Origin: Limosilactobacillus fermentum
GTDB taxonomy: Bacteria; Bacillota; Bacilli; Lactobacillales; Lactobacillaceae
Assembly (NCBI RefSeq): GCF_013394085.1
Contig: NZ_CP040910.1
Coordinates: forward strand, 586,387-650,386
Length of the DNA stretch: 64,000 nucleotides
Direction: 5' to 3'
Position 1 is the stretch's first letter, and the number at the start of each line of letters is the position of its first letter. Both the position numbers and the translations under genes were made by a program. Below, one piece after another: positions 1 to 64,000 of this stretch. A model generated the notes under the pieces. It made no database searches, was not told the DNA's origin, and saw only the letters and a list, made by a program, of their open reading frames with translations.

Positions 1-3
1 TTC

Positions 4-1224
4 ATGAAGTACGATGAAATTATGGTCCGCTACGGTGAATTGTCCACCAAGGGCCACAACAAGAAGTCATTCATTGACCGCTTGGGTTCCAACGTTAGAA
101 AGGCGCTCCACCAATACGACCAGGTCAAGATTCACCCGAACCAGGACCGGTTGCACGTGGAGTTAAATGGGACCGACGCCGAACCAGTCATGGAGCGGCT
201 CAAGCAGGTCTTTGGGATCCAAAACTTTTCCCCATCCTTGCGGGTGGAAAAGGACTTTGATTCCGTGGTCGAAGCGGCCGTAGCGATATTTAAGGAACAG
301 GTCCAGGGGCCGACCACCTTCAAGGTGGAAACCAAGCGGGCCGACCACAAATTCCCGATGGGGACCTTTGAAATGAATAAGCAACTGGGGGGCGCCCTTT
401 TGAAGGCATTCCCAACCGACTTATCCGTGGACGTTCACCACCCGGACATCACGCTGCGGGTCGAAATCCGCTTAAACGGGATTTACCTGACCAGCGCCAA
501 AATTTTAGGGGCCGGTGGTCTGCCGGTCGGCACCGCCGGGAAGGGAATGATGATGCTGTCGGGGGGGATCGACTCCCCGGTGGCCGCCTACCTAGCGCTG
601 AAGCGGGGCGTTTCCTTAGAAATGGTCCACTTCTACTCCCCGCCGTACACCTCCGAACAAGCCCTGGCCAAGGCCAAGGAATTGACCGGGAAGTTGGCTA
701 AGTACTCCGGCTCGATCAAGTTCATTCAGGTGCCGTTTACCGAGATCCAAGAAACGGTCAAGGAAAAGGTACCGGAGGGCTACTTGATGACCGTGCAACG
801 CCGCTTGATGTTGCGCTTGGCCTGTGCCCTAGCCCAAAAGCGGGCGGGCTTAGCTGTCTTTAATGGTGAGTCCCTGGGGCAAGTGGCTTCCCAGACGATG
901 GAATCAATGTTGGCGATCGAAGACGTTACCACGATGCCAGTGCTGCGTCCGGTGCTGTCCTACGACAAAAACGAGATCATCAAGATCGCCGAAGACATCG
1001 ACACCTACGACCTGTCGATCTTGCCTTACGAAGACTGCTGCACCGTCTTCACGCCGCCTTCGCCAAAGACCAAGCCAAACCTGAAGCGGGCCCGCTCATA
1101 CGAGGCGCGCCTAGACGTGGAAGGCTTGATGCAACGGGCCTTGGACGGAATTGAGATCACCGAAATTCACGCCGGCGACGAATTCTTGAACCAAAACCAA
1201 GACGTCTTCGCGGAATTACTATAA
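4..1224 (+). CDS. thiI: tRNA 4-thiouridine synthetase ThiI
   Basis: Cytosolic enzyme that adenylates U8 of tRNA and receives sulfur from a cysteine desulfurase to make 4-thiouridine; it can also feed thiazole synthesis. The 406-residue protein has an N-terminal ferredoxin-like and THUMP part (about 1-170) and a PP-loop ATP pyrophosphatase with SGGIDSP at about 186-192. Two adjacent cysteines (C345, C346, in YEDCCTVF) match the position of the catalytic Cys of the family. There is no C-terminal rhodanese domain, as usual in Firmicutes. The desulfurase partner normally lies just upstream and would be outside the window. A terminator follows. Confidence 0.97.
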
Positions 1225-1234
1225 TTGTTAGTCA

Positions 1235-1276
1235 AGGGGCTAGGGAACCAGTTACGGTTTCCTGGCTTCTTTTTTT
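1235..1276 (+). terminator. Terminator after thiI
   Basis: An imperfect hairpin (arms around AGGGAACC and GGTTTCCT, extended by GGCT-type pairs) is followed by a run of seven T. It begins 11 bases after the thiI stop codon. Confidence 0.75.
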
Positions 1277-1294
1277 GTTGCTTGCTACCTTTGG

Positions 1295-1480
1295 GGACAG
1301 GACAAATCTACAAATTTACGCAAACTGGAAGTGCGATCCAACCTTCTCGACGGGCCGTATGGCTAAGCTAGGGCAAATGGTTGTCGCCCTCGGCGCCGTT
1401 CTTCGCCCGTACTTAGATACTAGGCCCGTGGTTGGGTCGCACTCCTTTTTATTGCACAAATCCAAATATTTGTCCTGTCT
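1295..1480. repeat. Palindromic intergenic repeat, copy A (long form)
   Basis: The core (1331-1442) begins GTGCGATCCAACC and ends GGTTGGGTCGCAC, so the ends are inverted copies. Inside, ACGGGCC pairs with GGCCCGT. The inverted symmetry continues outside the core: GACAGGACAAAT on the left faces ATTTGTCCTGTC on the right, giving about 186 bp in total. Related copies lie at 4064-4190, 8384-8499, 16012-16130, 23082-23202 and 48061-48184. Short open frames on both strands here are only by-products of the palindrome. Apart from this element, the thiI-permease gap holds only the terminator and the permease promoter/operator. Confidence 0.8.
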
Positions 1481-1564
1481 CACTTTCGGCTTTGCGCTAC
1501 TCAGTTTTCCCAATTGACCATTGAAACTAACCTAATTTCGACTTTCTTTTACACCAAGGTGGAG

Positions 1565-1590
1565 TATAATCGCTAATGTAATCGGTTACA
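1565..1590 (+). promoter_or_regulatory. -10 element and cre-like operator of the permease/glycerate kinase operon
   Basis: A TATAAT box (1565-1570) is followed after six bases by TGTAATCGGTTACA (1577-1590). This 14-mer fits the catabolite responsive element consensus TGWAANCGNTNWCA at every position and is nearly palindromic with a central CG, as LacI/CcpA operators are. Its place at the expected transcription start suggests repression by CcpA (encoded in this window) or by another LacI-family protein. No good -35 hexamer is visible. Confidence 0.7.
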
Positions 1591-1612
1591 CAGAACCTAA
1601 AGGAGGTTGACG

Positions 1613-2908
1613 ATGGTTATTTCGTGGTGGGGAGCGCTGATTGGCTTGGCGCTCGCAATCTACTTAATTTTAAAGAAGCTCAATCCGGTTTATTCCCTGA
1701 TGCTTGGGGCGATTATTGGGGCCTTGCTCGGTGGGGCCAGCCTGACTGGTACCATTGACATCCTGGTCAAGGGGGAGCAAAGCGTCATGGGGACGGTGCT
1801 ACGGGTGCTAGCCGCCGGAATGCTAGCCGGGGTAATGATGGAATCCGGGGCTGCCGAAACCTTGGCCCGCACGATCGTGGATAAGCTGGGCGATCGAATG
1901 GCGATTTTGTCACTGGCCCTAGCGACGATGGTCATTACCGCCGTGGGGGTCTTCATTCCGGTGGCCGTTTTGATCGTGGCGCCAATTGCCCTGGAAGTGG
2001 GGCGACGGATGCATATTTCCAAGCTAGCCCTCTTGGTCGCCTTATCCGGTGGAGGTAAGGCCGGGAACATCATTTCGCCTAACGCCAACACGATTGCGGC
2101 GGCCAAGGGCTTTGGGCTCGAGTTAAGCCAGGTCATGATCGCCGACTTTATCCCGGCGGTGGTGGCCCTGATTGTGACGGTGATCGTGGCCCGCTTGTTG
2201 GTTAAAAAGGGCGACGCCGTTATGGAAGCCGATTTAGGCGACATGGTGGATAGTGACACCGGCAACTTACCCACCCTTGGTCAGGCCGTGGTGACCCCGA
2301 TTTTAGCAATTGTCTTACTCTTATTAAATCCCATCGGCCAAGTTGCCCATTTGACGCTGTTGACTAAGGTGAACTTAGACGCGACCTACGTACTGCCGTT
2401 TGCCGCGATTGTCGGCGCCCTGGTGATGAAAAAGGGCCGGGAGTTGCGCGATTACGCCCGGGTCGGGATGACGCGGATGACCGACGTGGTCTTGATCTTG
2501 ATCGGGGCCGGGGCGATCGGGGCGACGATTACCTCGTCGAACCTGCCACAACTCTTAATCAAGGGAGTGGAGGCTAGCCACATGCCCGGGGTCTTGTTGG
2601 CACCGATCTCCGGGATCTTAATGGCGGCCGCCACCGCCTCGACTTCGACCGGGGTCATCCTAGCGACCGGCTCCTTTGCTAAGGCGATCTTAGGCTTTGG
2701 GGTCGCGCCACTGGCCGCCGCCGCCATGGTCCACACCGGGGCGATCGTGATCGACCAGCTGCCACAGGGGAACTACTTCCACGTGACGGCCAACGCCATG
2801 CACATGGACCTGAGGCAACGGTCGCAAGGGATCCTATATGAAGCCATGGTTGGGGGCTCGGCAATGCTGACCGCCACGATTCTCTACGGTTTCTTACACC
2901 TGATTTAA
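1613..2908 (+). CDS. GntP-family permease (gluconate/glycerate-type transporter)
   Basis: Hydrophobic protein of 431 residues with about a dozen membrane segments, resembling the GntP family of proton symporters for gluconate and related sugar acids. ATG at 1613 lies six bases after a perfect AGGAGG (1601-1606); an in-frame TTG at 1607 directly abuts the AGGAGG and is unlikely. The next gene is glycerate kinase, 12 bases downstream with no terminator between. The natural substrate may therefore be glycerate rather than gluconate; this is inferred from context. Expression is probably repressed through the cre-like site at 1577-1590. Confidence 0.88.
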   Translation: MVISWWGALIGLALAIYLILKKLNPVYSLMLGAIIGALLGGASLTGTIDILVKGEQSVMGTVLRVLAAGMLAGVMMESGAAETLARTIVDKLGDRMAILSLALATMVITAVGVFIPVAVLIVAPIALEVGRRMHISKLALLVALSGGGKAGNIISPNANTIAAAKGFGLELSQVMIADFIPAVVALIVTVIVARLLVKKGDAVMEADLGDMVDSDTGNLPTLGQAVVTPILAIVLLLLNPIGQVAHLTLLTKVNLDATYVLPFAAIVGALVMKKGRELRDYARVGMTRMTDVVLILIGAGAIGATITSSNLPQLLIKGVEASHMPGVLLAPISGILMAAATASTSTGVILATGSFAKAILGFGVAPLAAAAMVHTGAIVIDQLPQGNYFHVTANAMHMDLRQRSQGILYEAMVGGSAMLTATILYGFLHLI

Positions 2909-2920
2909 GGGGGAAGTAAA

Positions 2921-4063
2921 ATGAAGTTTGTGATTGCGCCTGATTCGTTTAAGGGCAGTTTAACGGCTAAGGAAGCGGCCACCGCCATGGCGACCGGCAT
3001 TAAACGGGTTTATCCCGACGCCGAGCAAACCTTGGTGCCCATGGCCGATGGGGGTGAGGGAACGGTGCAGTCTTTAGTCGACGCTACCAACGGCCAGCTC
3101 TTGATCAAGACCGTTCACGGCCCGCTTAACCAACCGGTTCAAGCCCACTATGGCTTGCTGGGTAATTCCAACACGGCGGTGATTGAGATGGCCGAGGCCA
3201 GCGGGATTGGCTACGTGACCGAAGAAACCAAGAACCCGCTGATCGCCACCACTTACGGGACCGGGGAGCTGATTTTGGATGCCGTTAGCCACGGGGTCGA
3301 TCAAATCATCATCGGGATTGGCGGCAGTGCCACCAACGATGGGGGTGCCGGGATGGCCCAGGCCTTGGGAGTGAAACTTCTCAATGATGCCGGCGAGCAG
3401 GTGGGCCTCGGCGGTGGCGCCCTGGGGGAAGTCGCCCACGTTGACGTCAGTGGGGTCGACCGCCGCGTCAAGGAAGTGAAGGTGTTAATCGCCTCTGACG
3501 TCACTAACCCCTTGACCGGGCCGGAAGGGGCGTCGGCCGTTTTTGGCCCGCAAAAGGGGGCGACCCCGGAGATGGTCAAGCTTTTGGATGACAACCTGCA
3601 CCACTACGCAGCGGTGATTAAAGCCGACCTGGGCAGGGACCTGGAGGAAAAGCCGGGAGCCGGTGCGGCTGGCGGATTGGGGACCGGGCTCTTGGCCTTT
3701 ACCAACGCCACCATGCAAAAAGGAATTGAACTGGTGGTTGAGTACAGCCAGTTAGAGGAGCAGGCGGCCGGCGCCGATTACGTTTTGACCGGCGAGGGGA
3801 GCATCGATTTTCAGACCAAGTTTGGTAAGACCCCGTACGGCGTGGCTAAGACAACCAAGCGGGTGGCCCCCCAAGCGCCGGTAATTGGGATCGCCGGTCA
3901 CCTCGGTAAGGGCGTGGCCGAACTAGCCGACGAGGGCGTGATCGACGCCGTTTTTGCCAGCCCGTCTGGAGCCAAGTCCTTAGAACAAGCGATTGCCGAC
4001 GCCGCCCAGGACGTGGCGCTGACCGCGGAGAACGTTGCCCGGCTGATTAAGGTTAGTCATTAA
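2921..4063 (+). CDS. Glycerate kinase (GarK/GlxK family)
   Basis: Phosphorylates glycerate to phosphoglycerate, linking glycerate uptake to lower glycolysis. The 380-residue protein begins with the family signature MKFVIAPDSFKGSL and carries GGSATNDGGAGMAQALG at about 130-150; the length is typical. It is translated from an ATG behind GGGGGAAG and forms an operon with the upstream GntP-type permease. The product position (2- or 3-phosphoglycerate) cannot be told from the sequence; most bacterial members of this family make 2-phosphoglycerate. A repeat element starts immediately after the stop codon, then a terminator. Confidence 0.93.
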   Translation: MKFVIAPDSFKGSLTAKEAATAMATGIKRVYPDAEQTLVPMADGGEGTVQSLVDATNGQLLIKTVHGPLNQPVQAHYGLLGNSNTAVIEMAEASGIGYVTEETKNPLIATTYGTGELILDAVSHGVDQIIIGIGGSATNDGGAGMAQALGVKLLNDAGEQVGLGGGALGEVAHVDVSGVDRRVKEVKVLIASDVTNPLTGPEGASAVFGPQKGATPEMVKLLDDNLHHYAAVIKADLGRDLEEKPGAGAAGGLGTGLLAFTNATMQKGIELVVEYSQLEEQAAGADYVLTGEGSIDFQTKFGKTPYGVAKTTKRVAPQAPVIGIAGHLGKGVAELADEGVIDAVFASPSGAKSLEQAIADAAQDVALTAENVARLIKVSH

Positions 4064-4220
4064 TAAGGAAGTGCGATCCAACCTACTCGACAGGCCGTGG
4101 GCTAAGGATAGGACGGGGGTTGATGCGGTACGCATCGTTCTCCGGCCAGACTTAGCCACTAGGCCTGTGGTTGGGAGCACGTTATCTTGGGAAGTGTGAC
4201 CCAACCATTTGGCAGGCCGG
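4064..4220. repeat. Palindromic intergenic repeat, copy B plus a partial copy
   Basis: The core runs from GTGCGATCCAACC (4071) to GGTTGGGAGCAC (about 4180). ACAGGCC pairs with GGCCTGT, GGCTAAG with CTTAGCC, and a small central GATGCG/CGCATC hairpin closes it. It starts right after the glycerate kinase stop. From 4191 a truncated second left end (GTGTGACCCAACC and GGCAGGCC) follows in direct orientation, so elements appear to have inserted or recombined here more than once. Confidence 0.78.
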
Positions 4221-4260
4221 ATGTAAGATCGGTCGAAGGTGAATACGTTAGCTAATAGAG

Positions 4261-4290
4261 CCCCTGAATCATTATGGTTCAGGGGTTTTG
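4261..4290 (+). terminator. Terminator downstream of glycerate kinase
   Basis: CCCCTGAA and TTCAGGGG form a perfect 8-bp stem around a 9-base loop, followed by TTTTG. It lies about 200 bases after the kinase stop, beyond the repeat element. Confidence 0.75.
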
Positions 4291-4620
4291 TCGTTGTATC
4301 GATTGACCATTGAGATTAAATCATTAAGGAACTCTTGAACGGTATCCATTTCCCAATGACCGAAAGTGGTGCGAGTTTCCACCTCTTTTGGTCGTTGGGA
4401 AATGTTCTTACCTGGCTGTTCACGCTTTGGAGTTCGACCATGTTTGGCCTTAGTACGCCGAGTTTTCTCTAGAAGGTCAATAATCTTCGTTCTTAGGAGT
4501 CCCTTATCAATCCAGTTGTAAATGGACCTTTCCGATGCGGGAAGCTTACATCGTCATTAACAAGCGATTCTGCAATCTTGAGCGCAGCGTAAGGTGAGCA
4601 TTTTTGCGAATCTAATGATT
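4272..4620 (-). pseudogene. IS30-family transposase remnant
   Basis: Read on the minus strand, one frame encodes SERSIYNWIDKGLL, then a basic stretch, then ISQRPKEVETRTTFGHWE followed by MDTV. This is the region before the DDE domain of IS30-type transposases. An upstream piece (SPYAALKIAESLVNDD) lies in another frame, so there is at least one frameshift. After MDTV the reading continues only about 20 residues to a stop, and most of the catalytic domain is missing. No terminal inverted repeats were recognised. It is a dead fragment in a decayed intergenic region. Confidence 0.75.
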
Positions 4621-4630
4621 CAAACTTGTC

Positions 4631-4771
4631 ATGATCCTTAAAGTCAGGTCCGAAAAAACTCTGTACTGTAAATTAGATGGCCTTACCTTCAAAAATGGGA
4701 AGTTACAGGGCGCTGATAACTACCGCATTACGAGCGATGGAGATGTTGATGACATGCTCCAGCTTAAGTAA
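4631..4771 (+). CDS. Orphan 46-residue ORF, function unknown
   Basis: ATG to TAA frame encoding a 46-residue protein that contains LDGLTFKNGKLQGADNYRI and ends DDMLQLK. It has no good ribosome binding site. It lies between the IS30 relic and a terminator, so it may be the 3' end of a larger gene lost by deletion rather than a functional small protein. I do not recognise the family. The amino acid composition looks protein-like (balanced charges, no low complexity), which is the only support for it being or having been coding. Confidence 0.3.
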   Translation: MILKVRSEKTLYCKLDGLTFKNGKLQGADNYRITSDGDVDDMLQLK

Positions 4772-4816
4772 CCTGTTTTCAATTCAGTAAGGGTGTACCC
4801 CTTTACCCAGTCCAAG

Positions 4817-4843
4817 CGCTCACCAATTTCGGTGGGCGTTTTT
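4817..4843 (+). terminator. Terminator before tpx
   Basis: CGCTCACC and GGTGGGCG pair around AATTTC, followed by five T. It closes whatever transcription unit ended with the 46-codon frame. Confidence 0.75.
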
Positions 4844-4922
4844 CTGGTGAAAGGTAAGCCCAATCTGCTATACTTAACCCATAGTTGCTAGATTAAAGAA
4901 TCATTAAAAGGAGGCCACAATC

Positions 4923-5417
4923 GTGGAAGTAACGATCAATGGTGAACACCGTCAATTAGTTGGAAATCCGCCGGCCGTCGGTGAAGACGTTCCGCACTTT
5001 AAGGTCTTTGATGAGGATAACCAAAAGATCAAGACCCGGGAACTGTTTGGTAAGCCCACTTTGATTTCGGTGGTGCCTAACATCAACACCTCGGTCTGCT
5101 CAATTCAAACCAAGAAGTTCAACCAACTGATGGACCAATACCCAGGCGCCAACTTCTTAACGGTGTCGACGAACACGATTTAAGACCAGCAAAACTGGTG
5201 CGCCGCTGAAGGGGTTAAGAACATGAAGATGGTGGCCGATTCGGAACAATCCTTTGGTTACGCCCTCAAGGTTTTGATTCCGGACGAAGGGATCCTGGCC
5301 CGTTCAATTTGGGTGCTGGATGCCGATGGCAAGATTGTCTACGAACAAGTGGTGCCAGAAGTCGTTGACGAACCAGATTACGACGCCGCTTTAGCCGCCC
5401 TGAAAAAGTTGCTCTAG
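4923..5417 (+). pseudogene. tpx: Thiol peroxidase Tpx, interrupted by an in-frame TAA
   Basis: Peroxiredoxin of the Tpx type, which reduces peroxides using thioredoxin. The GTG start at 4923 follows AAAGGAGG. The frame runs to a TAA at 5181-5183 and continues in the same frame with DQQNWCAAEGVKNM to a normal end at 5417, giving a family-length 164 codons. The peroxidatic Cys (C59, in NTSVCSIQT) lies before the stop and the resolving Cys (C93, in WCAAEGV) after it. A single nonsense change, with no frameshift, therefore separates the two catalytic cysteines. Codons on both sides look undamaged, so the mutation is recent, or is a sequencing error or strain-specific. Confidence 0.88.
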
Positions 5418-5420
5418 GAC

Positions 5421-5449
5421 TTGACGGCTGGCGAAAAGTTATCTATGAT
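5421..5449 (+). promoter_or_regulatory. Promoter of the valS T-box leader
   Basis: TTGACG (5421-5426) and TATGAT (5444-5449) are separated by exactly 17 bases and lie just upstream of the T-box leader. Confidence 0.75.
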
Positions 5450-5454
5450 TTAAG

Positions 5455-5694
5455 TCATTCAATGCGATGAACGAGAGAGTAATGAATAGAGGGACCGCCT
5501 AAGCGAGGATCCGGTGGTGGAAAGGATCCCGGTACTCTGATCATGAAGGTAGCTCGTGAGCAGGAGTCCTGAATTAAGTAGGGGTTCCCGGTTCATTTAC
5601 CGTTATCAAATGGCAAAGAGGGAGTGGCAGTGGCCACTTCAAATTAGGTGGTACCGCGAGAAGACTCGTCCTATGTTAGGGCGGGTCTTTTTTT
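5455..5694 (+). ncRNA. T-box leader of valS (Val specifier GTA)
   Basis: Riboswitch that senses uncharged tRNA-Val. Stem I has an AGTA/GAA S-turn: AGTAATGA on the 5' side faces TCATGAA on the 3' side, with ATGA pairing TCAT. The triplet after GAAG is GTA (5549-5551), a valine codon, sitting just above a CGAG/CTCG helix. The T-box sequence AGGTGGTACCGCG is at 5646-5658. The competing terminator is at 5662-5694 (AGACTCGTCCTA against TAGGGCGGGTCT, then eight T). Uncharged tRNA should favour the antiterminator and valS expression. This leader fills the 306-base gap before valS. Confidence 0.92.
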
Positions 5695-5723
5695 TGTACC
5701 CGTTACCGAAGGGAGAAATTTAA

Positions 5724-8378
5724 ATGACCGAAAAAGAAATGGCAACCAAATTCGACCCCCAAGCGGTCGAAGAAGGGCGCTACCAATGGTGGATCGACCA
5801 AGGTTTTTTCAAGCCGTCTGGGGATAAAAAGGCGCACCCTTACTCCATCGTGATCCCGCCGCCAAACGTGACCGGGAAGCTGCACCTGGGCCACGCTTGG
5901 GACACGACCTTACAAGATATTATCATTCGCCAAAAGCGGATGCAGGGCTACGACGTCTTGTGGCTGCCGGGGATGGACCACGCCGGGATTGCCACCCAGG
6001 CCAAGGTGGAAGCCCGGTTGGCCAAGCAAGGGGTTTCCCGCTACGACCTGGGTCGCGAAAAGTTTGTTAAGCAGGTTTGGGACTGGAAGGACGAATACGC
6101 CGCCATCATTCACCAGCAATGGGCCAAGATGGGGATCTCCGTTGATTACGACCGGGAACGCTTTACCTTAGACGAAGGGTTAAACAAGGCCGTGCGCAAG
6201 GTCTTCGTTGACCTTTACAACAAGGGTTTGATTTACCGGGCCACTTACATCATCAACTGGGACCCGAAGGCGCGGACCGCCTTATCCGACATCGAAGTCG
6301 AACACAAGGACGATAAGGGCGCCTTTTACCACGTCAAGTACCCGTTCACCGACGGGACGACCTTCAACGGCAAGGACTACATTGAAATCGCCACCACCCG
6401 GCCAGAAACGATGTTTGGTGACGAAGCCGTCGCCGTGAATCCAAGCGACGAACGCTACAAGGAACTGGTCGGCAAGCATGTAATGGTGCCGCTGGTTAAC
6501 CGCGAAATCGAAATCATTGCCGACGATTACGTGACGCCGGACTTTGGGACTGGGATGGTGAAGATTACGCCGGCCCACGACCCGAACGACTTCCAAGTTG
6601 GTAAGCGCCACAACCTGCCGGAATTAAACACGATGAACGAGGATGCCTCGATGAACGAAAACGCCGGCAAGTACGTCGGCATGGACCGGTTTGACGCCCG
6701 GAAAGCGATCGTCAAGGACCTCCAAGACCAGGGTTACATGCTCAAGATCGAACCAATCGTGCACTCCGTTGGTCACTCCGAACGGACCGGGGTGCAAGTC
6801 GAATCCCGCCTGTCGACCCAGTGGTTCGTGAAGATGAAGCCGCTGGCAGAACGGGCCTTGGCTAACCAAAAGACCGATGACCGAGTCAACTTCATTCCGG
6901 AACGGTTTGAACACACCTTCAACCAGTGGATGGAAAACGTTCACGACTGGGTGATCTCCCGTCAACTCTGGTGGGGGCACCAAATCCCGGCCTGGTACCA
7001 CAAGGAAACCGGCGAGATGTACGTCGGAATGGAAGCCCCAGCCGATGCGGAAAACTGGGTTCAAGACAAGGACGTCTTAGATACCTGGTTCTCCAGCGCC
7101 CTGTGGCCATTTTCGACGATGGGCTGGCCAAACACCGATGCCGAAGACTTCAAGCGCTACTTCCCAACCACCACGCTGGTAACGGGCTACGACATCATTT
7201 TCTTCTGGGTCTCCCGGATGATTTTCCAATCCCTGGAGTTCACCGGCAAGGCGCCGTTTAGAAACGTCCTCTTGCATGGTTTGATCCGTGACGAACAAGG
7301 GCGTAAGATGTCTAAGTCCCTGGGTAACGGGATCGACCCGATGGACGTGGTAGAAAAGTACGGGGTTGACGCCCTGCGCTGGTTCTTGGTAACTGGTTCA
7401 ACGCCTGGCCAAGACATCCGCTTCTCTTACAAGAAGATGGACGCCTCTTGGAACTTCATCAACAAGATCTGGAACGCCAGCCGGTACGTGATCATGAACC
7501 TCGGTGACATGCCGGCGCCACAACTGCCGGACCAAAGCAAGTGGGACCTGGCCGACCGCTGGATCCTGAGCCGCTTGAACACGACCGTCAAGGACGTTAC
7601 CGCCAAGTTCGAGAAGTTTGAATTCGGGGAAGCTGGCCGTGACCTATACAACTTCATTTGGAACGACTTCTGTGACTGGTACATCGAAATGACCAAGGAG
7701 AAGTTGAACAACGGGACTGACGAAGAAAAGGACGCCACCAAGAACATCTTGGGTTACGTCTTAGACCAGACCCTGAAGCTGATCCACCCAATCATGCCGT
7801 TCGTAACTGAAAAGCTGTGGCAGGCAATGCCGCACGATGGTCAATCGATCATGGTAGCGGACTACCCGGTTGAACACGTCGAACTGGCCAACCAAAAGGC
7901 CGAAGGGGAAATGGAAGACCTGATCGAACTGATCAAGGCCGTTCGTAACATCCGGAACCAAGCGGGCGCCCCAATGTCGTCACCGGTTAAAATGATGATT
8001 AAGGTGGATGATCAGGCCCACGCCGCCGTCTTCAACGAAAACCGGGATTACCTTGACCGCTTCTGCCACCCGTCAGACCTAACGATTGCCACCGAAGTCG
8101 ACGTGCCGAAGCTGGCGATGAGTGGGATCTTGGCCGGCGCCACGGTTTACATCCCGATGGCCGAACTGGTGGACCTGGACGAAGAACGGGCCCGGATGGA
8201 AAAGGAAATTACCAAGCTAGAAAAAGAGGTTGCTCGTTCAACCAAGAAGCTGGGGAACGAAAAGTTCGTCAACAGCGCCCCTGAACAGGTGGTGGCCAAG
8301 GAACGGGCCAAGGCCGAAGAGTGGCAACAAAAGTTAGCGAGCGCCAAGGAACGCTTGGCGAGCCTGCAAGAAGGATAA
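5724..8378 (+). CDS. valS: Valyl-tRNA synthetase
   Basis: Class I aminoacyl-tRNA synthetase that charges tRNA-Val. The 884-residue protein has the HIGH-type motif HLGHAWD at about 53-59 and KMSKS at about 528-532 ([11 protein letters not shown]). The CP1 editing domain lies between them ([10 protein letters not shown] at about 220), and a C-terminal coiled coil (about 815-884) is rich in Glu, Lys and Arg. The ATG at 5724 follows GAAGGGAGAA. It is expressed through the Val T-box leader upstream. Length and motifs are normal. Confidence 0.98.
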
Positions 8379-8383
8379 AGTGA

Positions 8384-8530
8384 GTGTGACCCAACCTTCT
8401 CGACAGGCCGTTGGGCTAAGCTAGGGCGGGGGTTGATGCGGAACGCATCGTTCTCCGGTCGTACTTAGCCACTAGGCCCGTGGTTGGGAGCACGATATCA
8501 GGAAGTGTGACCCAACCTTCTCAGCGGACC
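8384..8530. repeat. Palindromic intergenic repeat, copy C plus a partial copy
   Basis: The core runs from GTGTGACCCAACC (8384) to GGTTGGGAGCAC (about 8493), with the same inner pairs as copy B: GGCTAAG/CTTAGCC and a central GATGCG/CGCATC. From about 8501 a truncated direct copy of the left end (GTGTGACCCAACCTTCTC) follows, the same full-plus-partial arrangement seen at 4064-4220. It begins five bases after the valS stop. Confidence 0.8.
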
Positions 8531-8560
8531 ACGTTATCCGTCATAGTTAAGAATCAGATG

Positions 8561-8590
8561 AGGGGTTGGGAAAGTTTTCCCAGCCCCTTT
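8561..8590 (+). terminator. Terminator between valS and folC
   Basis: AGGGGTTGGGAA pairs with TTCCCAGCCCCT (one G-T pair), followed by TTT. It lies 18 bases before folC and closes the valS transcript after the repeat. Confidence 0.7.
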
Positions 8591-8607
8591 AATGAAAAGG
8601 GAAAATA

Positions 8608-9930
8608 ATGGAAGAGATTACAACTTACGACCAGGCCCTAGCCTTCATTCACGGCCGGACCCGGTTCAAAAAAATTCCGACCCTCAAAAGAATGCGCCTC
8701 TTTTTGGAGCGGCTCGGCAACCCCCAAGAGGGCCTGAACATGATCCACATCACCGGGACCAACGGTAAGGGGTCGACGGTGGCGATGACTAGGGACATCT
8801 TGGGCGCCAGTGGCCTGCGCGTGGGGACCTTCACGTCGCCCTTCATTACCCGCTACAACGAACGGATGGCCATCGATGGGCAGCCAATTAGTGACGAAGA
8901 TTTGACCCGGATCGCTAACCGGGTCGCCAAGGTGGCGACGGTGTTAGACCAGGAGCTAACGGAGGGCGGGCCGACCGAGTTTGAAATCGGTACGGCGATT
9001 ATGTTTTGCTATATGAATGAGCAACGCCCCGACCTGGTCATTTTAGAGGTGGGGATTGGGGGTAAGTGGGATTCAACCAACGTGATCGAAGCCCCCTTGG
9101 TAACGGCGATTACGACCGTCGGTTACGACCACATGCGCTACCTGGGCGACACCTATGAACAGATCGCTAGCCACAAGGCGGGAATCATAAAGGAGGGGGC
9201 GCCGCTAGTCATTGGTCACCTCCCGACCAGTGCCCGGGAAGTGGTGGCCCAAGTGGCCAAAGCTCACCACGCTAAATTGTATGAGCTCGGGACCGACTTT
9301 GACGCACCAAACGTCACTCCCCACGCCCTGTACCCAACCGTTTCATACTCGGGGCTAGGGCTACACCGGGCCCAGTTTAAGTTGGGCCTGGCCGGCGACT
9401 ACCAGGTGGCAAACGCCGCCGTGGCGATCACGGTTAGCCAACTGGCCTTAGCCGCCCTGGGGCTACCGGTGCTAGCCAAGGACGTCAGGCGGGGCTTAGA
9501 AGAAAGTGCCTGGCCGGCCCGGATGGAAGTAGTTAACGATGAACCACTGATGATTTTAGACGGGGCCCATAACCTGCCGGGGGTGCAGGCGCTCGTGCAA
9601 ACGATCAAGGACGACTTTTTTGATCGGCAGGTCTACTTGGAAGTGGCGATCCTGGCCGATAAGCAGTATGAACTGATGCTGGGCGAATTAGCGAGCCTGG
9701 CCAACGTTCACTTGCTGGTGACTCACTTTGCCGGGCCGGCAGCGAGCCGCCCCAGTGCGGACCTAGGATTGGCCGTTAAGGAACTGGCGACCCGCTACCC
9801 GGTGGAATACGTCCCTAACTGGCAGCTGGGGATCGCCCGGCTGGCCCAAGAGGCCCAGGGTGACGACGTAATCATCATCACCGGCTCCTTGTACTTTGTT
9901 TCCGAAGTTCGCCAATTTTTATTAGACTAA
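8608..9930 (+). CDS. folC: Folylpolyglutamate/dihydrofolate synthase FolC
   Basis: Mur-ligase-like enzyme that adds glutamate to folates and may also make dihydrofolate from dihydropteroate. The 440-residue protein carries the P-loop GTNGKGST at about 50-57, the family stretch EVGIGGKWDSTN at about 148-159 and a C-terminal Mur-type domain (ILDGAHN). ATG at 8608 follows AAAAGGGAAA. A hairpin that also contains the radC ribosome binding site follows. The common linkage of valS and folC in lactobacilli is kept. Confidence 0.95.
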   Translation: MEEITTYDQALAFIHGRTRFKKIPTLKRMRLFLERLGNPQEGLNMIHITGTNGKGSTVAMTRDILGASGLRVGTFTSPFITRYNERMAIDGQPISDEDLTRIANRVAKVATVLDQELTEGGPTEFEIGTAIMFCYMNEQRPDLVILEVGIGGKWDSTNVIEAPLVTAITTVGYDHMRYLGDTYEQIASHKAGIIKEGAPLVIGHLPTSAREVVAQVAKAHHAKLYELGTDFDAPNVTPHALYPTVSYSGLGLHRAQFKLGLAGDYQVANAAVAITVSQLALAALGLPVLAKDVRRGLEESAWPARMEVVNDEPLMILDGAHNLPGVQALVQTIKDDFFDRQVYLEVAILADKQYELMLGELASLANVHLLVTHFAGPAASRPSADLGLAVKELATRYPVEYVPNWQLGIARLAQEAQGDDVIIITGSLYFVSEVRQFLLD

Positions 9931-9942
9931 TTTCGTTAAAAT

Positions 9943-9979
9943 AAACCTCCTCACCGTACTTAGATGGTGAGGAGGTTTT
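9943..9979 (+). terminator. folC terminator whose right arm holds the radC ribosome binding site
   Basis: AAACCTCCTCACC pairs perfectly with GGTGAGGAGGTTT (13 bp) around a 10-base loop and ends in TTTT. GAGGAGG (9969-9975), inside the right arm, is also the Shine-Dalgarno sequence of radC (ATG at 9983, seven bases on). The hairpin would both end the folC transcript and hide the radC start in any read-through RNA. Confidence 0.8.
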
Positions 9980-9982
9980 AAT

Positions 9983-10609
9983 ATGCTAAAACAACAATTA
10001 CAATTTCCGCTTTACCACCAGACGATTCACGAGGCCTTGCCGGATCCCGACTTGGCCCAGCATTTTTTGGACCGCTTCCCAACTCCCCGGGCGCTACATA
10101 ACATCACGGCCGAAGAAGAAGAGGAGTTGACCGAATACGACCAACAAGCCTTTAAACCACTGCTGGCGGCGGTCAACCTGGGGACGATGGCGGTACGCTC
10201 ACCCCACGATCTCTACGGGCAGGCGGCCTCGTCGACCTCGGTGGGGACGGCGCTGATCGACGAGTTTGCCGGCGAAGAACAGGAAATGGTGGTGGCAATG
10301 TGTACCGATGTCCACAATAAAATCATTGCCACCAAGCGGCTCTTCATTGGCGGGACCAGTGAGTGTTCCACTTATCCTAATCAGGTGTTCCGCTTCGCCA
10401 TTAAAACCGGGGCGCACGGGGTGATCTTGGCCCACAACCACCCATCCGGTTCTCCGGCCCCTTCAACGGCCGATATGATCTTTATTAAACGGATGGAAGA
10501 AGCCGGTAAATTAATTGGCATCGCCCTGATTGACGCCCTCGTGGTGGGCAGAAGGGATTACTATAGTTGGCGCGAGGCCCGTCAAGAAGAGGAAGAAACC
10601 GATTGGTGA
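9983..10609 (+). CDS. radC: RadC-family JAMM-domain protein
   Basis: RadC proteins have an MPN/JAB fold; despite the name, a role in DNA repair is unproven. The 208-residue protein has the metal-binding HNHPSGSPAPSTAD at about 151-164 and an N-terminal helix-hairpin-helix part that looks short and divergent. In the C-terminal motif, usually (I/L)DHxI(I/V)G, the sequence reads IDALVVG, so the common His is Ala. The ribosome binding site lies inside the upstream terminator stem. radC next to mreB is a standard Firmicutes order. Confidence 0.92.
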   Translation: MLKQQLQFPLYHQTIHEALPDPDLAQHFLDRFPTPRALHNITAEEEEELTEYDQQAFKPLLAAVNLGTMAVRSPHDLYGQAASSTSVGTALIDEFAGEEQEMVVAMCTDVHNKIIATKRLFIGGTSECSTYPNQVFRFAIKTGAHGVILAHNHPSGSPAPSTADMIFIKRMEEAGKLIGIALIDALVVGRRDYYSWREARQEEEETDW

Positions 10610-10703
10610 AATCTTAAATAATCGTTAACGCTCTAGGGCGGATCTGTCAATTCCCGGGCCATTATAGTATAGTAGGGTCTGTTAATCTAACGTTTGGCTA
10701 TGG

Positions 10704-10709
10704 TATAAT
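10704..10709 (+). promoter_or_regulatory. Probable -10 box of mreB
   Basis: TATAAT at 10704-10709 within the 162-base radC-mreB gap. The hexamer 17 bases upstream is GTTAAT, a weak -35. A second TATAGT-like stretch lies at about 10663-10673, so more than one start is possible. Confidence 0.45.
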
Positions 10710-10771
10710 ATCGGCGATATGGATTACCACAAAAGAACGTATTAAACGTACAAACGAAGGGAAGAAACAGA

Positions 10772-11782
10772 TTGCCATTAGGATTTGGAACTAAAAATAT
10801 TGGTATCGACCTCGGAACTGCCAATACAATTGTTTACATTGATGGAAAGGGCATTGTCTTGCGGGAACCGTCCGTGGTTGCACGTAAGAAGGGTACCGGC
10901 GAAGTAATTTCCGTTGGGTCCGAAGCTCGGGACATGATTGGGCGGACCCCGGCAAGTATCGTTGCCATCCGGCCAATGAAAGATGGGGTCATTGCCGATT
11001 ATGACACCACCGTTGCCATGATGAAGTACTACATGGACAAGGCGCTGGGCAACAACGGCGGCAAGCCATACGTAATGGTTTGTGTCCCAAGTGGGATCAC
11101 CGAAGTTGAAAAGCGGGCCGTGGTTGACGCAACCCGGGTTGCCGGGGCGCGTGATGCTTACGTTATCGAAGAACCATACGCTGCTGCTATTGGGGCTGGC
11201 CTGCCAGTCATGGATCCGACCGGTTCAATGGTGGTTGATATTGGTGGTGGGACGACGGACGTGGCGACGATTTCCTTAGGGGGCATCGTATCCAGTCGTT
11301 CAATTCGGATGGCTGGTGACAAGATGAACGACGCCATTGCCCAATTTGTCCGCCAAAACAAGAGCCTCTTGATTGGGGAACGGACGGCCGAAAAGTTGAA
11401 GTGGGACATTGGTTCTGCCTCCTTGGACGCTGCCAAGGAAATGGGGACAACCGAAGTGCGTGGTCGGGACCTGATTACTGGGTTACCGAAGACGATGGAG
11501 GTTTCCGCCTTGGACGTTTCCGAAGCCCTTCAAGATGTGGTCAACGAAATTATCGCCGCTATCAAGGGGACGTTGGAAGAAACGTCACCTGAAATTGCCG
11601 CTGACGTTATCGACCACGGGATTGTGCTGACTGGTGGGGGCGCTTTATTGAAGCACTTGCCAGAAGTGATTGCGGAAGCGACCAAGGTGCCGGTCTTTAT
11701 TGCCAACGATCCACTGGATTGTGTGGCCATCGGGACTGGGGAATCCTTGAAGAGCATCGACGCCATGCGCAAAAAGAAGTAA
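10772..11782 (+). CDS. mreB: Rod shape-determining protein MreB
   Basis: Actin-like ATPase that forms membrane-associated filaments guiding lateral wall synthesis. The 336-residue protein has the phosphate 1 motif GIDLGTANT near the N-terminus, the phosphate 2 motif [10 protein letters not shown] at about 160 and the adenosine motif LTGGGALL at about 287. The start is TTG at 10772 behind GAAGGGAAG, chosen because the product begins [15 protein letters not shown] as expected. First gene of mreBCD. Confidence 0.97.
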
Positions 11783-11825
11783 CGGATTTCATTGATAAAT
11801 CACCAACGAGAAATCGTGAAACGGG

Positions 11826-11863
11826 CGGGGCTGGTTGCAAAACAATGTTTTTGCCCAGCCCCG
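11826..11863. other. Hairpin without a U-tract between mreB and mreC
   Basis: CGGGGCTGG and CCAGCCCCG form a perfect 9-bp outer stem, with partial pairing of the T- and A-rich interior. No T-run follows (GTTCATCG), so it should not terminate efficiently. It resembles the GGGGCTGGGAGAAAA terminators elsewhere in the window and may be a decayed terminator or an mRNA stability element that sets the mreB to mreC ratio. Confidence 0.5.
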
Positions 11864-11900
11864 TTCATCGTTCTCGGGGGCTAAAGAGGAGCTTTCTTCC

Positions 11901-12752
11901 ATGCAAAAGTTTTTTTCAAACCGTCGCCTAGTTATTTTAGTGGTGATTCTCGTGGTCTGCTTTAGCTTGATGGCCGGTTCCGTGGCCTTACGGAACCGGC
12001 GGAGCACGCCGCCTCTGATCCAGCAGTTTGGTGATGACATTGTCGGGATTGCCGGTAGCGTGGTAACCTACCCGGCTAACATCATCCAGGGGGGGCTGTC
12101 CAACGTTAACGAGTTAATGAATACCTACTCGGAAAACAAGGAGCTCAAGCAACAGGTTACGGAATTAGCCCAAGTTAAGGTTAGGGACCAAACCCTGGCC
12201 AAGGAAAATAAGCAGTTAAAGGCGGAACTAAAGGTAAAGTCCTCTTTGACTGATTACTCAACCATTGCCGCCTCCGTTTTAAGCCGGGACCCGTCGTCTT
12301 GGCAGGCCCAGTTAGTGATCAATAAGGGTTCCTCGGCCGGAATTAAAAAGAACATGCCGGTCTTATCGGGTGGGGGCTTGGTCGGCCGGGTTTCTCAAGT
12401 TAACAAGACCAACAGTATTGTTGAGTTGCTTAGTGATACTAGTGAATCATCGAACCGCTTTGCCATTACGATTCAAGGTACTAACGGTAAGACGGTTAAC
12501 GGGATCATCACTGGCTACAACTCGTCAACCAACCAGTTGATCATGGGGCAGGTAACTTCCAAGGCCAAGATCAAGAAGGGGACCTCGGTGACGACCTCTG
12601 GATTAGGGGGAATCACGCCAAAGGGACTCTACGTCGGTAAGGTGGCTAAGATCGGAACGGATGATTACGGGCTGGCCCAAAAGGTTTACATCACCCCGGC
12701 CACGAACTTCAACGAGATCAACATTGTGACCGTCGCCAAGCTTGATGATTAA
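11901..12752 (+). CDS. mreC: Rod shape-determining protein MreC
   Basis: Membrane-anchored organiser of the elongasome. The start is ATG 11901, which has AGAGGAG 10 bases upstream and opens with a typical cytoplasmic tail and membrane segment (MQKFFSNRR, then a hydrophobic stretch at about 10-30). An in-frame ATG at 11835 would add 22 residues across the upstream hairpin. A coiled coil at about 70-110 and a C-terminal beta-rich domain follow (283 residues). mreD follows 15 bases downstream. Confidence 0.95.
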   Translation: MQKFFSNRRLVILVVILVVCFSLMAGSVALRNRRSTPPLIQQFGDDIVGIAGSVVTYPANIIQGGLSNVNELMNTYSENKELKQQVTELAQVKVRDQTLAKENKQLKAELKVKSSLTDYSTIAASVLSRDPSSWQAQLVINKGSSAGIKKNMPVLSGGGLVGRVSQVNKTNSIVELLSDTSESSNRFAITIQGTNGKTVNGIITGYNSSTNQLIMGQVTSKAKIKKGTSVTTSGLGGITPKGLYVGKVAKIGTDDYGLAQKVYITPATNFNEINIVTVAKLDD

Positions 12753-12767
12753 GTAGGGAGGGTTACC

Positions 12768-13301
12768 ATGTACCGATTATCACGTCTGAGGTTCCTGTTC
12801 CCGCTTGGCCTATTTATTTGTTTTTTCCTGGATGGCTCACTGAGCAAGATCTTTGCCAACCAGTTCTTCAGCTACCCCTACTTAATGGTTAGCCAACTGG
12901 TTGTTTTGTGGCTGATCTTCGGGGCCTTTTTTGAAGAGGATATCCAAATTCCCCTGACTGGCTTTGCCGTTGCAGCGGGGATCTGTGCGGACCTTTACTA
13001 CTCGGGGATTCTAGGGTTGTTTATGTTCTTATACCCGGCCATCGTGATGTTTGCCCGGGCCCTCAACCGCTACTACACCCCGTCGTTTTTATCCCATATT
13101 TTAATTTTCTTTGTTTCAATCGCCCTGCTGGAGTTACTCAACTATTGGGCATACTACTTGGTGGGGGTGACCCGGGTGGGCTTTGCCGGTTTCTTGTTGG
13201 ATACCCTTGGCCCAACCTTGGCCCTGAACCTGGTCTACTTCATCTTGTTGTATTGGCCGGTTCACCGCCTCTATCAACGGGCGCTTGGGGAGCAACATTA
13301 G
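12768..13301 (+). CDS. mreD: Rod shape-determining protein MreD
   Basis: Integral membrane partner of MreC, 177 residues with about five hydrophobic segments and a short basic N-terminus. ATG at 12768 follows GTAGGGAGGG. Sequence conservation in MreD is low, so the call rests on size, hydrophobicity and position after mreC. In many lactobacilli minC and minD follow mreD; here a T-box leader and an ABC transporter follow instead. Confidence 0.93.
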   Translation: MYRLSRLRFLFPLGLFICFFLDGSLSKIFANQFFSYPYLMVSQLVVLWLIFGAFFEEDIQIPLTGFAVAAGICADLYYSGILGLFMFLYPAIVMFARALNRYYTPSFLSHILIFFVSIALLELLNYWAYYLVGVTRVGFAGFLLDTLGPTLALNLVYFILLYWPVHRLYQRALGEQH

Positions 13302-13338
13302 AATCGATGAGAAAAATTTAATTTTTCGGCCAGAACTG

Positions 13339-13367
13339 TTGACAAGAAAATCAAATCTAGTTAAGAT
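13339..13367 (+). promoter_or_regulatory. Promoter of the His-type T-box leader
   Basis: TTGACA (13339-13344) and TAAGAT (13362-13367), 17 bases apart, just upstream of the leader stem I. Confidence 0.8.
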
Positions 13368-13379
13368 ACTTACAACATT

Positions 13380-13638
13380 AACAACGACATTGAGCAGATT
13401 AGTAGAACGATGCGTGCTATCAGCGAGTAACCGGTGGTGGGAAGGTTACAGTACTCCCGTTCGAATCACAACTGTGAGTTGGCCACTGACCAAAAGGTGG
13501 TCCGGGGAAGCCCGTTAGCGCGCAAAGTTTACAATTCGTGAACTTACTGAGGTCGTCTTCCGTGAGGGGGCGACAAGATGAGGTGGAACCGCGGCAACGC
13601 CCTCTTAGCCAAGTGGCTAGGAGGGCGTTTTGTCTTTT
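13380..13638 (+). ncRNA. T-box leader with His specifier (CAC), first antiterminator module
   Basis: The stem I S-turn is AGTAGAACG on the 5' side facing CGTTCGAA on the 3' side (GAACG pairs CGTTC). By the same register as the Val leader at 5455, the triplet after GAAT is CAC (13467-13469), a histidine codon followed by A. The apical GGTGG loop is at about 13432. Stem III is around 13551-13574, the T-box AGGTGGAACCGCGG at 13581-13594, and a strong terminator at 13596-13629 (AACGCCCTCTTAGCC against GGCTAGGAGGGCGTT) is followed by a T-rich tail. Histidine specificity agrees with known HIS T-boxes on ABC transporters in Lactobacillales. Confidence 0.88.
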
Positions 13639-13737
13639 GTAAACTTGCTGAGGTTACCAGTGTGAGCTGGTAATGAACTGGGGTGGAACCACGTTAAGGC
13701 GTCCCCTTGAATCACCACGATTCAAGGGGCGTTTTTT
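13639..13737 (+). ncRNA. Second, stem I-less T-box antiterminator/terminator module
   Basis: A partial duplicate of the preceding module. GTAAACTTGCTGAGG copies GTGAACTTACTGAGG at 13538. A stem III-like hairpin (TTACCAG/CTGGTAA) precedes the T-box GGGTGGAACCACG (13681-13693). A strong terminator follows (13698-13737; CCCCTTGAATC against GATTCAAGGGG, then six T). There is no second stem I or specifier. Transcripts of the downstream transporter must pass two terminators, with one codon-reading stem upstream of both. Together with the first module this fills the 476-base gap after mreD. Confidence 0.85.
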
Positions 13738-13777
13738 ATTAATTTGCTTAATGGGGGAAGACAAAGGAGGATCAACC

Positions 13778-14425
13778 ATGTCGTTTAAATATATCATGGA
13801 AATTTTACCATCGTTATTTCAGGGTGCAGGATTAACCCTGCAACTCTTCTTTTGGACCCTAATTGGCTCCTTGCCATTGGGGATCATCGTCAGTCTGGGC
13901 TTAACTTCTAAGATCAAGCCGCTCAAGTGGGTCTTGGAAATGTACGTCTGGCTGATGCGGGGGACCCCGTTGCTGCTGCAATTAATCTTCGTCTTTTACG
14001 GCCTGCCAATCATCGGAATCGTTTTCCAACGTTACGATGCCGCCTTGGTGGCCTTTATCTTAAACTACGCCGCTTACTTCGCCGAAATCTTCCGTGGTGG
14101 GTTGCAATCAATTAGCCAGGGCCAATACGAAGGGGCCCGGGTGTTGCGCCTGTCATACTGGCAAACGGTCAGGAAGATCGTGATTCCACAAGTGGTCAAG
14201 ATTGTAATCCCGTCAATCGGAAACGAAGTCATCAACTTGATCAAGGATTCCTCCTTGGTATACGTAATCGGGTTAGGCGACTTGCTGCGGGCCGGGAACG
14301 TTGCCACCTCACGTGACGTTACCTTAGTGCCACTCCTCTTGGTTGGGTTAATCTACCTGCTGATGGTCGGGGTCTGCACGGTCATCCTGCGCTGGGTTGA
14401 AAAGCGGTACTCATACTACAAGTAA
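13778..14425 (+). CDS. Amino acid ABC transporter permease (probably histidine)
   Basis: Membrane subunit of a polar amino acid uptake ABC transporter, 215 residues with about five membrane segments and the inner-membrane permease signature, including RGGLQSISQGQYEGARVL. ATG at 13778 follows a perfect AAAGGAGG (13763-13770); an in-frame ATG at 13673 lies inside the T-box leader and is not a start. The ATPase gene follows 14 bases downstream. The His specifier of the leader points to histidine as substrate, probably the HisXYZ-type system. Confidence 0.93.
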   Translation: MSFKYIMEILPSLFQGAGLTLQLFFWTLIGSLPLGIIVSLGLTSKIKPLKWVLEMYVWLMRGTPLLLQLIFVFYGLPIIGIVFQRYDAALVAFILNYAAYFAEIFRGGLQSISQGQYEGARVLRLSYWQTVRKIVIPQVVKIVIPSIGNEVINLIKDSSLVYVIGLGDLLRAGNVATSRDVTLVPLLLVGLIYLLMVGVCTVILRWVEKRYSYYK

Positions 14426-14439
14426 TCGGGGGGATTGAG

Positions 14440-15084
14440 ATGTTAGAAATTAAAGACCTAAAAAAGAGTTTTGACGGGCGTCAGATTTTAAACGGGGTTG
14501 ACCTGACGGTGGAAGACGGTGAAATCCTCAGTATCGTTGGTCCATCCGGGGCCGGGAAGACGACCCTGTTGCGTTGCATCACCGGGTTAGAGAGTGCCGA
14601 CAGTGGGACCTTTTTAATTGACGGGCAACCGTTCGACCCCCAGGGAACCGAGGAAAGCGACGCCGTGATCGGGGTGGTTTTCCAAGACTTCAACCTCTTC
14701 CCCCACTTATCGGTGCTGGAAAACATCACCTTGGCGCCAACGATGGTTCTAAAGCAAAGTAAAGACGAGGCCAATAAGAAGGCGGCCGAATTGTTAGAAG
14801 AACTGGGCTTGACCGGTCTCAGTGACCACTACCCGTTCCAATTGTCCGGGGGGCAAAAGCAGCGGGTCGCCATCGCGCGGGCCCTGGCGATGAACCCACG
14901 GATCCTGTGTTATGACGAACCAACTAGTGCCTTGGACCCGAACCTGCGTGATGAAGTGGCCAACCTCCTCTTGTCACTGAAAAAGGAGGGGATGACCCAG
15001 TTAGTTGTTACCCACGACATGGATTTTGCCGAAAAGATTGCCGACAAGATCTTGAAGGTGCAAGCCTTAGACGCCAGAAAGTAG
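14440..15084 (+). CDS. Amino acid ABC transporter ATP-binding protein
   Basis: ATPase subunit, 214 residues (slightly shorter than the usual 240 or so). Walker A is GPSGAGKT at about 34-41, the signature LSGGQKQR at about 134, Walker B ILCYDEPTSALDP at about 155 and the switch His in VTHDM near 191. The start is ATG 14440 after GGGGGGAT. It lies in the permease-ATPase-binding protein operon controlled by the tandem T-box leader. Confidence 0.96.
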   Translation: MLEIKDLKKSFDGRQILNGVDLTVEDGEILSIVGPSGAGKTTLLRCITGLESADSGTFLIDGQPFDPQGTEESDAVIGVVFQDFNLFPHLSVLENITLAPTMVLKQSKDEANKKAAELLEELGLTGLSDHYPFQLSGGQKQRVAIARALAMNPRILCYDEPTSALDPNLRDEVANLLLSLKKEGMTQLVVTHDMDFAEKIADKILKVQALDARK

Positions 15085-15099
15085 AAAGGGAGCAGTGGG

Positions 15100-15957
15100 A
15101 TGAAACGACTGAAATACTTATTTGTCTTGGTCCTGCTTGTCATTCCGGCGGTCCTCTTGAGCGGCTGTGAGAGTGTGACCCAGCGGGCCGGCACCCAGGA
15201 TACCTGGTCGCGGATTGAAAAGCGGGGGAAGGTAATCGTCGGCTTGGACGATTCCTTTGTGCCGATGGGCTTCCGGGAACGGGACGGGAAGTTGGTTGGG
15301 TACGACATCGACTTAGCCAAGGCCGTTTTCAAGCAGTACGGGATTAAGGTGGACTTCCAGACGATTGACTGGTCAATGAAGGAAACCGAACTGAAAAACG
15401 GGACGATTGACCTGATTTGGAACGGGTACTCGATGACGCCGGAACGGGCCAAGCAAGTAGCCTTTTCCAGGCCTTACCTCTTAAACCGCCAGGTACTGGT
15501 CACCAAGAAAAGGGACCACATTAACAACTTTAACGACATGAAGGGGAAGGTGTTAGGGGTACAAAACGGGTCGACCGGGATGACCGACCTGGATGAATAC
15601 CCGAAACTGTTAAAAGACAAGATTAAGGGCAAGAGCCCGATCCTGTACGATACCTTCCCGAACGCCTTTATCGATTTAAACGCTAACCGGATCCAGGGGA
15701 TCTTGATGGATGAAGTCTACGCCAACTACTACATCCAACACCAAGCAAACGCCAAGTCCTATTCAACGTACATTAGTAACAAGATGGGCGCCGATTACTT
15801 TGCCGTTGGGATGCGCAAGGGGGACAAGACCCTGAAAAAGAAGGTTAACGAAGGGCTCAAGCGCCTCCAAGAAGACGGCCAGCTTAAAAAGATCAATGAG
15901 AAGTGGTTCGGCAAGGCCTCGAACTTCTTGGGCCCGGTTAATTACAAGATCAAGTAG
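15100..15957 (+). CDS. Amino acid ABC transporter substrate-binding lipoprotein
   Basis: Extracellular binding protein, 285 residues, anchored as a lipoprotein: basic N-terminus, hydrophobic stretch and lipobox LLSGC with the lipidated Cys at 23. The mature part has the family 3 solute-binding fold (for example GYDIDLAKAV at about 68 and LIWNGYSMTPERAKQVAFS at about 105). ATG at 15100 follows AAAGGGAGCAG. Last gene of the T-box controlled operon; a degenerate repeat and a terminator follow. Confidence 0.95.
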   Translation: MKRLKYLFVLVLLVIPAVLLSGCESVTQRAGTQDTWSRIEKRGKVIVGLDDSFVPMGFRERDGKLVGYDIDLAKAVFKQYGIKVDFQTIDWSMKETELKNGTIDLIWNGYSMTPERAKQVAFSRPYLLNRQVLVTKKRDHINNFNDMKGKVLGVQNGSTGMTDLDEYPKLLKDKIKGKSPILYDTFPNAFIDLNANRIQGILMDEVYANYYIQHQANAKSYSTYISNKMGADYFAVGMRKGDKTLKKKVNEGLKRLQEDGQLKKINEKWFGKASNFLGPVNYKIK

Positions 15958-16011
15958 GTTGTAATTTAACTGGTAATCACGTATCATTTGAAACGGATCA
16001 ATAAGAAGACG

Positions 16012-16130
16012 AAAGTGGGAAATAACCAAGCCGGTCGCCTGGAGGGGCGGTCGTAAGCCACTACAGCACGTAGCGGTTGGGTCCGCACTTGGACACGCGG
16101 GCGTTGGTTAGTGCTTACGTTTTCTGTCGA
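16012..16130. repeat. Palindromic intergenic repeat, copy D (diverged)
   Basis: A divergent member of the family between the binding protein and yfmF. GAAAGTGGGAAATAACC at the left resembles copy F (GAGAGTGGAAAATAACC on its other strand), and GTTGGTTAGTGCTTACG lies at the right. The inner arms are rearranged. It is followed by TCTGTCGAGTATTCGGAAATACAG and a GGGGCTGGGAG terminator, the mirror order of copy F. Confidence 0.55.
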
Positions 16131-16147
16131 GTATTCGGAAATACAGT

Positions 16148-16189
16148 AAGGGGCTGGGAGAAAATACGGTTTTCTCCCGGCCTCGTTTT
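16148..16189 (+). terminator. Terminator after the ABC transporter operon
   Basis: AAGGGGCTGGGAGAAAA faces TTTTCTCCCGGCCTC, followed by GTTTT. It is one of the recurrent GGGGCTGGGAGAAAA hairpins in this window and lies just before yfmF. Confidence 0.8.
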
Positions 16190-16212
16190 GCTTAGGAAAG
16201 GAAGAATAATCC

Positions 16213-17487
16213 TTGGACATTCAATTAACCACCGGGGTTGATTTGCACATTATTGCCACCAAGCAGTTTAAGGTGACCCGGATTTTGGTGAACTTTGCGA
16301 CCGAGCAGCGCCAAATTTCACCGAGTGCCCGGAACTTGGTGGCGAACCTGTTGGTAACCTCGTCGGCCAAGTACCGCACCCAAACGGTGTTAGCCCGCCA
16401 CTTAAACGACCTGTACGGAGCCTCGTTGAGCGGCTACGTGAGCCGGGTTGGCTTGGCCCACACCGTCCGACTCAAGCTAGCGCTGATTAATGATCAGGCA
16501 GCCAAGGCCCCCCTGTTTGAACGGGGGAGCGCCCTTTTAAAGGAGCTATTATTTAACCCCCTGGTCGAAAACGGCGCCTTTGATGCGGAAACCTACCGCC
16601 TACAGCAAGCCAACACGATTGGGAACTTGCAATCTTGGGACGATGACAAGCGTTTTTACGCCCTTAAGCGTCTGCAACAAACCTACTTTACAGAGGGGGC
16701 TGAGTTGCGCCGCCCGGCCAGCGGGACGGTTGCGGAGGTCCAAAATATAACTAGTCAGCAAACCTACCAGGCCTACCAAGAAATGCTGGCCCACGACAAG
16801 ATTGACATCGTGGTGGTGGGGGACGTTGACGAAGCGGCCGTGTGTCAGGCCATGCGTGCGTTAGACTTTTCCCCGCGCCAATCTCCCCTGCACCAAAGCC
16901 TCTTGTACCACCAAGCGGCCCGCCAAACACCAGCCTTTGCAACTGAGGTTCAGCCACTGGCCCAGGCTAAGTTGGACCTGGCCTACCACCTGCCCGCTTA
17001 CTACCGGCAGGACAACTACCTAACGGCGATCGTTTTAAACGGCCTGCTCGGGGGCACCCCGTACTCACTGCTGTTTACCAACGTGCGGGAGAAGGCTAGC
17101 TTGGCTTATTACGCCACCAGTTCGCTGCGGGCCTTTAGCGGCGAGATTTTGGTTGAAACCGGGATTAACCCGGCCGATCAAACGCAGGCGCGGGCGCTGA
17201 TCGAACAACAGGTGGCCGACCTGGCGGCGGGTAAGTTTAACGACGCCCAGTTCCAGCGGGTCAAGGAGGGATTGGTGAACCAATACGTGACGGGGCTAGA
17301 TAACCCCAACGTCTTGGCCCAAGCTCGCTTGATCACCGCCTTAATGGGCCTCGAGCCGTTGCAAAAGGTGGCAGAGGGGCTCCGGGCGGTTACCAAAGAG
17401 GAAGTGGCCAACTTAGCGGCCCAGATGACACTAGAGGCCGTCTTTTTACTCGACGGGAAGGGAGGAGAAACCGATGGAGAAGCTTGA
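16213..17487 (+). CDS. yfmF: M16-family protein YfmF (inactive peptidase-like subunit)
   Basis: Insulinase/M16-fold protein of 424 residues, partner of the next gene. The zinc motif HxxEH is absent from the N-terminal half, as expected for the non-catalytic member of the pair. In the current literature the pair is linked to an elongation factor P 5-aminopentanol modification in Bacillus; earlier annotations call them processing proteases. The start is TTG 16213 after AGGAAAGGAAG; no ATG is better placed. It overlaps yfmH by 14 bases, which suggests coupled translation. Confidence 0.88.
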   Translation: MDIQLTTGVDLHIIATKQFKVTRILVNFATEQRQISPSARNLVANLLVTSSAKYRTQTVLARHLNDLYGASLSGYVSRVGLAHTVRLKLALINDQAAKAPLFERGSALLKELLFNPLVENGAFDAETYRLQQANTIGNLQSWDDDKRFYALKRLQQTYFTEGAELRRPASGTVAEVQNITSQQTYQAYQEMLAHDKIDIVVVGDVDEAAVCQAMRALDFSPRQSPLHQSLLYHQAARQTPAFATEVQPLAQAKLDLAYHLPAYYRQDNYLTAIVLNGLLGGTPYSLLFTNVREKASLAYYATSSLRAFSGEILVETGINPADQTQARALIEQQVADLAAGKFNDAQFQRVKEGLVNQYVTGLDNPNVLAQARLITALMGLEPLQKVAEGLRAVTKEEVANLAAQMTLEAVFLLDGKGGETDGEA

Positions 17488-18775
17488 TTACCCTGCTTAC
17501 GGGCGGGAACTCTATAAAACGACCCTCGCTAACGGCTTGAAGATTAACCTGTTGCCAATGCCGGATTACCACAAAACCTACGCGATCTTAACGACCGATT
17601 TCGGTTCGGTTGATAACACCTTTGTTATCGATGGTCAGCAACAAACGGTACCCAACGGGGTGGCCCACTTCTTAGAACACAAGCTGTTTGAAAAGGCCGA
17701 TCACGATGCCTTTGACCTCTTCGGAGCGCTGGGGGCCGACGCCAACGCCTTTACCAGTTTTACCCAGACCAGCTACCTCTTTTCGACCACCGCGCACCTT
17801 CATGAGAGCCTGGACGTTTTGCTGGACTTTGTGTTTGACCCCTACTTCACCGAACAAACGGTGGACAAGGAAAAGGGGATCATCGGCCAGGAAATTCGGA
17901 TGTACGCTGACAGTCCGGATAACCGGCTGTACATGGGGACCCTGGGGAATCTGTACCCGGAGGACCCGGTTAAAATCGACATCGCCGGGAGTGAGGATTC
18001 GATTGCCAAGATTACCCCGGAGTTGCTGTACCAGATCCACCGGACCTTTTACCAACCCGGTAACATGAACCTGTTTGTGGTCGGTAACTTGGACCCGGAC
18101 CGGGTAGTTGAATGGGTACAAGCTAACCAGACCCTGGCCAACTGGCCGGCGGCGCCCCTACCAGTCCACACCTTTGCCCCGGTGGACCCCCAGGCAAACG
18201 ACGTCGTTCCCTTTGCGACCTTAGAGATGCCAGTGGCCCGGCCCAAGGCGATGATTGGCCTGCGGGGGATTAGCGACTTTGAAAGTGGCCAGGAGCGCCT
18301 CCGTTTCGTTCAAGCGATCGGGATGGCGCTGGAACTGCTATTTGACGACACGTCGGAAAACTACCTGCGGATGTACAACGAAGAGGTCTTGGACGATTCC
18401 TTTGGTTTCGGGCTGGAGATTGAACGTGGGTTCCACTTTGCCACCTTTGCGAGCGAAACCAACCGGCCCGAGGCCTTTGCCGATGCGATTATCGACATTT
18501 TAAGGCGGGCGCCCGGCGAACTCGACGCTGCAAGGGACCAGTTTGAAGCGATTAAGCGGGGACAAGTGGGCCGCCTAGTCGCTTGCCTGGACTCACCAGA
18601 ACAGATTGCCAACCGCTTTTCCGGCCACCTCTTTGATCAGGCCACGATCTTCGATGAATTGGCGTCGCTGGAGTCAATTACCTTCGCTGACCTGCAAAAC
18701 GCAGTCGCCCAGTTAATTGTCCCGCAACGACTGAGTGCCTTTTTCGTCCTTCCGGAGGGGAAGCAAGAAGTTTAA
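17474..18775 (+). CDS. yfmH: M16-family metallopeptidase YfmH
   Basis: Catalytic-type M16 protein of 433 residues. The inverted zinc motif HFLEH is at 65-69, with a downstream acidic stretch around EKGIIGQEI (about 137-145) that supplies the third ligand in this family. ATG at 17474 sits inside the end of yfmF behind GGGAGGAG. The order yfmF-yfmH-rodZ-pgsA-cinA-recA-rny is conserved in many Firmicutes. Confidence 0.92.
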   Translation: MEKLDYPAYGRELYKTTLANGLKINLLPMPDYHKTYAILTTDFGSVDNTFVIDGQQQTVPNGVAHFLEHKLFEKADHDAFDLFGALGADANAFTSFTQTSYLFSTTAHLHESLDVLLDFVFDPYFTEQTVDKEKGIIGQEIRMYADSPDNRLYMGTLGNLYPEDPVKIDIAGSEDSIAKITPELLYQIHRTFYQPGNMNLFVVGNLDPDRVVEWVQANQTLANWPAAPLPVHTFAPVDPQANDVVPFATLEMPVARPKAMIGLRGISDFESGQERLRFVQAIGMALELLFDDTSENYLRMYNEEVLDDSFGFGLEIERGFHFATFASETNRPEAFADAIIDILRRAPGELDAARDQFEAIKRGQVGRLVACLDSPEQIANRFSGHLFDQATIFDELASLESITFADLQNAVAQLIVPQRLSAFFVLPEGKQEV

Positions 18776-18871
18776 ACTTTATTATGATTTACGGGCAAGC
18801 CCAGCAATTTCAAGAGAGTATGCTATACTTGGTAACTGTTAATACTGTAAAAAAGAATGAGGAATTAGGTA

Positions 18872-19876
18872 ATGAGTGAAAACGAAGAAAGAGTCAACGT
18901 CGGCAAAAAGCTGCGGGAGGCACGGGAGAAAAAGGGCTTAACGCTTGATGACTTGCAACAAGCCACCAAAATTCAAAAGCGCTACCTGATCGCCATTGAA
19001 GACGAAAAGTTTGACGAATTACCGGGGGATTTTTACGTCCGGGCCTTTGTTAAACAATACGCTGACACGGTGGGGTTAGACGGTAATACCCTTTTAAAGG
19101 ATTACGACGACGATCTGCCGCAAACCAAGACCGCCGAGTATTCTAACCACCTTGCCCAAGCGGTGGAAACCCGGACTGGCAACCGCCAACCAACCGTTGA
19201 CCGGGTTGACCGGGCGCGCCGTTACTTACCAACCGTGATCATTGCGGTGGTGGTGGTAATTATTTTGGGGGCGATTTGGGCAACGGCGATCGTTCGTAAC
19301 CGCCAGGACGCCGCTACCAAGATCGATTCCAGCTCCGTGTCGGTTTCCGGGGAATCGTCGAAAAAGTCGTCCTCCTCTAGCTCCAGTTCCAAGTCTTCCA
19401 GCTCGTCTAGCAAGGCTGCTAAGCTGGAATTCACCGCTGCGAACCGGACGACTTCTTCCGTCACCCTTTCAACTACCAGTAGTCTGACCAAGGATACCGA
19501 CATGACGATTAAGGCCAGCGGTCAAGCCTGGACTAGCGTGACGGTTGATGGGACTAGCAAACTTTCTAAGACCCTGACGGATAATTCGACGTCAACGGTT
19601 TCCCTGCCCAAGGGTGCCCAAACCGTGGTCTTGACCCTGGGGAACGCAAGCGCAACGACGGTTAAGATCGGCGACCAAACCCTAGACCTGACTGACAGCG
19701 GTAAGTACGCCAACACCCGGACGGTGACGATTAAGTTTGGGGCGACGACGACCGCTAGTTCCAGTGCTAGTTCAACTTCAACTAGTGCGGCTAGTTCCAG
19801 TGTCGCAACCACGACGAACTCAACGTCAACGACGGCGACGACTAACACTTCCACCCAATCTTCATCGACGCGCTAA
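18872..19876 (+). CDS. rodZ: RodZ-like helix-turn-helix membrane protein
   Basis: Links MreB filaments to the membrane and wall synthesis. The 334-residue protein has a cytoplasmic xenobiotic-type HTH (about 9-75), a linker, one membrane segment (about 116-140), a serine/lysine-rich spacer (about 155-190) and an extracellular beta-rich DUF4115-like domain (about 190-290). It ends in a Ser/Thr-rich tail of about 45 residues. ATG at 18872 follows GAGGAATTAGG. The tail is unusually long and low in complexity and may be a wall-spanning or glycosylated region. Confidence 0.88.
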   Translation: MSENEERVNVGKKLREAREKKGLTLDDLQQATKIQKRYLIAIEDEKFDELPGDFYVRAFVKQYADTVGLDGNTLLKDYDDDLPQTKTAEYSNHLAQAVETRTGNRQPTVDRVDRARRYLPTVIIAVVVVIILGAIWATAIVRNRQDAATKIDSSSVSVSGESSKKSSSSSSSSKSSSSSSKAAKLEFTAANRTTSSVTLSTTSSLTKDTDMTIKASGQAWTSVTVDGTSKLSKTLTDNSTSTVSLPKGAQTVVLTLGNASATTVKIGDQTLDLTDSGKYANTRTVTIKFGATTTASSSASSTSTSAASSSVATTTNSTSTTATTNTSTQSSSTR

Positions 19877-19891
19877 AGGAGTTAATTTGCA

Positions 19892-20476
19892 ATGAATTTA
19901 CCAAATAAGCTGACCGTGGTCCGCTTAATTGTAATCCCGTTTTTCCTGATCCTGATGGTGATCCCCTTCCACTGGGGTGCCGTCACCTTTTGGGGGGCCA
20001 CCATCCCGGTGAGCCAATTGATTGCGGCGATCCTGTTTATCGCCGCGACGATCACCGATAACCTCGATGGTCAAATCGCCCGCCGCCAGCACCTGGTTAC
20101 GAACTTCGGTAAGTTTACCGACCCGCTGGCCGATAAGCTCTTGGTAATGACGGCCTTCATCGTCATGACGGGGTCCGGGGTGGTACCGGCCTGGGTCACG
20201 ACGATTATTATCTGGCGTGAACTAGCCGTGACCGGCTTACGCTTATTGATCGTGGAACAAAACGGTCAGGTCCTAGCCGCCAAGATGCCGGGTAAGATCA
20301 AGACGACGACGCAGTTTATCGCGATCATCTTCTTGTTATTAAACAACGTGATCTTTGCCATGTGGGGAATTCCCTTCGGCCAAATCATGCTCTACATCTG
20401 CTTATTCTTCACGGTGTACTCCGGGGTGGATTACTTCGTGAAGGGCCGCGGCGTCTTTGCCGACGGGTTCAAATAA
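19892..20476 (+). CDS. pgsA: CDP-diacylglycerol-glycerol-3-phosphate 3-phosphatidyltransferase
   Basis: Membrane enzyme that makes phosphatidylglycerol phosphate, the committed step to phosphatidylglycerol. The 194-residue protein has several membrane segments and a complete CDP-alcohol phosphotransferase motif: D56NLDG, then AR, then G73 and the aspartates D77 and D81 (KFTDPLAD). ATG at 19892 is preceded by AAAGGAG 9 bases upstream and lies 15 bases after rodZ. Confidence 0.96.
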   Translation: MNLPNKLTVVRLIVIPFFLILMVIPFHWGAVTFWGATIPVSQLIAAILFIAATITDNLDGQIARRQHLVTNFGKFTDPLADKLLVMTAFIVMTGSGVVPAWVTTIIIWRELAVTGLRLLIVEQNGQVLAAKMPGKIKTTTQFIAIIFLLLNNVIFAMWGIPFGQIMLYICLFFTVYSGVDYFVKGRGVFADGFK

Positions 20477-20552
20477 TTTTTCGGGGACGAGACCAATTTG
20501 GTTCGTCCCTTTTTGCCATTTTGCCGTATTTATTGATTAAGGGGGAACCGCC

Positions 20553-21797
20553 ATGCAAGCGGAAATTATTTCTGTCGGAACCGAAATCATTTTGGGTCAA
20601 ATCACCAACACCAACGCCCGCTACCTCGCCGACCAGTTGCGCCAGTTGGCAATTGAGGCCCCGTGGCAAACCAACGTTGATGATGACCCCGCCCGCATCA
20701 AGCAGGCCCTTGCAACCGCCAAGGAACGTGCCAATCTGATCTTTATTTGTGGCGGACTAGGCCCGACCGAAGACGACCGGACGATGGCGGCGGTGGGGGA
20801 CTACTTGGGGCGCCAACTACGGCTCGATGAAGACTACTGGCAACAGATCAAGGCCCAACTGGAGGCCCGGTCGATTTCCGCGACCGTGAGCCCGGAAAAC
20901 ATCCGCCAGGCCTACTACTTAGCGGGGGGGACCCCGCTGTCTAACCCTACTGGCCTCGCCCTCGGGGTCTATTTAAAAGACGGCGCCCATACCTACGTCG
21001 TTTTACCGGGGCCACCGCACGAATTTAAGCCAATGGTTGACCAATCCCTCTTGCCGCACCTAAAGGCGGACTTCGGAAAGGGCCACCAGACTTACTCCGC
21101 CCTTTTGCACTTCGTTGGCCGCCCGGAGTCGCTGCTAATGCAAGAGCTGGCCTCGCTAGGGCTTGACGAACGCCTAGTGGTGACCTCTTACGTCCAGCCT
21201 GATGAAATTCAGGTCCGGGTGACACTCCATGACGTGGCTAAAGAAGAAGCGACTTCCTTATTGGAGCAGGCCATCGCCAAGATCGCCCGACAAGAGGCGG
21301 ACTACTACATTGGCCGGGGCGCTGGGGTCAGCATGGCCAGCCAGCTGGTGGCCCTCTTAAAGGAAAAGGGGCTTAAGATTACCGGGGCCGAAAGTCTAAC
21401 CGGGGGCCTTTTTCAAGCCACCCTGTGCTCGGTGGCGGGGGCCAGCGAGGTCTTTGACGGCGGTTTTGTCACCTACGCGGCCTCGGCCAAGGAACAACTG
21501 CTCGGCGTTCCGGTTGAAACGGTGCGCCAATACGGGGTGGTTTCGAAGCAAACGGCGGAGGCAATGGCGAGTGGCTGCCAACAAAAAATGGGCGTTGACG
21601 TGGGTCTTTCCTTCACTGGGGTGGCCGGACCGGATGACTTAGAGGGCCACCCGGCCGGCACCGTATGGCTCGGCCTGGCGATCAAGGGACGCCCCGTCGA
21701 AAGCCACCTCCTCCGCTTGCCGGGGCAAACACGCCAGTTCGTCCGCCAGCAAAGCGTCCAGGAGGGGATGCGCCTGGCCTACAACGCCCTACGGTAA
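20553..21797 (+). CDS. cinA: Competence/damage-inducible protein CinA
   Basis: Two-domain protein of 414 residues. The N-terminal MoCF-like domain (about 1-250) contains GGLGPTEDD at about 66-74. The C-terminal domain contains AESLTGG at about 281-287, the site of nicotinamide mononucleotide deamidase (PncC) activity in homologues. It is linked to competence in streptococci and commonly co-transcribed with recA. ATG at 20553 follows AAGGGGGAACC. The recA LexA-type box starts six bases after its stop. Confidence 0.95.
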   Translation: MQAEIISVGTEIILGQITNTNARYLADQLRQLAIEAPWQTNVDDDPARIKQALATAKERANLIFICGGLGPTEDDRTMAAVGDYLGRQLRLDEDYWQQIKAQLEARSISATVSPENIRQAYYLAGGTPLSNPTGLALGVYLKDGAHTYVVLPGPPHEFKPMVDQSLLPHLKADFGKGHQTYSALLHFVGRPESLLMQELASLGLDERLVVTSYVQPDEIQVRVTLHDVAKEEATSLLEQAIAKIARQEADYYIGRGAGVSMASQLVALLKEKGLKITGAESLTGGLFQATLCSVAGASEVFDGGFVTYAASAKEQLLGVPVETVRQYGVVSKQTAEAMASGCQQKMGVDVGLSFTGVAGPDDLEGHPAGTVWLGLAIKGRPVESHLLRLPGQTRQFVRQQSVQEGMRLAYNALR

Positions 21798-21802
21798 CTT
21801 TC

Positions 21803-21816
21803 CGAACCCCTGTTCG
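21803..21816. promoter_or_regulatory. LexA-type SOS box upstream of recA
   Basis: CGAACCCCTGTTCG is a perfect match to the Gram-positive LexA/DinR consensus CGAAC-N4-GTTCG. It lies 10 bases upstream of a probable recA -35 (TTGTCT, 21826-21831, 16 bases from the -10 TAGAAT at 21848-21853). recA therefore has its own SOS-controlled promoter in addition to read-through from cinA. Confidence 0.82.
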
Positions 21817-21890
21817 ACTTTTTGCTTGTCTTTTGCAAAGAACCTGATAGAATGATTAAAGACACCTACGGATCAAAGGAGGAACACAAG

Positions 21891-22952
21891 TTGGCAGATC
21901 AACGAAAAGCAGCCTTAGATAACGCCCTACGTAAGATTGAAAAGAACTTTGGGAAGGGTTCGATCATGCGTATGGGTGACGCCGCCGACACCAAGATTGC
22001 AACCATTTCCAGTGGCTCCTTAGCCATTGACGAAGCCCTCGGTGTAGGGGGATACCCACGGGGCCGAATCATTGAAATGTACGGTCCGGAAAGTTCCGGG
22101 AAGACGACCGTCGCTCTCCACGCCGTCGCTGAAGTGCAACGCCGTGGGGGGACGGCCGCCTACATCGACGCCGAAAACGCCCTCGATCCCCAGTACGCTA
22201 CCGCCCTGGGGGTTCAAATTAACGACTTGCTCTTGTCCCAACCAGACACCGGTGAACAGGGGTTGGAAATTGCCGACGCCCTGATCGCTTCGGGAGCCGT
22301 CGACATCGTGGTGGTTGACTCCGTGGCCGCCCTGGTTCCCCGGGCCGAAATCGAAGGGGAAATGGGGGACACCCACGTGGGGTTACAGGCCCGCTTGATG
22401 TCCCAAGCCCTGCGGAAGCTTTCCGGGGAAATCAACAAGACCAAGACGATCGCCATCTTCATCAACCAAATCCGGGAAAAGGTGGGGGTGATGTTTGGGA
22501 ACCCGGAAACCACCCCTGGTGGTCGGGCCCTGAAGTTCTACTCAACCATTCGGATGGAAATCCGGCGCGGTGAACAACTGAAGAACGGGACCGATGTGAT
22601 CGGGAACCGGGCCAAGATTAAGGTCGTGAAGAACAAGGTGGCACCGCCGTTCCGCAAGGCCGAAGTAGACATCATGTATGGGGAAGGGATCTCCAAGACG
22701 GGGGAACTGCTCGATATGGCCGTCGAAAAGGACCTGGTCAACAAGTCCGGGGCCTGGTATTCTTATGGTAACGAACGGATTGGCCAAGGGCGTGAAAACG
22801 CCAAGCAGTGGTTTGCGGACCACGAAGACGCCATGAACGAGCTGATGAACAAGGTGCGGGTGGCCTACGGGATGGAACCGGACGAAGCGCCGGCCGCCAA
22901 GGAAGGCGAACCGCAACAAGAAACGATTGAAGAAGCGTCGAGTGACAAATAA
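21891..22952 (+). CDS. recA: Recombinase RecA
   Basis: ATP-dependent strand exchange protein, 353 residues. Walker A GPESSGKT is at 65-72, VVVDSVAAL is at about 140 and the DNA-binding loop region follows. The start is TTG 21891, seven bases after AAAGGAGG (21876-21883). An upstream in-frame ATG at 21822 would place the promoter elements inside the protein and is rejected. The acidic tail is rich in Glu. Transcription is probably under LexA control (box at 21803) and ends at the hairpin at 22959. Confidence 0.98.
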
Positions 22953-22958
22953 TGGACA

Positions 22959-22996
22959 AGGGGCTAGGAGAAAACCGTCTTTTCTCCTAGCCCCTT
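22959..22996 (+). terminator. Terminator after recA
   Basis: AAGGGGCTAGGAGAAAA pairs perfectly with TTTTCTCCTAGCCCCTT (17 bp). It is followed by GCTGTATTCCGTAATGGTAGGTAGAAAACG-like sequence that also follows the hairpin at 48003. It is symmetrical and could work in both directions. Confidence 0.85.
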
Positions 22997-23081
22997 GCTG
23001 TATTCCGTAATGGTAGGTAGAAAACGAGGTCAGCCATGTCACCTAAGCAGGCCGTTGAATTTGTTTTTTAACTATTACACA

Positions 23082-23202
23082 GATAACGTGCTCCCCAACC
23101 ACAGGCCTAGTGTCTAAGTACGGCTGAAGAACGCTGCGTGCCGCAACAACCTTCATCCTAGCTTAGCCCAACGGCCTGTCGAGGAGGTTGGTTCGCACTT
23201 CC
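23082..23202. repeat. Palindromic intergenic repeat, copy E (inverted relative to B and C)
   Basis: Read on the minus strand, it begins GTGCGAACCAACC and continues CTCGACAGGCCGTTGGGC with the inner CTTAG arm, ending GGTTGGGGAGCACG. A fragment of another copy (CACCTAAGCAGGCCG) lies just before it at about 23040. The recA-rny gap (394 bases) holds the terminator, this repeat and the rny promoter. Confidence 0.78.
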
Positions 23203-23230
23203 TTTTCTTTCCAAATCTCAGCGAAGTTGA

Positions 23231-23259
23231 TTGACACCCCATGGCGGGACGCTTAAAAT
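23231..23259 (+). promoter_or_regulatory. Promoter of rny
   Basis: A consensus TTGACA (23231-23236) and TAAAAT (23254-23259), 17 bases apart. The transcript would have a roughly 80-base AT-rich leader before the rny start at 23347. Confidence 0.85.
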
Positions 23260-23346
23260 TATTTTGTATGTGAATTTTTTTTGCATTACTTAAAATTAAT
23301 CAAACTTTTGAACCAACAAGTCAATAGTTGATAGGAAGGTGAACTG

Positions 23347-24906
23347 ATGAATGCAATCAGCTTATTAATCGCCGCTGTCGCTATTGTTGTCGGTCTAATT
23401 GCCGGTTACGTGGGTAGGAAAATCGTTTTCGAACAACGATTAACCCAGGCGAAGGAAAACGCCGCGGGGATTATTGCAACTGCCCAAAAGGAGGCGGCGA
23501 CGGCGAAAAAGGAGGCCATTTTAGAGGCCCGAGAAGAAAGCCATCGCTACCGGGAAGTCGTGGAACAAGAACTCAAGGACCGTCGTAGTGAGGTCCAAAA
23601 ACAAGAAGAGCGCTTGCTCCAACGCGAAGCAACCCTTGACCGCAAGGACACCAGTCTGGAGAACCGCGAAACTACGATCAGCGCCCGGGAACGGAAGCTC
23701 GATCAAAAGACGGAGCAGATTCAAAAGCGTCAACAACAGGCAGCGGATTTAGTCGAGCAGCGCCAAGCCGAGCTCGAAAAGGTCGCCCAGCTATCACACG
23801 AAGAGGCCAAAAAACGGCTCCTTTCGCAACTAAAAGAAGAGTTGCAAAGTGAACGGGAAACGATGATTCGGCAAAGCGAACAAGAAGCCGAATTAACGGC
23901 GGAAAAGAACGCCAAGGACTTAATCGTGGCCGCAATTCAACGCTCAGCCGCGGATATGGTTCAAGAAACCACCGTGACCGTAGTAACCCTCCCCAATGAC
24001 GACATGAAGGGGCGGATCATTGGGCGCGAGGGCCGTAACATCCGGGCCTTAGAAACCCTGACCGGGATCGACCTGATCATCGATGACACGCCGGAAGCAG
24101 TCGTCTTATCCGGGTTTGACCCGGTACGGCGTGAGATTGCCAAGATGGCCCTGGAACGCTTGATCCAAGACGGCCGGATTCACCCGGCCCGGATTGAGGA
24201 GGCGGTTGAACGGGCCCGCAAGGACATGGATACCCAGCTGCGTGAAGTCGGGGAGCAAACGGTCTTTGACCTAGGCCTGCACACCATGCACCCGGACCTG
24301 ATTAAGACGGTCGGGCGAATGAAGTACCGGACCAGTTACGGTCAAAACGTCTTACAGCACTCAATTGAAGTCGCCAAGTTAGCGGGGATCATGGCCGCTG
24401 AGCTCGGTGAAGACGTGACCCTCGCTAAGCGGGCCGGCCTCCTGCACGACATTGGTAAGGCCATCGACCACGAAGTTGATGGTTCCCACGTTGAACTAGG
24501 GGTGGAACTAACCCGTAAGTACAAGGAGAACAAGGTCGTTATTAACACGATCGCATCTCACCACGGCGACGTGGCGCCAACCTCGATCATTGCCGTCCTA
24601 GTTCAGGCTGCCGATGCCGTTTCCGGGGCCCGTCCTGGTGCCCGTAGTGAGTCGTTGGAACAATATATTCAACGACTCAAGAAGCTAGAGGAGTTGGCCA
24701 ACCAAAATAGCGGCGTTGATCATTCGTACGCTATCCAGGCTGGCCGCGAGATTCGCGTGATTGTCAAACCAACCAAGGTTTCCGATAAGCAAGCGGTCAC
24801 CTTGGCCCACGACCTCAAGCAAGAGATTGAAAAGCAACTTGAATACCCAGGGCACATTAAGGTGACGGTAATTCGGGAAACCCGGGCCGTCGATTATGCC
24901 AAGTAG
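23347..24906 (+). CDS. rny: Ribonuclease Y
   Basis: Membrane-anchored endoribonuclease that initiates mRNA decay in Firmicutes. The 519-residue protein has an N-terminal membrane helix (about 3-25), a long charged coiled coil (about 30-200), a KH RNA-binding domain (about 210-275, with [15 protein letters not shown]) and an HD phosphodiesterase domain (HDIGKA at about 368, then a second His in ASHHGD). ATG at 23347 follows GGAAGGTGAACTG. It has its own strong promoter and a terminator. Confidence 0.97.
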
Positions 24907-24914
24907 AGATAGGG

Positions 24915-24942
24915 GAGCCGCAGCATTGCTAGCGGCTCTTTT
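24915..24942 (+). terminator. Terminator after rny
   Basis: GAGCCGC and GCGGCTC with further AGC/GCT pairing in the loop, followed by TTTTG. Confidence 0.75.
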
Positions 24943-24999
24943 GTTCTCTTCTAAGAGAAAATGATAGAATGAAAGCAGTAATTAAAAAGGGGTGGCAGT

Positions 25000-27642
25000 G
25001 TGGCAAGTAAACAAACGCCGATGATGGAACAGTACCAACGGGTCAAGGATCAGTACCCGGATGCTTTTTTGTTTTACCGCTTGGGCGACTTTTACGAGAT
25101 GTTTAACGAGGATGCCGTTAAGGGGGCCCAGTTACTGGAACTGACCCTAACGTCACGTAGCAAGAGCAAGGATAACCCGATCCCGATGTGTGGGGTACCC
25201 CACCGGGCGGTCGATAACTACGTCGATATCCTAATCGATAAGGGTTACAAGGTAGCGATTTGCGAGCAAATGGAGGACCCCAAGACGACCAAGGGGATGG
25301 TTAAGCGGGAAGTTACCCGGCTAGTAACCCCGGGGACGACGATGGACCTAGCGGGGGACGCCGCCCGGCAAAATAACTACCTAACGGCGCTCAAACAAGA
25401 GCAAGGCGGCTACAACCTGGCGTACGCCGACCTGTCAACCGGGGAGTTAAAGGTCACTAAGGTGTCAAACGAGGCCGCCGCCATTAACGAATTAGTTAAC
25501 CTGCAAACGCGGGAGGTGGTCACCGAACCGGAAGTTTCAGCGAGCCTGCTTGACCAACTGACCAAGCGCAACATTTTACGTTCAACGCAAGGGCAAGTGG
25601 TGAACCAAGCCGAGGTGGCCTACTTGAGCCAAGACCTCACGGACGCCGGGCAACGAGACGTGGTCGCCTTATTGGTTTCCTACCTGTTAACGACGCAAAA
25701 ACGCTCCCTGGCCCACCTACAACGGGCGGTGGCCTACCAACTCTCTTCCTTTATGAAGATTGACCACCGTTCCAAGGTGAACCTGGAGTTGACCACCAAC
25801 TTGCGCTCGGGCAAGCGGCAGGGGACGCTGGCCTGGCTCCTCGATGAGACCAAGACGGCGATGGGGTCACGACTGTTAAAGCAGTGGTTAGACCGACCGC
25901 TGTTGGACCAGGCAAAGATTGAGCGGCGCTACGACCGGGTCCAGGAGCTACTCGATCACTACTTTGAGCGTCAAAACCTGCAAGAAGAATTGATCAAGGT
26001 GTACGACCTGGAGCGCTTGGCCGGTCGGGTCGCCTACGGGTCGGTGAACGGGCGTGATTTGATCCAGTTAAAGACCTCCCTGGAGCAGGTACCTAAGATT
26101 AAATACATTTTGCAGACGTTAGACGTGCCGGCCTTTGATGACCTGGAACAGGCCTTAGACCCCCTTGAGGACGTAGCGGGTCTGATTGACCGGGCAATCG
26201 CCCCGGAACCACCGATCTCGGTCACGGATGGTGGCGTTATTAGGGATGGCTATAACCACCAACTCGATGAATACCGGGGCGCCATGCAAAACGGCAAGCA
26301 GTGGATTGCCGACCTGCAAGAACAAGAACGCCGGGCGACCGGGATCAATAACTTAAAGATTGGCTACAACCACGTCTTTGGCTACTACATTGAGGTCACC
26401 AAGGCCAATATCGACAAGTTACCCGCTGACCGCTACGAAAGAAAGCAAACCCTGGTGAATGCGGAACGCTTTGCCACCCCGGAACTAAAGGAAAAGGAAA
26501 GTCTGATTTTAGGGGCGCAGGACAAGTCAACCGCCCTGGAATACGAGCTCTTCGTGAAGGTTCGAGAAGCCGTCAAAGAACAGATTGACCGCCTGCAAAA
26601 GCTGGCGGCGAACCTGGCGGCCCTAGACGTCATTCAGGCCTTCGCTAAGGTGGCCGAGGACTACCACTTTGTGCGGCCAAGCCTGAATCACGATCACCAG
26701 CTGCAGATTGAAGACGGGCGCCACCCGGTCGTGGAAAAGTTCATGGGCCACCAGGAGTACGTGCCTAACGACGTCTTGATGGGTGGCGATACCAGCATCC
26801 TGTTGATTACCGGGCCGAACATGTCTGGGAAGTCAACCTACATGCGCCAACTAGCCCTGACGGCGGTGATGGCGCAGATGGGGTGCTTCGTGCCAGCCAA
26901 GCGGGCCCAGCTGCCGATTTTTGACCAAATCTTCACCCGGATTGGGGCCGCCGATGATTTGGTATCCGGTGAATCGACCTTCATGGTGGAAATGATGGAA
27001 GCCAACAACGCCCTGCAAAACGCTACCGCCGACAGCCTGATTTTGTTTGACGAAATTGGCCGCGGTACCGCTACTTACGACGGGATGGCCTTAGCCCAGG
27101 CGATTATTGAGTTTGTGCATAACCGGGTTGGCGCCAAGACCCTGTTTTCAACCCACTACCACGAATTAACCGCCCTTGAAGGCGAACTGGACCACCTGCA
27201 AAACGTTCACGTCGGGGCGACCGAAGAAAACGGCGAGTTGGTCTTCTTGCATAAGGTAACCCCGGGGCCAGCTGATAAGTCCTACGGGATCCACGTCGCT
27301 AAGTTAGCGGGGATGCCGACGCCGCTCTTAACCCGGGCCAACCAAATCCTAACCAGCCTGGAGGGGCAAGAAACGGCGGCGGTTCCTTCGCGGGGTGTCG
27401 AACCACCAGCACCGGTGATAGAACCAACGCCAGCAAAGGAGCAAACGCCGGTCAAAGAGCAAACGACCCCGTTAGTCGAGGAGAGTAGCGGTCAACTCGA
27501 ATTGTTTGCCACGGCCCCGGTCGAAAAAAAGGACGGTAAGGCCGATAAACTTGCCCGGCAAGTTAAGAACTTGGACCTGATGAGCATGACGCCGATGGAC
27601 GTGATGAACCAGGTTTACAAGTGGCAACAGAATCTAAAGTAA
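25000..27642 (+). CDS. mutS: DNA mismatch repair protein MutS
   Basis: Recognises mismatches and small loops and recruits MutL. The 880-residue protein has the mismatch-binding domain with the Phe-x-Glu motif (FYEMF, about 32), connector and lever domains, and the ATPase domain with GPNMSGKST at about 605-613 and DEIGRGT at about 685. A Pro/Glu/Thr-rich spacer (about 800-835) with repeated KEQTP units precedes the C-terminal tetramerisation part. The start is GTG 25000 after AAAGGGGTGG. mutL follows 16 bases on. Confidence 0.97.
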
Positions 27643-27658
27643 CAAGGAAGGGAACACG

Positions 27659-29602
27659 ATGGGCAAGATCCATGAATTAGATAGCGTCTTAGCCGACCAG
27701 ATTGCGGCCGGCGAGGTGATTGAACGCCCCGCCTCAATCGTGAAGGAATTGGCGGAAAATTCCCTGGACGCTAACAGCCACCGAATCGACATCATCGTTG
27801 AAGAAGCGGGGCTCAAGAGCGTGCGGGTGATTGACGATGGCCAGGGGATCGAAGCAGACGACGTGGCCCGGGCTTTTTTGCGCCACGCCACCAGTAAGAT
27901 CGCCGATAAAGGCGACCTCTTTAAGGTGACGACGATGGGTTTTCGCGGCGAAGCCCTGCCCAGCATTGCTTCGGTAGCGGATGTCTTGTTAACCACGGCG
28001 ACTGGCGGGGCGGCGGGCAGCCAGATCCACATTAAGGGGGGCGAGATCCTCGCCCACGGCCAGGCCAGTGCCCGACCGGGGACCGACATCTTGGTTAGCG
28101 ACCTCTTTTACAACACCCCGGCCCGCCTCAAGTACTTGAAGTCGCCCCACACCGAGTTAGCCCGGATTGTGGACATCGTTAACCGCCTCGCCCTGGCCAA
28201 CCCCACCGTGGCCTTTTCCTTGACCCATGACGGCAAGGAGGTCTTTCGCTCGGCAGGGAACGGTAATTTAAAACAGGTCGTCGCCGCTATTTATGGGGTC
28301 CAAGCCGGGCGTAAGATGGTTGAGGTTAAAGGAGAAGACCCGAACTTCAAGGTATCTGGTTTGGTCTCGTTGCCCGAGTTAACCCGGGCCGGGCGCCAGT
28401 ACATGACGATCATGATTAACCACCGCTACGTTCGGAACTTCCAGCTGACCAAGGCCCTGGTGGCCGGTTACCGCTCCAAGTTAATGGTGGGCCGCTACCC
28501 GCTAGCGGTGATCAACATTGACCTCGATCCGGTGCTCGTGGATGTCAACGTCCACCCGGCTAAACGAGAGGTTCGCTTGAGCATGGAACCCCAGTTAGTG
28601 GACTTACTTGAGCGGGTCGTCAGCCAGGCCATCGACCAACAGAACCTGATTCCCGACGTTGGTGACCGGGCCGACGAACTTTTAACCAGGGAGCAGACCG
28701 TTCACGCCCCGAGAAGCGCCGCCCCCCGGGTCAGCGAACGGGCCAGCGACGAGCCGCCGGCCTGGCAGCCCAGCCCGACCAGTGGGGAACCGGTGATTAT
28801 TAGTCGCCGTAGCGAATTAGCTAGCCCGGCGGTGCAAGCCTTTGACCGGCGCTACCAAAATGAAGAAGTGGCGACCCCCTTTGGCGCCCAGGCGGACGCG
28901 AAGGTTAGCCAGGCGCAACCGGCGGTGGAACAGGTGAGCCTAGACATCGACGACCGGGGCGACGTCGCGAGCGAACGTTTCCCGGACCTTACCTACCTGG
29001 GGCAGCTCCACGGGACCTACCTGTTGGCCCAAGCCTCAGATGGGCTGTACATTGTTGACCAACACGCCGCCCAGGAGCGGATCAATTACGAATACTACCG
29101 TGAAGAGATTGGCAAGGTCTCTGCCGACCAGCAAAACTTTTTGACCCCCTTGGTTTTAAACTACTCCTTAGCCGACGCCTTAAAGATCCAACAACACCAA
29201 GCAGTGTTAGCCGCCTGCGGCCTAAAACTAGAGCCGTTTGGGCAAAACAGTTTTATGCTCGCTAGCCACCCGACCTGGTTTGTGGCGGGCCAAGAAGAGG
29301 ATACCGCCCGCGAGATGATCGATTGGGTTTTGGCCAGTGGCAAGCTGAGCGTCAAGGACTTCCGGGCCAAGGCGGCGATCATGATGTCTTGCAAGCGGGC
29401 GATTAAGGCTAACCACCGTTTGGACGAACGCCAGGCCAAGGCACTGTTGGCCCGCCTGCCCCAGTGTGAGAACCCCTTTAACTGTCCCCACGGCCGGCCG
29501 GTAACGATTCACTTTACCACCACCGACTTGGAGAAGCTCTTTAAGCGGATCCAAGAGTCCCACCAACCCTTTGCCGACGACTTTGACGACCACGAGGACT
29601 AA
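27659..29602 (+). CDS. mutL: DNA mismatch repair protein MutL
   Basis: GHKL ATPase that couples mismatch recognition to strand incision. The 647-residue protein has N-terminal ATPase motifs (IDDGQGI at about 59 and FRGEALPSI at about 97), a variable Ser/Pro/Ala-rich linker (about 345-445) and a C-terminal domain. The endonuclease motif [12 protein letters not shown] is at about 466-477, and CPHGRP at about 609 supplies metal ligands. MutL therefore should be a nicking type, as in organisms lacking MutH. ATG at 27659 follows AAGGAAGGG. Confidence 0.97.
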
Positions 29603-29655
29603 GGCGAACAGGTGTGCTAAAATAGGGGAACGAAGACGAAAGGTAAGGAACACGG

Positions 29656-30258
29656 ATGTTTGAATATTTAACCGGTTTAATTACAATGGTCAGCCCCGAT
29701 TTTATCGTGGTTGACGTCAACGGGGTCGGCTACCGGGTGGCGGTGGCCAACCCCTACGCCTACCAAGAAGACGATCAACAGGCCGTCCAGGTCTTTATTT
29801 ACCAAGCGGTCAAAGAAGACGCCATTACCCTCTTTGGGTTCGCAACCCAGGCCGAAAAGCGCCTGTTCACCCAGCTAATTGGGGTCTCCGGGATTGGGCC
29901 GAAGAGTGCCCTGGCAATCTTAGCCACTCCCGACCACCAGGGGCTAATCGACGCGATTCAAAACGGCGACGATAAGTACCTGAGCAAGTTCCCGGGGATT
30001 GGTAAGAAGACGGCCTCGCGGATCATTATTGAGTTAAAGGACAAGGTCGTGGCGGTTCAAGACGAGGTCCAACTCGACTTCACGGCCCCAGGGCCACTGG
30101 GTCCGTCCGCGGCACTCCAAGACGCCTTGGCAGCCCTGGAGTCGCTAGGGTACACGACCAAGCAAGTCGAACGGGTTCAAAAGCAATTGGAAGGCTTGCA
30201 AGGCGAGCTGTCCACCAACGACTACCTCAGCCAGGGCCTGAAGTTGTTGAGCAGATAA
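29656..30258 (+). CDS. ruvA: Holliday junction DNA helicase subunit RuvA
   Basis: Tetrameric junction-binding subunit of the RuvAB branch migration motor. The 200-residue protein has an N-terminal OB fold, tandem helix-hairpin-helix motifs (about 70-130, with GIGPKSAL and GIGKKTA) and a C-terminal RuvB-binding domain. ATG at 29656 follows AAGGTAAGG. ruvB follows 10 bases downstream. Confidence 0.97.
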
Positions 30259-30268
30259 GGAGGTTTTC

Positions 30269-31288
30269 ATGGAACAAGACTTTGATGACGTTCTTTCAAA
30301 TGAGGTCACTGATGACCAGGAGGGGCGAGACGAGGTTAGCCTGCGCCCCCAAACCCTGGCGACCTACATCGGCCAAGCGCGGATCAAACATGAACTAGCG
30401 GTCTACATTCAGGCGGCTAAGTCACGCGGGGAGGCCTTAGACCACGTCCTCTTGTACGGGCCGCCGGGGTTAGGGAAGACGACCCTAGCAATGGTGATCG
30501 CCAACGAAATGCAAGTGGCCATCAAAACCACCTCGGGGCCAGCGATTGAAAAGCCGGGTGACCTGGTGGCACTCTTAAACGACCTCAAACCGGGGGACGT
30601 CTTGTTCATCGATGAAATCCACCGCCTACCCAAGGTGGTCGAAGAAATGCTCTACTCGGCGATGGAGGACTTTTACATCGACATCGTGGTTGGCGAGGGT
30701 CCCACGGCCCACCCGGTCCACTTCCCGCTGCCGCCCTTCACCCTGATTGGGGCTACCACCCGGGCCGGGCTACTAGCGGCGCCTTTACGGGACCGGTTTG
30801 GGATCGTGGCCCGGATGGATTATTACACTACTACGGAGCTCAGCCAAATCATTGACCGTTCGGCGACCATCTTCAACACTAAGATTCAAGAAGACGGGGC
30901 CCACGAACTAGCCCTACGCTCCAGGGGCACGCCCCGAATTGCCAACCGGCTCTTAAAGCGGGTGCGTGACTTTGCCCAGGTGGGCGGTCAGGCGGCAATT
31001 GACCCGGCCACGGTTGACCGGGCCCTAGACTTATTGGCCGTTGATGACCAGGGGCTTGATGAGATTGACCGCAAGCTCCTCACCACGATGATCGAGCACT
31101 ACCACGGTGGCCCGGTGGGGATCCGGACGATTGCCGCCAACATTGGCGAAGAGGTCAACACGATCGAAGAGATGTACGAACCCTACCTCCTTCAGATCGG
31201 CTTTTTGATGCGTACCCCGCGGGGGCGGGTGGTGACCCCTGCGGCCTACGAACACCTCAAGATACCCTTTGACCAGGAGGAAAATTAA
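30269..31288 (+). CDS. ruvB: Holliday junction DNA helicase subunit RuvB
   Basis: AAA+ motor of branch migration, 339 residues. Walker A GPPGLGKT is at 65-72, Walker B DEIHR at about 116 and the arginine-finger region GATTRAG at about 170; the C-terminal winged helix ends with TPRGR and an acidic tail. ATG at 30269 follows AAGGAGG. The stop codon overlaps the ribosome binding region of the next gene, implying one transcript. Confidence 0.98.
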
Positions 31289-31289
31289 C

Positions 31290-32219
31290 ATGACCATGAC
31301 TAGCTACCCCCTAACGGTCCCGATGCCGGTATTAAAGCTCCCCCTCTTGACCACCGATCCGCTAACCGCCGGGGAGTTATTTTCCCACTGTGGGGTCCGG
31401 ATCGTCGCCTTACCGCTAGCACCGGCCATGGACGCCCCCGGCGCGGCCACCCTGGGGGAGGTTGGCGGCCTCGGTGCTTGGCTCAAGTGGGAAGGCCTCA
31501 CCGTTGTCCTCCCCGGGTTCGGTCAGCCCCTAACGAAGGTGAAGAAAAACAGCGAACGGGTCGGCGTCCACTACCAACTCCCCCATGGGGGCGCCAAGAA
31601 AACCGTTAACGGTGCCGAATACGAGGAGTGGTTAAAGGCAGCCCACGCTTCGGTGGCCCTTCCGTTAAGCCAGGCGCCTGACCACTACGCCCCGGTTGAC
31701 GACATCGTGCGCTCCGTGGCGGTGAACGCCGCCTGGGGCGCTCAAACGCCAACCGGGTGGGGCGTCGTGCAGGGGGCGGGGCTAAAGGCCGCCCGCCAGG
31801 AGAGCATTGCCTACTTGGTCGAGCAAAACATTACCAACTTTTACCTGGGTGGCTTTGAGCAACCACTCGAAGACGAGGAGTGGCAACGGAGTTTGGAGAT
31901 GACCACTGACTTGTTACCACCCAACGGCTTGGTGATGGTTGAAGCGGCAACGCCCTTCCGGATTCAGGCGGCGATTGAAGCGGGGGTCCACTTGATCATT
32001 TCCGATTTACCGCTGACTTTGGCGCGCCACCACCGTTACCTGCAAGAAGACCTCAGCGACGTGCCGGTCGAAGAAGGGGCGCCGCATGGTTTACCCAAGC
32101 AAGCCTGGCCCTACTTAACCGAGCGCCACGTCGGCTTAGCAACGCGCCTGTTGACCGAGGCTAACGTGAAGAACTGGACGGCTTACTTTGCGAAAAAACA
32201 CCGGGAAATGTTAAATTAA
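31290..32219 (+). CDS. Degenerate TGT-like protein, probable pseudoenzyme
   Basis: The 309-residue protein sits between ruvB and yajC, where queA-tgt lies in many bacteria, and aligns by eye with tRNA-guanine transglycosylase over most of its length. Matches are GGL and WLKWEG at 59-69 (TGT: GGLHKFMxWxG), VVQGAGLKAARQES at 159-172 (IVQGGxYxxLRxxSA), YLGGFEQPLED at 185-195 (YAIGGLSVGEP) and LLPPNG at 208. Catalytic positions are gone: DSGGFQ reads LPGFGQ, the DE of MxxDEC is lost, and the FDCVLPTR stretch reads IISDLPLT. There is no C-terminal zinc site; the only Cys is C34. ATG at 31290 follows AGGAGG. The frame is intact, so it is probably expressed with an unknown role. Confidence 0.78.
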   Translation: MTMTSYPLTVPMPVLKLPLLTTDPLTAGELFSHCGVRIVALPLAPAMDAPGAATLGEVGGLGAWLKWEGLTVVLPGFGQPLTKVKKNSERVGVHYQLPHGGAKKTVNGAEYEEWLKAAHASVALPLSQAPDHYAPVDDIVRSVAVNAAWGAQTPTGWGVVQGAGLKAARQESIAYLVEQNITNFYLGGFEQPLEDEEWQRSLEMTTDLLPPNGLVMVEAATPFRIQAAIEAGVHLIISDLPLTLARHHRYLQEDLSDVPVEEGAPHGLPKQAWPYLTERHVGLATRLLTEANVKNWTAYFAKKHREMLN

Positions 32220-32225
32220 CTGGTA

Positions 32226-32254
32226 TTTAAGCTGGTTTTTGGTATAGTTAAAAT
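32226..32254 (+). promoter_or_regulatory. Probable promoter of yajC
   Basis: TTTAAG (32226-32231) and TAAAAT (32249-32254), 17 bases apart, in the short gap before yajC. Confidence 0.5.
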
Positions 32255-32289
32255 ATTACTAAGATTAACACCAGAAGGGATGAATTCTT

Positions 32290-32712
32290 GTGAACGCTAA
32301 CATGTCAAGCATTATTTTGATCGTGCTGATGATCGCCTTCATGTACTTCTTCATGATCCGGCCTCAACAGCGCCAACGAAAAGAACACCAAGCAATGGTG
32401 AACCAATTGAAGCCGGGTGATGCCGTGGTGACGATTGGTCGCTTACACGGGATGGTCCACGAAGTTAATACGGCCGAACAAACGGTAACGATTGACTGCG
32501 AAGGGATTTACTTAACTTTCGACCTGTCCGCCGTTGCCAAGGTCAACCGGGCAACGCCAGCTCCGGCCGCTGCAACGACCGTGACTGAAGCACCAGTTGA
32601 ATCAGCTTCGGCCAACAAGGAAGCGGCTGCTCAGGCTGAAGAAGAACAAGCGCCTGCTTCGGCTGCAACCGACGCTGACGACGAAAAGCCAGCGGAACAA
32701 GCCGAAAAGTAG
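32290..32712 (+). CDS. yajC: Preprotein translocase accessory subunit YajC
   Basis: Small membrane partner of the Sec translocon. The 140-residue protein has one membrane helix (about 5-23), the typical MIRPQQRQRKEH, the YajC domain with VVTIGRLHGMV at about 46, and an Ala/Glu-rich acidic tail (about 95-140) longer than in many homologues. GTG at 32290 lies 8 bases after AGAAGGGA and is preferred; ATG at 32302 is an alternative. Confidence 0.94.
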   Translation: MNANMSSIILIVLMIAFMYFFMIRPQQRQRKEHQAMVNQLKPGDAVVTIGRLHGMVHEVNTAEQTVTIDCEGIYLTFDLSAVAKVNRATPAPAAATTVTEAPVESASANKEAAAQAEEEQAPASAATDADDEKPAEQAEK

Positions 32713-32767
32713 TACGCAGGCCAGCAGAACAATTTAAAATTCGGTGGCCCCGCGCTAAAAACGGGAT

Positions 32768-32810
32768 TGGGCTCCAGCTTGGTTCGGGATTTCCGGACGG
32801 CTGGGGCCCA
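32768..32810 (+). terminator. Hairpin between yajC and nrnA
   Basis: TGGGCTCCAGC pairs with GCTGGGGCCCA (11 bp, one G-T pair) around a 21-base loop. The downstream TTCGCGTTCTT is only moderately T-rich, so it may be a weak terminator for yajC. Confidence 0.5.
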
Positions 32811-32870
32811 TTCGCGTTCTTGGTGAATGAAGTTAGGGCCGAGAAGAGGGGAAAGTCGGGCGGTGAGTTT

Positions 32871-32898
32871 TTGGTTCGCCGTCAAAAACTGGTATACT
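32871..32898 (+). promoter_or_regulatory. Probable promoter of nrnA
   Basis: TTGGTT (32871-32876) and TATACT (32893-32898), 16 bases apart, about 40 bases before the nrnA start. Confidence 0.6.
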
Positions 32899-32937
32899 AA
32901 GAACCGGTTACCCCAAGCGGACGAAAGGAAGATTACG

Positions 32938-33897
32938 ATGGCAGACTTAGATGCGATCTTTGAACAAATTAAAAAGTACAACCGGATCATTATCCACCGG
33001 CACCAACGCCCGGATCCAGATGCGATTGGTTCACAGGTGGGCCTAGCGTCGATTTTACGGGCGTCTTTTCCCTACAAGGAAGTGGCAGTCGTGGGTAAGG
33101 AAATCCCCGGTTTTAACTGGATCGGCCAGATGGACGACGTCGACAGTAGCGAATACGATGGCGCCCTGGTGATTGTTACCGACACGGCCAACGCCCCGCG
33201 GATTGACGACCGGCGCTTTAATAACGGCGATGAGTTGATTAAAATTGATCACCACCCTAACGACGAGCCCTACGGTGACCTCATGTGGGTCGATGACCAG
33301 GCGAGTTCTTGTTCCGAGCTGATTTACGGTTTTTACCAACACTTTGCTAAGGAACTAACGATGACCAAGGAGGCGGCAACGGCTCTGTACGCCGGGATCA
33401 TTGGCGACACGGGACGCTTTTTGTACCCGGCCACGACGCCCAAGACGATGCTGGTGGCCGGAGCCTTAATGGCCGCCGGCGCGGACGCCGCCGCCATTTC
33501 CCAGCGCGAAAACGAAATTTCGCTCCCCCTGGCCCGGTTGTCCGCTTACGTTTACGAACACTTAACGATTACCGACAGCGGGGCGGGGAGCGTCTTATTA
33601 ACCGATGAAGTCCTCAACCAATTTGGGCTGACTGAAGCCGGCACCTCGGCCGTCGTTTCCCTGCCAGGACGGATCAAAGACGTCGTGGCCTGGGCAATCT
33701 ACGTCCAACAAGAGGATGGCGGTTTCCGGGTGCGCCTGCGCTCCAAGGGGCCGGTGATTAATGAATTGGCCAAGCGCCACCACGGAGGGGGCCACCCGCT
33801 CGCCTCCGGGGCCCGGGCCAATGACGAAGCAGAAATGAAACAAATTATGCAGGAACTGGATGAGTTAACGACCCAGTTTCTAAAAGGAGAACTTTAA
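32938..33897 (+). CDS. nrnA: DHH-family nanoRNase/pAp phosphatase NrnA-like
   Basis: Degrades short RNA oligonucleotides and/or pAp and cyclic dinucleotide products. The 319-residue protein has the first DHH motif DPDAIGSQ at 25-32 (with Pro where Gly is common), DTAN, IDHH at about 104 and a C-terminal DHHA1 domain with GGGHPLASG at about 282. ATG at 32938 lies eight bases after ACGAAAGGAAG; the in-frame ATG at 32827 is upstream of the promoter. The stop TAA overlaps the ATG of the next gene (TAATG). Confidence 0.92.
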   Translation: MADLDAIFEQIKKYNRIIIHRHQRPDPDAIGSQVGLASILRASFPYKEVAVVGKEIPGFNWIGQMDDVDSSEYDGALVIVTDTANAPRIDDRRFNNGDELIKIDHHPNDEPYGDLMWVDDQASSCSELIYGFYQHFAKELTMTKEAATALYAGIIGDTGRFLYPATTPKTMLVAGALMAAGADAAAISQRENEISLPLARLSAYVYEHLTITDSGAGSVLLTDEVLNQFGLTEAGTSAVVSLPGRIKDVVAWAIYVQQEDGGFRVRLRSKGPVINELAKRHHGGGHPLASGARANDEAEMKQIMQELDELTTQFLKGEL

Positions 33898-35279
33898 TGA
33901 TTGAATCTTTTGCGGACCTTCACTTGGCCGACTTTTTAACGCCGGCTCTAAAGGACCTTCACTTTGAACGACCAACCGCCGTTCAAGCCCGGGTGATCCC
34001 GTTGATCCTCAACGGTAAGAGCGTGGTGGGCCAATCGCGAACCGGGAGTGGGAAGACCCATGCCTTTTTGTTGCCGATCTTTAGCCAACTAGCCCCCAAC
34101 AACCAGACGGTCCAAGCCGTTATCACCACCCCGTCGCGGGAATTAGCCTACCAAATTTATAACGCCGCCAAGCAACTAAACCGCTTTGCGACCACCCCGT
34201 TGACGATTCACAACTACGTCGGTGGGACCGACAAGGAGCACCAAGTCGAACAATTGAACCGGCGCCAACCCCAACTGGTGATTGGGACGCCGGGGCGAAT
34301 CTTAGACCTGATTAACTCCCAGGCCTTAGATATCCACACGGCTAGCCAGTTCGTGATCGACGAAGCCGATATGACCTTGGACATGGGCTTTTTAGAAACG
34401 GTTGACCAAATCGCCGCCCGCTTCCCCGAAAAGCTCCAGATGATGGTCTTTTCGGCCACGATTCCCCAAGGGCTACGGCCATTTTTGAAGAAGTACTTGG
34501 AAAACCCGGTGATTGAAGAAATTCCCACCGAAACGGTCATCAACCCCAACGTGGAAAACTGGTTGATGTCGACCAAGGGGCGCGACAAAAACGACCTGGT
34601 CTACCGCCTGTTGACCCTAGGGGACCCGTACTTGGCCCTGGTCTTTGCCAACACCCGTGACCGGGCGACAGAACTGGCTAACTACTTGCAAGAACGGGGC
34701 TTAAAGGTCGCCCTGATTCACGGGGGACTGGAACCACGGGCCCGCAAGCGGACGATGCGCCAAATTCGGGACATGGACTACCAATACATCGTGGCGACGG
34801 ACTTAGCCGCCCGGGGGATTGACCTGGAGGGGGTTTCCTTAGTCTTAAACGATGACATTCCAAGTGACCTGGAATACTTCGTTCACCGGGTCGGCCGGAC
34901 GGGTCGGGCGAACATGGCCGGGACCGCCATCACCCTGTACGCGCCCGCCGAAGACGTCCTGATTGAAAAGTTAGAGGAACGGGGCATCACCTTTATTCCA
35001 AAGGACTTGAAAAACGGCCGGATCGTCACGACTTACGACCGGAACCGCCGCAAGGCCCACCGCCGTAAGAAGGCGGCCTTAGACCCGACCGTTAAGGGCT
35101 TTGTCAAGAAGGCCAAGAAAAAGGTCAAGCCGGGCTACAAGCGCCGCATCAAGCAGCGGATTAAAGAAGACGAGCGCCAAAAGGTTAAGCAGGCCCAGCG
35201 CCACGAAATGCGCAAGGCGAAGCGGGCTCGGCAAAAACAACACCGGGCGGAGCGGGCTCGTCAACAGAATGGGCGTTGA
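33897..35279 (+). CDS. DEAD-box ATP-dependent RNA helicase (CshB-like)
   Basis: RNA helicase of 460 residues involved in RNA remodelling or cold-shock adaptation. Motifs are RTGSGKT (I, about 47), PSRELAY (Ia, about 80), TPGR (Ib), DEAD in VIDEADMTLDMGF (II, about 152), SATIP (III, about 187), ARGID (V) and HRVGRTGRA (VI, about 329). A long Lys/Arg-rich tail (about 380-460) should bind RNA. Translation is coupled to nrnA by a TAATG overlap. The promoter of the next leader overlaps its stop codon. Confidence 0.95.
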   Translation: MIESFADLHLADFLTPALKDLHFERPTAVQARVIPLILNGKSVVGQSRTGSGKTHAFLLPIFSQLAPNNQTVQAVITTPSRELAYQIYNAAKQLNRFATTPLTIHNYVGGTDKEHQVEQLNRRQPQLVIGTPGRILDLINSQALDIHTASQFVIDEADMTLDMGFLETVDQIAARFPEKLQMMVFSATIPQGLRPFLKKYLENPVIEEIPTETVINPNVENWLMSTKGRDKNDLVYRLLTLGDPYLALVFANTRDRATELANYLQERGLKVALIHGGLEPRARKRTMRQIRDMDYQYIVATDLAARGIDLEGVSLVLNDDIPSDLEYFVHRVGRTGRANMAGTAITLYAPAEDVLIEKLEERGITFIPKDLKNGRIVTTYDRNRRKAHRRKKAALDPTVKGFVKKAKKKVKPGYKRRIKQRIKEDERQKVKQAQRHEMRKAKRARQKQHRAERARQQNGR

Positions 35280-35304
35280 TTTTGCCCCGCCCCTTGGTTA
35301 TAAT
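35276..35304 (+). promoter_or_regulatory. Promoter of the alaS T-box leader
   Basis: TTGATT (35276-35281) and TATAAT (35299-35304), exactly 17 bases apart; the -35 hexamer overlaps the stop codon of the helicase gene. Confidence 0.82.
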
Positions 35305-35311
35305 GAAACAC

Positions 35312-35515
35312 ATCTGGGACATGACCGGTTGGGGGAACTTTTAGAAACGTGCTGGTGGCTGCAAAGCACGACGAACCAAACCAGGTTGCTCCCCAGGGGA
35401 TAATTTAGTGATCAACCCCCACGGGGGATTAAAAGTGGCAAACGAATCCATCGTTGCAAGCAGAGTGGTACCGCGTCGACCGGCGTCTCTGTCTAGCAGG
35501 GGTGGATTTTTTGTT
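35312..35515 (+). ncRNA. T-box leader of alaS (compact; Ala specifier probably GCT)
   Basis: The T-box AGTGGTACCGCG is at 35464-35475. A weak terminator (GCGTCTCTG against CAGGGGTGG with G-T pairs, then a T-run) is at 35482-35513. Stem I has an apical GTGCT/AGCAC hairpin with GGTGG in the loop. CTGGG near 35316 pairs with CCCAG near 35392, and GCT (35388-35390), just 5' of that, is the best candidate specifier. I cannot see the AGTA/GAA S-turn that is clear in the Val and His leaders, so the specifier call is tentative. Confidence 0.8.
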
Positions 35516-35531
35516 TTAGAAAGGAAAGGCA

Positions 35532-38180
35532 ATGAAAGAACTGAAAAAACTGAACTCCGCCCAGATTCGGCGGATGTACTTAGACTTCTTTGTTCAACAC
35601 GGACACACCGAGATGCCGTCACGCTCCCTAGTGCCGGTTAACGACCCAACCCTGCTCTGGATCAACTCCGGGGTGGCAACAATGAAGAACTACTTCGATG
35701 GTAAGGTGGTTCCGGACAACCCGCGGATGACCTCTTCGCAAAAGAGTATCCGGACCAACGACATTGAAAACGTGGGGAAAACGGCCCGCCACCACACCAT
35801 GTTTGAAATGATGGGGAACTTCTCGGTTGGTGACTACTTCAAAAAGGAAGCCATCACCTGGGCCTGGGAACTGTTAACCAGTGACGAATGGTTTGGCTTT
35901 GACCCGGAACGCCTCTACATCACTTACTACCCGAAGGATAACGACGCCCACCAATTCTGGCTGGACGCCGGGGTCAAAGAAGACCACCTCTTAGCCGACC
36001 AGGATAACTTCTGGGACATTGGCCAGGGGCCGTCCGGTCCGGACACGGAAGTTTTTTACGACCGCGGCCAGGAAATGAACAACTTACCGGAAGACGATCC
36101 GGAATCCTATCCGGGGGGCGAAAACGAACGCTACCTGGAAATCTGGAACATCGTCTTCTCCCAGTTTAACCACACCCCAGAAGACACTTACGAACCGTTA
36201 CCGAACAAGAACATCGATACCGGGATGGGGCTGGAACGGGTCGTTTCAATCTTTGAAAACGCCAAGACCAACTTTGAAACCGACCTCTTCATGCCGCTGA
36301 TCAAGCAGGTAGAAGGCTTCTCTGCCGACAAGCAGTATGGCCAAAACGCCGCCGATGACGTTCAGTTCAAGATCATCGCCGACCACATCCGTTCGATCAC
36401 CTTTGCGATTGGCGACGGGGCCCTGCCATCCAACGTCGGGCGTGGCTACGTGATTCGCCGGCTCTTACGGCGTTCGGTGGTGGCCGGCAAGAAGTTAGGG
36501 ATTGACGAACCGTTCCTAGCTAAGATGGTACCCACCGTTGGCGAAATCATGAAGGACTACTACCCAGACGTCTTAGAAAACGCCGACTACATCGCCTCAG
36601 TGATCTCCTCTGAAGAAGACCGCTTCTCCGCCACTTTAAACGGGGGGCTGAGCCTGTTAAACAGCGTGATCGATGAGGCTAAGCAAACTGATGGCAAGCA
36701 AATCGACGGGAAAACGGCCTTCAAGCTTTACGATACCTACGGCTTCCCGGTTGAGCTGACCCGTGAATACGCAGCCGACGAGGGCTTGACCGTTGACGAA
36801 CAGGGCTTTGAAGCGGCGATGACCGAACAGCAAAACCGCGCCCGCAACGCCCGTGACATGGACAACGGGATGGGGGTGCAAAGCGACCTGTGGACCAACT
36901 TCACGGACGAAAGTAAGTACGTGGGCTACACCGACCTGGTGGTTGATAACGCCAAGGTAATCGGGTTGGCCGCCGACGGTAAGCAAGCTGACCAAGCGGA
37001 ACCGGGTCAACACGTCGACGTCATCTTCGACCAGACCCCGTTCTACGCCGAAATGGGGGGCCAAGTAGCTGACACCGGTCAGGTCATCGATAACTACGGC
37101 AAGGTGGTTGCCACGGTTAAAGACGTCCAACACGCCCCACACCAACAAAACCTCCACACCTTAGAGTTAACCGCCCCAATTAAGAAGGGCGCCCGCTACA
37201 AGTTAGTGGTGGACCGGGCCCGCCACCTCAAGATTGAAAAGAACCACACCGCCACCCACTTGCTGGACCAAGCCTTACGCAACGTCTTGGGCGGCCACAC
37301 CCAACAAGCCGGGTCCTTAGTGGAGGCCCACTACCTACGCTTTGACTTCAACCACTTCGGTCAGGTTACTAAAGAGGACCTTAAGAAGGTTGAAGACATG
37401 GTCAACGAACAGATCTGGAAGGAAATTCCGGTCACGACGGTCGAAACCGACATTGATTCCGCTAAGAAAATGGGGGCAATCGCCCTCTTCTCCGACAAGT
37501 ACGGTGACAAGGTACGCGTCGTTAAGATTGGTGATTTCAACACCGAATTCTGTGGTGGGGACCACGTCAAAAACACCAACGAAATCGGCCTCTTCAAGAT
37601 TGTTTCCGAAGGTGGGGTCGGCGCCGGGGTCCGGCGGATCGAAGCCGTGACGTCCAGTGACGCCTTTGCCTTCATGCAAGAGCGGGTCGACAGCCTAGAC
37701 CACATCGCCGCCGACCTGAAGGTGGCTCAAGTTAAGGAAGTCGCCCACCGGGTTAGTGAGTTGCAAGACCAGCTCAAGGAAGCCACGAAGCAAAACGAGG
37801 CCCTGCAAGCTAAGTTAGCCGCCCAACAAGCCGGCGACGTCTTCAACCAGGCGGAAGAAACGGCGAAGGGAACCTTGATTGCCGCCGAAGTTAAGGTGGC
37901 CGGAATGGACCAACTGCGTCAAATGGCTGACGATTGGCGCCAAAAGGATTACTCCGATGTCTTGGTCTTAGCCACGGCCGCTGGTGACAAGGCCAACCTC
38001 TTGGTAGCAGTCAAGGATGGCCTGGCCAAGACGGTCAAGGCTGGTGACTTGATCAAGGCAATTGCCCCGGCCATTAACGGGGGCGGGGGCGGTCGCCCAA
38101 CCCTGGCCCAGGCCGGCGGAAAGAACCCAGCCGGGATTAGCGAAGCTCTCAAGCTGGCTAGCCAATTCATGAATGATTAA
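35532..38180 (+). CDS. alaS: Alanyl-tRNA synthetase
   Basis: Class II synthetase that charges tRNA-Ala and edits Ser/Gly mischarging. The 882-residue protein has the class II core (motif 1 region with SQKSIRTNDIENVG, motif 2 TMFEMMGNFSVGDYFKKEA at about 95, motif 3 near GNGALPSNVGRGYVIRR with GD), an editing domain with HTATHLL at about 575 and CGGDH at about 675, and a C-Ala domain with glycine-rich NGGGGGRP. ATG at 35532 follows AAAGGAAAGG. It is controlled by the T-box leader upstream. Confidence 0.98.
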   Translation: MKELKKLNSAQIRRMYLDFFVQHGHTEMPSRSLVPVNDPTLLWINSGVATMKNYFDGKVVPDNPRMTSSQKSIRTNDIENVGKTARHHTMFEMMGNFSVGDYFKKEAITWAWELLTSDEWFGFDPERLYITYYPKDNDAHQFWLDAGVKEDHLLADQDNFWDIGQGPSGPDTEVFYDRGQEMNNLPEDDPESYPGGENERYLEIWNIVFSQFNHTPEDTYEPLPNKNIDTGMGLERVVSIFENAKTNFETDLFMPLIKQVEGFSADKQYGQNAADDVQFKIIADHIRSITFAIGDGALPSNVGRGYVIRRLLRRSVVAGKKLGIDEPFLAKMVPTVGEIMKDYYPDVLENADYIASVISSEEDRFSATLNGGLSLLNSVIDEAKQTDGKQIDGKTAFKLYDTYGFPVELTREYAADEGLTVDEQGFEAAMTEQQNRARNARDMDNGMGVQSDLWTNFTDESKYVGYTDLVVDNAKVIGLAADGKQADQAEPGQHVDVIFDQTPFYAEMGGQVADTGQVIDNYGKVVATVKDVQHAPHQQNLHTLELTAPIKKGARYKLVVDRARHLKIEKNHTATHLLDQALRNVLGGHTQQAGSLVEAHYLRFDFNHFGQVTKEDLKKVEDMVNEQIWKEIPVTTVETDIDSAKKMGAIALFSDKYGDKVRVVKIGDFNTEFCGGDHVKNTNEIGLFKIVSEGGVGAGVRRIEAVTSSDAFAFMQERVDSLDHIAADLKVAQVKEVAHRVSELQDQLKEATKQNEALQAKLAAQQAGDVFNQAEETAKGTLIAAEVKVAGMDQLRQMADDWRQKDYSDVLVLATAAGDKANLLVAVKDGLAKTVKAGDLIKAIAPAINGGGGGRPTLAQAGGKNPAGISEALKLASQFMND

Positions 38181-38262
38181 GGGAAAGTCGACATTTTCCT
38201 CCTCGGTAGACTGGATTTAGACACTAAGTCCGCGGGGAATTTCCTGGCACCATTACGAAATA

Positions 38263-38302
38263 AAACCCCTCACCGGCTTGCGCAAGCTGGTAGGGGTTTT
38301 TG
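38263..38302. terminator. Terminator after alaS
   Basis: AAAACCCCT and AGGGGTTTT plus ACCGGCTTG/CAAGCTGGT make a nearly perfect long stem with a CG loop, followed by a T-rich stretch. The sequence before it (38205-38250; TTTAGACACTAAGTCCGCGGGG) resembles a decayed right arm of the palindromic repeat. Confidence 0.82.
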
Positions 38303-38328
38303 TTTGGCCCCATTTCCGGGGGGCTAAA

Positions 38329-38357
38329 TTGTACTTTTGGTGGGGATATAGTACAAT
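38329..38357 (+). promoter_or_regulatory. Promoter of the ireB-ruvX operon
   Basis: TTGTAC (38329-38334) and TACAAT (38352-38357), 17 bases apart. The outer hexamers also form an inverted repeat (ATTGTAC and GTACAAT), which may be chance or an operator. Confidence 0.7.
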
Positions 38358-38389
38358 TAGCAATGGTACATTTGATGGAGGTGACTGAA

Positions 38390-38653
38390 ATGGCAACTGA
38401 TGAAACGATGTTTTTTGACTTTGATAAGTTGCACGAAAAAAACGTCAAAGAGACCCTTAAGACGGTCTATGATGCCCTTGAAGAAAAGGGCTACAACCCG
38501 ATTAACCAGATCGTGGGTTACCTCTTGTCTGGTGATCCTGCCTACATTCCGCGGCTAAACAACGCCCGGAACTTGATTCGCCAGCACGAGCGCGATGAAA
38601 TTATCGAAGAACTCGTTCGGTCCTACCTGAAGAACAGTGGGGACGTTCAGTAA
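38390..38653 (+). CDS. ireB: IreB-family regulatory phosphoprotein (UPF0297)
   Basis: Small cytosolic protein of 87 residues. In Enterococcus, IreB is a substrate of the Ser/Thr kinase IreK and affects cephalosporin resistance. The sequence has the typical MFFDFD near the N-terminus and [20 protein letters not shown] in the middle. ATG at 38390 follows GGAGGTGAC; frames opening further upstream run through the promoter. Its stop overlaps the ruvX start (TAATG), so the two are translationally coupled. Confidence 0.95.
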
Positions 38654-39090
38654 TGCGCTTATTAGGATTAGACGTTGGCTCCAAGACGGTGGGGGTGGCG
38701 GAAAGCGATCCCTTGGGCTGGACGGCCCAAGCCGTGGAAATCATCCCCATTGATGAGGAAGCGGAGGTCTTTGGCTTAGAGCGGGTGGCGGAACTGGTTA
38801 AATCCCGTCAGGTCGCTGGTTTTGTGCTCGGCCTACCCAAGAACATGAATAACACGGAGGGACCACGGGTTGAAGCGGCACGCCATTACGGTGAGCTCTT
38901 GGAGGAGCGGTTTGGTTTGCCAATCGACTATCAAGATGAGCGCTTAACCACGGTCCAAGCCCACCGGATGTTAGTCGAAGAGGCTGACGTTTCCCGGCGC
39001 AAACAAAAAAAGGTGATCGACGAATTGGCGGCCACCTTAATCTTACAGAATTACTTGGATCGCCACGGTAAGTTGTGCGCCAAGCTATAG
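38653..39090 (+). CDS. ruvX: RuvX/YqgF-family RNase H-fold nuclease (putative Holliday junction resolvase)
   Basis: RNase H-like nuclease of 145 residues, acting in pre-16S rRNA processing in E. coli and proposed to resolve Holliday junctions. It has [16 protein letters not shown] at the N-terminus (first catalytic Asp), GLPKNMNN at about 57 and DERLTT at about 96. Middle gene of the conserved ireB-ruvX-DUF1292 operon. Confidence 0.95.
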
Positions 39091-39101
39091 GAGGAATTGT
39101 C

Positions 39102-39407
39102 ATGAGTGAGCAAACGCCACGCGATGACGGCGAAATCTTCACCCTGGTTGATGAAGCCGGCAACGAAGAATTATACAAAGAGGCAATGCGTTTCCAATCA
39201 CCGGAGACGGGCAAGTGGTACATCTGCCTCTACCCGCTGGACGAAGAAAACGACGAGGAGGTTGGGATTCAGGCCTTTGCCTTTGAAGAACCTACTTCAG
39301 AAGAAGACGAGTTAGAACTATTGCCGATCGAAAACGATGCCGAATGGGAAATGGTCCAAGAGGTGCTTAACACCTTTATCGATGACGATGGCAATTTTAA
39401 CGCCTAA
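39102..39407 (+). CDS. DUF1292 family protein (YrzB-like)
   Basis: Acidic cytosolic protein of 101 residues of unknown function, almost always linked to ruvX and ireB in Firmicutes. It contains ITLVDE-like FTLVDEAGNEELY near the N-terminus and a very acidic C-terminal half. ATG at 39102 lies seven bases after GGAGGAA. A strong terminator follows. Confidence 0.9.
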   Translation: MSEQTPRDDGEIFTLVDEAGNEELYKEAMRFQSPETGKWYICLYPLDEENDEEVGIQAFAFEEPTSEEDELELLPIENDAEWEMVQEVLNTFIDDDGNFNA

Positions 39408-39413
39408 TATTAT

Positions 39414-39452
39414 AAGAGGCTGGGAGGAAACCATGTTTTCCCCCAGCCTCTT
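39414..39452. terminator. Terminator after the DUF1292 gene
   Basis: AAGAGGCTGGGAGGAAA against TTTTCCCCCAGCCTCTT, followed by GCTGTATATCCGGATG. It belongs to the recurrent GGCTGGGAGGAAA hairpin group and, being symmetrical, could also stop rnhC transcripts from the other strand. Confidence 0.82.
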
Positions 39453-39529
39453 GCTGTATATCCGGATGTGCTAGTTTGAGCAGTAGTTTAAGTGGGGGCC
39501 ACCGAAACAAGACGGAAGCTTTCCCTATT

Positions 39530-40435
39530 TTATTGGCGAGCCAGCTGGCGGGCCTTTTGGGTGTTAGCGAAGTGGACCTTGGCAAACTGGTTGAGGTCGA
39601 GGCCCTTGCGGATTAGCTTGGCGGCGATTAAGTCGACGGCGTGACCGGCCCCAATTGGCAGGGTGATGCCGGCTTGTTCAGACAGGGTATCCATTGCCTT
39701 CAACGATTGGTAGCGGGCGACGATCGAGGCCGCTGCCACCGCCACGTGAGCTTGTTCCCCCTTGGTTTGAAAATAAACGTGGTGGCTAACAATCTGTGGT
39801 TGGCCCTGCAAATAATTAAAGTAGGTCCGTTCACTGACGAACTGGTCAATCAAGATGGCCTGCGGCTTGGTGGCTAACCGTTCTAACGTCTTAGCGAGAA
39901 CGTAGTTGTGGCACAGGGCCTTTAACTGGGCCTGGTTATACTTTTTCATGCGGGCGTTATAGGCCGCGGGCATCAAGTTGAGGTAGGTGACCGGGCAAGT
40001 TGCCATGATCTGTTTGGCCAAGCGAATGATTTCCGGGTCGGTTAGTTTTTTGGAATCGGCGACGCCCAGCTGGGTGAGGGAAGCGACTTGGTCGGCGGCG
40101 ACAAAGACGGCCGCCGTGGTGAGGGGGCCAAAGTAAGAGCCCACCCCGACCTCATCGGACCCCAAGACCGACCAGGTGGCAAAACCGGCGGGTAAGCCAG
40201 CCGGGGCAGGTGTCGAACGCGAGGGGGCTGGGGCGTCGTTTGGTTGCCACCGGGCGGCCTCTTGGTTGGCAAGGGCGCCCTGAAACATCACCTTGTGGCT
40301 CTTGGTGTAGCCGGTCACGGTGACCCCCTTTAGCTTGGCGTGAAAGGACGCCCCGGCCGGGAGGGTTCCCGGGGCCTGGTAGGTTGACTTCATCTGTTCA
40401 AAGGTCGGTGTATCAACGTTAATTACGATGTTCAT
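39530..40435 (-). CDS. rnhC: Ribonuclease HIII
   Basis: Removes RNA from RNA-DNA hybrids. The 301-residue protein has an N-terminal substrate-binding domain (about 1-85) and a type 2 RNase H catalytic domain beginning with GSDEVGVGSYFGP at about 98-110 (the D-E-G core). A further Asp is in IDQFVSE, and a C-terminal part contains PIGAG. The start is ATG at 40435 (minus strand) behind AAAGGGGAG; a longer frame to 40522 reaches into the divergent cvpA start region and is rejected. It is transcribed against its neighbours. Confidence 0.94.
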   Translation of the reverse strand: MNIVINVDTPTFEQMKSTYQAPGTLPAGASFHAKLKGVTVTGYTKSHKVMFQGALANQEAARWQPNDAPAPSRSTPAPAGLPAGFATWSVLGSDEVGVGSYFGPLTTAAVFVAADQVASLTQLGVADSKKLTDPEIIRLAKQIMATCPVTYLNLMPAAYNARMKKYNQAQLKALCHNYVLAKTLERLATKPQAILIDQFVSERTYFNYLQGQPQIVSHHVYFQTKGEQAHVAVAAASIVARYQSLKAMDTLSEQAGITLPIGAGHAVDLIAAKLIRKGLDLNQFAKVHFANTQKARQLARQ

Positions 40436-40522
40436 GTTGCTCCCCTTTCTGTTGCAATCCCTACGATAGCAAATCCGGGGTGAAAATGCTAAAATATTCA
40501 GTGAAAATTTAGGAGGGAACAC

Positions 40523-41050
40523 ATGATCCTTACCGCCATTATCATCATCATTTTAATGGGTTGTTGGATTCACGGCCGCCGGATGGGGCTGATCGGCCTG
40601 GTAATTACGACGGTCGCTTATTTTTTGGCGTGGTTGATGGCCCGGCTGGGGGCCCGGTTTGTGGGGGCCGCGTTGGCTGGTATCTTACCGTCGATCACCG
40701 ACAGCACCAATTCAACGGTCACGAGCCTGTTAAAGACGAGCACCAGCGAGTTTTTCTACAGTGGGGTCAGCTTTATGCTGATCTTTTGGGCGATCACCTT
40801 TTTCTCCCGCTGGTTGTTGCACCGCTTTAACTGGGTCCGCCAGGTTCCGGTGGTCGGGACGGTTAACGGCTGGGCCGGCGGGGCGCTAGATTGCCTGTTG
40901 GGGTATTTAATCATCTTCGTCTTTTTGTTCATCTTCCAGCTCCTCCCCGTTGATTGGTGGCAAAGCCAACTAGCGGCGTCGGGATTGGCCCAGTGGATCA
41001 TTAATCAAACCCCGGGGATGGCCAAGGTGGTCATCTCCTGGGTCATTTAA
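40523..41050 (+). CDS. CvpA family membrane protein
   Basis: Integral membrane protein of 175 residues with four to five hydrophobic segments, similar to CvpA (colicin V production) and its Firmicutes YshB-like relatives; function unknown, possibly envelope-related. ATG at 40523 follows TAGGAGGG. It is divergent from rnhC and directly upstream of mutS2, the usual Firmicutes arrangement (rnhC, cvpA, mutS2). Confidence 0.9.
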   Translation: MILTAIIIIILMGCWIHGRRMGLIGLVITTVAYFLAWLMARLGARFVGAALAGILPSITDSTNSTVTSLLKTSTSEFFYSGVSFMLIFWAITFFSRWLLHRFNWVRQVPVVGTVNGWAGGALDCLLGYLIIFVFLFIFQLLPVDWWQSQLAASGLAQWIINQTPGMAKVVISWVI

Positions 41051-41061
41051 GGAGGATCGAT

Positions 41062-43443
41062 TTGTCAATGAACCATAAAATTTTAGAAACCTTAGAGTAC
41101 GGCCGGGTCAAGGGGCAGCTCGCCCAGTTTATCGTTTCGGCCACGGGACGGGCGGAACTGGCTAAGCTCGAACCCCAAACCGATTACACCACCATTCACC
41201 ATTGGGTGGAAGAAACGGAGGATGGGGCCGACCTATTACGTTTGGTCGGGGGAATTCCCCTGCCGGAGTTAGCCGACGTTAGCCCCCAACTCAAGCGCTT
41301 GAAGGTGCAAGCCAGCTTAAACGGGACCGAACTGGCCCAGATCACCCAGGTCTTGCGGACCAGCATGGCGGTGCAAAACTTTTTTGAGGGCCTAGTCGAA
41401 AAGAAAATTCGCTTGCGGACCATTGATAACCTGGCGACGTCATTGGTGACGATTCCGGAGGTTACCCGGCGCCTCGCTCGCTCACTGGATCCGGACGGCC
41501 GGGTGACCGATGAGGCATCAACTAAGCTACATGGGGTTCGTCAGTTGATCACCCAAACCGAAGTTGATATTCGCCACGAACTGGAGCGTTACACCCGGGG
41601 CAAGCAGGCCAAGAAGCTGTCGGACCCGATTATTACGATCAGAAACGACCGCTACGTAATCCCAGTCTTGGCTCAGTACCGCAACCAGTTTGGCGGGGTG
41701 GTCCACGACCAATCAGCGTCCGGGCAAACCCTCTACATTGAGCCGGGGAGCGTGGTGGAGTTAAATAACCGCTTGCGCCAAGCCCAAATTGAGGAACGCC
41801 AAGAGGTACGTAAGGTCCTAGCGGAGTTATCAGACCTGGTGCGCCCCTACCGCAACGACATCGCGCAAAATGCCCAGTTGCTAGGCCACCTCGACTTGAT
41901 TAACGCCAAGGCCAAGTTGGCGGCGGCGATGAAGGCGAGCGTACCGCTTTTAAACCAGGAGGGTGAGGTCAACTTACGGATGGCCCGTCACCCCTTGATC
42001 GACCAGGAGAAGGTGGTTGCCAACGACATTGCCCTGGGTAAGGACTACCAGGCAATCGTGATCACGGGGCCGAACACCGGTGGGAAGACGATCACCTTAA
42101 AGACCCTGGGCTTAATCCAGTTAATGGCCCAGTCGGGGATGTTTATCCCGGCCAACGAAAACTCGACGGTCGCCATTTTTGATAACGTCTTTGCCGACAT
42201 TGGGGATGAGCAGTCGTTGGAACAAAACCTGTCGACCTTCTCTGGCCACATGGAAAACGTTAAGCGGATCTTAGAACAAATCACCGCTAACTCCCTGGTA
42301 CTCTTGGACGAACTGGGGGCCGGGACCGACCCTAAGGAAGGGGCGGCCCTGGCGATGGCAATCCTCGACCAAATTGGGGCAACGGGTAGCGAAGTCGTCG
42401 TGACGACCCACTACCCGGAACTGAAGGTCTACGGCTACGACCGGGCCAAGACAATCAACGCCTCAATGGAATTTGACCAGCAAACCCTTCAGCCGACCTA
42501 CCGGCTCTTACTTGGGGTGCCAGGGCAGTCCAATGGGATCGCGATCGCCAAGCGGCTAGGGATTGAGCAAGCGGTCATTGACGAGGCCTCATCGTTGGTC
42601 TCTGATGACAGCCAGGACTTAAACAAGATGATCGGTGACCTGGTCGAACAACGCAAGCGGGCCCGGGAGGAAAACGAACGGCTTCAGGCGTTAGTTAAGG
42701 AAAACGCGGCCACCAAAGAGGAGTTAGACGCCAAACTCGATCGCTTTAACGAGCAGCGCGATAAGCTCTTGGAACGGGCCCGTTCGGAGGCCAACCACGA
42801 GGTTTCCCAAGCTAAAAAGAAGGCCAACCAGATTATCCACCACCTCCGACAACTAGAAATTCAGGGCGCCACGGTTAAGGAAAATGAATTAATTGACGCC
42901 CAGGGGGCCTTAAACGCCCTACACAAGGATAACCCACGCTTAAATCACAACAGCGTTTTACAACGGGCCAAGCAAAAGCACCAACTTAAGGTGGGGGACC
43001 ACGTCAACGTCAAGTCCTATGGCCAGCAAGGGGTCTTGTTAAACAAGCGCGGCGCCCATAAGTGGGAGGTCCAACTGGGAATTTTGAAGATGGCCATTGA
43101 CGAGGCCGACCTCGAAAAGATTTCGGCTAAGCAGGCTAAGCAAGCCGAGAAAAAGCACGCTCAGCCCCGGCGAATGGCGGTGCGGACGATTCAAACGCGG
43201 CAAACCAGTGCCCGGTTAGACTTGCGGGGTCACCGTTACGAAGAGGCGATGAGTGAACTGGCGTCCTTTATTGACCACGCCTTGTTAAACAACTTGCCGT
43301 CGGTAACGATCATCCACGGGAAGGGGACCGGGGCCCTACGTAAGGGGACCCAACAGTACCTCCAGAGCAACCCCCGGGTAAAAAACTTTGAATACGCTAG
43401 CCCTAGCAATGGGGGCGACGGGGCAACGATCGCCTACTTTTAG
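41062..43443 (+). CDS. mutS2: MutS2 (ribosome rescue/endonuclease MutS-like protein)
   Basis: MutS-like ATPase without the mismatch-binding domain. In Bacillus it acts on collided ribosomes (also called RqcU); older work links it to suppressing recombination. The roughly 793-residue protein has GPNTGGKT at about 336-343, DELGAGTDP at about 415, a long coiled coil (about 515-640) and a C-terminal Smr domain with LDLRGHRYEEA and IIHGKGTGALR. The start may be TTG 41062 (six bases after AGGAGG) or ATG 41068; TTG has the better spacing. Confidence 0.95.
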   Translation: MSMNHKILETLEYGRVKGQLAQFIVSATGRAELAKLEPQTDYTTIHHWVEETEDGADLLRLVGGIPLPELADVSPQLKRLKVQASLNGTELAQITQVLRTSMAVQNFFEGLVEKKIRLRTIDNLATSLVTIPEVTRRLARSLDPDGRVTDEASTKLHGVRQLITQTEVDIRHELERYTRGKQAKKLSDPIITIRNDRYVIPVLAQYRNQFGGVVHDQSASGQTLYIEPGSVVELNNRLRQAQIEERQEVRKVLAELSDLVRPYRNDIAQNAQLLGHLDLINAKAKLAAAMKASVPLLNQEGEVNLRMARHPLIDQEKVVANDIALGKDYQAIVITGPNTGGKTITLKTLGLIQLMAQSGMFIPANENSTVAIFDNVFADIGDEQSLEQNLSTFSGHMENVKRILEQITANSLVLLDELGAGTDPKEGAALAMAILDQIGATGSEVVVTTHYPELKVYGYDRAKTINASMEFDQQTLQPTYRLLLGVPGQSNGIAIAKRLGIEQAVIDEASSLVSDDSQDLNKMIGDLVEQRKRAREENERLQALVKENAATKEELDAKLDRFNEQRDKLLERARSEANHEVSQAKKKANQIIHHLRQLEIQGATVKENELIDAQGALNALHKDNPRLNHNSVLQRAKQKHQLKVGDHVNVKSYGQQGVLLNKRGAHKWEVQLGILKMAIDEADLEKISAKQAKQAEKKHAQPRRMAVRTIQTRQTSARLDLRGHRYEEAMSELASFIDHALLNNLPSVTIIHGKGTGALRKGTQQYLQSNPRVKNFEYASPSNGGDGATIAYF

Positions 43444-43515
43444 CGGGTGAATCGGGGCGCCGGACCATTAAATAAATGGTAAAATAGGGGTAATTAAACA
43501 AAGGGAGGTTGGAGC

Positions 43516-43830
43516 ATGTCAGTACACGAAACAAGCGACGCCACTTTTGAACAAGACACGGCGACCGGCGTGGCCCTAATTGATTTTTGGGCGACCTGGT
43601 GTGGACCGTGCCGGATGCAGTCACCAGTTATTGAAGCCCTCGACCAGGAAATGGGGGAGCAAGTTGGTTTTCACAAGCTAGACGTGGACGCTAACCACAA
43701 CGTGGCCGAACAGTTTCAGATCATGAGTATTCCCACCCTAATGATTACCAAGGACGGCCAGGTAGTCGACCAATTAATCGGCTACCACAGCAAAGAGCAG
43801 GTCGCCCAACTTTTAAAACAATACCTCTAG
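43516..43830 (+). CDS. trxA: Thioredoxin
   Basis: Cytosolic disulfide reductant of 104 residues. The active site is WCGPC with C29 and C32, cis-Pro is in IPTLM, and the fold length is standard. ATG at 43516 follows AAGGGAGGTTGG. It is the natural electron donor for Tpx, whose gene is broken at 4923-5417. A -10-like TAAAAT lies at about 43481. Confidence 0.97.
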   Translation: MSVHETSDATFEQDTATGVALIDFWATWCGPCRMQSPVIEALDQEMGEQVGFHKLDVDANHNVAEQFQIMSIPTLMITKDGQVVDQLIGYHSKEQVAQLLKQYL

Positions 43831-43834
43831 TCAT

Positions 43835-43882
43835 AAGGGGGACGCTGGTTAGAAGCTTGTTTCTAATTGGCGCCCCCCTTTT
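43835..43882 (+). terminator. Terminator after trxA
   Basis: AAGGGGGACGCTGGTTAGAA against TTCTAATTGGCGCCCCCCTT with minor mismatches, then TTTTC; a long, strong stem. Confidence 0.83.
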
Positions 43883-43975
43883 CGATTTTCTTAAAAATTG
43901 GACCAGGACTTGTAATTTTTCCCTAAGCGCGTTTAACTAGGAAGGTGTGAATTTTAGTGAAATGGGGAATGACGG

Positions 43976-45238
43976 ATGCAACTCCGACAACAACTACAAA
44001 GGAACCTCCCGATTATTATTGCCACGGTGGTAATCGGGGTGATTGTGGGGACAAGTTCAGCCTTACTAAGTCTCTTTTTGGACCACGTTGAGCACCTTTT
44101 TTTGGGCTTTCAAGAGAGTAACCGGATGCCGGTGAACCTGGACGCCAGCGCTATTCACCGGGGCTTGTCGGTAATAGCGGGGGGGATCCTAGCTGGGTTC
44201 TCTTGGTACCTCCTACAAAAAAAGGGCTACCGTCCGGTGGGGCTAGCTAAGGCCGTGGAAGGACAACGGATGCCCCTTTTCCGCACCCTTGCCCACGTCT
44301 TAACCCAGATCTTCTTCGTTGGGACCGGGGGCTCAATTGGGCGTGAATTGGCACCACGGGAGGCCGGGGCCGCCTTTGCCCAGAAGTGGGAAGATTTTGC
44401 TAACCAACACCCCGCTTTAACACTGGAAGACGACGATAAACGCTTGTTGGTGGCGGCCGCTGCCGGAGCGGGCTTTGCCGGGGTCTACATCGCCCCGATT
44501 ACCGGCGCCTTCTTTTGCATGGAACTACTCTACAAACGAATTACCCCACGGGCGATCGCCGTCTCGTTGACCATGTCTTCGATCGCCACCATGATTGGTG
44601 CTTTGGTCAAGGGTTACGTTCCTTACTACCTGGTCTCTGACCGGGAGCTTTCGTTACGCTTGCTCCCCTACGTTATCGTGGTCGCCCCGTTAATGGGGTG
44701 GTTAGGCCACCTCTTTGGGCGGGCGATCAAGGCTTGTAGCGCCAAGCGACCCCACCAAGTCAAACTATTGGTGCTCTTTCCAATCGTCGGCCTGGTGACC
44801 GGGTTAGTGGCCGCCGTTTACCCCCAAATCATGGGGAACGGGCGGGGGTTAGCCCAGTTGGCAATGTCGACGACGGCACCGAGCCGTATCGCCATCGTGG
44901 CCCTGTTCTTTGGTTTGGTGGCCAAACCAATCGTCACCCTGATGACGATTCGTTTTGGGGGCTACGGTGGGGTCTTGACCCCGTCCATTTCAATTGGTGC
45001 CTCACTGGGGGTCTTGCTAGGGATGGTGTACGCCATTATTGTGCCGGGCATCCCACTCGCCCAGTTCGCCGTGGTCGGGGCGGTCGCCTTTTTGACCTCC
45101 TCGCAAACGGCGCCTTTAATGGCCCTCTTTATGCTCTTTGAAGTTTGCCACCTGGCTAGCGGTTCCTTTTTGATGCTAGCGCTAGCGGCGGGTTTATCGA
45201 TCGCCGTTAATAAGTGGCTGAGTGCGGCGAGCAACTAA
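43976..45238 (+). CDS. ClC-family chloride channel/transporter (divergent)
   Basis: Membrane protein of 420 residues with 10 or more hydrophobic segments. The Cl-binding motifs are partly changed. The gating-glutamate stretch reads GRELAPREAG rather than GREGP, the first motif (GSGIP in classic ClC) is not recognisable around PVGLAKAVEG, and the third (GGVLTP, about 320-325) is kept. It may carry another anion, or belong to a divergent ClC subfamily common in lactobacilli. ATG at 43976 is preceded by GGGGAATGACGG. Single-gene unit with its own terminator. Confidence 0.85.
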   Translation: MQLRQQLQRNLPIIIATVVIGVIVGTSSALLSLFLDHVEHLFLGFQESNRMPVNLDASAIHRGLSVIAGGILAGFSWYLLQKKGYRPVGLAKAVEGQRMPLFRTLAHVLTQIFFVGTGGSIGRELAPREAGAAFAQKWEDFANQHPALTLEDDDKRLLVAAAAGAGFAGVYIAPITGAFFCMELLYKRITPRAIAVSLTMSSIATMIGALVKGYVPYYLVSDRELSLRLLPYVIVVAPLMGWLGHLFGRAIKACSAKRPHQVKLLVLFPIVGLVTGLVAAVYPQIMGNGRGLAQLAMSTTAPSRIAIVALFFGLVAKPIVTLMTIRFGGYGGVLTPSISIGASLGVLLGMVYAIIVPGIPLAQFAVVGAVAFLTSSQTAPLMALFMLFEVCHLASGSFLMLALAAGLSIAVNKWLSAASN

Positions 45239-45241
45239 AAA

Positions 45242-45273
45242 AAGAAGCTGGAAAATTCCAGCTTCTTTTTTTT
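45242..45273. terminator. Terminator after the ClC gene
   Basis: AAGAAGCTGGAA and TTCCAGCTTCTT (12 bp, two-base loop) followed by eight T; the preceding A-run lets it also serve the minus-strand gene. Confidence 0.88.
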
Positions 45274-45293
45274 AATCTCTGTGGATAAGGTAG

Positions 45294-45341
45294 TCACCGT
45301 TTTAGCCCACGGCCCGTTTAACGGTGGGGGTCGCACTTCCT
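45294..45341. repeat. Fragment of the palindromic intergenic repeat (copy G)
   Basis: On the minus strand, GGAAGTGCGACCCCCACC followed by GGGCCGTGGGCTAA matches the left arm of copies A-C, without the right arm. It is a truncated copy between the terminator and the yslB stop. Confidence 0.55.
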
Positions 45342-45882
45342 ATTTCTTTTTCTTTCGCCCAAACAAGCCGGTACGCTTCTTGGACGTGGGTTCTTCGGTA
45401 GTCGGCATTTGGGGGTGGATGAATTCAACGAGTTCGGTGCGTTCGGAATCGGAGGTGTCTTGGGGGTCGTTTTGAACCAGGAAGGTGGCGGTGTGGCGGC
45501 CGCGTTCTTGGACCTCGGCTTCGGCAACCGAGCCCAGTTGGAATTCAATTTCCTGGGCTAAAAAGCCGGCTTCCAGGGCAAAGGAGGTGGTTTCCTTGTC
45601 GAGGGTCAAGCGCTCGTCAACGATGGGGCCGCCCAGCTCCCAAATTTGCTGGGTGGCGCTCCGTTTTTTCAGGCTTAATTCGCCCATGCCTAGTTGGTTA
45701 GTTAAGACGATCAGTTCTTCTTCGGTGGCAACCGGGTATTCACGCGCCAGGTCCTTACCGATCCAGTAGAGGATCCCCTCCGTTTCGGTTCCTAAAAGGG
45801 CGGGGATAATGATGTCACGCAGGGTGGCGGCTCCAAGACCCCGGTGGCTGTTAATGAGGTGGTTGTAACGTGTTTGGGTCAT
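45340..45882 (-). CDS. yslB: DUF2507 family protein (YslB-like)
   Basis: Cytosolic protein of 180 residues of the YslB/DUF2507 family, with no established function. In Bacillus yslB lies near racE (murI), as here. The N-terminal 145 residues form the conserved domain (for example GILYWIGKDLAREYP at about 36 and FALEAGFLAQEIE at about 100). The C-terminal 30 residues are charged and end in a Lys-rich tail. ATG lies at 45882 on the minus strand behind AAAGAAAGAAG. Confidence 0.85.
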   Translation of the reverse strand: MTQTRYNHLINSHRGLGAATLRDIIIPALLGTETEGILYWIGKDLAREYPVATEEELIVLTNQLGMGELSLKKRSATQQIWELGGPIVDERLTLDKETTSFALEAGFLAQEIEFQLGSVAEAEVQERGRHTATFLVQNDPQDTSDSERTELVEFIHPQMPTTEEPTSKKRTGLFGRKKKK

Positions 45883-46041
45883 TTTAATAACTTCTTTCTT
45901 TGGAAATCTATTTTATTATACCGGAAATCGGCAGCCGGGCGAGGGACTTAATGAAAATTTAGGGGCGAGGATTGCAAAGCAGCTTGATTTGGGCGAAAAT
46001 AAGGTTTCAACCTGTTGAAAAAGAGAAAGGGTGAACATAAA

Positions 46042-46848
46042 ATGGACAATCGCCCAATTGGAGTGATGGATTCTGGCTTGGGGGGCCTTTCAGTCGTCCG
46101 GGTTATCCAGCAAAAACTACCCAACGAAGAGGTCATCTTCGTGGGCGACCAAGGTCACTTCCCGTACGGAACCAAGGATCAAGCGGAGGTCCGTCAACTG
46201 GCGCTTTCGATTGGTGCTTTTTTACTCAAGCATGACGTAAAGATGATGGTCGTGGCCTGCAATACGGCGACGGCGGCCGCACTGCCGGCCCTGCAAGCGG
46301 TGCTCCCAATTCCCGTAATTGGGGTCATTGAGCCCGGCGCCCGGGCGGCCCTGGCCCAGGATAAAAAGGGACCGATTGGGGTGATCGCCACCACGGCAAC
46401 CACCACGGCCGGCGCCTACCCAGCTACGATCGAACGGCTAGCGCCGGGTACCCCGGTCATTGCAAAGGCCACCCAGCCAATGGTCGAAATCGTTGAGCAC
46501 GGCCAGACCGGGACGGCAAAGGCCCAAGAAGTGGTTAGTGAACAGCTAATGACCTTTAAAGAGCACCCGGTAAAAACCCTGATTATGGGCTGCACCCACT
46601 TCCCGTTTTTGGCCCCGGAAATAAGTAAGGCGGTCGGACCAACGGTGGCCTTAGTCGACCCGGCTAAGGAAACGGTGGCCACGGCCAAGTCCTGGCTGGA
46701 ACAGCACCAAGCAATGGGTAACCACGCCCACCCCAACTACCACCTATATTCAACGGGCAACCTCCCTGACTTAAGGGCCGGGGTGAATAAGTGGTTGTTG
46801 TCGGGGCACTTTGACTTAGGAACCGCCCAAATTGAAGAGGGGGATTAA
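46042..46848 (+). CDS. murI: Glutamate racemase
   Basis: Makes D-glutamate for peptidoglycan. The 268-residue protein has DSGLGGLSV at about 10, the first catalytic Cys in VACNTATAAA (about 73) and the second in GCTHFPFL (about 184). ATG at 46042 is preceded by AAAGGGTGAAC; an in-frame ATG at 46015 would only add a Lys-rich nonapeptide. It is followed immediately by rdgB (one-base gap) and a phosphodiesterase, as in other Firmicutes. Confidence 0.96.
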   Translation: MDNRPIGVMDSGLGGLSVVRVIQQKLPNEEVIFVGDQGHFPYGTKDQAEVRQLALSIGAFLLKHDVKMMVVACNTATAAALPALQAVLPIPVIGVIEPGARAALAQDKKGPIGVIATTATTTAGAYPATIERLAPGTPVIAKATQPMVEIVEHGQTGTAKAQEVVSEQLMTFKEHPVKTLIMGCTHFPFLAPEISKAVGPTVALVDPAKETVATAKSWLEQHQAMGNHAHPNYHLYSTGNLPDLRAGVNKWLLSGHFDLGTAQIEEGD

Positions 46849-46849
46849 C

Positions 46850-47443
46850 GTGTTAACACTCGTCGTTGCAACTAACAACCCCGGCAAGGCCCGGGAATTT
46901 CAAGAAATGCTCGCACCCATGGGGATCGAGGTCAAAACGTTGGCCGACTTCCCCCCATTTCCAATTGTCGAAGATGGAAACAGTTTTGAAGAAAACGCCC
47001 TAAAAAAGGCCCAGGCAGCCGTTTCAGCCCTCAACTTACCGGTGGTCGCCGACGACTCGGGCTTGATGGTTGACGCCTTAGACGGTGAGCCCGGGATTCA
47101 CTCGGCGCGCTATGCCGGCGACCATAATGACGCCGCTAATAACCAAAAGCTCCTGGCCAAATTAGCTGGGGTACCGGATGAAGAGCGGACCGCCCATTTC
47201 CACACGACGATCGTGGGCCTAAAGCCAAACGGCGCCAAGCTAGTCGCCAACGGCCAAGTCAATGGTCACATTCTTCACGAATTAACCGGGACGAACGGCT
47301 TTGGCTACGACCCGCTCTTTTACGTTGACGAATTGGCAACGTCGATGGGGAACCTAACGGATGAACAAAAAAACGCCATTAGCCATCGGGGACGGGCGCT
47401 GCGGGCGTTGATGGCAGACTTTAAAGAATGGTGGGAGAAGTAA
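46850..47443 (+). CDS. rdgB: dITP/XTP pyrophosphatase (RdgB/HAM1)
   Basis: Removes deaminated purine nucleotides (ITP, dITP, XTP) from the pool. The 197-residue protein has ATNNPGKAREF at about 6-16, DDSGLMVDAL at about 69 and the C-terminal SHRGRAL at about 179. GTG at 46850 follows GAGGGGG with a six-base spacer. The stop overlaps the start of the next gene (TAATG). Confidence 0.95.
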   Translation: MLTLVVATNNPGKAREFQEMLAPMGIEVKTLADFPPFPIVEDGNSFEENALKKAQAAVSALNLPVVADDSGLMVDALDGEPGIHSARYAGDHNDAANNQKLLAKLAGVPDEERTAHFHTTIVGLKPNGAKLVANGQVNGHILHELTGTNGFGYDPLFYVDELATSMGNLTDEQKNAISHRGRALRALMADFKEWWEK

Positions 47444-47955
47444 TGAAGGCACTATTTATTAGCGATAACCATGGTGACGCCGCTATTTTAGAGCGGGTTA
47501 AGGAAGGCTTGGCGGATCAAGTTGACGCTATGTTTCACTGCGGCGATTCAAACTTATCCCCGGATGACCCAGCCTTAGCCGGTTTTCAAGTGGTGGTGGG
47601 CAACACCGATTGGGATCCCTTCCCGCGGGTGGTGGACCAAGTAGTGGGCGATGAGCACGTCTTCGTGACCCACGGCCACCTGTATGGCGTCAACCAGAGC
47701 TTGTTGAACCTGAAGCTAGCGGCCAAGGAAGCGGGCGCTACGGTGGCGGCGTACGGCCACACCCACCAACTGGCTTGCCAGGTGGTGGACGGGATCTTGT
47801 TGTTAAACCCGGGCTCAATTAACCAACCCCGCGGCGAGTACGATTACCTGGGCGGCACCTTTGCCACGGTAGAAACGACGCCCGAGCACTTCATCGTGCG
47901 CTACTTCAACCGCGACCTGGTCAACGTCGGCTTAGATAAGCGCTTGAAACGATAA
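47443..47955 (+). CDS. YfcE/MJ0936-type metallophosphodiesterase
   Basis: Calcineurin-like phosphoesterase of 170 residues. Metal-ligand motifs are SDNHGD at 6-11, CGDSN at about 37-41, GNTD at about 56, THGH at about 75 and GHTH at about 110. The physiological substrate is unknown; related proteins cleave small phosphodiesters. ATG at 47443 overlaps the rdgB stop, giving tight coupling in the murI-rdgB operon. Confidence 0.93.
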   Translation: MKALFISDNHGDAAILERVKEGLADQVDAMFHCGDSNLSPDDPALAGFQVVVGNTDWDPFPRVVDQVVGDEHVFVTHGHLYGVNQSLLNLKLAAKEAGATVAAYGHTHQLACQVVDGILLLNPGSINQPRGEYDYLGGTFATVETTPEHFIVRYFNRDLVNVGLDKRLKR

Positions 47956-48002
47956 CAGAGGTGTAGGGGGAAACGGAGCTTTTCCCGATCCCTCAAATTA
48001 AC

Positions 48003-48041
48003 AAGGGGCTGGGAGAAAACACAGTTTTCTCCCAGCCCCTT
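48003..48041. terminator. Terminator after the murI operon
   Basis: AAGGGGCTGGGAGAAAAC pairs perfectly with GTTTTCTCCCAGCCCCTT around ACA. A weaker hairpin (GGGGGAAA against TTTTCCC, about 47966-47990) precedes it. It is symmetrical, so it could also stop the minus-strand HAD gene. Confidence 0.87.
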
Positions 48042-48060
48042 GTTGTATTCCCGAATGCTA

Positions 48061-48184
48061 GACAGAAAACGTGGTCAATAACCGCAGACCTAGTGCCTAA
48101 GCAGGCCGAAGAACAGTGCGTTTCGCACTAACCGTTCGTCCTAGCTTAGTCATACGACCTGCCGAGAAGGTTATTTTCCACTCT
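48061..48184. repeat. Palindromic intergenic repeat, copy F
   Basis: Inverted relative to copies B and C. On the minus strand the left arm reads AAATAACCTTCTCGGCAGG and the right arm CACTAGGTCTGCGGTTATT. The outer pair is AATAACC/GGTTATT where copies B and C have CCCAACC/GGTTGGG, so both arms changed together. The small central GTGCG/CGCAC hairpin is also compensated. Confidence 0.75.
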
Positions 48185-48193
48185 CTTTTGCGT

Positions 48194-49036
48194 TTATTTA
48201 ATTCGTTGGTCGAGCAGGGCGTTAATGGTCCGCAAAACGCCGCTCTCATTATTGGTGTGGGTAGTGACGTTAGCCGCTTGTCCTTGAATGAAGGGCGCCG
48301 CGTTTTTCATCGCGTAGGATTGGGGCGTCATTGTCAAAAGGCCAAGGTCGTTTTCGTTATCGCCAAAGGTCACCACGTGCTCAGCCTCTACCCGTTCTTG
48401 GTCGGTGAGGGTCAGTAGGGCGCCCTGTTTAGTGGCCGAAGCGAGGCCGATTTGGGAGGTGTGAAAGCCCGAGTTTTCCAGGGCGAGGCCGGCGGGTAAG
48501 TGAGCGGTTAGCCAGGCGGTGGCCGCTTGCCAGTCAACGGTCGGGCTAAAGGTCACCGAGACCCGGGTTAATTGGTCATCGACCAGGGTTGCCACCTGCC
48601 GCAAGTCCGAAACGGCGATCACCTTCTCATAAAAGGTTTTAACGATTGCCCGATTAGTGGGGGACATCGACTGGTCAATGTAAGAGGCGTTAACCCCGGA
48701 GACTACCAGTTGTGCTAGTTGGCCCGCTGCAAAGTGGTCGGTGATTAGGGCTAGGACGTCGGTGATTAGGGCGTTGGTTAGGGGGCTAACCGATAGCAGT
48801 TGGCGCCCCAGGTGGACGACCGCCCCGTTTTGGGAGATAAAGGTTAGCTGGTCGACCTGGTTAGCAAACTCCCGGGTTAAGCGGTGGTAAGAAGAACCGG
48901 AGGCAATCACCAAGGGGATCTTGGCGGTGACCATCCGGGTGTAGGTTTTAGAGAAGAGTTGGTGGTCGTAACCGTGGGCGTCGTTTAAAAAGGTGCCGTC
49001 CATGTCAGTGACGATCATTTTAATTTTAGTGGCCAT
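48194..49036 (-). CDS. Cof-type HAD-IIB phosphatase
   Basis: Haloacid dehalogenase-superfamily hydrolase of 280 residues, probably acting on sugar phosphates or similar small molecules. Motif I is DMDGTFLND at about 11-19, motif II S in VIASGSSY at about 44, and motif IV GDNENDLGLL at about 228. The substrate is unknown. The start is ATG 49036 (minus strand), overlapping the end of the upstream mscS-type gene by 11 bases. Confidence 0.93.
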   Translation of the reverse strand: MATKIKMIVTDMDGTFLNDAHGYDHQLFSKTYTRMVTAKIPLVIASGSSYHRLTREFANQVDQLTFISQNGAVVHLGRQLLSVSPLTNALITDVLALITDHFAAGQLAQLVVSGVNASYIDQSMSPTNRAIVKTFYEKVIAVSDLRQVATLVDDQLTRVSVTFSPTVDWQAATAWLTAHLPAGLALENSGFHTSQIGLASATKQGALLTLTDQERVEAEHVVTFGDNENDLGLLTMTPQSYAMKNAAPFIQGQAANVTTHTNNESGVLRTINALLDQRIK

Positions 49037-49904
49037 GCGGGTGCCCCCATTCGTTGCCTAGAGGAACTTCAGCGTCATTTAAATCCTTTAGGTAGGTGGC
49101 TAAGCAGGTGGCCGCCGCGCTACCCTGGGTGCCGGAACGGGTGGTGATGACCACCCGGAAGACCAGCCGTCCCATTTGATCGGTGGTTGGCCCGGTGACG
49201 TCGGGTTCTTTAATTAAGCCGTCGACCTCCTTTAGCAGGCTTGGGCCGGCCTTTTTAACGATCGCCTCCACCTGGTCGAGCGGGGTCGTCGGCGTGATTT
49301 GGATGTCGACGTTGGCGGTCAGATTGTGGCGGGAGAAGTTTTGTACCATGGTGATGTTGCGGTTTTGAATGTAGGTCAGAGTCCCGTCTGCGGAGAGAAC
49401 CTGGGTGGTCCGTAACCCAATGGCGGCCACGGTTCCCTTGGTGGTGCCAATTTGAACCACGTCGCCAACGTCAATCTGTTGTTCCAAGAGGATGAAAAAA
49501 CCGTTAACCACGTCGGAAACAAACCCCTGGGCCCCAAGCCCCAGGGCAATGGAGAAGATTCCGGCCCCGGCCAACAGAGTGCCCACGGGAACCCCGATTA
49601 AAGATAAGAGGGCGTAGAGTAAGAAAAAGTAACAGGTGTAGCGAAAGATGTTGAGGGTTAAGGCGTGAAAGGTAGCCGCCCGGTGCGTTCCGCCCAGCAC
49701 CTGGATGCGCCTGGTCTGGTGAAAGGCGGCGTCAATGATTAGTTTTCCAACCCAGAGGATGGCGCCAAAGATGACAAAGGCGAGGAGAATGGACAAGATC
49801 CGATCACCCAGATTTTTGACGATCGCATCCCAATTAAGGGTGGAGAAGTAATGGCTGATTTGGCTGGCCTGGTTGGTCAGCGAGGTGGAGGCAAGTAGTT
49901 CCAT
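49026..49904 (-). CDS. MscS-family mechanosensitive ion channel
   Basis: Small-conductance channel that opens under hypo-osmotic stress. The 292-residue protein has three N-terminal membrane segments (about 35-150). The pore-helix region has GAGIFSIALGLGAQGFVSD at about 134-152, followed by the cytoplasmic beta domain with GDVVQIGTTKGTVAAIGLR at about 168-186. ATG at 49904 (minus strand) follows AAAGGAAC. It is transcribed with the HAD gene, which overlaps its 3' end. Confidence 0.94.
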   Translation of the reverse strand: MELLASTSLTNQASQISHYFSTLNWDAIVKNLGDRILSILLAFVIFGAILWVGKLIIDAAFHQTRRIQVLGGTHRAATFHALTLNIFRYTCYFFLLYALLSLIGVPVGTLLAGAGIFSIALGLGAQGFVSDVVNGFFILLEQQIDVGDVVQIGTTKGTVAAIGLRTTQVLSADGTLTYIQNRNITMVQNFSRHNLTANVDIQITPTTPLDQVEAIVKKAGPSLLKEVDGLIKEPDVTGPTTDQMGRLVFRVVITTRSGTQGSAAATCLATYLKDLNDAEVPLGNEWGHPHGH

Positions 49905-50033
49905 AAAATTGTTCCTTTATCCATAAAAACGTTATTGTTTTCTATCATAACAACCCAGTGGCACGCCGGCAAATCAATTTGCGGTCGATACCTAATAATG
50001 CTATCCTTAAGATTAAATAAAGGAGGTTTCACT

Positions 50034-50447
50034 ATGACTGTTGGACAACTTGCGGGCTTAATTGCGGCCCTAGCGCTCGTCGTGTTGGTAATTTTTATCG
50101 CCTGGTTCCTCGTAAAGGTGGCCGGGGCAATTCGGGATGCCATCACTAGTGTCGAGCAACTCACCAAGGATGTTGATACCCTCAGCGGGGAATTAAACGG
50201 AATCCTGAAGAACAGCAACTCCCTTTTGGAGGACATCAACAAAAAGGCGGTTCAAGTCGATCCAGCCGTTCAGGCGATTGCTGACCTGGGACAGAGCGTT
50301 TCAGACGTCAACCAAGCCTCCCGTTCACTGGTGGAAAACTTAGCGAGCCGGCGTGAAAAGCGCCGCAACAGCTTCATGAAGTCCGCGGCCCAAGCAGCGG
50401 CGATGGGGGTTGTTAGCCGGGTCTTTAAGCGCAAGAAGAATCAGTAG
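50034..50447 (+). CDS. DUF948 family membrane-anchored protein
   Basis: 137-residue protein with one N-terminal membrane helix (about 5-28) and a coiled coil (about 30-100), typical of DUF948 (general stress protein YtxG-like). ATG at 50034 follows AAAGGAGG; an in-frame ATG at 49935 would place the Shine-Dalgarno sequence inside the gene. The last 20 residues are strongly basic (RREKRRN and FKRKK). It forms an operon with the YtxH-like gene 11 bases downstream. Confidence 0.88.
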   Translation: MTVGQLAGLIAALALVVLVIFIAWFLVKVAGAIRDAITSVEQLTKDVDTLSGELNGILKNSNSLLEDINKKAVQVDPAVQAIADLGQSVSDVNQASRSLVENLASRREKRRNSFMKSAAQAAAMGVVSRVFKRKKNQ

Positions 50448-50458
50448 GAGGACGTCGA

Positions 50459-50890
50459 ATGGCAAGAAAGTTTTTAACGGGGCTGGCACTGGGAAGTGTG
50501 GCCGCCGTGGCTGCCTATAAGGCACTGAGCGAAGAAAAGCGCCAAGCACTGCGCGAACAGTTCCAAGGACGGTTTAAGGACCTGATGGATTACCTGACGG
50601 AGTACTCCTTGTTAGCGCTGGACGTCGTTGACGGGGCGGTTGGCGATTACCAAGAAGCTGCTAGCGACAAGCTTGATAACCTAAAGGACACCTTGAAGGA
50701 TCAGGCAAGCAAGGTTGGTAACCACTTCACCAACGACAACTTCGACGCCCAAACTGAGGAGTTGCGCCAAACCTTGGCCCAAGCGCACCAAGCACAAGCG
50801 GCGCCAGAAGAAGACATCGTAATCGACCAAACTAAAGAGCAAGCAAAAGAACCGGAAAAGACAGCCGGTGAGCCATTGCATGAACCATAA
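50459..50890 (+). CDS. YtxH domain-containing protein
   Basis: 143-residue protein with a short hydrophobic N-terminal segment (FLTGLALGSVAAVAAY) and a helical, charged remainder, as in YtxH-like stress proteins of Firmicutes. The C-terminal 40 residues are Glu/Lys/Pro-rich. ATG at 50459 follows AGGAGGACG. The DUF948-YtxH pair is commonly linked and thought to be stress-induced; no function is proven. Confidence 0.85.
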   Translation: MARKFLTGLALGSVAAVAAYKALSEEKRQALREQFQGRFKDLMDYLTEYSLLALDVVDGAVGDYQEAASDKLDNLKDTLKDQASKVGNHFTNDNFDAQTEELRQTLAQAHQAQAAPEEDIVIDQTKEQAKEPEKTAGEPLHEP

Positions 50891-50906
50891 CCAAAAGAAT
50901 AGTAAT

Positions 50907-50957
50907 AAAAGCCCGTACCGGGCCAATCGAAGGCGATTGGGCTGGTACGGGCTTTTT
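50907..50957. terminator. Bidirectional terminator between the ytxH-like gene and pepQ
   Basis: AAAAGCCCGTACC and GGTACGGGCTTTT with an inner GGGCCAATCG/CGATTGGGCT, flanked by A-rich and T-rich runs on the two sides. It serves both converging genes. Confidence 0.88.
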
Positions 50958-50971
50958 TGTGTTTGCTTGGC

Positions 50972-52075
50972 TTAGCCGACGACTTGTAGTTCCTTGCTGG
51001 TGTGGGTGAAGGGGAGGCAGCCGTCTTCGGTAATGTGGACGCAGTCTTCGATCCGAACGCCGGCCACGCCCGGGATGTAAATCCCCGGTTCAATTGAGAA
51101 GCACATGCCGGGTTCTAGTTGCATGTCGTTTCCTTCCATGATGGACGGAAATTCATGTTCGCTCATCCCCATTCCGTGGCCGAGGCGGTGGATGAAGTAC
51201 TCACCGTAGCCGGCCTGTTCGATCACGTCTCTGGCGACCTTATCCAATTCAGCGGCCGTCATCCCCGGTTTGGCAGCGGCCTGGGCGGTTAACTGGGCCT
51301 CTAAGCAGACTTGGTAAATGTCTTTTTGTTGATCGTTGAGCGCCCCGACGGCCACGGTCCGGGAGGCGTCGGAGATGTAGCCATCGTAAATCGTCCCGAG
51401 GTCAAACAAGACCAGTTGGTTATTTTCGATTTGGCGACTACTGGTGGCGCCGTGCGGTTCGGCTGCGTGGGGGCCCGCTTGGATCAGGGTGTCAAACGAC
51501 ATCTGCATGATGCCGTGCTTTTTTAAGGCGTACTCCAATTCGGCGGCCACGGCCTGTTCGGTTTGGCCAACCTTAACTGCGTCGAACCCGACCTGGAAGG
51601 CAAAGTCGGCCCACTTGCCGGCTTCGTTGAGCTTTTCGATTTCATCGGCCGATTTGATCAAGCGCATCCGTTCGATGGCGGGGGTCAGGTCGAAATCAAA
51701 GTGGGCGGCCGGGAATTGTTCTTCCAGGGCCCGTAACCGCGTCACCGTCAAAAAGCCTAGTTCGGCACCCCACTTGGTAGGGTTAGCGATCCGTTTTTGA
51801 ACCTGGTCAGCGATCATTTTAAACGGTGCTTCGTGGTCTAGGTACCCGTAGACTGGGTAGGGCCAACCAGTGCCCTTAATGGCTTCGACTTCGAGGGCCG
51901 GCCCAAACAAGAAGGGGTCCTGGTCAGCAAAGACCAGCAGGGCGAGGACCCGTTCAACCGGATCCGAACCAAAACCGGTTAGGTACTTAATCGTCATTGG
52001 GTCGCTCAAATAGGCGACGTCTAGTTGTTGGTCGGCTAGCAGTTGTTGAAGGTGGTGCAACTTTTCGTAATTCAT
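50972..52075 (-). CDS. pepQ: Xaa-Pro dipeptidase PepQ (M24 family)
   Basis: Cytosolic metallopeptidase releasing proline from X-Pro dipeptides. The 367-residue protein has a creatinase-like N-terminal domain and the pita-bread domain with all metal ligands: D in FDLGTIYDG, D in SDASRTV, H in HRLGHGMGMSEHE, and E in SIEPGIY and RIEDC. The start is ATG 52075 (minus strand) behind GGAAAGGA; a longer frame to 52135 covers the -10 region. It is divergent from ccpA, the classical lactobacillus pepQ-ccpA arrangement. Confidence 0.95.
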   Translation of the reverse strand: MNYEKLHHLQQLLADQQLDVAYLSDPMTIKYLTGFGSDPVERVLALLVFADQDPFLFGPALEVEAIKGTGWPYPVYGYLDHEAPFKMIADQVQKRIANPTKWGAELGFLTVTRLRALEEQFPAAHFDFDLTPAIERMRLIKSADEIEKLNEAGKWADFAFQVGFDAVKVGQTEQAVAAELEYALKKHGIMQMSFDTLIQAGPHAAEPHGATSSRQIENNQLVLFDLGTIYDGYISDASRTVAVGALNDQQKDIYQVCLEAQLTAQAAAKPGMTAAELDKVARDVIEQAGYGEYFIHRLGHGMGMSEHEFPSIMEGNDMQLEPGMCFSIEPGIYIPGVAGVRIEDCVHITEDGCLPFTHTSKELQVVG

Positions 52076-52114
52076 CAAATCAATCCTTTCCGTCTTGTAA
52101 CAGCGATTAAGTCG

Positions 52115-52120
52115 ATTATA
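52115..52120 (-). promoter_or_regulatory. Probable -10 box of pepQ
   Basis: TATAAT on the minus strand (ATTATA at 52115-52120), about 40 bases upstream of the pepQ start. The -35 is weak. Confidence 0.55.
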
Positions 52121-52152
52121 ACGCAAAATTACCATAAGATTGATCCATAAAG

Positions 52153-52181
52153 TTGCCCTTTAAAGGGAACTTTGCTATATT
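52153..52181 (+). promoter_or_regulatory. Promoter of ccpA
   Basis: TTGCCC (52153-52158) and TATATT (52176-52181), 17 bases apart, giving a leader of roughly 65 bases. Confidence 0.65.
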
Positions 52182-52198
52182 ATGGATTGGATTGAAAA

Positions 52199-52228
52199 CT
52201 CTATGAAAACATACTCTATGAAAACATA
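52199..52228 (+). repeat. Exact 15-bp tandem duplication in the ccpA leader
   Basis: CTCTATGAAAACATA occurs twice head to tail (52199-52213 and 52214-52228), between the ccpA promoter and its ribosome binding site. Each unit contains ATGAAAACAT, a poor match to cre. Confidence 0.85.
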
Positions 52229-52250
52229 ATAGATCAAGAAGGAGAGCATC

Positions 52251-53273
52251 ATGCAAAAACAATCAGTAACCATTTACACGGTTGCGCGTGAAGCCCGGGT
52301 CTCGATGGCCACGGTTTCGCGGGTTGTCAACGGGAATCCTAACGTTAAGCCGGAAACCCGTAAGAAAGTCTTAGACGTCATCAAGGAATTGAATTACCGC
52401 CCGAACGCGGTGGCCCGGGGCCTGGCCTCCAAGAAGACCACCACGGTGGGGGTTGTGATTCCGGACGTGACCAACGACTACTTCTCCAAGTTAGCCCTCG
52501 GGATTGACGACATTGCTTCCATGTACAAGTACAACATGATTTTGACCAACTCGGATGCCGATGACCACAAGGCCTTACAAGTGGTACGCAGCATGATGGC
52601 CAAGCAAGTTGACGGGATCATCTTCATGGGCCACGACATCTCCGAAGAACTGCGGCAAGAATTCTCTTCCTCCACGATTCCGGTGGTCGTCGCCGGCTCT
52701 GCCATCAACGATGAAGATTTGCCAACGGTGCGGATCAACTACCAAGCAGCAACGAAAGAAGCTGTTCAATACCTGCTTAACCACGGTAACGACAAGGTTG
52801 CCTTGGTGATCGGCTCTAAGGCCAGTACGATCAATGCCCAGATGCGGATTCCGGGGTATGAAGCGGCCCTTAAAGAGGCCGGCCAGTCCTTAGATGAAGC
52901 CTTAATTTTTGAAGCTCACGATTCCTACCGGGAAGGTTACGACCTAACCGAAAAGGTGCTGGAAAGTGGCGCCAAGGCCGCCTTTGTCTCCGACGATGGG
53001 ATTGCCGCCGGGCTGTTAAACGGCCTGACCGACCACGGGAGCAAGGTGCCAGCCGATTTCGAACTGATTGCCGCTAACGACACTAAGTTAACGGAAATTA
53101 CTCGGCCGAAGATGACTTCGGTTACCCAACCACTTTATGATATTGGTGCCGTTTCAATGCGCCTGTTGACCAAGCTGATGGGTAACAACCAAGCTACCGA
53201 TGGTGAAGATGGCGATGACGAGCAAAACGTAATCTTGCCACACGGGTTTGAAGAACGGCAAACGACCCGCTAA
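52251..53273 (+). CDS. ccpA: Catabolite control protein A
   Basis: LacI-family master regulator of carbon catabolite repression. The 340-residue protein has an N-terminal HTH (about 7-26, TVAREARVSMATVSRVVNG), a hinge helix (YRPNAVARGLASKKT at about 49-63) and a periplasmic-binding-like core that binds HPr-Ser-P in homologues. ATG at 52251 follows AAGGAGAG. The C-terminal 20 residues, with an acidic DGEDGDDEQN stretch, are longer than usual. Likely target in this window: the cre-like site at 1577. Confidence 0.96.
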   Translation: MQKQSVTIYTVAREARVSMATVSRVVNGNPNVKPETRKKVLDVIKELNYRPNAVARGLASKKTTTVGVVIPDVTNDYFSKLALGIDDIASMYKYNMILTNSDADDHKALQVVRSMMAKQVDGIIFMGHDISEELRQEFSSSTIPVVVAGSAINDEDLPTVRINYQAATKEAVQYLLNHGNDKVALVIGSKASTINAQMRIPGYEAALKEAGQSLDEALIFEAHDSYREGYDLTEKVLESGAKAAFVSDDGIAAGLLNGLTDHGSKVPADFELIAANDTKLTEITRPKMTSVTQPLYDIGAVSMRLLTKLMGNNQATDGEDGDDEQNVILPHGFEERQTTR

Positions 53274-53290
53274 TCACTGGGGGTGATGGC

Positions 53291-54148
53291 TTGATCTCAA
53301 GAGCGGAGTACCAACGGCGGCACCAAGAACAAGCGGCGGCCCCCTTAGAAGCTGACTTAGGGCCACGAATTGGGCACCACTTCTTCTTGGCCTTGCTAAC
53401 GGTTTTAGCGACCCTCACCCTGTTGATCACCATTTTGATCAATGGAACGGTGTTAAACGAGTCCTTTGCTAAACAGGAACTAACCAATTCCAGTTTAGCG
53501 ACCTCCCTACAAAATATGATCAACCAAAGCGTGAGCCAGTACGGTTACTCGGGAACGGTGGTAACCACCAAGCAAGCCAACCAGTTAATCGAGCAAGTGG
53601 TCGAAGAGGTTTACGAGGACAAGACGATTCAAGTCGACCTCTCGAGCATTGAAAGTAGCCTTACGAACCAGGCTAGCGAGCAATTAGCTTCGACGCTGGG
53701 AATTTCGGTTAGTCTCGCCAACAACTCGGCGATTGCCGCCATTGAAAATCAGCTAAGCCAGCAGGTCAATTCCCAGTTAAACACGAGTCAGCTCCAGGAA
53801 GCAGCCAGCGCCATTAAAACTTGCAAGGTAATCACCAACTTGGTACTACTAGTGTCCTTGGTCGTTTTGGCCCTGTGCCTAGTGACCGCCACTTTCATGC
53901 GAACGGTCTCGTTTCCAATTACAATTGGCGATGCAATGGCCTGGGTTAGCCTCTTGTTTAGCGGACTATTGCTCTTGCCGCAACTCTGGTCGGGGGCGAT
54001 CACCGATGATCAAACCCTGGCGCCCCTAGTTTCACAGGTGGAGACTGACGTTGTGAACAAGGGCTGGTCCTTAGTGGTGATCCCGGTGGCCATCTTCTTG
54101 CTCTGCCTATTGGTGCGGGTCTGGCGGCGGTTTAGCAGACGGGCTTGA
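53291..54148 (+). CDS. Membrane protein of unknown function, downstream of ccpA
   Basis: 285-residue protein that I do not recognise. It has a hydrophilic N-terminus, a membrane segment at about 30-52, an extracytoplasmic region of about 120 residues rich in Ser, Asn and Gln (about 55-172), and three further membrane segments (about 175-197, 205-227 and 255-275). The start is TTG 53291 after GGGGGTG (53279-53285). The 17-base gap from ccpA suggests co-transcription. Its Ser/Asn/Gln-rich loop suggests a surface-exposed domain. Confidence 0.72.
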   Translation: MISRAEYQRRHQEQAAAPLEADLGPRIGHHFFLALLTVLATLTLLITILINGTVLNESFAKQELTNSSLATSLQNMINQSVSQYGYSGTVVTTKQANQLIEQVVEEVYEDKTIQVDLSSIESSLTNQASEQLASTLGISVSLANNSAIAAIENQLSQQVNSQLNTSQLQEAASAIKTCKVITNLVLLVSLVVLALCLVTATFMRTVSFPITIGDAMAWVSLLFSGLLLLPQLWSGAITDDQTLAPLVSQVETDVVNKGWSLVVIPVAIFLLCLLVRVWRRFSRRA

Positions 54149-54173
54149 AAAAACGCCCATGATTTAGTATAAT
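54145..54173 (+). promoter_or_regulatory. Promoter of yebC
   Basis: TTGAAA (54145-54150) and TATAAT (54168-54173), 17 bases apart; the -35 overlaps the stop region of the upstream membrane protein. Confidence 0.85.
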
Positions 54174-54214
54174 TTGACTGTTTGTTATCATTTAAAGAAA
54201 AGAGGAGTTAGTTC

Positions 54215-54958
54215 ATGTCAGGACATTCAAAATGGCATAACATCCAAGGGCGTAAGAACGCTCAGGATGCCAAGCGTGGTAAAATTTTCCAAAAGATTTC
54301 ACGTGACTTGTACCAAGCCGCTAAAGCAGGTGACCCGGATCCCGACAACAACCCTCAACTCCGGTTGGTAATGGATAAGGCGCGGGCAGCTAACATGCCT
54401 AAGCAAAATATCCAACGGGCCATTGACAAGGACACTGGTGCTGGTGGGGCCAACTTCGAAGAAATCACTTACGAAGGTTACGGTCCTGGTGGGGTAGCCG
54501 TAATGGTCTTCTGCCTGACCGACAACAAGAACCGGACGGCCGCTGCTATCCGGTCCGCCTTCACTCACTCCGGTGGTTCCTTAGGGGCCACGGGTTCCGT
54601 TTCCTACATGTTCAACCGGCAAGGGTTAATTGAAATCCTTCGTGACGGCTTGGACAAGGACGAAGACGACATGTTGATGGACGCACTTGACGCTGGGGCT
54701 GACGACATGCAAGCCACTGACGACAAGTTCCAAATCTTCACGGATCCTTCCGCCATGACTTCCGTTCGTGACGCCTTACAAGAACAAGGCTACGAACTGG
54801 AAACGGCCGAAGTAACCATGATCCCAGAAAACAAGACCAAGGTTCCTGCCGACAAGGTTGGTCAATACCAACACTTGATCGATGAATTGGAAGACAACGA
54901 TGACGTGGCTGACGTTTACGAAGCAGCCTTCGTTGAAGATGCCGACCAGGGCGAATAA
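54215..54958 (+). CDS. yebC: YebC/PmpR family protein
   Basis: 247-residue protein of the YebC/TACO1 family, which includes both transcription regulators and factors that aid translation of difficult proline motifs. The N-terminus [14 protein letters not shown] is invariant in the family, and [14 protein letters not shown] is at about 113. ATG at 54215 follows AGAGGAG. In many lactobacilli yebC directly precedes comGA; here two other genes lie between. Confidence 0.95.
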
Positions 54959-54966
54959 GTTAAGTA

Positions 54967-55007
54967 AAGAGGTTGAGAGAAACTCGTGTTTCTCTCAACC
55001 TCTTTTC
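54967..55007. terminator. Terminator after yebC
   Basis: AAAGAGGTTGAGAGAAAC pairs perfectly with GTTTCTCTCAACCTCTTT around TCGT, then T. Confidence 0.88.
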
Positions 55008-55113
55008 GTTTTGGTAACAGCTAGGTAACGAACGGTGTCAATCGTTACAAATGATATATTACCGTAAATATTCATAAATCTATCATACTTATAACAATCT
55101 ATTGTATACCTTC

Positions 55114-55130
55114 TGTAATGGTCTGGTAAT
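55114..55130 (+). promoter_or_regulatory. Candidate WalR box upstream of the LysM-NlpC/P60 gene
   Basis: TGTAATGGTCTGGTAAT matches the WalR consensus TGTWAH-N5-TGTWAH except one base (GGTAAT for TGTAAT). WalRK controls wall hydrolase genes in Firmicutes, which fits the gene downstream. A TATATT box (55141-55146) follows. Confidence 0.45.
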
Positions 55131-55190
55131 TTCTTTCGTTTATATTAAGGGGGTCCTTGTGAAAGGATAAATAATATAAGGATGTGAAGG

Positions 55191-56249
55191 ATTATCAAAA
55201 CGAAACTGATGCTCAAGTGCACGGTGGCCTTAGGATTTGGAACCATTGGCCTTGCAGCCGCCGGAGCAACGGCCCATGCAGACACGATCACGATTCAAAA
55301 GGGTGACACGGTGTGGGGCTATTCACAGCGCTACCACGTGACGATGGGTGACATTGTTAAAGCAAATAACTTAAAGAACCCGAACTTAATTATTGCCGGA
55401 AAGACGATTTATATTCCAACGAGTGGGGGCTCCAGTGCTTCAAGCACGGCGGCCACGGCCAGTTCAACGGCGACGAGCACCGCTACTAGCGCCACTAGTG
55501 CTAACTCAGCGCCAAGCTCGAGTGTGACGAGTTCGAGTGCCAGTGAAGTGGCCACGAACACGTCCGCTACGAGTGCGGTAAGCAGCGCCGTAGTTAGTGC
55601 TAATTTGGCTGCTGATTCTAGCGCTACTAGTACCACGAGCGCAACCAACGTTGTTAGTGCTAGTTCCGCCGTTGCTAGTGCCGACTCTGCAGTAAGTGCA
55701 TCTAGCGATTCAGCCACGAGTGCGGTGGCATCTTCTGCCACCACCTCCAGTGCTGCTAGCTCCGCTTCCGCCACGAGTACGGCCAACACCACGATGGTGA
55801 CGGTCTCAGCCACTAGTGCGTCCTCAGCAAGCTCATCAACGGCTTCATCAACGACCACCACTTCCACGACTACCACAAGCACGTCGGGAGTGGCTACTTA
55901 CAGCGCCGCCCAAGCGGTGGCCCGTGCCGAATCCGTAATCGGTACACCATACGTATACGGTGGAAATACCACGAGCGGCTTTGACTGCTCCGGGCTAGTT
56001 CAATGGGCATATGGCCTGAGTTCTACTTACCGGACGACTTACCAACAACAAGCCTTGGGAACCCACCATTACGACGTTGAAAACGCACCGGCTGGGGCGA
56101 TCGTCTTCTTTGGCTCCGATAGTGCACCGTACCACGACGGGATTTCGCTCGGGAACGGGACCTTTATCCAAGCCCCAGATACTGGTCAAACGGTTAAGAT
56201 CACGAGCATGTCCGCTTACACGCCAAGCTACTACGTGGTTATCAACTAA
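55191..56249 (+). CDS. Secreted LysM-NlpC/P60 peptidoglycan hydrolase
   Basis: Wall-bound endopeptidase of about 350 residues: signal peptide ending AHA-D, one LysM domain (ITIQKGDTVWGYSQRY to TIYIP), a Ser/Ala/Thr-rich linker of about 150 residues, and an NlpC/P60 domain with the catalytic Cys in DCSGLVQWAYG and His in YHDGISLGNG. The first ATG in frame is 55209, but it lacks a ribosome binding site; AAGGATGTGAAGG (55178-55190) instead sits right before in-frame ATT (55191) and ATC (55194). A start there gives the signal peptide its basic N-region (IKTKLMLK). A TGA at 55185 excludes anything further upstream. I list ATT 55191; the downstream ATG is the conservative choice. Confidence 0.85.
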   Translation: MIKTKLMLKCTVALGFGTIGLAAAGATAHADTITIQKGDTVWGYSQRYHVTMGDIVKANNLKNPNLIIAGKTIYIPTSGGSSASSTAATASSTATSTATSATSANSAPSSSVTSSSASEVATNTSATSAVSSAVVSANLAADSSATSTTSATNVVSASSAVASADSAVSASSDSATSAVASSATTSSAASSASATSTANTTMVTVSATSASSASSSTASSTTTTSTTTTSTSGVATYSAAQAVARAESVIGTPYVYGGNTTSGFDCSGLVQWAYGLSSTYRTTYQQQALGTHHYDVENAPAGAIVFFGSDSAPYHDGISLGNGTFIQAPDTGQTVKITSMSAYTPSYYVVIN

Positions 56250-56278
56250 TAAGGGTGTTTCATTATTTTCCCCAAAGG

Positions 56279-56307
56279 AGCTGCGATAGGGATGTCGCAG
56301 CTTTTTT
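56279..56307 (+). terminator. Terminator after the LysM-NlpC/P60 gene
   Basis: AGCTGCGA and TCGCAGCT around eight bases, then seven T. Confidence 0.88.
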
Positions 56308-56361
56308 TATTTATAAAACCAGGATCGTTAAGAACCTTATAAACAATTAACCCCGCTTTAG

Positions 56362-58397
56362 CGTAAAAATCCTCAAAGTTTATTCATGTACGGGTGGAAT
56401 ATCTGGGAGGCGGGCATTGCTAACGATTTTTACACGGCAGCTATCGTTAGCATGTCCAAAAGTTGGCATAACTTTTGGTATGCTAGCTTTGATCCGGCTG
56501 GGTTTATCACCGTCGACAAACCCCCGGTAGCCCTCTGGTTTATGGTTATCTGTGTTAAAATCTTTGGCCTTCACGGTTGGAGTATCGTTTTATCCTCGGT
56601 CCTGTTTGGAATCGGGTCGGTCTATTTGATTTACAAGATGGTTAAGCCAACTTTTGGTCCCTTAACCGCACGGATAGCCGCCTTCTTTATGACAATCACC
56701 CCGATCGTGGTCGCCGACTCCCGAACTAACAACATGGATGCCACGCTGGTCTTTTTCTTACTGTTAGCCGGTTGGGTTTTACAAAGGGCGGTTCGAAAGC
56801 GACGGGGATGGCTGGTATTGGTATCCTTTGCCCTAGTGGGGGTCGCTTTTAACATCAAGATGTTACAGGCATACATGGTTTGCCGGCCATGTATCTTTAC
56901 TACTGGGTTGCTAGTCGGCAGAATTGGAAAAGGGTACTTACTCAGACCGTGTTGGCCACCTTGGCTTTAGCCGTGGTTAGCCTCAGTTGGCCCCTGGCGG
57001 TCGATTCGACAAGTAAAAGTATGCGCCCTTACATTGGGAGTTCTTCAACCAACTCGGTTTTGAACCTAGCGTTCGGTTATAACGGGACGCAACGGTTATT
57101 TGGGCAAACCACTGGAACCGGGGGGACTTTCTCTGGGATGGGGACTAAAGCGAGTGGTAAAACTAAGACCGGGGCCCCAACGGGTGGTACTAAGCAGGGG
57201 GGAATGAAAAAGCCAGCTGGCGGAGCCCCAACTGGGCAGGCTAAGCCAACCAGCGGGATGAAGAAGGGGACTACAAACGGGGGGAAGCCTTCCGGCAAGT
57301 CGTTAAGTAGTATGCCAAAAACCACCAAGGGACGCCCAACTGGTATGAAGGGGGGCGCTGGCCAAGGTGGCAATGGTATCTTCAACGTTGGGACCGCTGG
57401 GGTGACCCGCCTATTCCAGACGGCATTGAGACGGCAAATTAGCTGGTTCTTGCCATTGGCCCTTTTTGGAATGGTAGCGGCTTACTTGGCTGCGTACGAT
57501 CGTAAGAAGAAGTGGTGGCAGACTAACCGGAAGCAACAAGATGTTCTTTATTGGGCGGGGTGGCTAATCCCCGTTGGGGCCTTCTTTAGCGTTGCTAACT
57601 TCTTTCATCCTTATTACACCATCATGCTAGCGCCTCCGTTGGCGGTATTAGCGGCCCTGGCCATTACAAGTGGGCTAAAAAAGGCCACGTCGAAAAGGGA
57701 TGATAAGAGGGCGCGCTGGTTGCGTTACCTTTTATTCATGGGCTTAGGGACCACCGCTTGCCTTCAGTCCTATTATGTTTGGGCTTACTATCCGTGGTTA
57801 AGTTTGGTTATTTTGATTTTGACCGCGGTTGCGTTGGTCATGATGACCTTGATCCCAGCTAAGGAACGCCTCTTTTTAACCTTAGGGGTAGGTTTCCTTT
57901 GTTTGGCTCCGGGTTTTTGGGCCCTGACCTCAACGATCTCTGGTGAATCCGCGGCCGTTCCGACCACCGGACCGTCCCTACTGAGTCGTGGCGGTGCGAC
58001 CACCGGACTTGGCACTGGTACGGTGAATACCCAACTGATCAAATACCTTAAACAACATAATGGCAAGTCAACAACCTACCTGTTTGCCACCACCGATTCC
58101 AATACGGCCGCCCCGTACATTATCAAGACCGGTCAGGCCGTGATGACGATCGGGGGCTATAACGGGACCGATAACGCAATTTCCCTGAAGAAATTTAAGC
58201 AATTGGTCAAGGACGGGAAGGTTAAATACTTCTACATTTCGAGCCACACCAATAACAACGCAATTGTTAAGTGGGTCAAAAAATACGGTACCAAGGTGAG
58301 TGCCAGTGCATATGGTGGCACAAGTAGCCAAACCAAAGGCGTGGGTGCCATGGGAAGTACCAATGCGACCCTTTACCGTTTATCAGCATCCAAATAA
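56362..58397 (+). pseudogene. GT39-type glycosyltransferase, truncated and frameshifted
   Basis: Multi-membrane glycosyltransferase of the ArnT/PMT-like family (compare Bacillus YkcB). Readable parts include SWHNFWYASFDPAGFITVDKPP and DSRTNNMDATLVFFLL. At about 56880 one base is missing in a T run (GGTTTGCC where GGTTTTGCC restores the frame), so KMLQAYMV continues as LPAMYLYYW in another frame. The 5' end is also gone: the frame is blocked by TAG at 56359, before the usual first membrane helix, and there is no ribosome binding site. The middle has a roughly 90-residue Gly/Lys/Thr/Pro-rich loop. About 670 codons remain. Confidence 0.85.
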
Positions 58398-58472
58398 GGC
58401 CTGGTCAAAGGGACCGTACAACTAAGTAGGATTAAATACCTTACGTTCTCTAACTAAATAATCGGAAATGCC

Positions 58473-58511
58473 AAGGGCTGAGAGGAACCCAATTGTTCCC
58501 TCGGCCTTTTT
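58473..58511 (+). terminator. Terminator after the GT39 pseudogene
   Basis: AAGGGCTGAGAGGAAC against GTTCCCTCGGCCTT, followed by TTT; a variant of the recurrent GGGCTGGGAG hairpin. Confidence 0.78.
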
Positions 58512-58588
58512 AGCGCCCTAGATTTTTTGCCATTAATTTCGTCACTTTTTCCGTGTCCTCCGTACTTAGTAAACAAGGAGGGATTAAC

Positions 58589-59548
58589 GTGGAAAGTTGG
58601 TTACGAAAAGAGATGGCCACCATGATCGGTGAGCGGGTGGCCGATGCCTATATTTTGCCCCACCAGGGTCGCTACCGGTTAGCCTCCTTTGAACGGGGGC
58701 AGGTAAAGGAACGGCGTTCGTTGACGCTGGCCGGGGGACAACAGCTAATCGCTTATTTTAAGTACCGCGCCAATATGGCGGTCACTGAGCACCGGCGGCC
58801 ACAGTCAGGCGGGATCAGTTGGCCCAGTAAGGAAGGGGTGGTCAACCTGCGCTTATCAACCGTAGGTGATTTTACGGGGCAAGAATCGTTAGTCATCCGC
58901 TTCATCTACCCGGTTAGCACCGACTATCAGCTCCTGGTTCCCACTCAATGGCAGAACTTACACCGGTTTGCTCGCCAGCGGGGGCTGGTCTTATTTGCCG
59001 GTCCCCTAGGATCGGGGAAGACGACCACCATGTACCGTTTAGCGCGCGAAGTCAAAAAAGAGCAGGTGGTGATGACGATCGAGGACCCGGTTGAAATCGA
59101 AGAGCCCTGGTTTATCCAGACCCAGGTCAACGAACTGGCGGGGTTAAGTTATCAAGAACTGCTACGGGTGAGTCTGCGCCACCGTCCCCACATTTTGATC
59201 ATTGGCGAGGTGCGCGACCCAATGACGGCGAAGATGGCGGTGCGGGCGGGTTTGGCCGGGCAGCTAGTTTTAGCAACGGTCCATGCCCGTAGCGCGGGTG
59301 GGGTTTACACTCGCCTACGCCAACTGGGGGTGAGCGAACTGGAGTTAGCCCAAGCGGTAACTGGGGCTTGTTACCAACGCCTGGTTCCCCTAGCTAGCGA
59401 AGGGGCGGCGGTGTTATTTGACTTTGCCAGTCCGGGGCAGGAAAAGGAAACGAGGAAGGTGACCCCACTGTGGGTGAAACACTTAGGGGAGGCGGTAGCA
59501 AATGGGAAGATTACGCAGGAAACGGCGGAAGAATTCGCGGCCGGTTAA
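58589..59548 (+). CDS. comGA: Competence pseudopilus assembly ATPase ComGA
   Basis: Type II/IV secretion-type ATPase that drives assembly of the DNA-uptake pseudopilus at the membrane. The 319-residue protein has Walker A GPLGSGKT at about 138-145, the Asp box around MTIEDPVE and the Walker B/His region GEVRDPMTA and ATVHARS. GTG at 58589 is seven bases after AAGGAGGG (58575-58582). First gene of a tightly overlapping comG operon; I see no clear competence sigma-factor box upstream. Confidence 0.95.
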   Translation: MESWLRKEMATMIGERVADAYILPHQGRYRLASFERGQVKERRSLTLAGGQQLIAYFKYRANMAVTEHRRPQSGGISWPSKEGVVNLRLSTVGDFTGQESLVIRFIYPVSTDYQLLVPTQWQNLHRFARQRGLVLFAGPLGSGKTTTMYRLAREVKKEQVVMTIEDPVEIEEPWFIQTQVNELAGLSYQELLRVSLRHRPHILIIGEVRDPMTAKMAVRAGLAGQLVLATVHARSAGGVYTRLRQLGVSELELAQAVTGACYQRLVPLASEGAAVLFDFASPGQEKETRKVTPLWVKHLGEAVANGKITQETAEEFAAG

Positions 59549-60533
59549 AATGAAACAGGGGCAAATGGCGGACTGGCTCTTATTCTTGGGGGACGGTATT
59601 GACCGGGGGATTAGCCTGCGCCGGCTGGTAAACATGTCACAACGGCTCTACCCGAAGTGGCAGGGGATGTTTGATGAAATTGACCAGGCAATGCTCATGG
59701 GCAAGCCCTTTGCCGAGGCGCTGGGCCCTTGGCTTTCGGTCGATACTTACTACCAACTACGCTTGGCAGAACGCCATGGTAAGTTGGCGGAAACGATTCA
59801 CCAGGTGGGCAAGTTCATGGCACTGCAAGCAAAGCAACGGGCCCGTTTACGGGCGGTCATGCAGTACCCGGTGATTTTACTGGTCTTTTTAGTTCTAGTG
59901 ATCGTAATGGTGATTCACTTTGTCCTCCCCGAGGTCGCTAGTTGGGGCAGCGGGGCGGGGCTGGCCATTCCCCCGTTGGTTACCACAATTGGTTTAACGT
60001 GCGCGGGGGCACTACTCGCTTCAGTGGTCCTGTTGGGCGTCCGGTGGATGACAATAGACCCAGAGCAGCGCGTCCGCTTCTTGTGCACCCTGCCGGTAAT
60101 TGGGCGACCCACCAAGTACTACTGGTCCTACTACCTAGTGGCCAACGTAGCCGTGATGGTCGAAAACGGGATGTCCCTACAAGAAATTAGCCGGCTGGTT
60201 GGTCAATTTGATCAGCGCTCGATGCTTTATTTAGTTGGTCAAAAGATCAGTGGAGCCCTAGCGCGAGGACGACCACTAGAAGCCGTCGTTTCACATCTCG
60301 ATTACTTACCAAGGGAGCTGCCTTCATTTTTAAACCGGGGCCTAACCCAATGGGAATTAGGGGAGGAATTAGCGGCCGTGGCCCGGTTAAATTATCAGCG
60401 CTTGTCGTCACGGTCGTCGCAATTGTTGGAGTTAACCCAGCCGCTGATTCTGGTGATGATAGCTGCTGTGGTTGTGGTGATGTATTTAAGTATCCTGATG
60501 CCAATCTATCAATCATTACAGGTGGTGGAATAA
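59502..60533 (+). CDS. comGB: Competence pseudopilus membrane platform ComGB
   Basis: Polytopic membrane platform (GspF-like) for pseudopilus assembly; 343 residues, with membrane segments at about 120-145, 170-195 and near the C-terminus. ATG at 59502 is preceded by GGGGAGG and gives a very basic N-terminus (MGRLRRKRRKN), overlapping comGA by 47 bases. ATG 59550 is possible but has no Shine-Dalgarno sequence. The stop overlaps comGC (TAATG). Confidence 0.9.
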   Translation: MGRLRRKRRKNSRPVKMKQGQMADWLLFLGDGIDRGISLRRLVNMSQRLYPKWQGMFDEIDQAMLMGKPFAEALGPWLSVDTYYQLRLAERHGKLAETIHQVGKFMALQAKQRARLRAVMQYPVILLVFLVLVIVMVIHFVLPEVASWGSGAGLAIPPLVTTIGLTCAGALLASVVLLGVRWMTIDPEQRVRFLCTLPVIGRPTKYYWSYYLVANVAVMVENGMSLQEISRLVGQFDQRSMLYLVGQKISGALARGRPLEAVVSHLDYLPRELPSFLNRGLTQWELGEELAAVARLNYQRLSSRSSQLLELTQPLILVMIAAVVVVMYLSILMPIYQSLQVVE

Positions 60534-60850
60534 TGTTAAAGAAATTGAAAAAACGGGTGGCCAAGGGCTTTACCCTGGTGGAAATGACGATTGTCTTGTT
60601 CATTATTAGCTTGTTAATCTTGATCATCGTGCCCAACCTAGGGGCGCAAAGAAAACACGCCACTTCGGTTAACCAAGAGGCCTTAGTCAACATGATTCAA
60701 AACCAGGTTGAGCTATACCATGACGATACGGGTGACGTCCCGACCGATTTGTCCCAACTAGAAAAGGGTGATTACCTAACGGCTAAGCAGGTTCGCCAGG
60801 CTAGCCGCGAAAATATCACGCTCCAAAATGGTCAGGCCGTTGTTCAATAG
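60533..60850 (+). CDS. comGC: Major competence pseudopilin ComGC
   Basis: Type IV prepilin-like protein, 105 residues, the main subunit of the DNA-uptake pseudopilus. The prepilin peptidase site is KGFTLVEM at 11-18, cut before Phe13, with the conserved Glu at mature position 5 (E17), followed by a hydrophobic helix. ATG at 60533 overlaps the comGB stop. The longer frame from 60350 lies inside comGB. Confidence 0.95.
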   Translation: MLKKLKKRVAKGFTLVEMTIVLFIISLLILIIVPNLGAQRKHATSVNQEALVNMIQNQVELYHDDTGDVPTDLSQLEKGDYLTAKQVRQASRENITLQNGQAVVQ

Positions 60851-61313
60851 CCAACGGCGCGCCTTTACGATGGTGGAAGTCGTGATCGTATTGGCCATCA
60901 GTGCCCTAGTGATCGTGACCACCACCATTCCTTACCAAAAAAGGAACGCCGAGCTGAGTGAGGAACAGTTTTGGCGGGACGTTAAGCAGCGCTGGCAAGA
61001 GGCCCAAACCCGGGCCCGGGTAGAGGGAAAGGCGACCTTTATCTATTTGACGAGCCGATCGAAGCGAGAAATTAGATTTGAGTATCACACTGATAGTGGG
61101 AAGAAGGTAACGGAGGAGGTACTACTTCCCAAACAACTTCACATTGCCTCTAACGAAGATATGGTCAAGATTTACAAAAACGGCTACGTTAGTCCGCGGA
61201 CCTGGTCCTTTGTTTCCAAGTTAACGATGACCAACTACGACATGAAAATTCAGATGGGTTGGGGGGGATACTATGTTCAAAAGACTGCGGTGTGGGGCTT
61301 TCCTGCTGGCTGA
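60828..61313 (+). CDS. comGD: Minor competence pseudopilin ComGD
   Basis: Prepilin-like protein, 161 residues, with RRAFTMVEVVIVLAIS at 10-25: cleavage before Phe13 and Glu at 17. ATG 60828 overlaps the last 23 bases of comGC; a TTG at 60840 closer to an AGG is an alternative. The remainder resembles ComGD-type minor pseudopilins in size and hydrophilic pattern. Confidence 0.87.
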   Translation: MVRPLFNSQRRAFTMVEVVIVLAISALVIVTTTIPYQKRNAELSEEQFWRDVKQRWQEAQTRARVEGKATFIYLTSRSKREIRFEYHTDSGKKVTEEVLLPKQLHIASNEDMVKIYKNGYVSPRTWSFVSKLTMTNYDMKIQMGWGGYYVQKTAVWGFPAG

Positions 61314-61569
61314 GCAACTGGTGGCCCTGACGATTTTGGGCGTGGTGGTCGCCAGCTTGGTGGTGGTAACGGAGCAAGTCGGGGTCAAGCGTCGTCAATT
61401 AGAACAAAACTTAGTCGCCAGTCGCTTAGTTAAGGAGGCGACCGATCAAATTGCGCTAGGAAAAGATCAGGTGGCACTGAGTCGGCAGGGGGTCCGAGCG
61501 CAGGCAACGAGGCAGGGGGCCAGGGCCTTTATCGGTAACAAGACCCTAGTCGAAATCAAGGGGGAATGA
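61273..61569 (+). CDS. comGE: Minor competence pseudopilin ComGE
   Basis: Small protein of 98 residues with a prepilin-like N-terminus (GAFLLAEQLVALTILGVVVAS; Glu14 is the equivalent of E5) and a short hydrophilic C-terminal part. It overlaps comGD by 41 bases and comGF by 4. Assigned from position and the pilin helix; sequence conservation in ComGE is low. Confidence 0.8.
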   Translation: MFKRLRCGAFLLAEQLVALTILGVVVASLVVVTEQVGVKRRQLEQNLVASRLVKEATDQIALGKDQVALSRQGVRAQATRQGARAFIGNKTLVEIKGE

Positions 61570-62009
61570 GCATGCGACAGCGGGCCTTTACAATGGCCGA
61601 AGCAATCGTAGCCTTAGCATTGGTGGTGTTGGTGGTGAACCTGTTTGGCCTGGTAATGGGTGGGTATGGCCGTTTAACCAAGGTCGACGCTTCAGAACCA
61701 ACCAATTGGTACTTGTTTATCAGCGAGCTAGAATCCAAGGATCATCAGTTTCAGCTAGTGGAGGTCGCCAAAAATGGGGTTAGTGTATATAGCAAGACAA
61801 CGAACAAAACGTACCGTCTCTCTCGGCAGGCATCCGGTCAGTATATCTATTTATCAACCGAAGGAAAGGGAGGCTTTTTGCCGATCTTTGAAGGTCAAGC
61901 CACTAAATTGACCTGGGAGCAAGTCGACCAAAGACGGGTCAGGTTTACTTATAAGGGGGGACGACATGAACAAACGGCGGTGGTATGCTTTGCGGCACCG
62001 GGCGACTAG
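61566..62009 (+). CDS. comGF: Minor competence pseudopilin ComGF
   Basis: 147-residue prepilin-like protein with RAFTMAEAIVALALV at 6-20 (cleavage before Phe8, Glu12), followed by a ComGF-type domain. ATG at 61566 overlaps the comGE stop (ATGA); ATG 61572 is an alternative. It overlaps comGG by 44 bases. Confidence 0.87.
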   Translation: MSMRQRAFTMAEAIVALALVVLVVNLFGLVMGGYGRLTKVDASEPTNWYLFISELESKDHQFQLVEVAKNGVSVYSKTTNKTYRLSRQASGQYIYLSTEGKGGFLPIFEGQATKLTWEQVDQRRVRFTYKGGRHEQTAVVCFAAPGD

Positions 62010-62205
62010 TATCCTACTGGCGCTCCTGGCAATGGGATGTGTGACGGGGATTTTAGTTACCGTCAGCAATTACATGACCAATCAGGAACGGATAACGAGG
62101 CAGTTAATTCGCGAGCAACAAGAGGCGGCGCGACAAAATTTACGGCAGGCAAATTCACAAGCGACAAGCAAGGGAAAAGCAAGTGAAGGAGGCACGGTAA
62201 ATTAG
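61966..62205 (+). CDS. comGG: Probable ComGG
   Basis: 79-residue protein with a basic N-terminus and one membrane helix (about 14-36), then a Gln/Arg-rich helical tail. It has no clear prepilin cleavage motif. Assigned as ComGG because it is the last overlapping gene of the comG operon. A roughly 80-base gap with a promoter separates it from the methyltransferase. Confidence 0.68.
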   Translation: MNKRRWYALRHRATSILLALLAMGCVTGILVTVSNYMTNQERITRQLIREQQEAARQNLRQANSQATSKGKASEGGTVN

Positions 62206-62221
62206 GAAAGCAAGGGCTTCC

Positions 62222-62250
62222 TTGAATTTGTGAACGAAACTAGGTAAAAT
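62222..62250 (+). promoter_or_regulatory. Promoter of the YtxK-like methyltransferase gene
   Basis: TTGAAT (62222-62227) and TAAAAT (62245-62250), 17 bases apart. The transcript would begin shortly before AGGGAGTGA (62271-62279), the ribosome binding site of the CTG-started gene. Confidence 0.78.
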
Positions 62251-62285
62251 TGGTTTATCTAGGATTTTGAAGGGAGTGACCACGA

Positions 62286-63305
62286 CTGGAACGTTTAAGT
62301 CCAGAAACGTTATTCACGCCGTTTGATCAAGCAACGCAACTGCTTCAAACGGCCTTAGCAAGCTCTTACCTCGATGCCTTCCTCGAAAACGCCGAGAACC
62401 TAGCGGATGGGGGAACAGTACGGGTTGAAGACGGGGTGCCGGACGCTGAAACGACTGAAAAGTTAACGAAGCTCTACCAGTCAATTGACCTGAGCCAGGC
62501 CGATCGGGAAACCAAGCGACGGCTATTGCAACTAGGGATGTTGAAGGTGACCCAAAAGGACGCCATTCAAGCGACCCACCAGATGACCCCCGACTCAATC
62601 GGGATGCTGATGGCCTCGTTGATCGAGCAGGTGACCAAAATTGACCACCCGTACCGCATCCTGGATCCGGTGGTGGGGACGGCTAACTTGCTGACCACGG
62701 TGATGAATCATCTCCAATCGGTTACCGACCAACCAATCGAGGGTTACGGAGTTGATAACGATGAATCAATGCTCAGCGTGGCGGCCGTTTCGACCCAACT
62801 CCAGGACCTTCCCGTTCAGTTGTACCACCAGGATGCAATTCGGGACCTCGATGTTCCCCAAGTGGACCTCGTGGTGGCAGATTTACCGGTGGGCTACTAC
62901 CCGCTGGATGACAACACTAAGCGGTACCGCACCCGGGCCAAGGAAGGTCATTCCTATGTTCACCACCTCTTGATTGAGCAGGCGATGAATTACTTGTTGC
63001 CGGGTGGCTTTGGGGTCTTCTTGGTTCCCAAGGCACTGTTTCAAAGCAAGGAAACGACTGGGTTGGTGGAGTGGATCCAATCAGTTGCGTACATGCAAGG
63101 GTTGATTAACCTGCCAGAGGAACTGTTTGCTAACTCAACGGTAGCCAAGTCGCTCCTCTTGTTGCAACGTCAGGGGGGGACTAGTCACCAAGCGGGCAAG
63201 GTCTTATTAGGCTCATTCCCGTCGGTCAAGAATCGTCCTGAATTTATTGCCTTTATCCGTGAAATTGATAACTGGGTGGCCCAATACTTAGCCCCCGCCA
63301 AATAA
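62286..63305 (+). CDS. YtxK-like class I SAM-dependent methyltransferase (probable CTG start)
   Basis: N6-adenine-methylase-like protein next to comG and ackA, as Bacillus ytxK. The 339-residue frame has a helical N-terminal domain, VTQKDAIQATHQMTPDSIG (about 89-107), the SAM motif ILDPVVGTANLL at about 122-133 and DLVVADLPVGYYP at about 196-208, a weak version of the (N/D)PPY motif. The first in-frame ATG/GTG/TTG is GTG 62436, without a ribosome binding site, and it would remove 50 family-like residues (LSPETLFTPFDQATQLLQTA and on). AGGGAGTGA (62271-62279) sits seven bases before CTG 62286, and a TGA at 62277 closes the frame upstream. CTG is the best start. The substrate is unknown. Confidence 0.85.
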   Translation: MERLSPETLFTPFDQATQLLQTALASSYLDAFLENAENLADGGTVRVEDGVPDAETTEKLTKLYQSIDLSQADRETKRRLLQLGMLKVTQKDAIQATHQMTPDSIGMLMASLIEQVTKIDHPYRILDPVVGTANLLTTVMNHLQSVTDQPIEGYGVDNDESMLSVAAVSTQLQDLPVQLYHQDAIRDLDVPQVDLVVADLPVGYYPLDDNTKRYRTRAKEGHSYVHHLLIEQAMNYLLPGGFGVFLVPKALFQSKETTGLVEWIQSVAYMQGLINLPEELFANSTVAKSLLLLQRQGGTSHQAGKVLLGSFPSVKNRPEFIAFIREIDNWVAQYLAPAK

Positions 63306-63318
63306 AGGAGAATTTGTA

Positions 63319-64000
63319 ATGTCAAAAACGATTGCTGTTAACGCCGGTAGCTCAACTGTTAAGTTCAAGTTGTTCGACATGCCAAGTGAAGAAGTTGTTG
63401 CAGAAGGAAACATCGAACGGATCGGGATGGACATGGGTCACGCCAAGATTAAGTACGGCGATGGCCAAGTCAGCGAAGAAGAAAAGCCGTTCCCAAACCA
63501 CGGGACGGCGGTTTCCTATCTGTTGGACCAACTGATCAACTTGGGGATTGTTAAGGAATACCACGAAATTACTGCCGTTGGGCACCGGATCGTTGCCGGG
63601 GGAGAATTCTTCAAGGATTCCGTGGTCATTGATGATGACGTAATGCAAAAGATTGATGAACTGGCTGAATACGCACCGCTGCACAACCCGGCCGAACTTC
63701 AAGGGATCAAGGCCTTCAAGCGGGTGCTGCCGGACGCCTTTGCAGTGGCGGTCTTTGACACTTCCTTCCACTCTAACATGCCTGAAATGAACGCACTCTA
63801 CTCCGTTCCTTACGAATGGTACGAAAAATACGGTGCTCGTAAGTACGGAGCCCACGGAACGAGCCACCGTTACGTCGCTTCCCGGGCTGCCGAAATGCTT
63901 GGTAAGCCACTGGAAGACTTGAAGCTGATCACTTTCCACATTGGTGCCGGTGCTTCGATTACGGCCATCAAGAACGGTAAGTCCTTTGACACTTCAATGG
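63319..64000 (+). CDS. ackA: Acetate kinase (partial, runs off the window)
   Basis: Converts acetyl phosphate and ADP to acetate and ATP. The first 227 codons are present. The N-terminus has VNAGSST (classic NAGSSS), and GHRIVAGG at about 89 and FDTSFH at about 147 follow. The loop that is normally HLGNGAS reads HIGAGAS: codon 210 (63946-63948) is GCC, so the conserved Asn is Ala, and the third Ser of the N-terminal motif is Thr. ATG at 63319 follows AAAGGAGAA. It may be a paralogue with altered activity. No terminator separates it from the methyltransferase 13 bases upstream. Confidence 0.93.
   Translation, partial: MSKTIAVNAGSSTVKFKLFDMPSEEVVAEGNIERIGMDMGHAKIKYGDGQVSEEEKPFPNHGTAVSYLLDQLINLGIVKEYHEITAVGHRIVAGGEFFKDSVVIDDDVMQKIDELAEYAPLHNPAELQGIKAFKRVLPDAFAVAVFDTSFHSNMPEMNALYSVPYEWYEKYGARKYGAHGTSHRYVASRAAEMLGKPLEDLKLITFHIGAGASITAIKNGKSFDTSM

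Follow-up and report, generated by a model that had tools for sequence, protein, structure and literature searches.

Here, we describe tgtL, a gene of Limosilactobacillus fermentum in which a tRNA-guanine transglycosylase (TGT) has probably turned into a selected, non-catalytic protein upon the loss of queuosine synthesis. The gene lies in a window of 64,000 nucleotides, the whole stretch of DNA that was analysed. We think it likely that tgtL represents a genus-wide set of pseudoenzymes, non-catalytic and most probably acting as binding or scaffold proteins through a new motif, YYxPVDD. With somewhat less assurance, we favour the view that tgt was neofunctionalised around this motif as a genus-specific single-copy protein, without duplication and without catalytic chemistry. 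A single-copy housekeeping enzyme usually vanishes once its pathway is gone, but this one has been kept in nearly the whole of a genus of gut and food bacteria. The conversion of a single-copy pathway enzyme across a genus, through graded intermediates and with a motif of its own, appears to be new, and literature searches found no account of a TGT-derived pseudoenzyme in Limosilactobacillus.

Family, fold and locus

The first-pass annotation of this DNA had proposed an intact 309-residue frame carrying the landmarks of the TGT family, and both the profile search and the structure comparison that it recommended bear this out with a significant family match and a TGT fold match. The Pfam TGT profile (PF01702) matches the protein at E = 3.9e-13 and 49.6 bits, above the cut-off of 26.3; on the NCBI Tgt equivalog TIGR00430, whose cut-off is 306.75 bits, it scores 27.7, far below the level of an equivalog. 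A sequence-only search for solved relatives returned TGTs at the top, with E about 0.001. The AlphaFold model of the protein, built from 27 Limosilactobacillus sequences, has a pLDDT of 92.7 and a pTM of 0.92. Among the Foldseek matches listed for this model, 50 of 50 are TGTs (best E 4.1e-18, TM 0.83), and VIA-align places it on Zymomonas TGT with a Z of 31.7 over about 300 residues, its whole length, while the model of the L. reuteri orthologue (pLDDT 93.9) reaches a Z of 44.5 to the same enzyme. The TGT-only Foldseek matches and the Z scores of the models argue that the 309-residue protein, as modelled, has a TGT-type barrel fold. A chance resemblance to TGT is ruled out by profile, fold and synteny.

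The gene occupies the usual place of tgt (Table 1). Canonical relatives have the order ruvB-queA-tgt-yajC, in which about 1.07 kb, the queA gene, separates ruvB from tgt; here the ruvB stop codon (31286-31288) is followed by the tgtL ATG one base further on, and yajC starts 70 bases past the end of tgtL. The slot had already been described as lacking queA, and indeed neither QueA nor a second TGT-family gene was found in the closed 1.89-Mb genome; a hidden canonical TGT elsewhere in it is thereby ruled out. An alternative start, TTG at 31269, would give 316 residues but lies inside ruvB. No plus-strand terminator-like site was seen between ruvB and yajC, which suggests that tgtL is probably cotranscribed with ruvB. 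The G+C content is 54%, in keeping with L. fermentum. Elsewhere, the sole Rfam match within the window is a T-box leader (5458-5676, plus strand; RF00230, 129.3 bits).

Table 1. Features of the tgtL locus, in window coordinates
Feature	Position	Strand	Description and basis
ruvB	30269..31288	+	Upstream neighbour; queA, the usual next gene, is missing
Shine-Dalgarno AGGAGG	31275..31280	+	Precedes the ATG at 31290; sequence
tgtL, putative TGT-derived pseudoenzyme gene	31290..32219	+	309 residues plus stop; profile match, model, fold match
Former DSGGFQ (catalytic base Asp, base pocket)	31509..31526	+	Now LPGFGQ, residues 74-79; alignment
Former DEC (substrate-recognising Asp, Glu, Cys)	31668..31676	+	Now SQA, residues 127-129; alignment
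Genus-specific motif H/Y-Y-A-P-V-D-D-L/I	31683..31706	+	Residues 132-139; conservation, alignment
Former nucleophilic Asp	31998..32000	+	Now Ile, residue 237; alignment
yajC	32290..32712	+	Downstream neighbour

Distribution and the queuosine pathway

Is the altered TGT peculiar to one genome? Among 50 Limosilactobacillus genomes, one per species, 46 hold exactly one TGT-family gene, scoring 36-287 bits and divergent in every case. In all 46, the gene sits immediately after ruvB and before yajC and has an intact reading frame. A canonical TGT is absent from each of these 46 genomes, so that the situation against which the first-pass annotation had guarded, sister species with a canonical enzyme and a drifting copy here, is not what the congeners show (0/46). 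As judged from the sequences, the change in TGT is genus-wide and stepwise, not particular to a single genome.

The genomes in which the gene was not found include one that is near-complete (G047), where tgtL has been cleanly deleted and ruvB and yajC lie about 100 bases apart (L123:5431-5536); the gene is therefore dispensable there. The other three are uninformative on loss, since yajC was not found either in two of them (G011, G021) and the contig ends by yajC in the third (G025).

Other Lactobacillaceae genera have a TGT in 186 of 239 sampled genomes, at E of 9e-116 or better, and none in 53; in further Bacillota, the 290 genomes having a TGT match at 5e-93 or better. In 8 of 38 sampled Lactobacillaceae genera, no sampled genome holds any TGT-family gene, so that TGT has often been lost altogether in the family. 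Many Lactobacillus have been described as lacking all queuosine enzymes, TGT included (PMC6593275). One genome of another Lactobacillaceae genus (G203) gives two TGT-family matches. The better of them falls far short of the scores of its relatives, and the cause may be an assembly error or a canonical tgt that is broken.

The QueA, QueG and QueT families were each found in 0 of the 50 Limosilactobacillus genomes, by searches that were positive in control genomes; the pathway search covered these three families. The L. fermentum genome is probably not capable of queuine use. Since tgtL still scores above the Pfam TGT threshold, a pathway reconstruction that equates a family hit with Tgt may credit the genome with this ability.

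Active-site states and the YYxPVDD motif

The roles of the residues discussed here are established for the TGTs of E. coli and Zymomonas, and their states were read from an alignment to canonical Lactobacillaceae TGTs. This alignment agrees with the earlier claim that every catalytic landmark of the window protein is altered. Next to LPGFGQ and SQA in place of DSGGFQ and DEC, both catalytic Asp are absent (Leu in DSGGFQ, Ile at the nucleophile position of FDCV) and the zinc ligands CCCH are replaced by A, H, a gap and Y, with 0 of 4 kept. In the recognition set, the Glu of GGLxVGE is Leu and the Gln of VQG is kept.

Across the 46 genomes, DSGGFQ is nowhere intact, its second Gly being kept in none and its Asp in 16. 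The Glu and Cys of DEC are likewise kept in none, its Asp in 13; the GGLxVGE Glu is lost in 45, and the base-binding Gln is replaced in 39 and kept in 7. The nucleophilic Asp is kept in 25 genomes and is Ile, Leu, Val, Tyr, Gln or Glu in the other 21. At the zinc site, 35 genomes keep three Cys and 9 keep all four ligands. All three active-site Asp are kept in 12 genomes (reuteri-type and panis-type) and all are gone in 21. These graded intermediates, from three Asp plus zinc Cys down to none, form a step-by-step series from enzyme to pseudoenzyme. The column of the DEC Glu (window 31671-31673) holds Gln in 21 genomes, Arg in 24 and Ala in 1; a replacement almost only by Gln or Arg is non-random and suggests constraint on it.

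A conserved non-canonical patch, which the first-pass annotation had suggested looking for, is apparent in the sequence. The eight best-conserved columns in the genus read Y-Y-A-P-V-D-D-L (HYAPVDDI in the window protein), with a mean pairwise identity of 0.85 in the motif versus 0.35 for the whole protein; the same position reads FFESYDYV in canonical relatives and YPADWDYA in E. coli TGT. By alignment to the E. coli enzyme, YYxPVDD lies about ten residues past the old substrate-recognising Asp, and it holds one invariant Asp plus one newly fixed Asp. The invariant Asp is encoded by GAC in 20 genomes and by GAT in 26, and since the motif codons vary synonymously, selection acts on the protein. 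Gly92, Asp137, Gly162, Gly164, Glu197, Arg200 and Asn292 are also invariant. A scan for YY[AG]PVDD[LI] over 84,980 species, with confirmation, gave 27 loci, only in Limosilactobacillus, in species that include L. reuteri, L. oris, L. vaginalis, L. gastricus, L. frumenti and L. ingluviei. Compared with bacterial Tgt (TIGR00430, EC 2.4.2.29), the protein is thus alike in fold, motif order, locus before yajC and family profile match, whereas the clade of the window protein lacks the substrate-recognition motifs, all catalytic Asp and the zinc ligands, and Limosilactobacillus lacks the queuosine pathway and carries the new motif.

In a tree rooted with canonical TGTs, a clade of three genomes (G003, G026, G032) splits first, with support 87/83. 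These three lack the nucleophile and carry an intermediate form of the motif, YYAP(Y)DY or YYATHDY; the remaining genomes have the full PVDD form. Unordered parsimony gives two changes of nucleophile state on the RuvB tree and the tgtL tree alike, one of which would be a regain of Asp on the rooted tgtL tree (three losses if regain is excluded); the RuvB tree is weakly supported at its deep nodes, and long branches leave fine placements unsure.

Could tgtL still encode an enzyme? The barrel would then act by exchange or hydrolysis on some base or nucleoside that is not preQ1, and the Asp-Asp pair of YYxPVDD would have taken over catalysis. The nucleophilic Asp kept in 25 genomes speaks for this, as does the Asp pair close to the old recognition Asp, and with all three Asp kept in the 12 reuteri-type and panis-type genomes, some members might be enzymes of other specificity. 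However, selection continues despite replacement of the nucleophile in 21 genomes and of the base-binding Gln in 39, and the clade that branches first lacks both the nucleophile and the full motif. We consider an altered enzyme unlikely.

Our expectation is lower still for a factor that binds tRNA without catalysis and holds tRNAs whose G34 is unmodified, similar to QTRT2 but acting alone. TGTs are tRNA-binding proteins, and QTRT2, the accessory subunit of eukaryotic TGT, is described as a non-catalytic member of the family. The predicted TGT fold of tgtL, whole over the full length, would suit such a factor, and the two proteins would be alike in lacking catalysis. However, the two Arg of PTRxARN, which we take to be anticodon-loop contacts in the complex of Zymomonas TGT with tRNA, are kept in just 8 and 6 of the 46 genomes, so that ordinary tRNA binding is not supported. 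Consistent positive charge is not seen either (the window protein has a pI of 5.8), and whereas QTRT2 forms a heterodimer with the catalytic QTRT1, a catalytic partner is present in none of the 46 Limosilactobacillus genomes with their single TGT-family gene. The first-pass annotation had offered a non-catalytic RNA- or protein-binding factor; the selected pseudoenzyme in this proposal is supported, the RNA binding is not.

Selection and a possible role

The tgtL gene evolves faster than ruvB, yet it is clearly under purifying selection. Its dN/dS (Nei-Gojobori, close pairs) is 0.06-0.29, far below 1 as the first-pass annotation had anticipated for a functional pseudoenzyme; for ruvB in the same genome pairs it is 0.00-0.05. 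The values for tgtL thus exceed those for ruvB by a factor of roughly 4 to over 20, which indicates that the constraint is loose. Canonical TGT gave a dN/dS of 0.004 (one pair, dS 0.63); tgtL at a similar dS gave about 0.1. For genome pairs lacking all three Asp, pN/pS is 0.14 (G010/G008), 0.16 (G026/G003), 0.20 (G012/G001), 0.27 (window/G016, with synonymous sites saturated) and 0.32 (G001/G042), with Fisher p of 5e-11 to 3.5e-48. When random substitutions were simulated at the divergence of the window gene from G016, 0 of 1000 trials were stop-free. Neutral decay is rejected on three counts, the dN/dS values, the frames that stay intact and the conservation of the motif. A slowly decaying relic, dispensable, still read through and bound for loss as in G047, would fit that clean deletion and a dN/dS above that of ruvB and of the one canonical TGT pair, but it is contradicted at the genus level by frames intact in all 46 genomes at genus depth, by the simulation, by the low dN/dS with its p values and by a new motif that is now the best-conserved stretch, and we hold it to be very improbable.

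How might a TGT have become the non-catalytic protein that we favour? An ancestral chromosomal tgt of the Lactobacillaceae would have given rise to the genus-wide orthologous set, and queuosine synthesis has been lost in the genus (queA, queG and queT absent) with tgt retained. Substrate recognition was lost, and the catalytic Asp and the zinc site went separately in several lineages, as alignment and tree show, while purifying selection kept a folded TGT-type barrel, as the dN/dS values and the confident models show. The losses at the active site and the zinc site, together with continued selection, point to a function shared across the genus that needs neither base exchange nor zinc. This function is most likely binding or scaffolding by way of the YYxPVDD loop, close to where the active site used to be, with the invariant Gly-x-Gly loop and the Glu197/Arg200 pair taking part as well.

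Finally, DpdA is an active enzyme of 7-deazaguanine DNA-modification systems. As a TGT-related DNA 7-deazaguanine transferase (PMC6884629), it resembles tgtL in belonging to the TGT superfamily and in having a role beyond tRNA queuosine; by description it is set apart, as tgtL has lost the catalytic residues and none of the queuosine genes searched for is present. The genus profile scores 230 bits with bacterial TGT, 189 with QTRT1 and 76 with QTRT2; tgtL therefore derives from bacterial TGT, and a eukaryotic QTRT2 origin is rejected.
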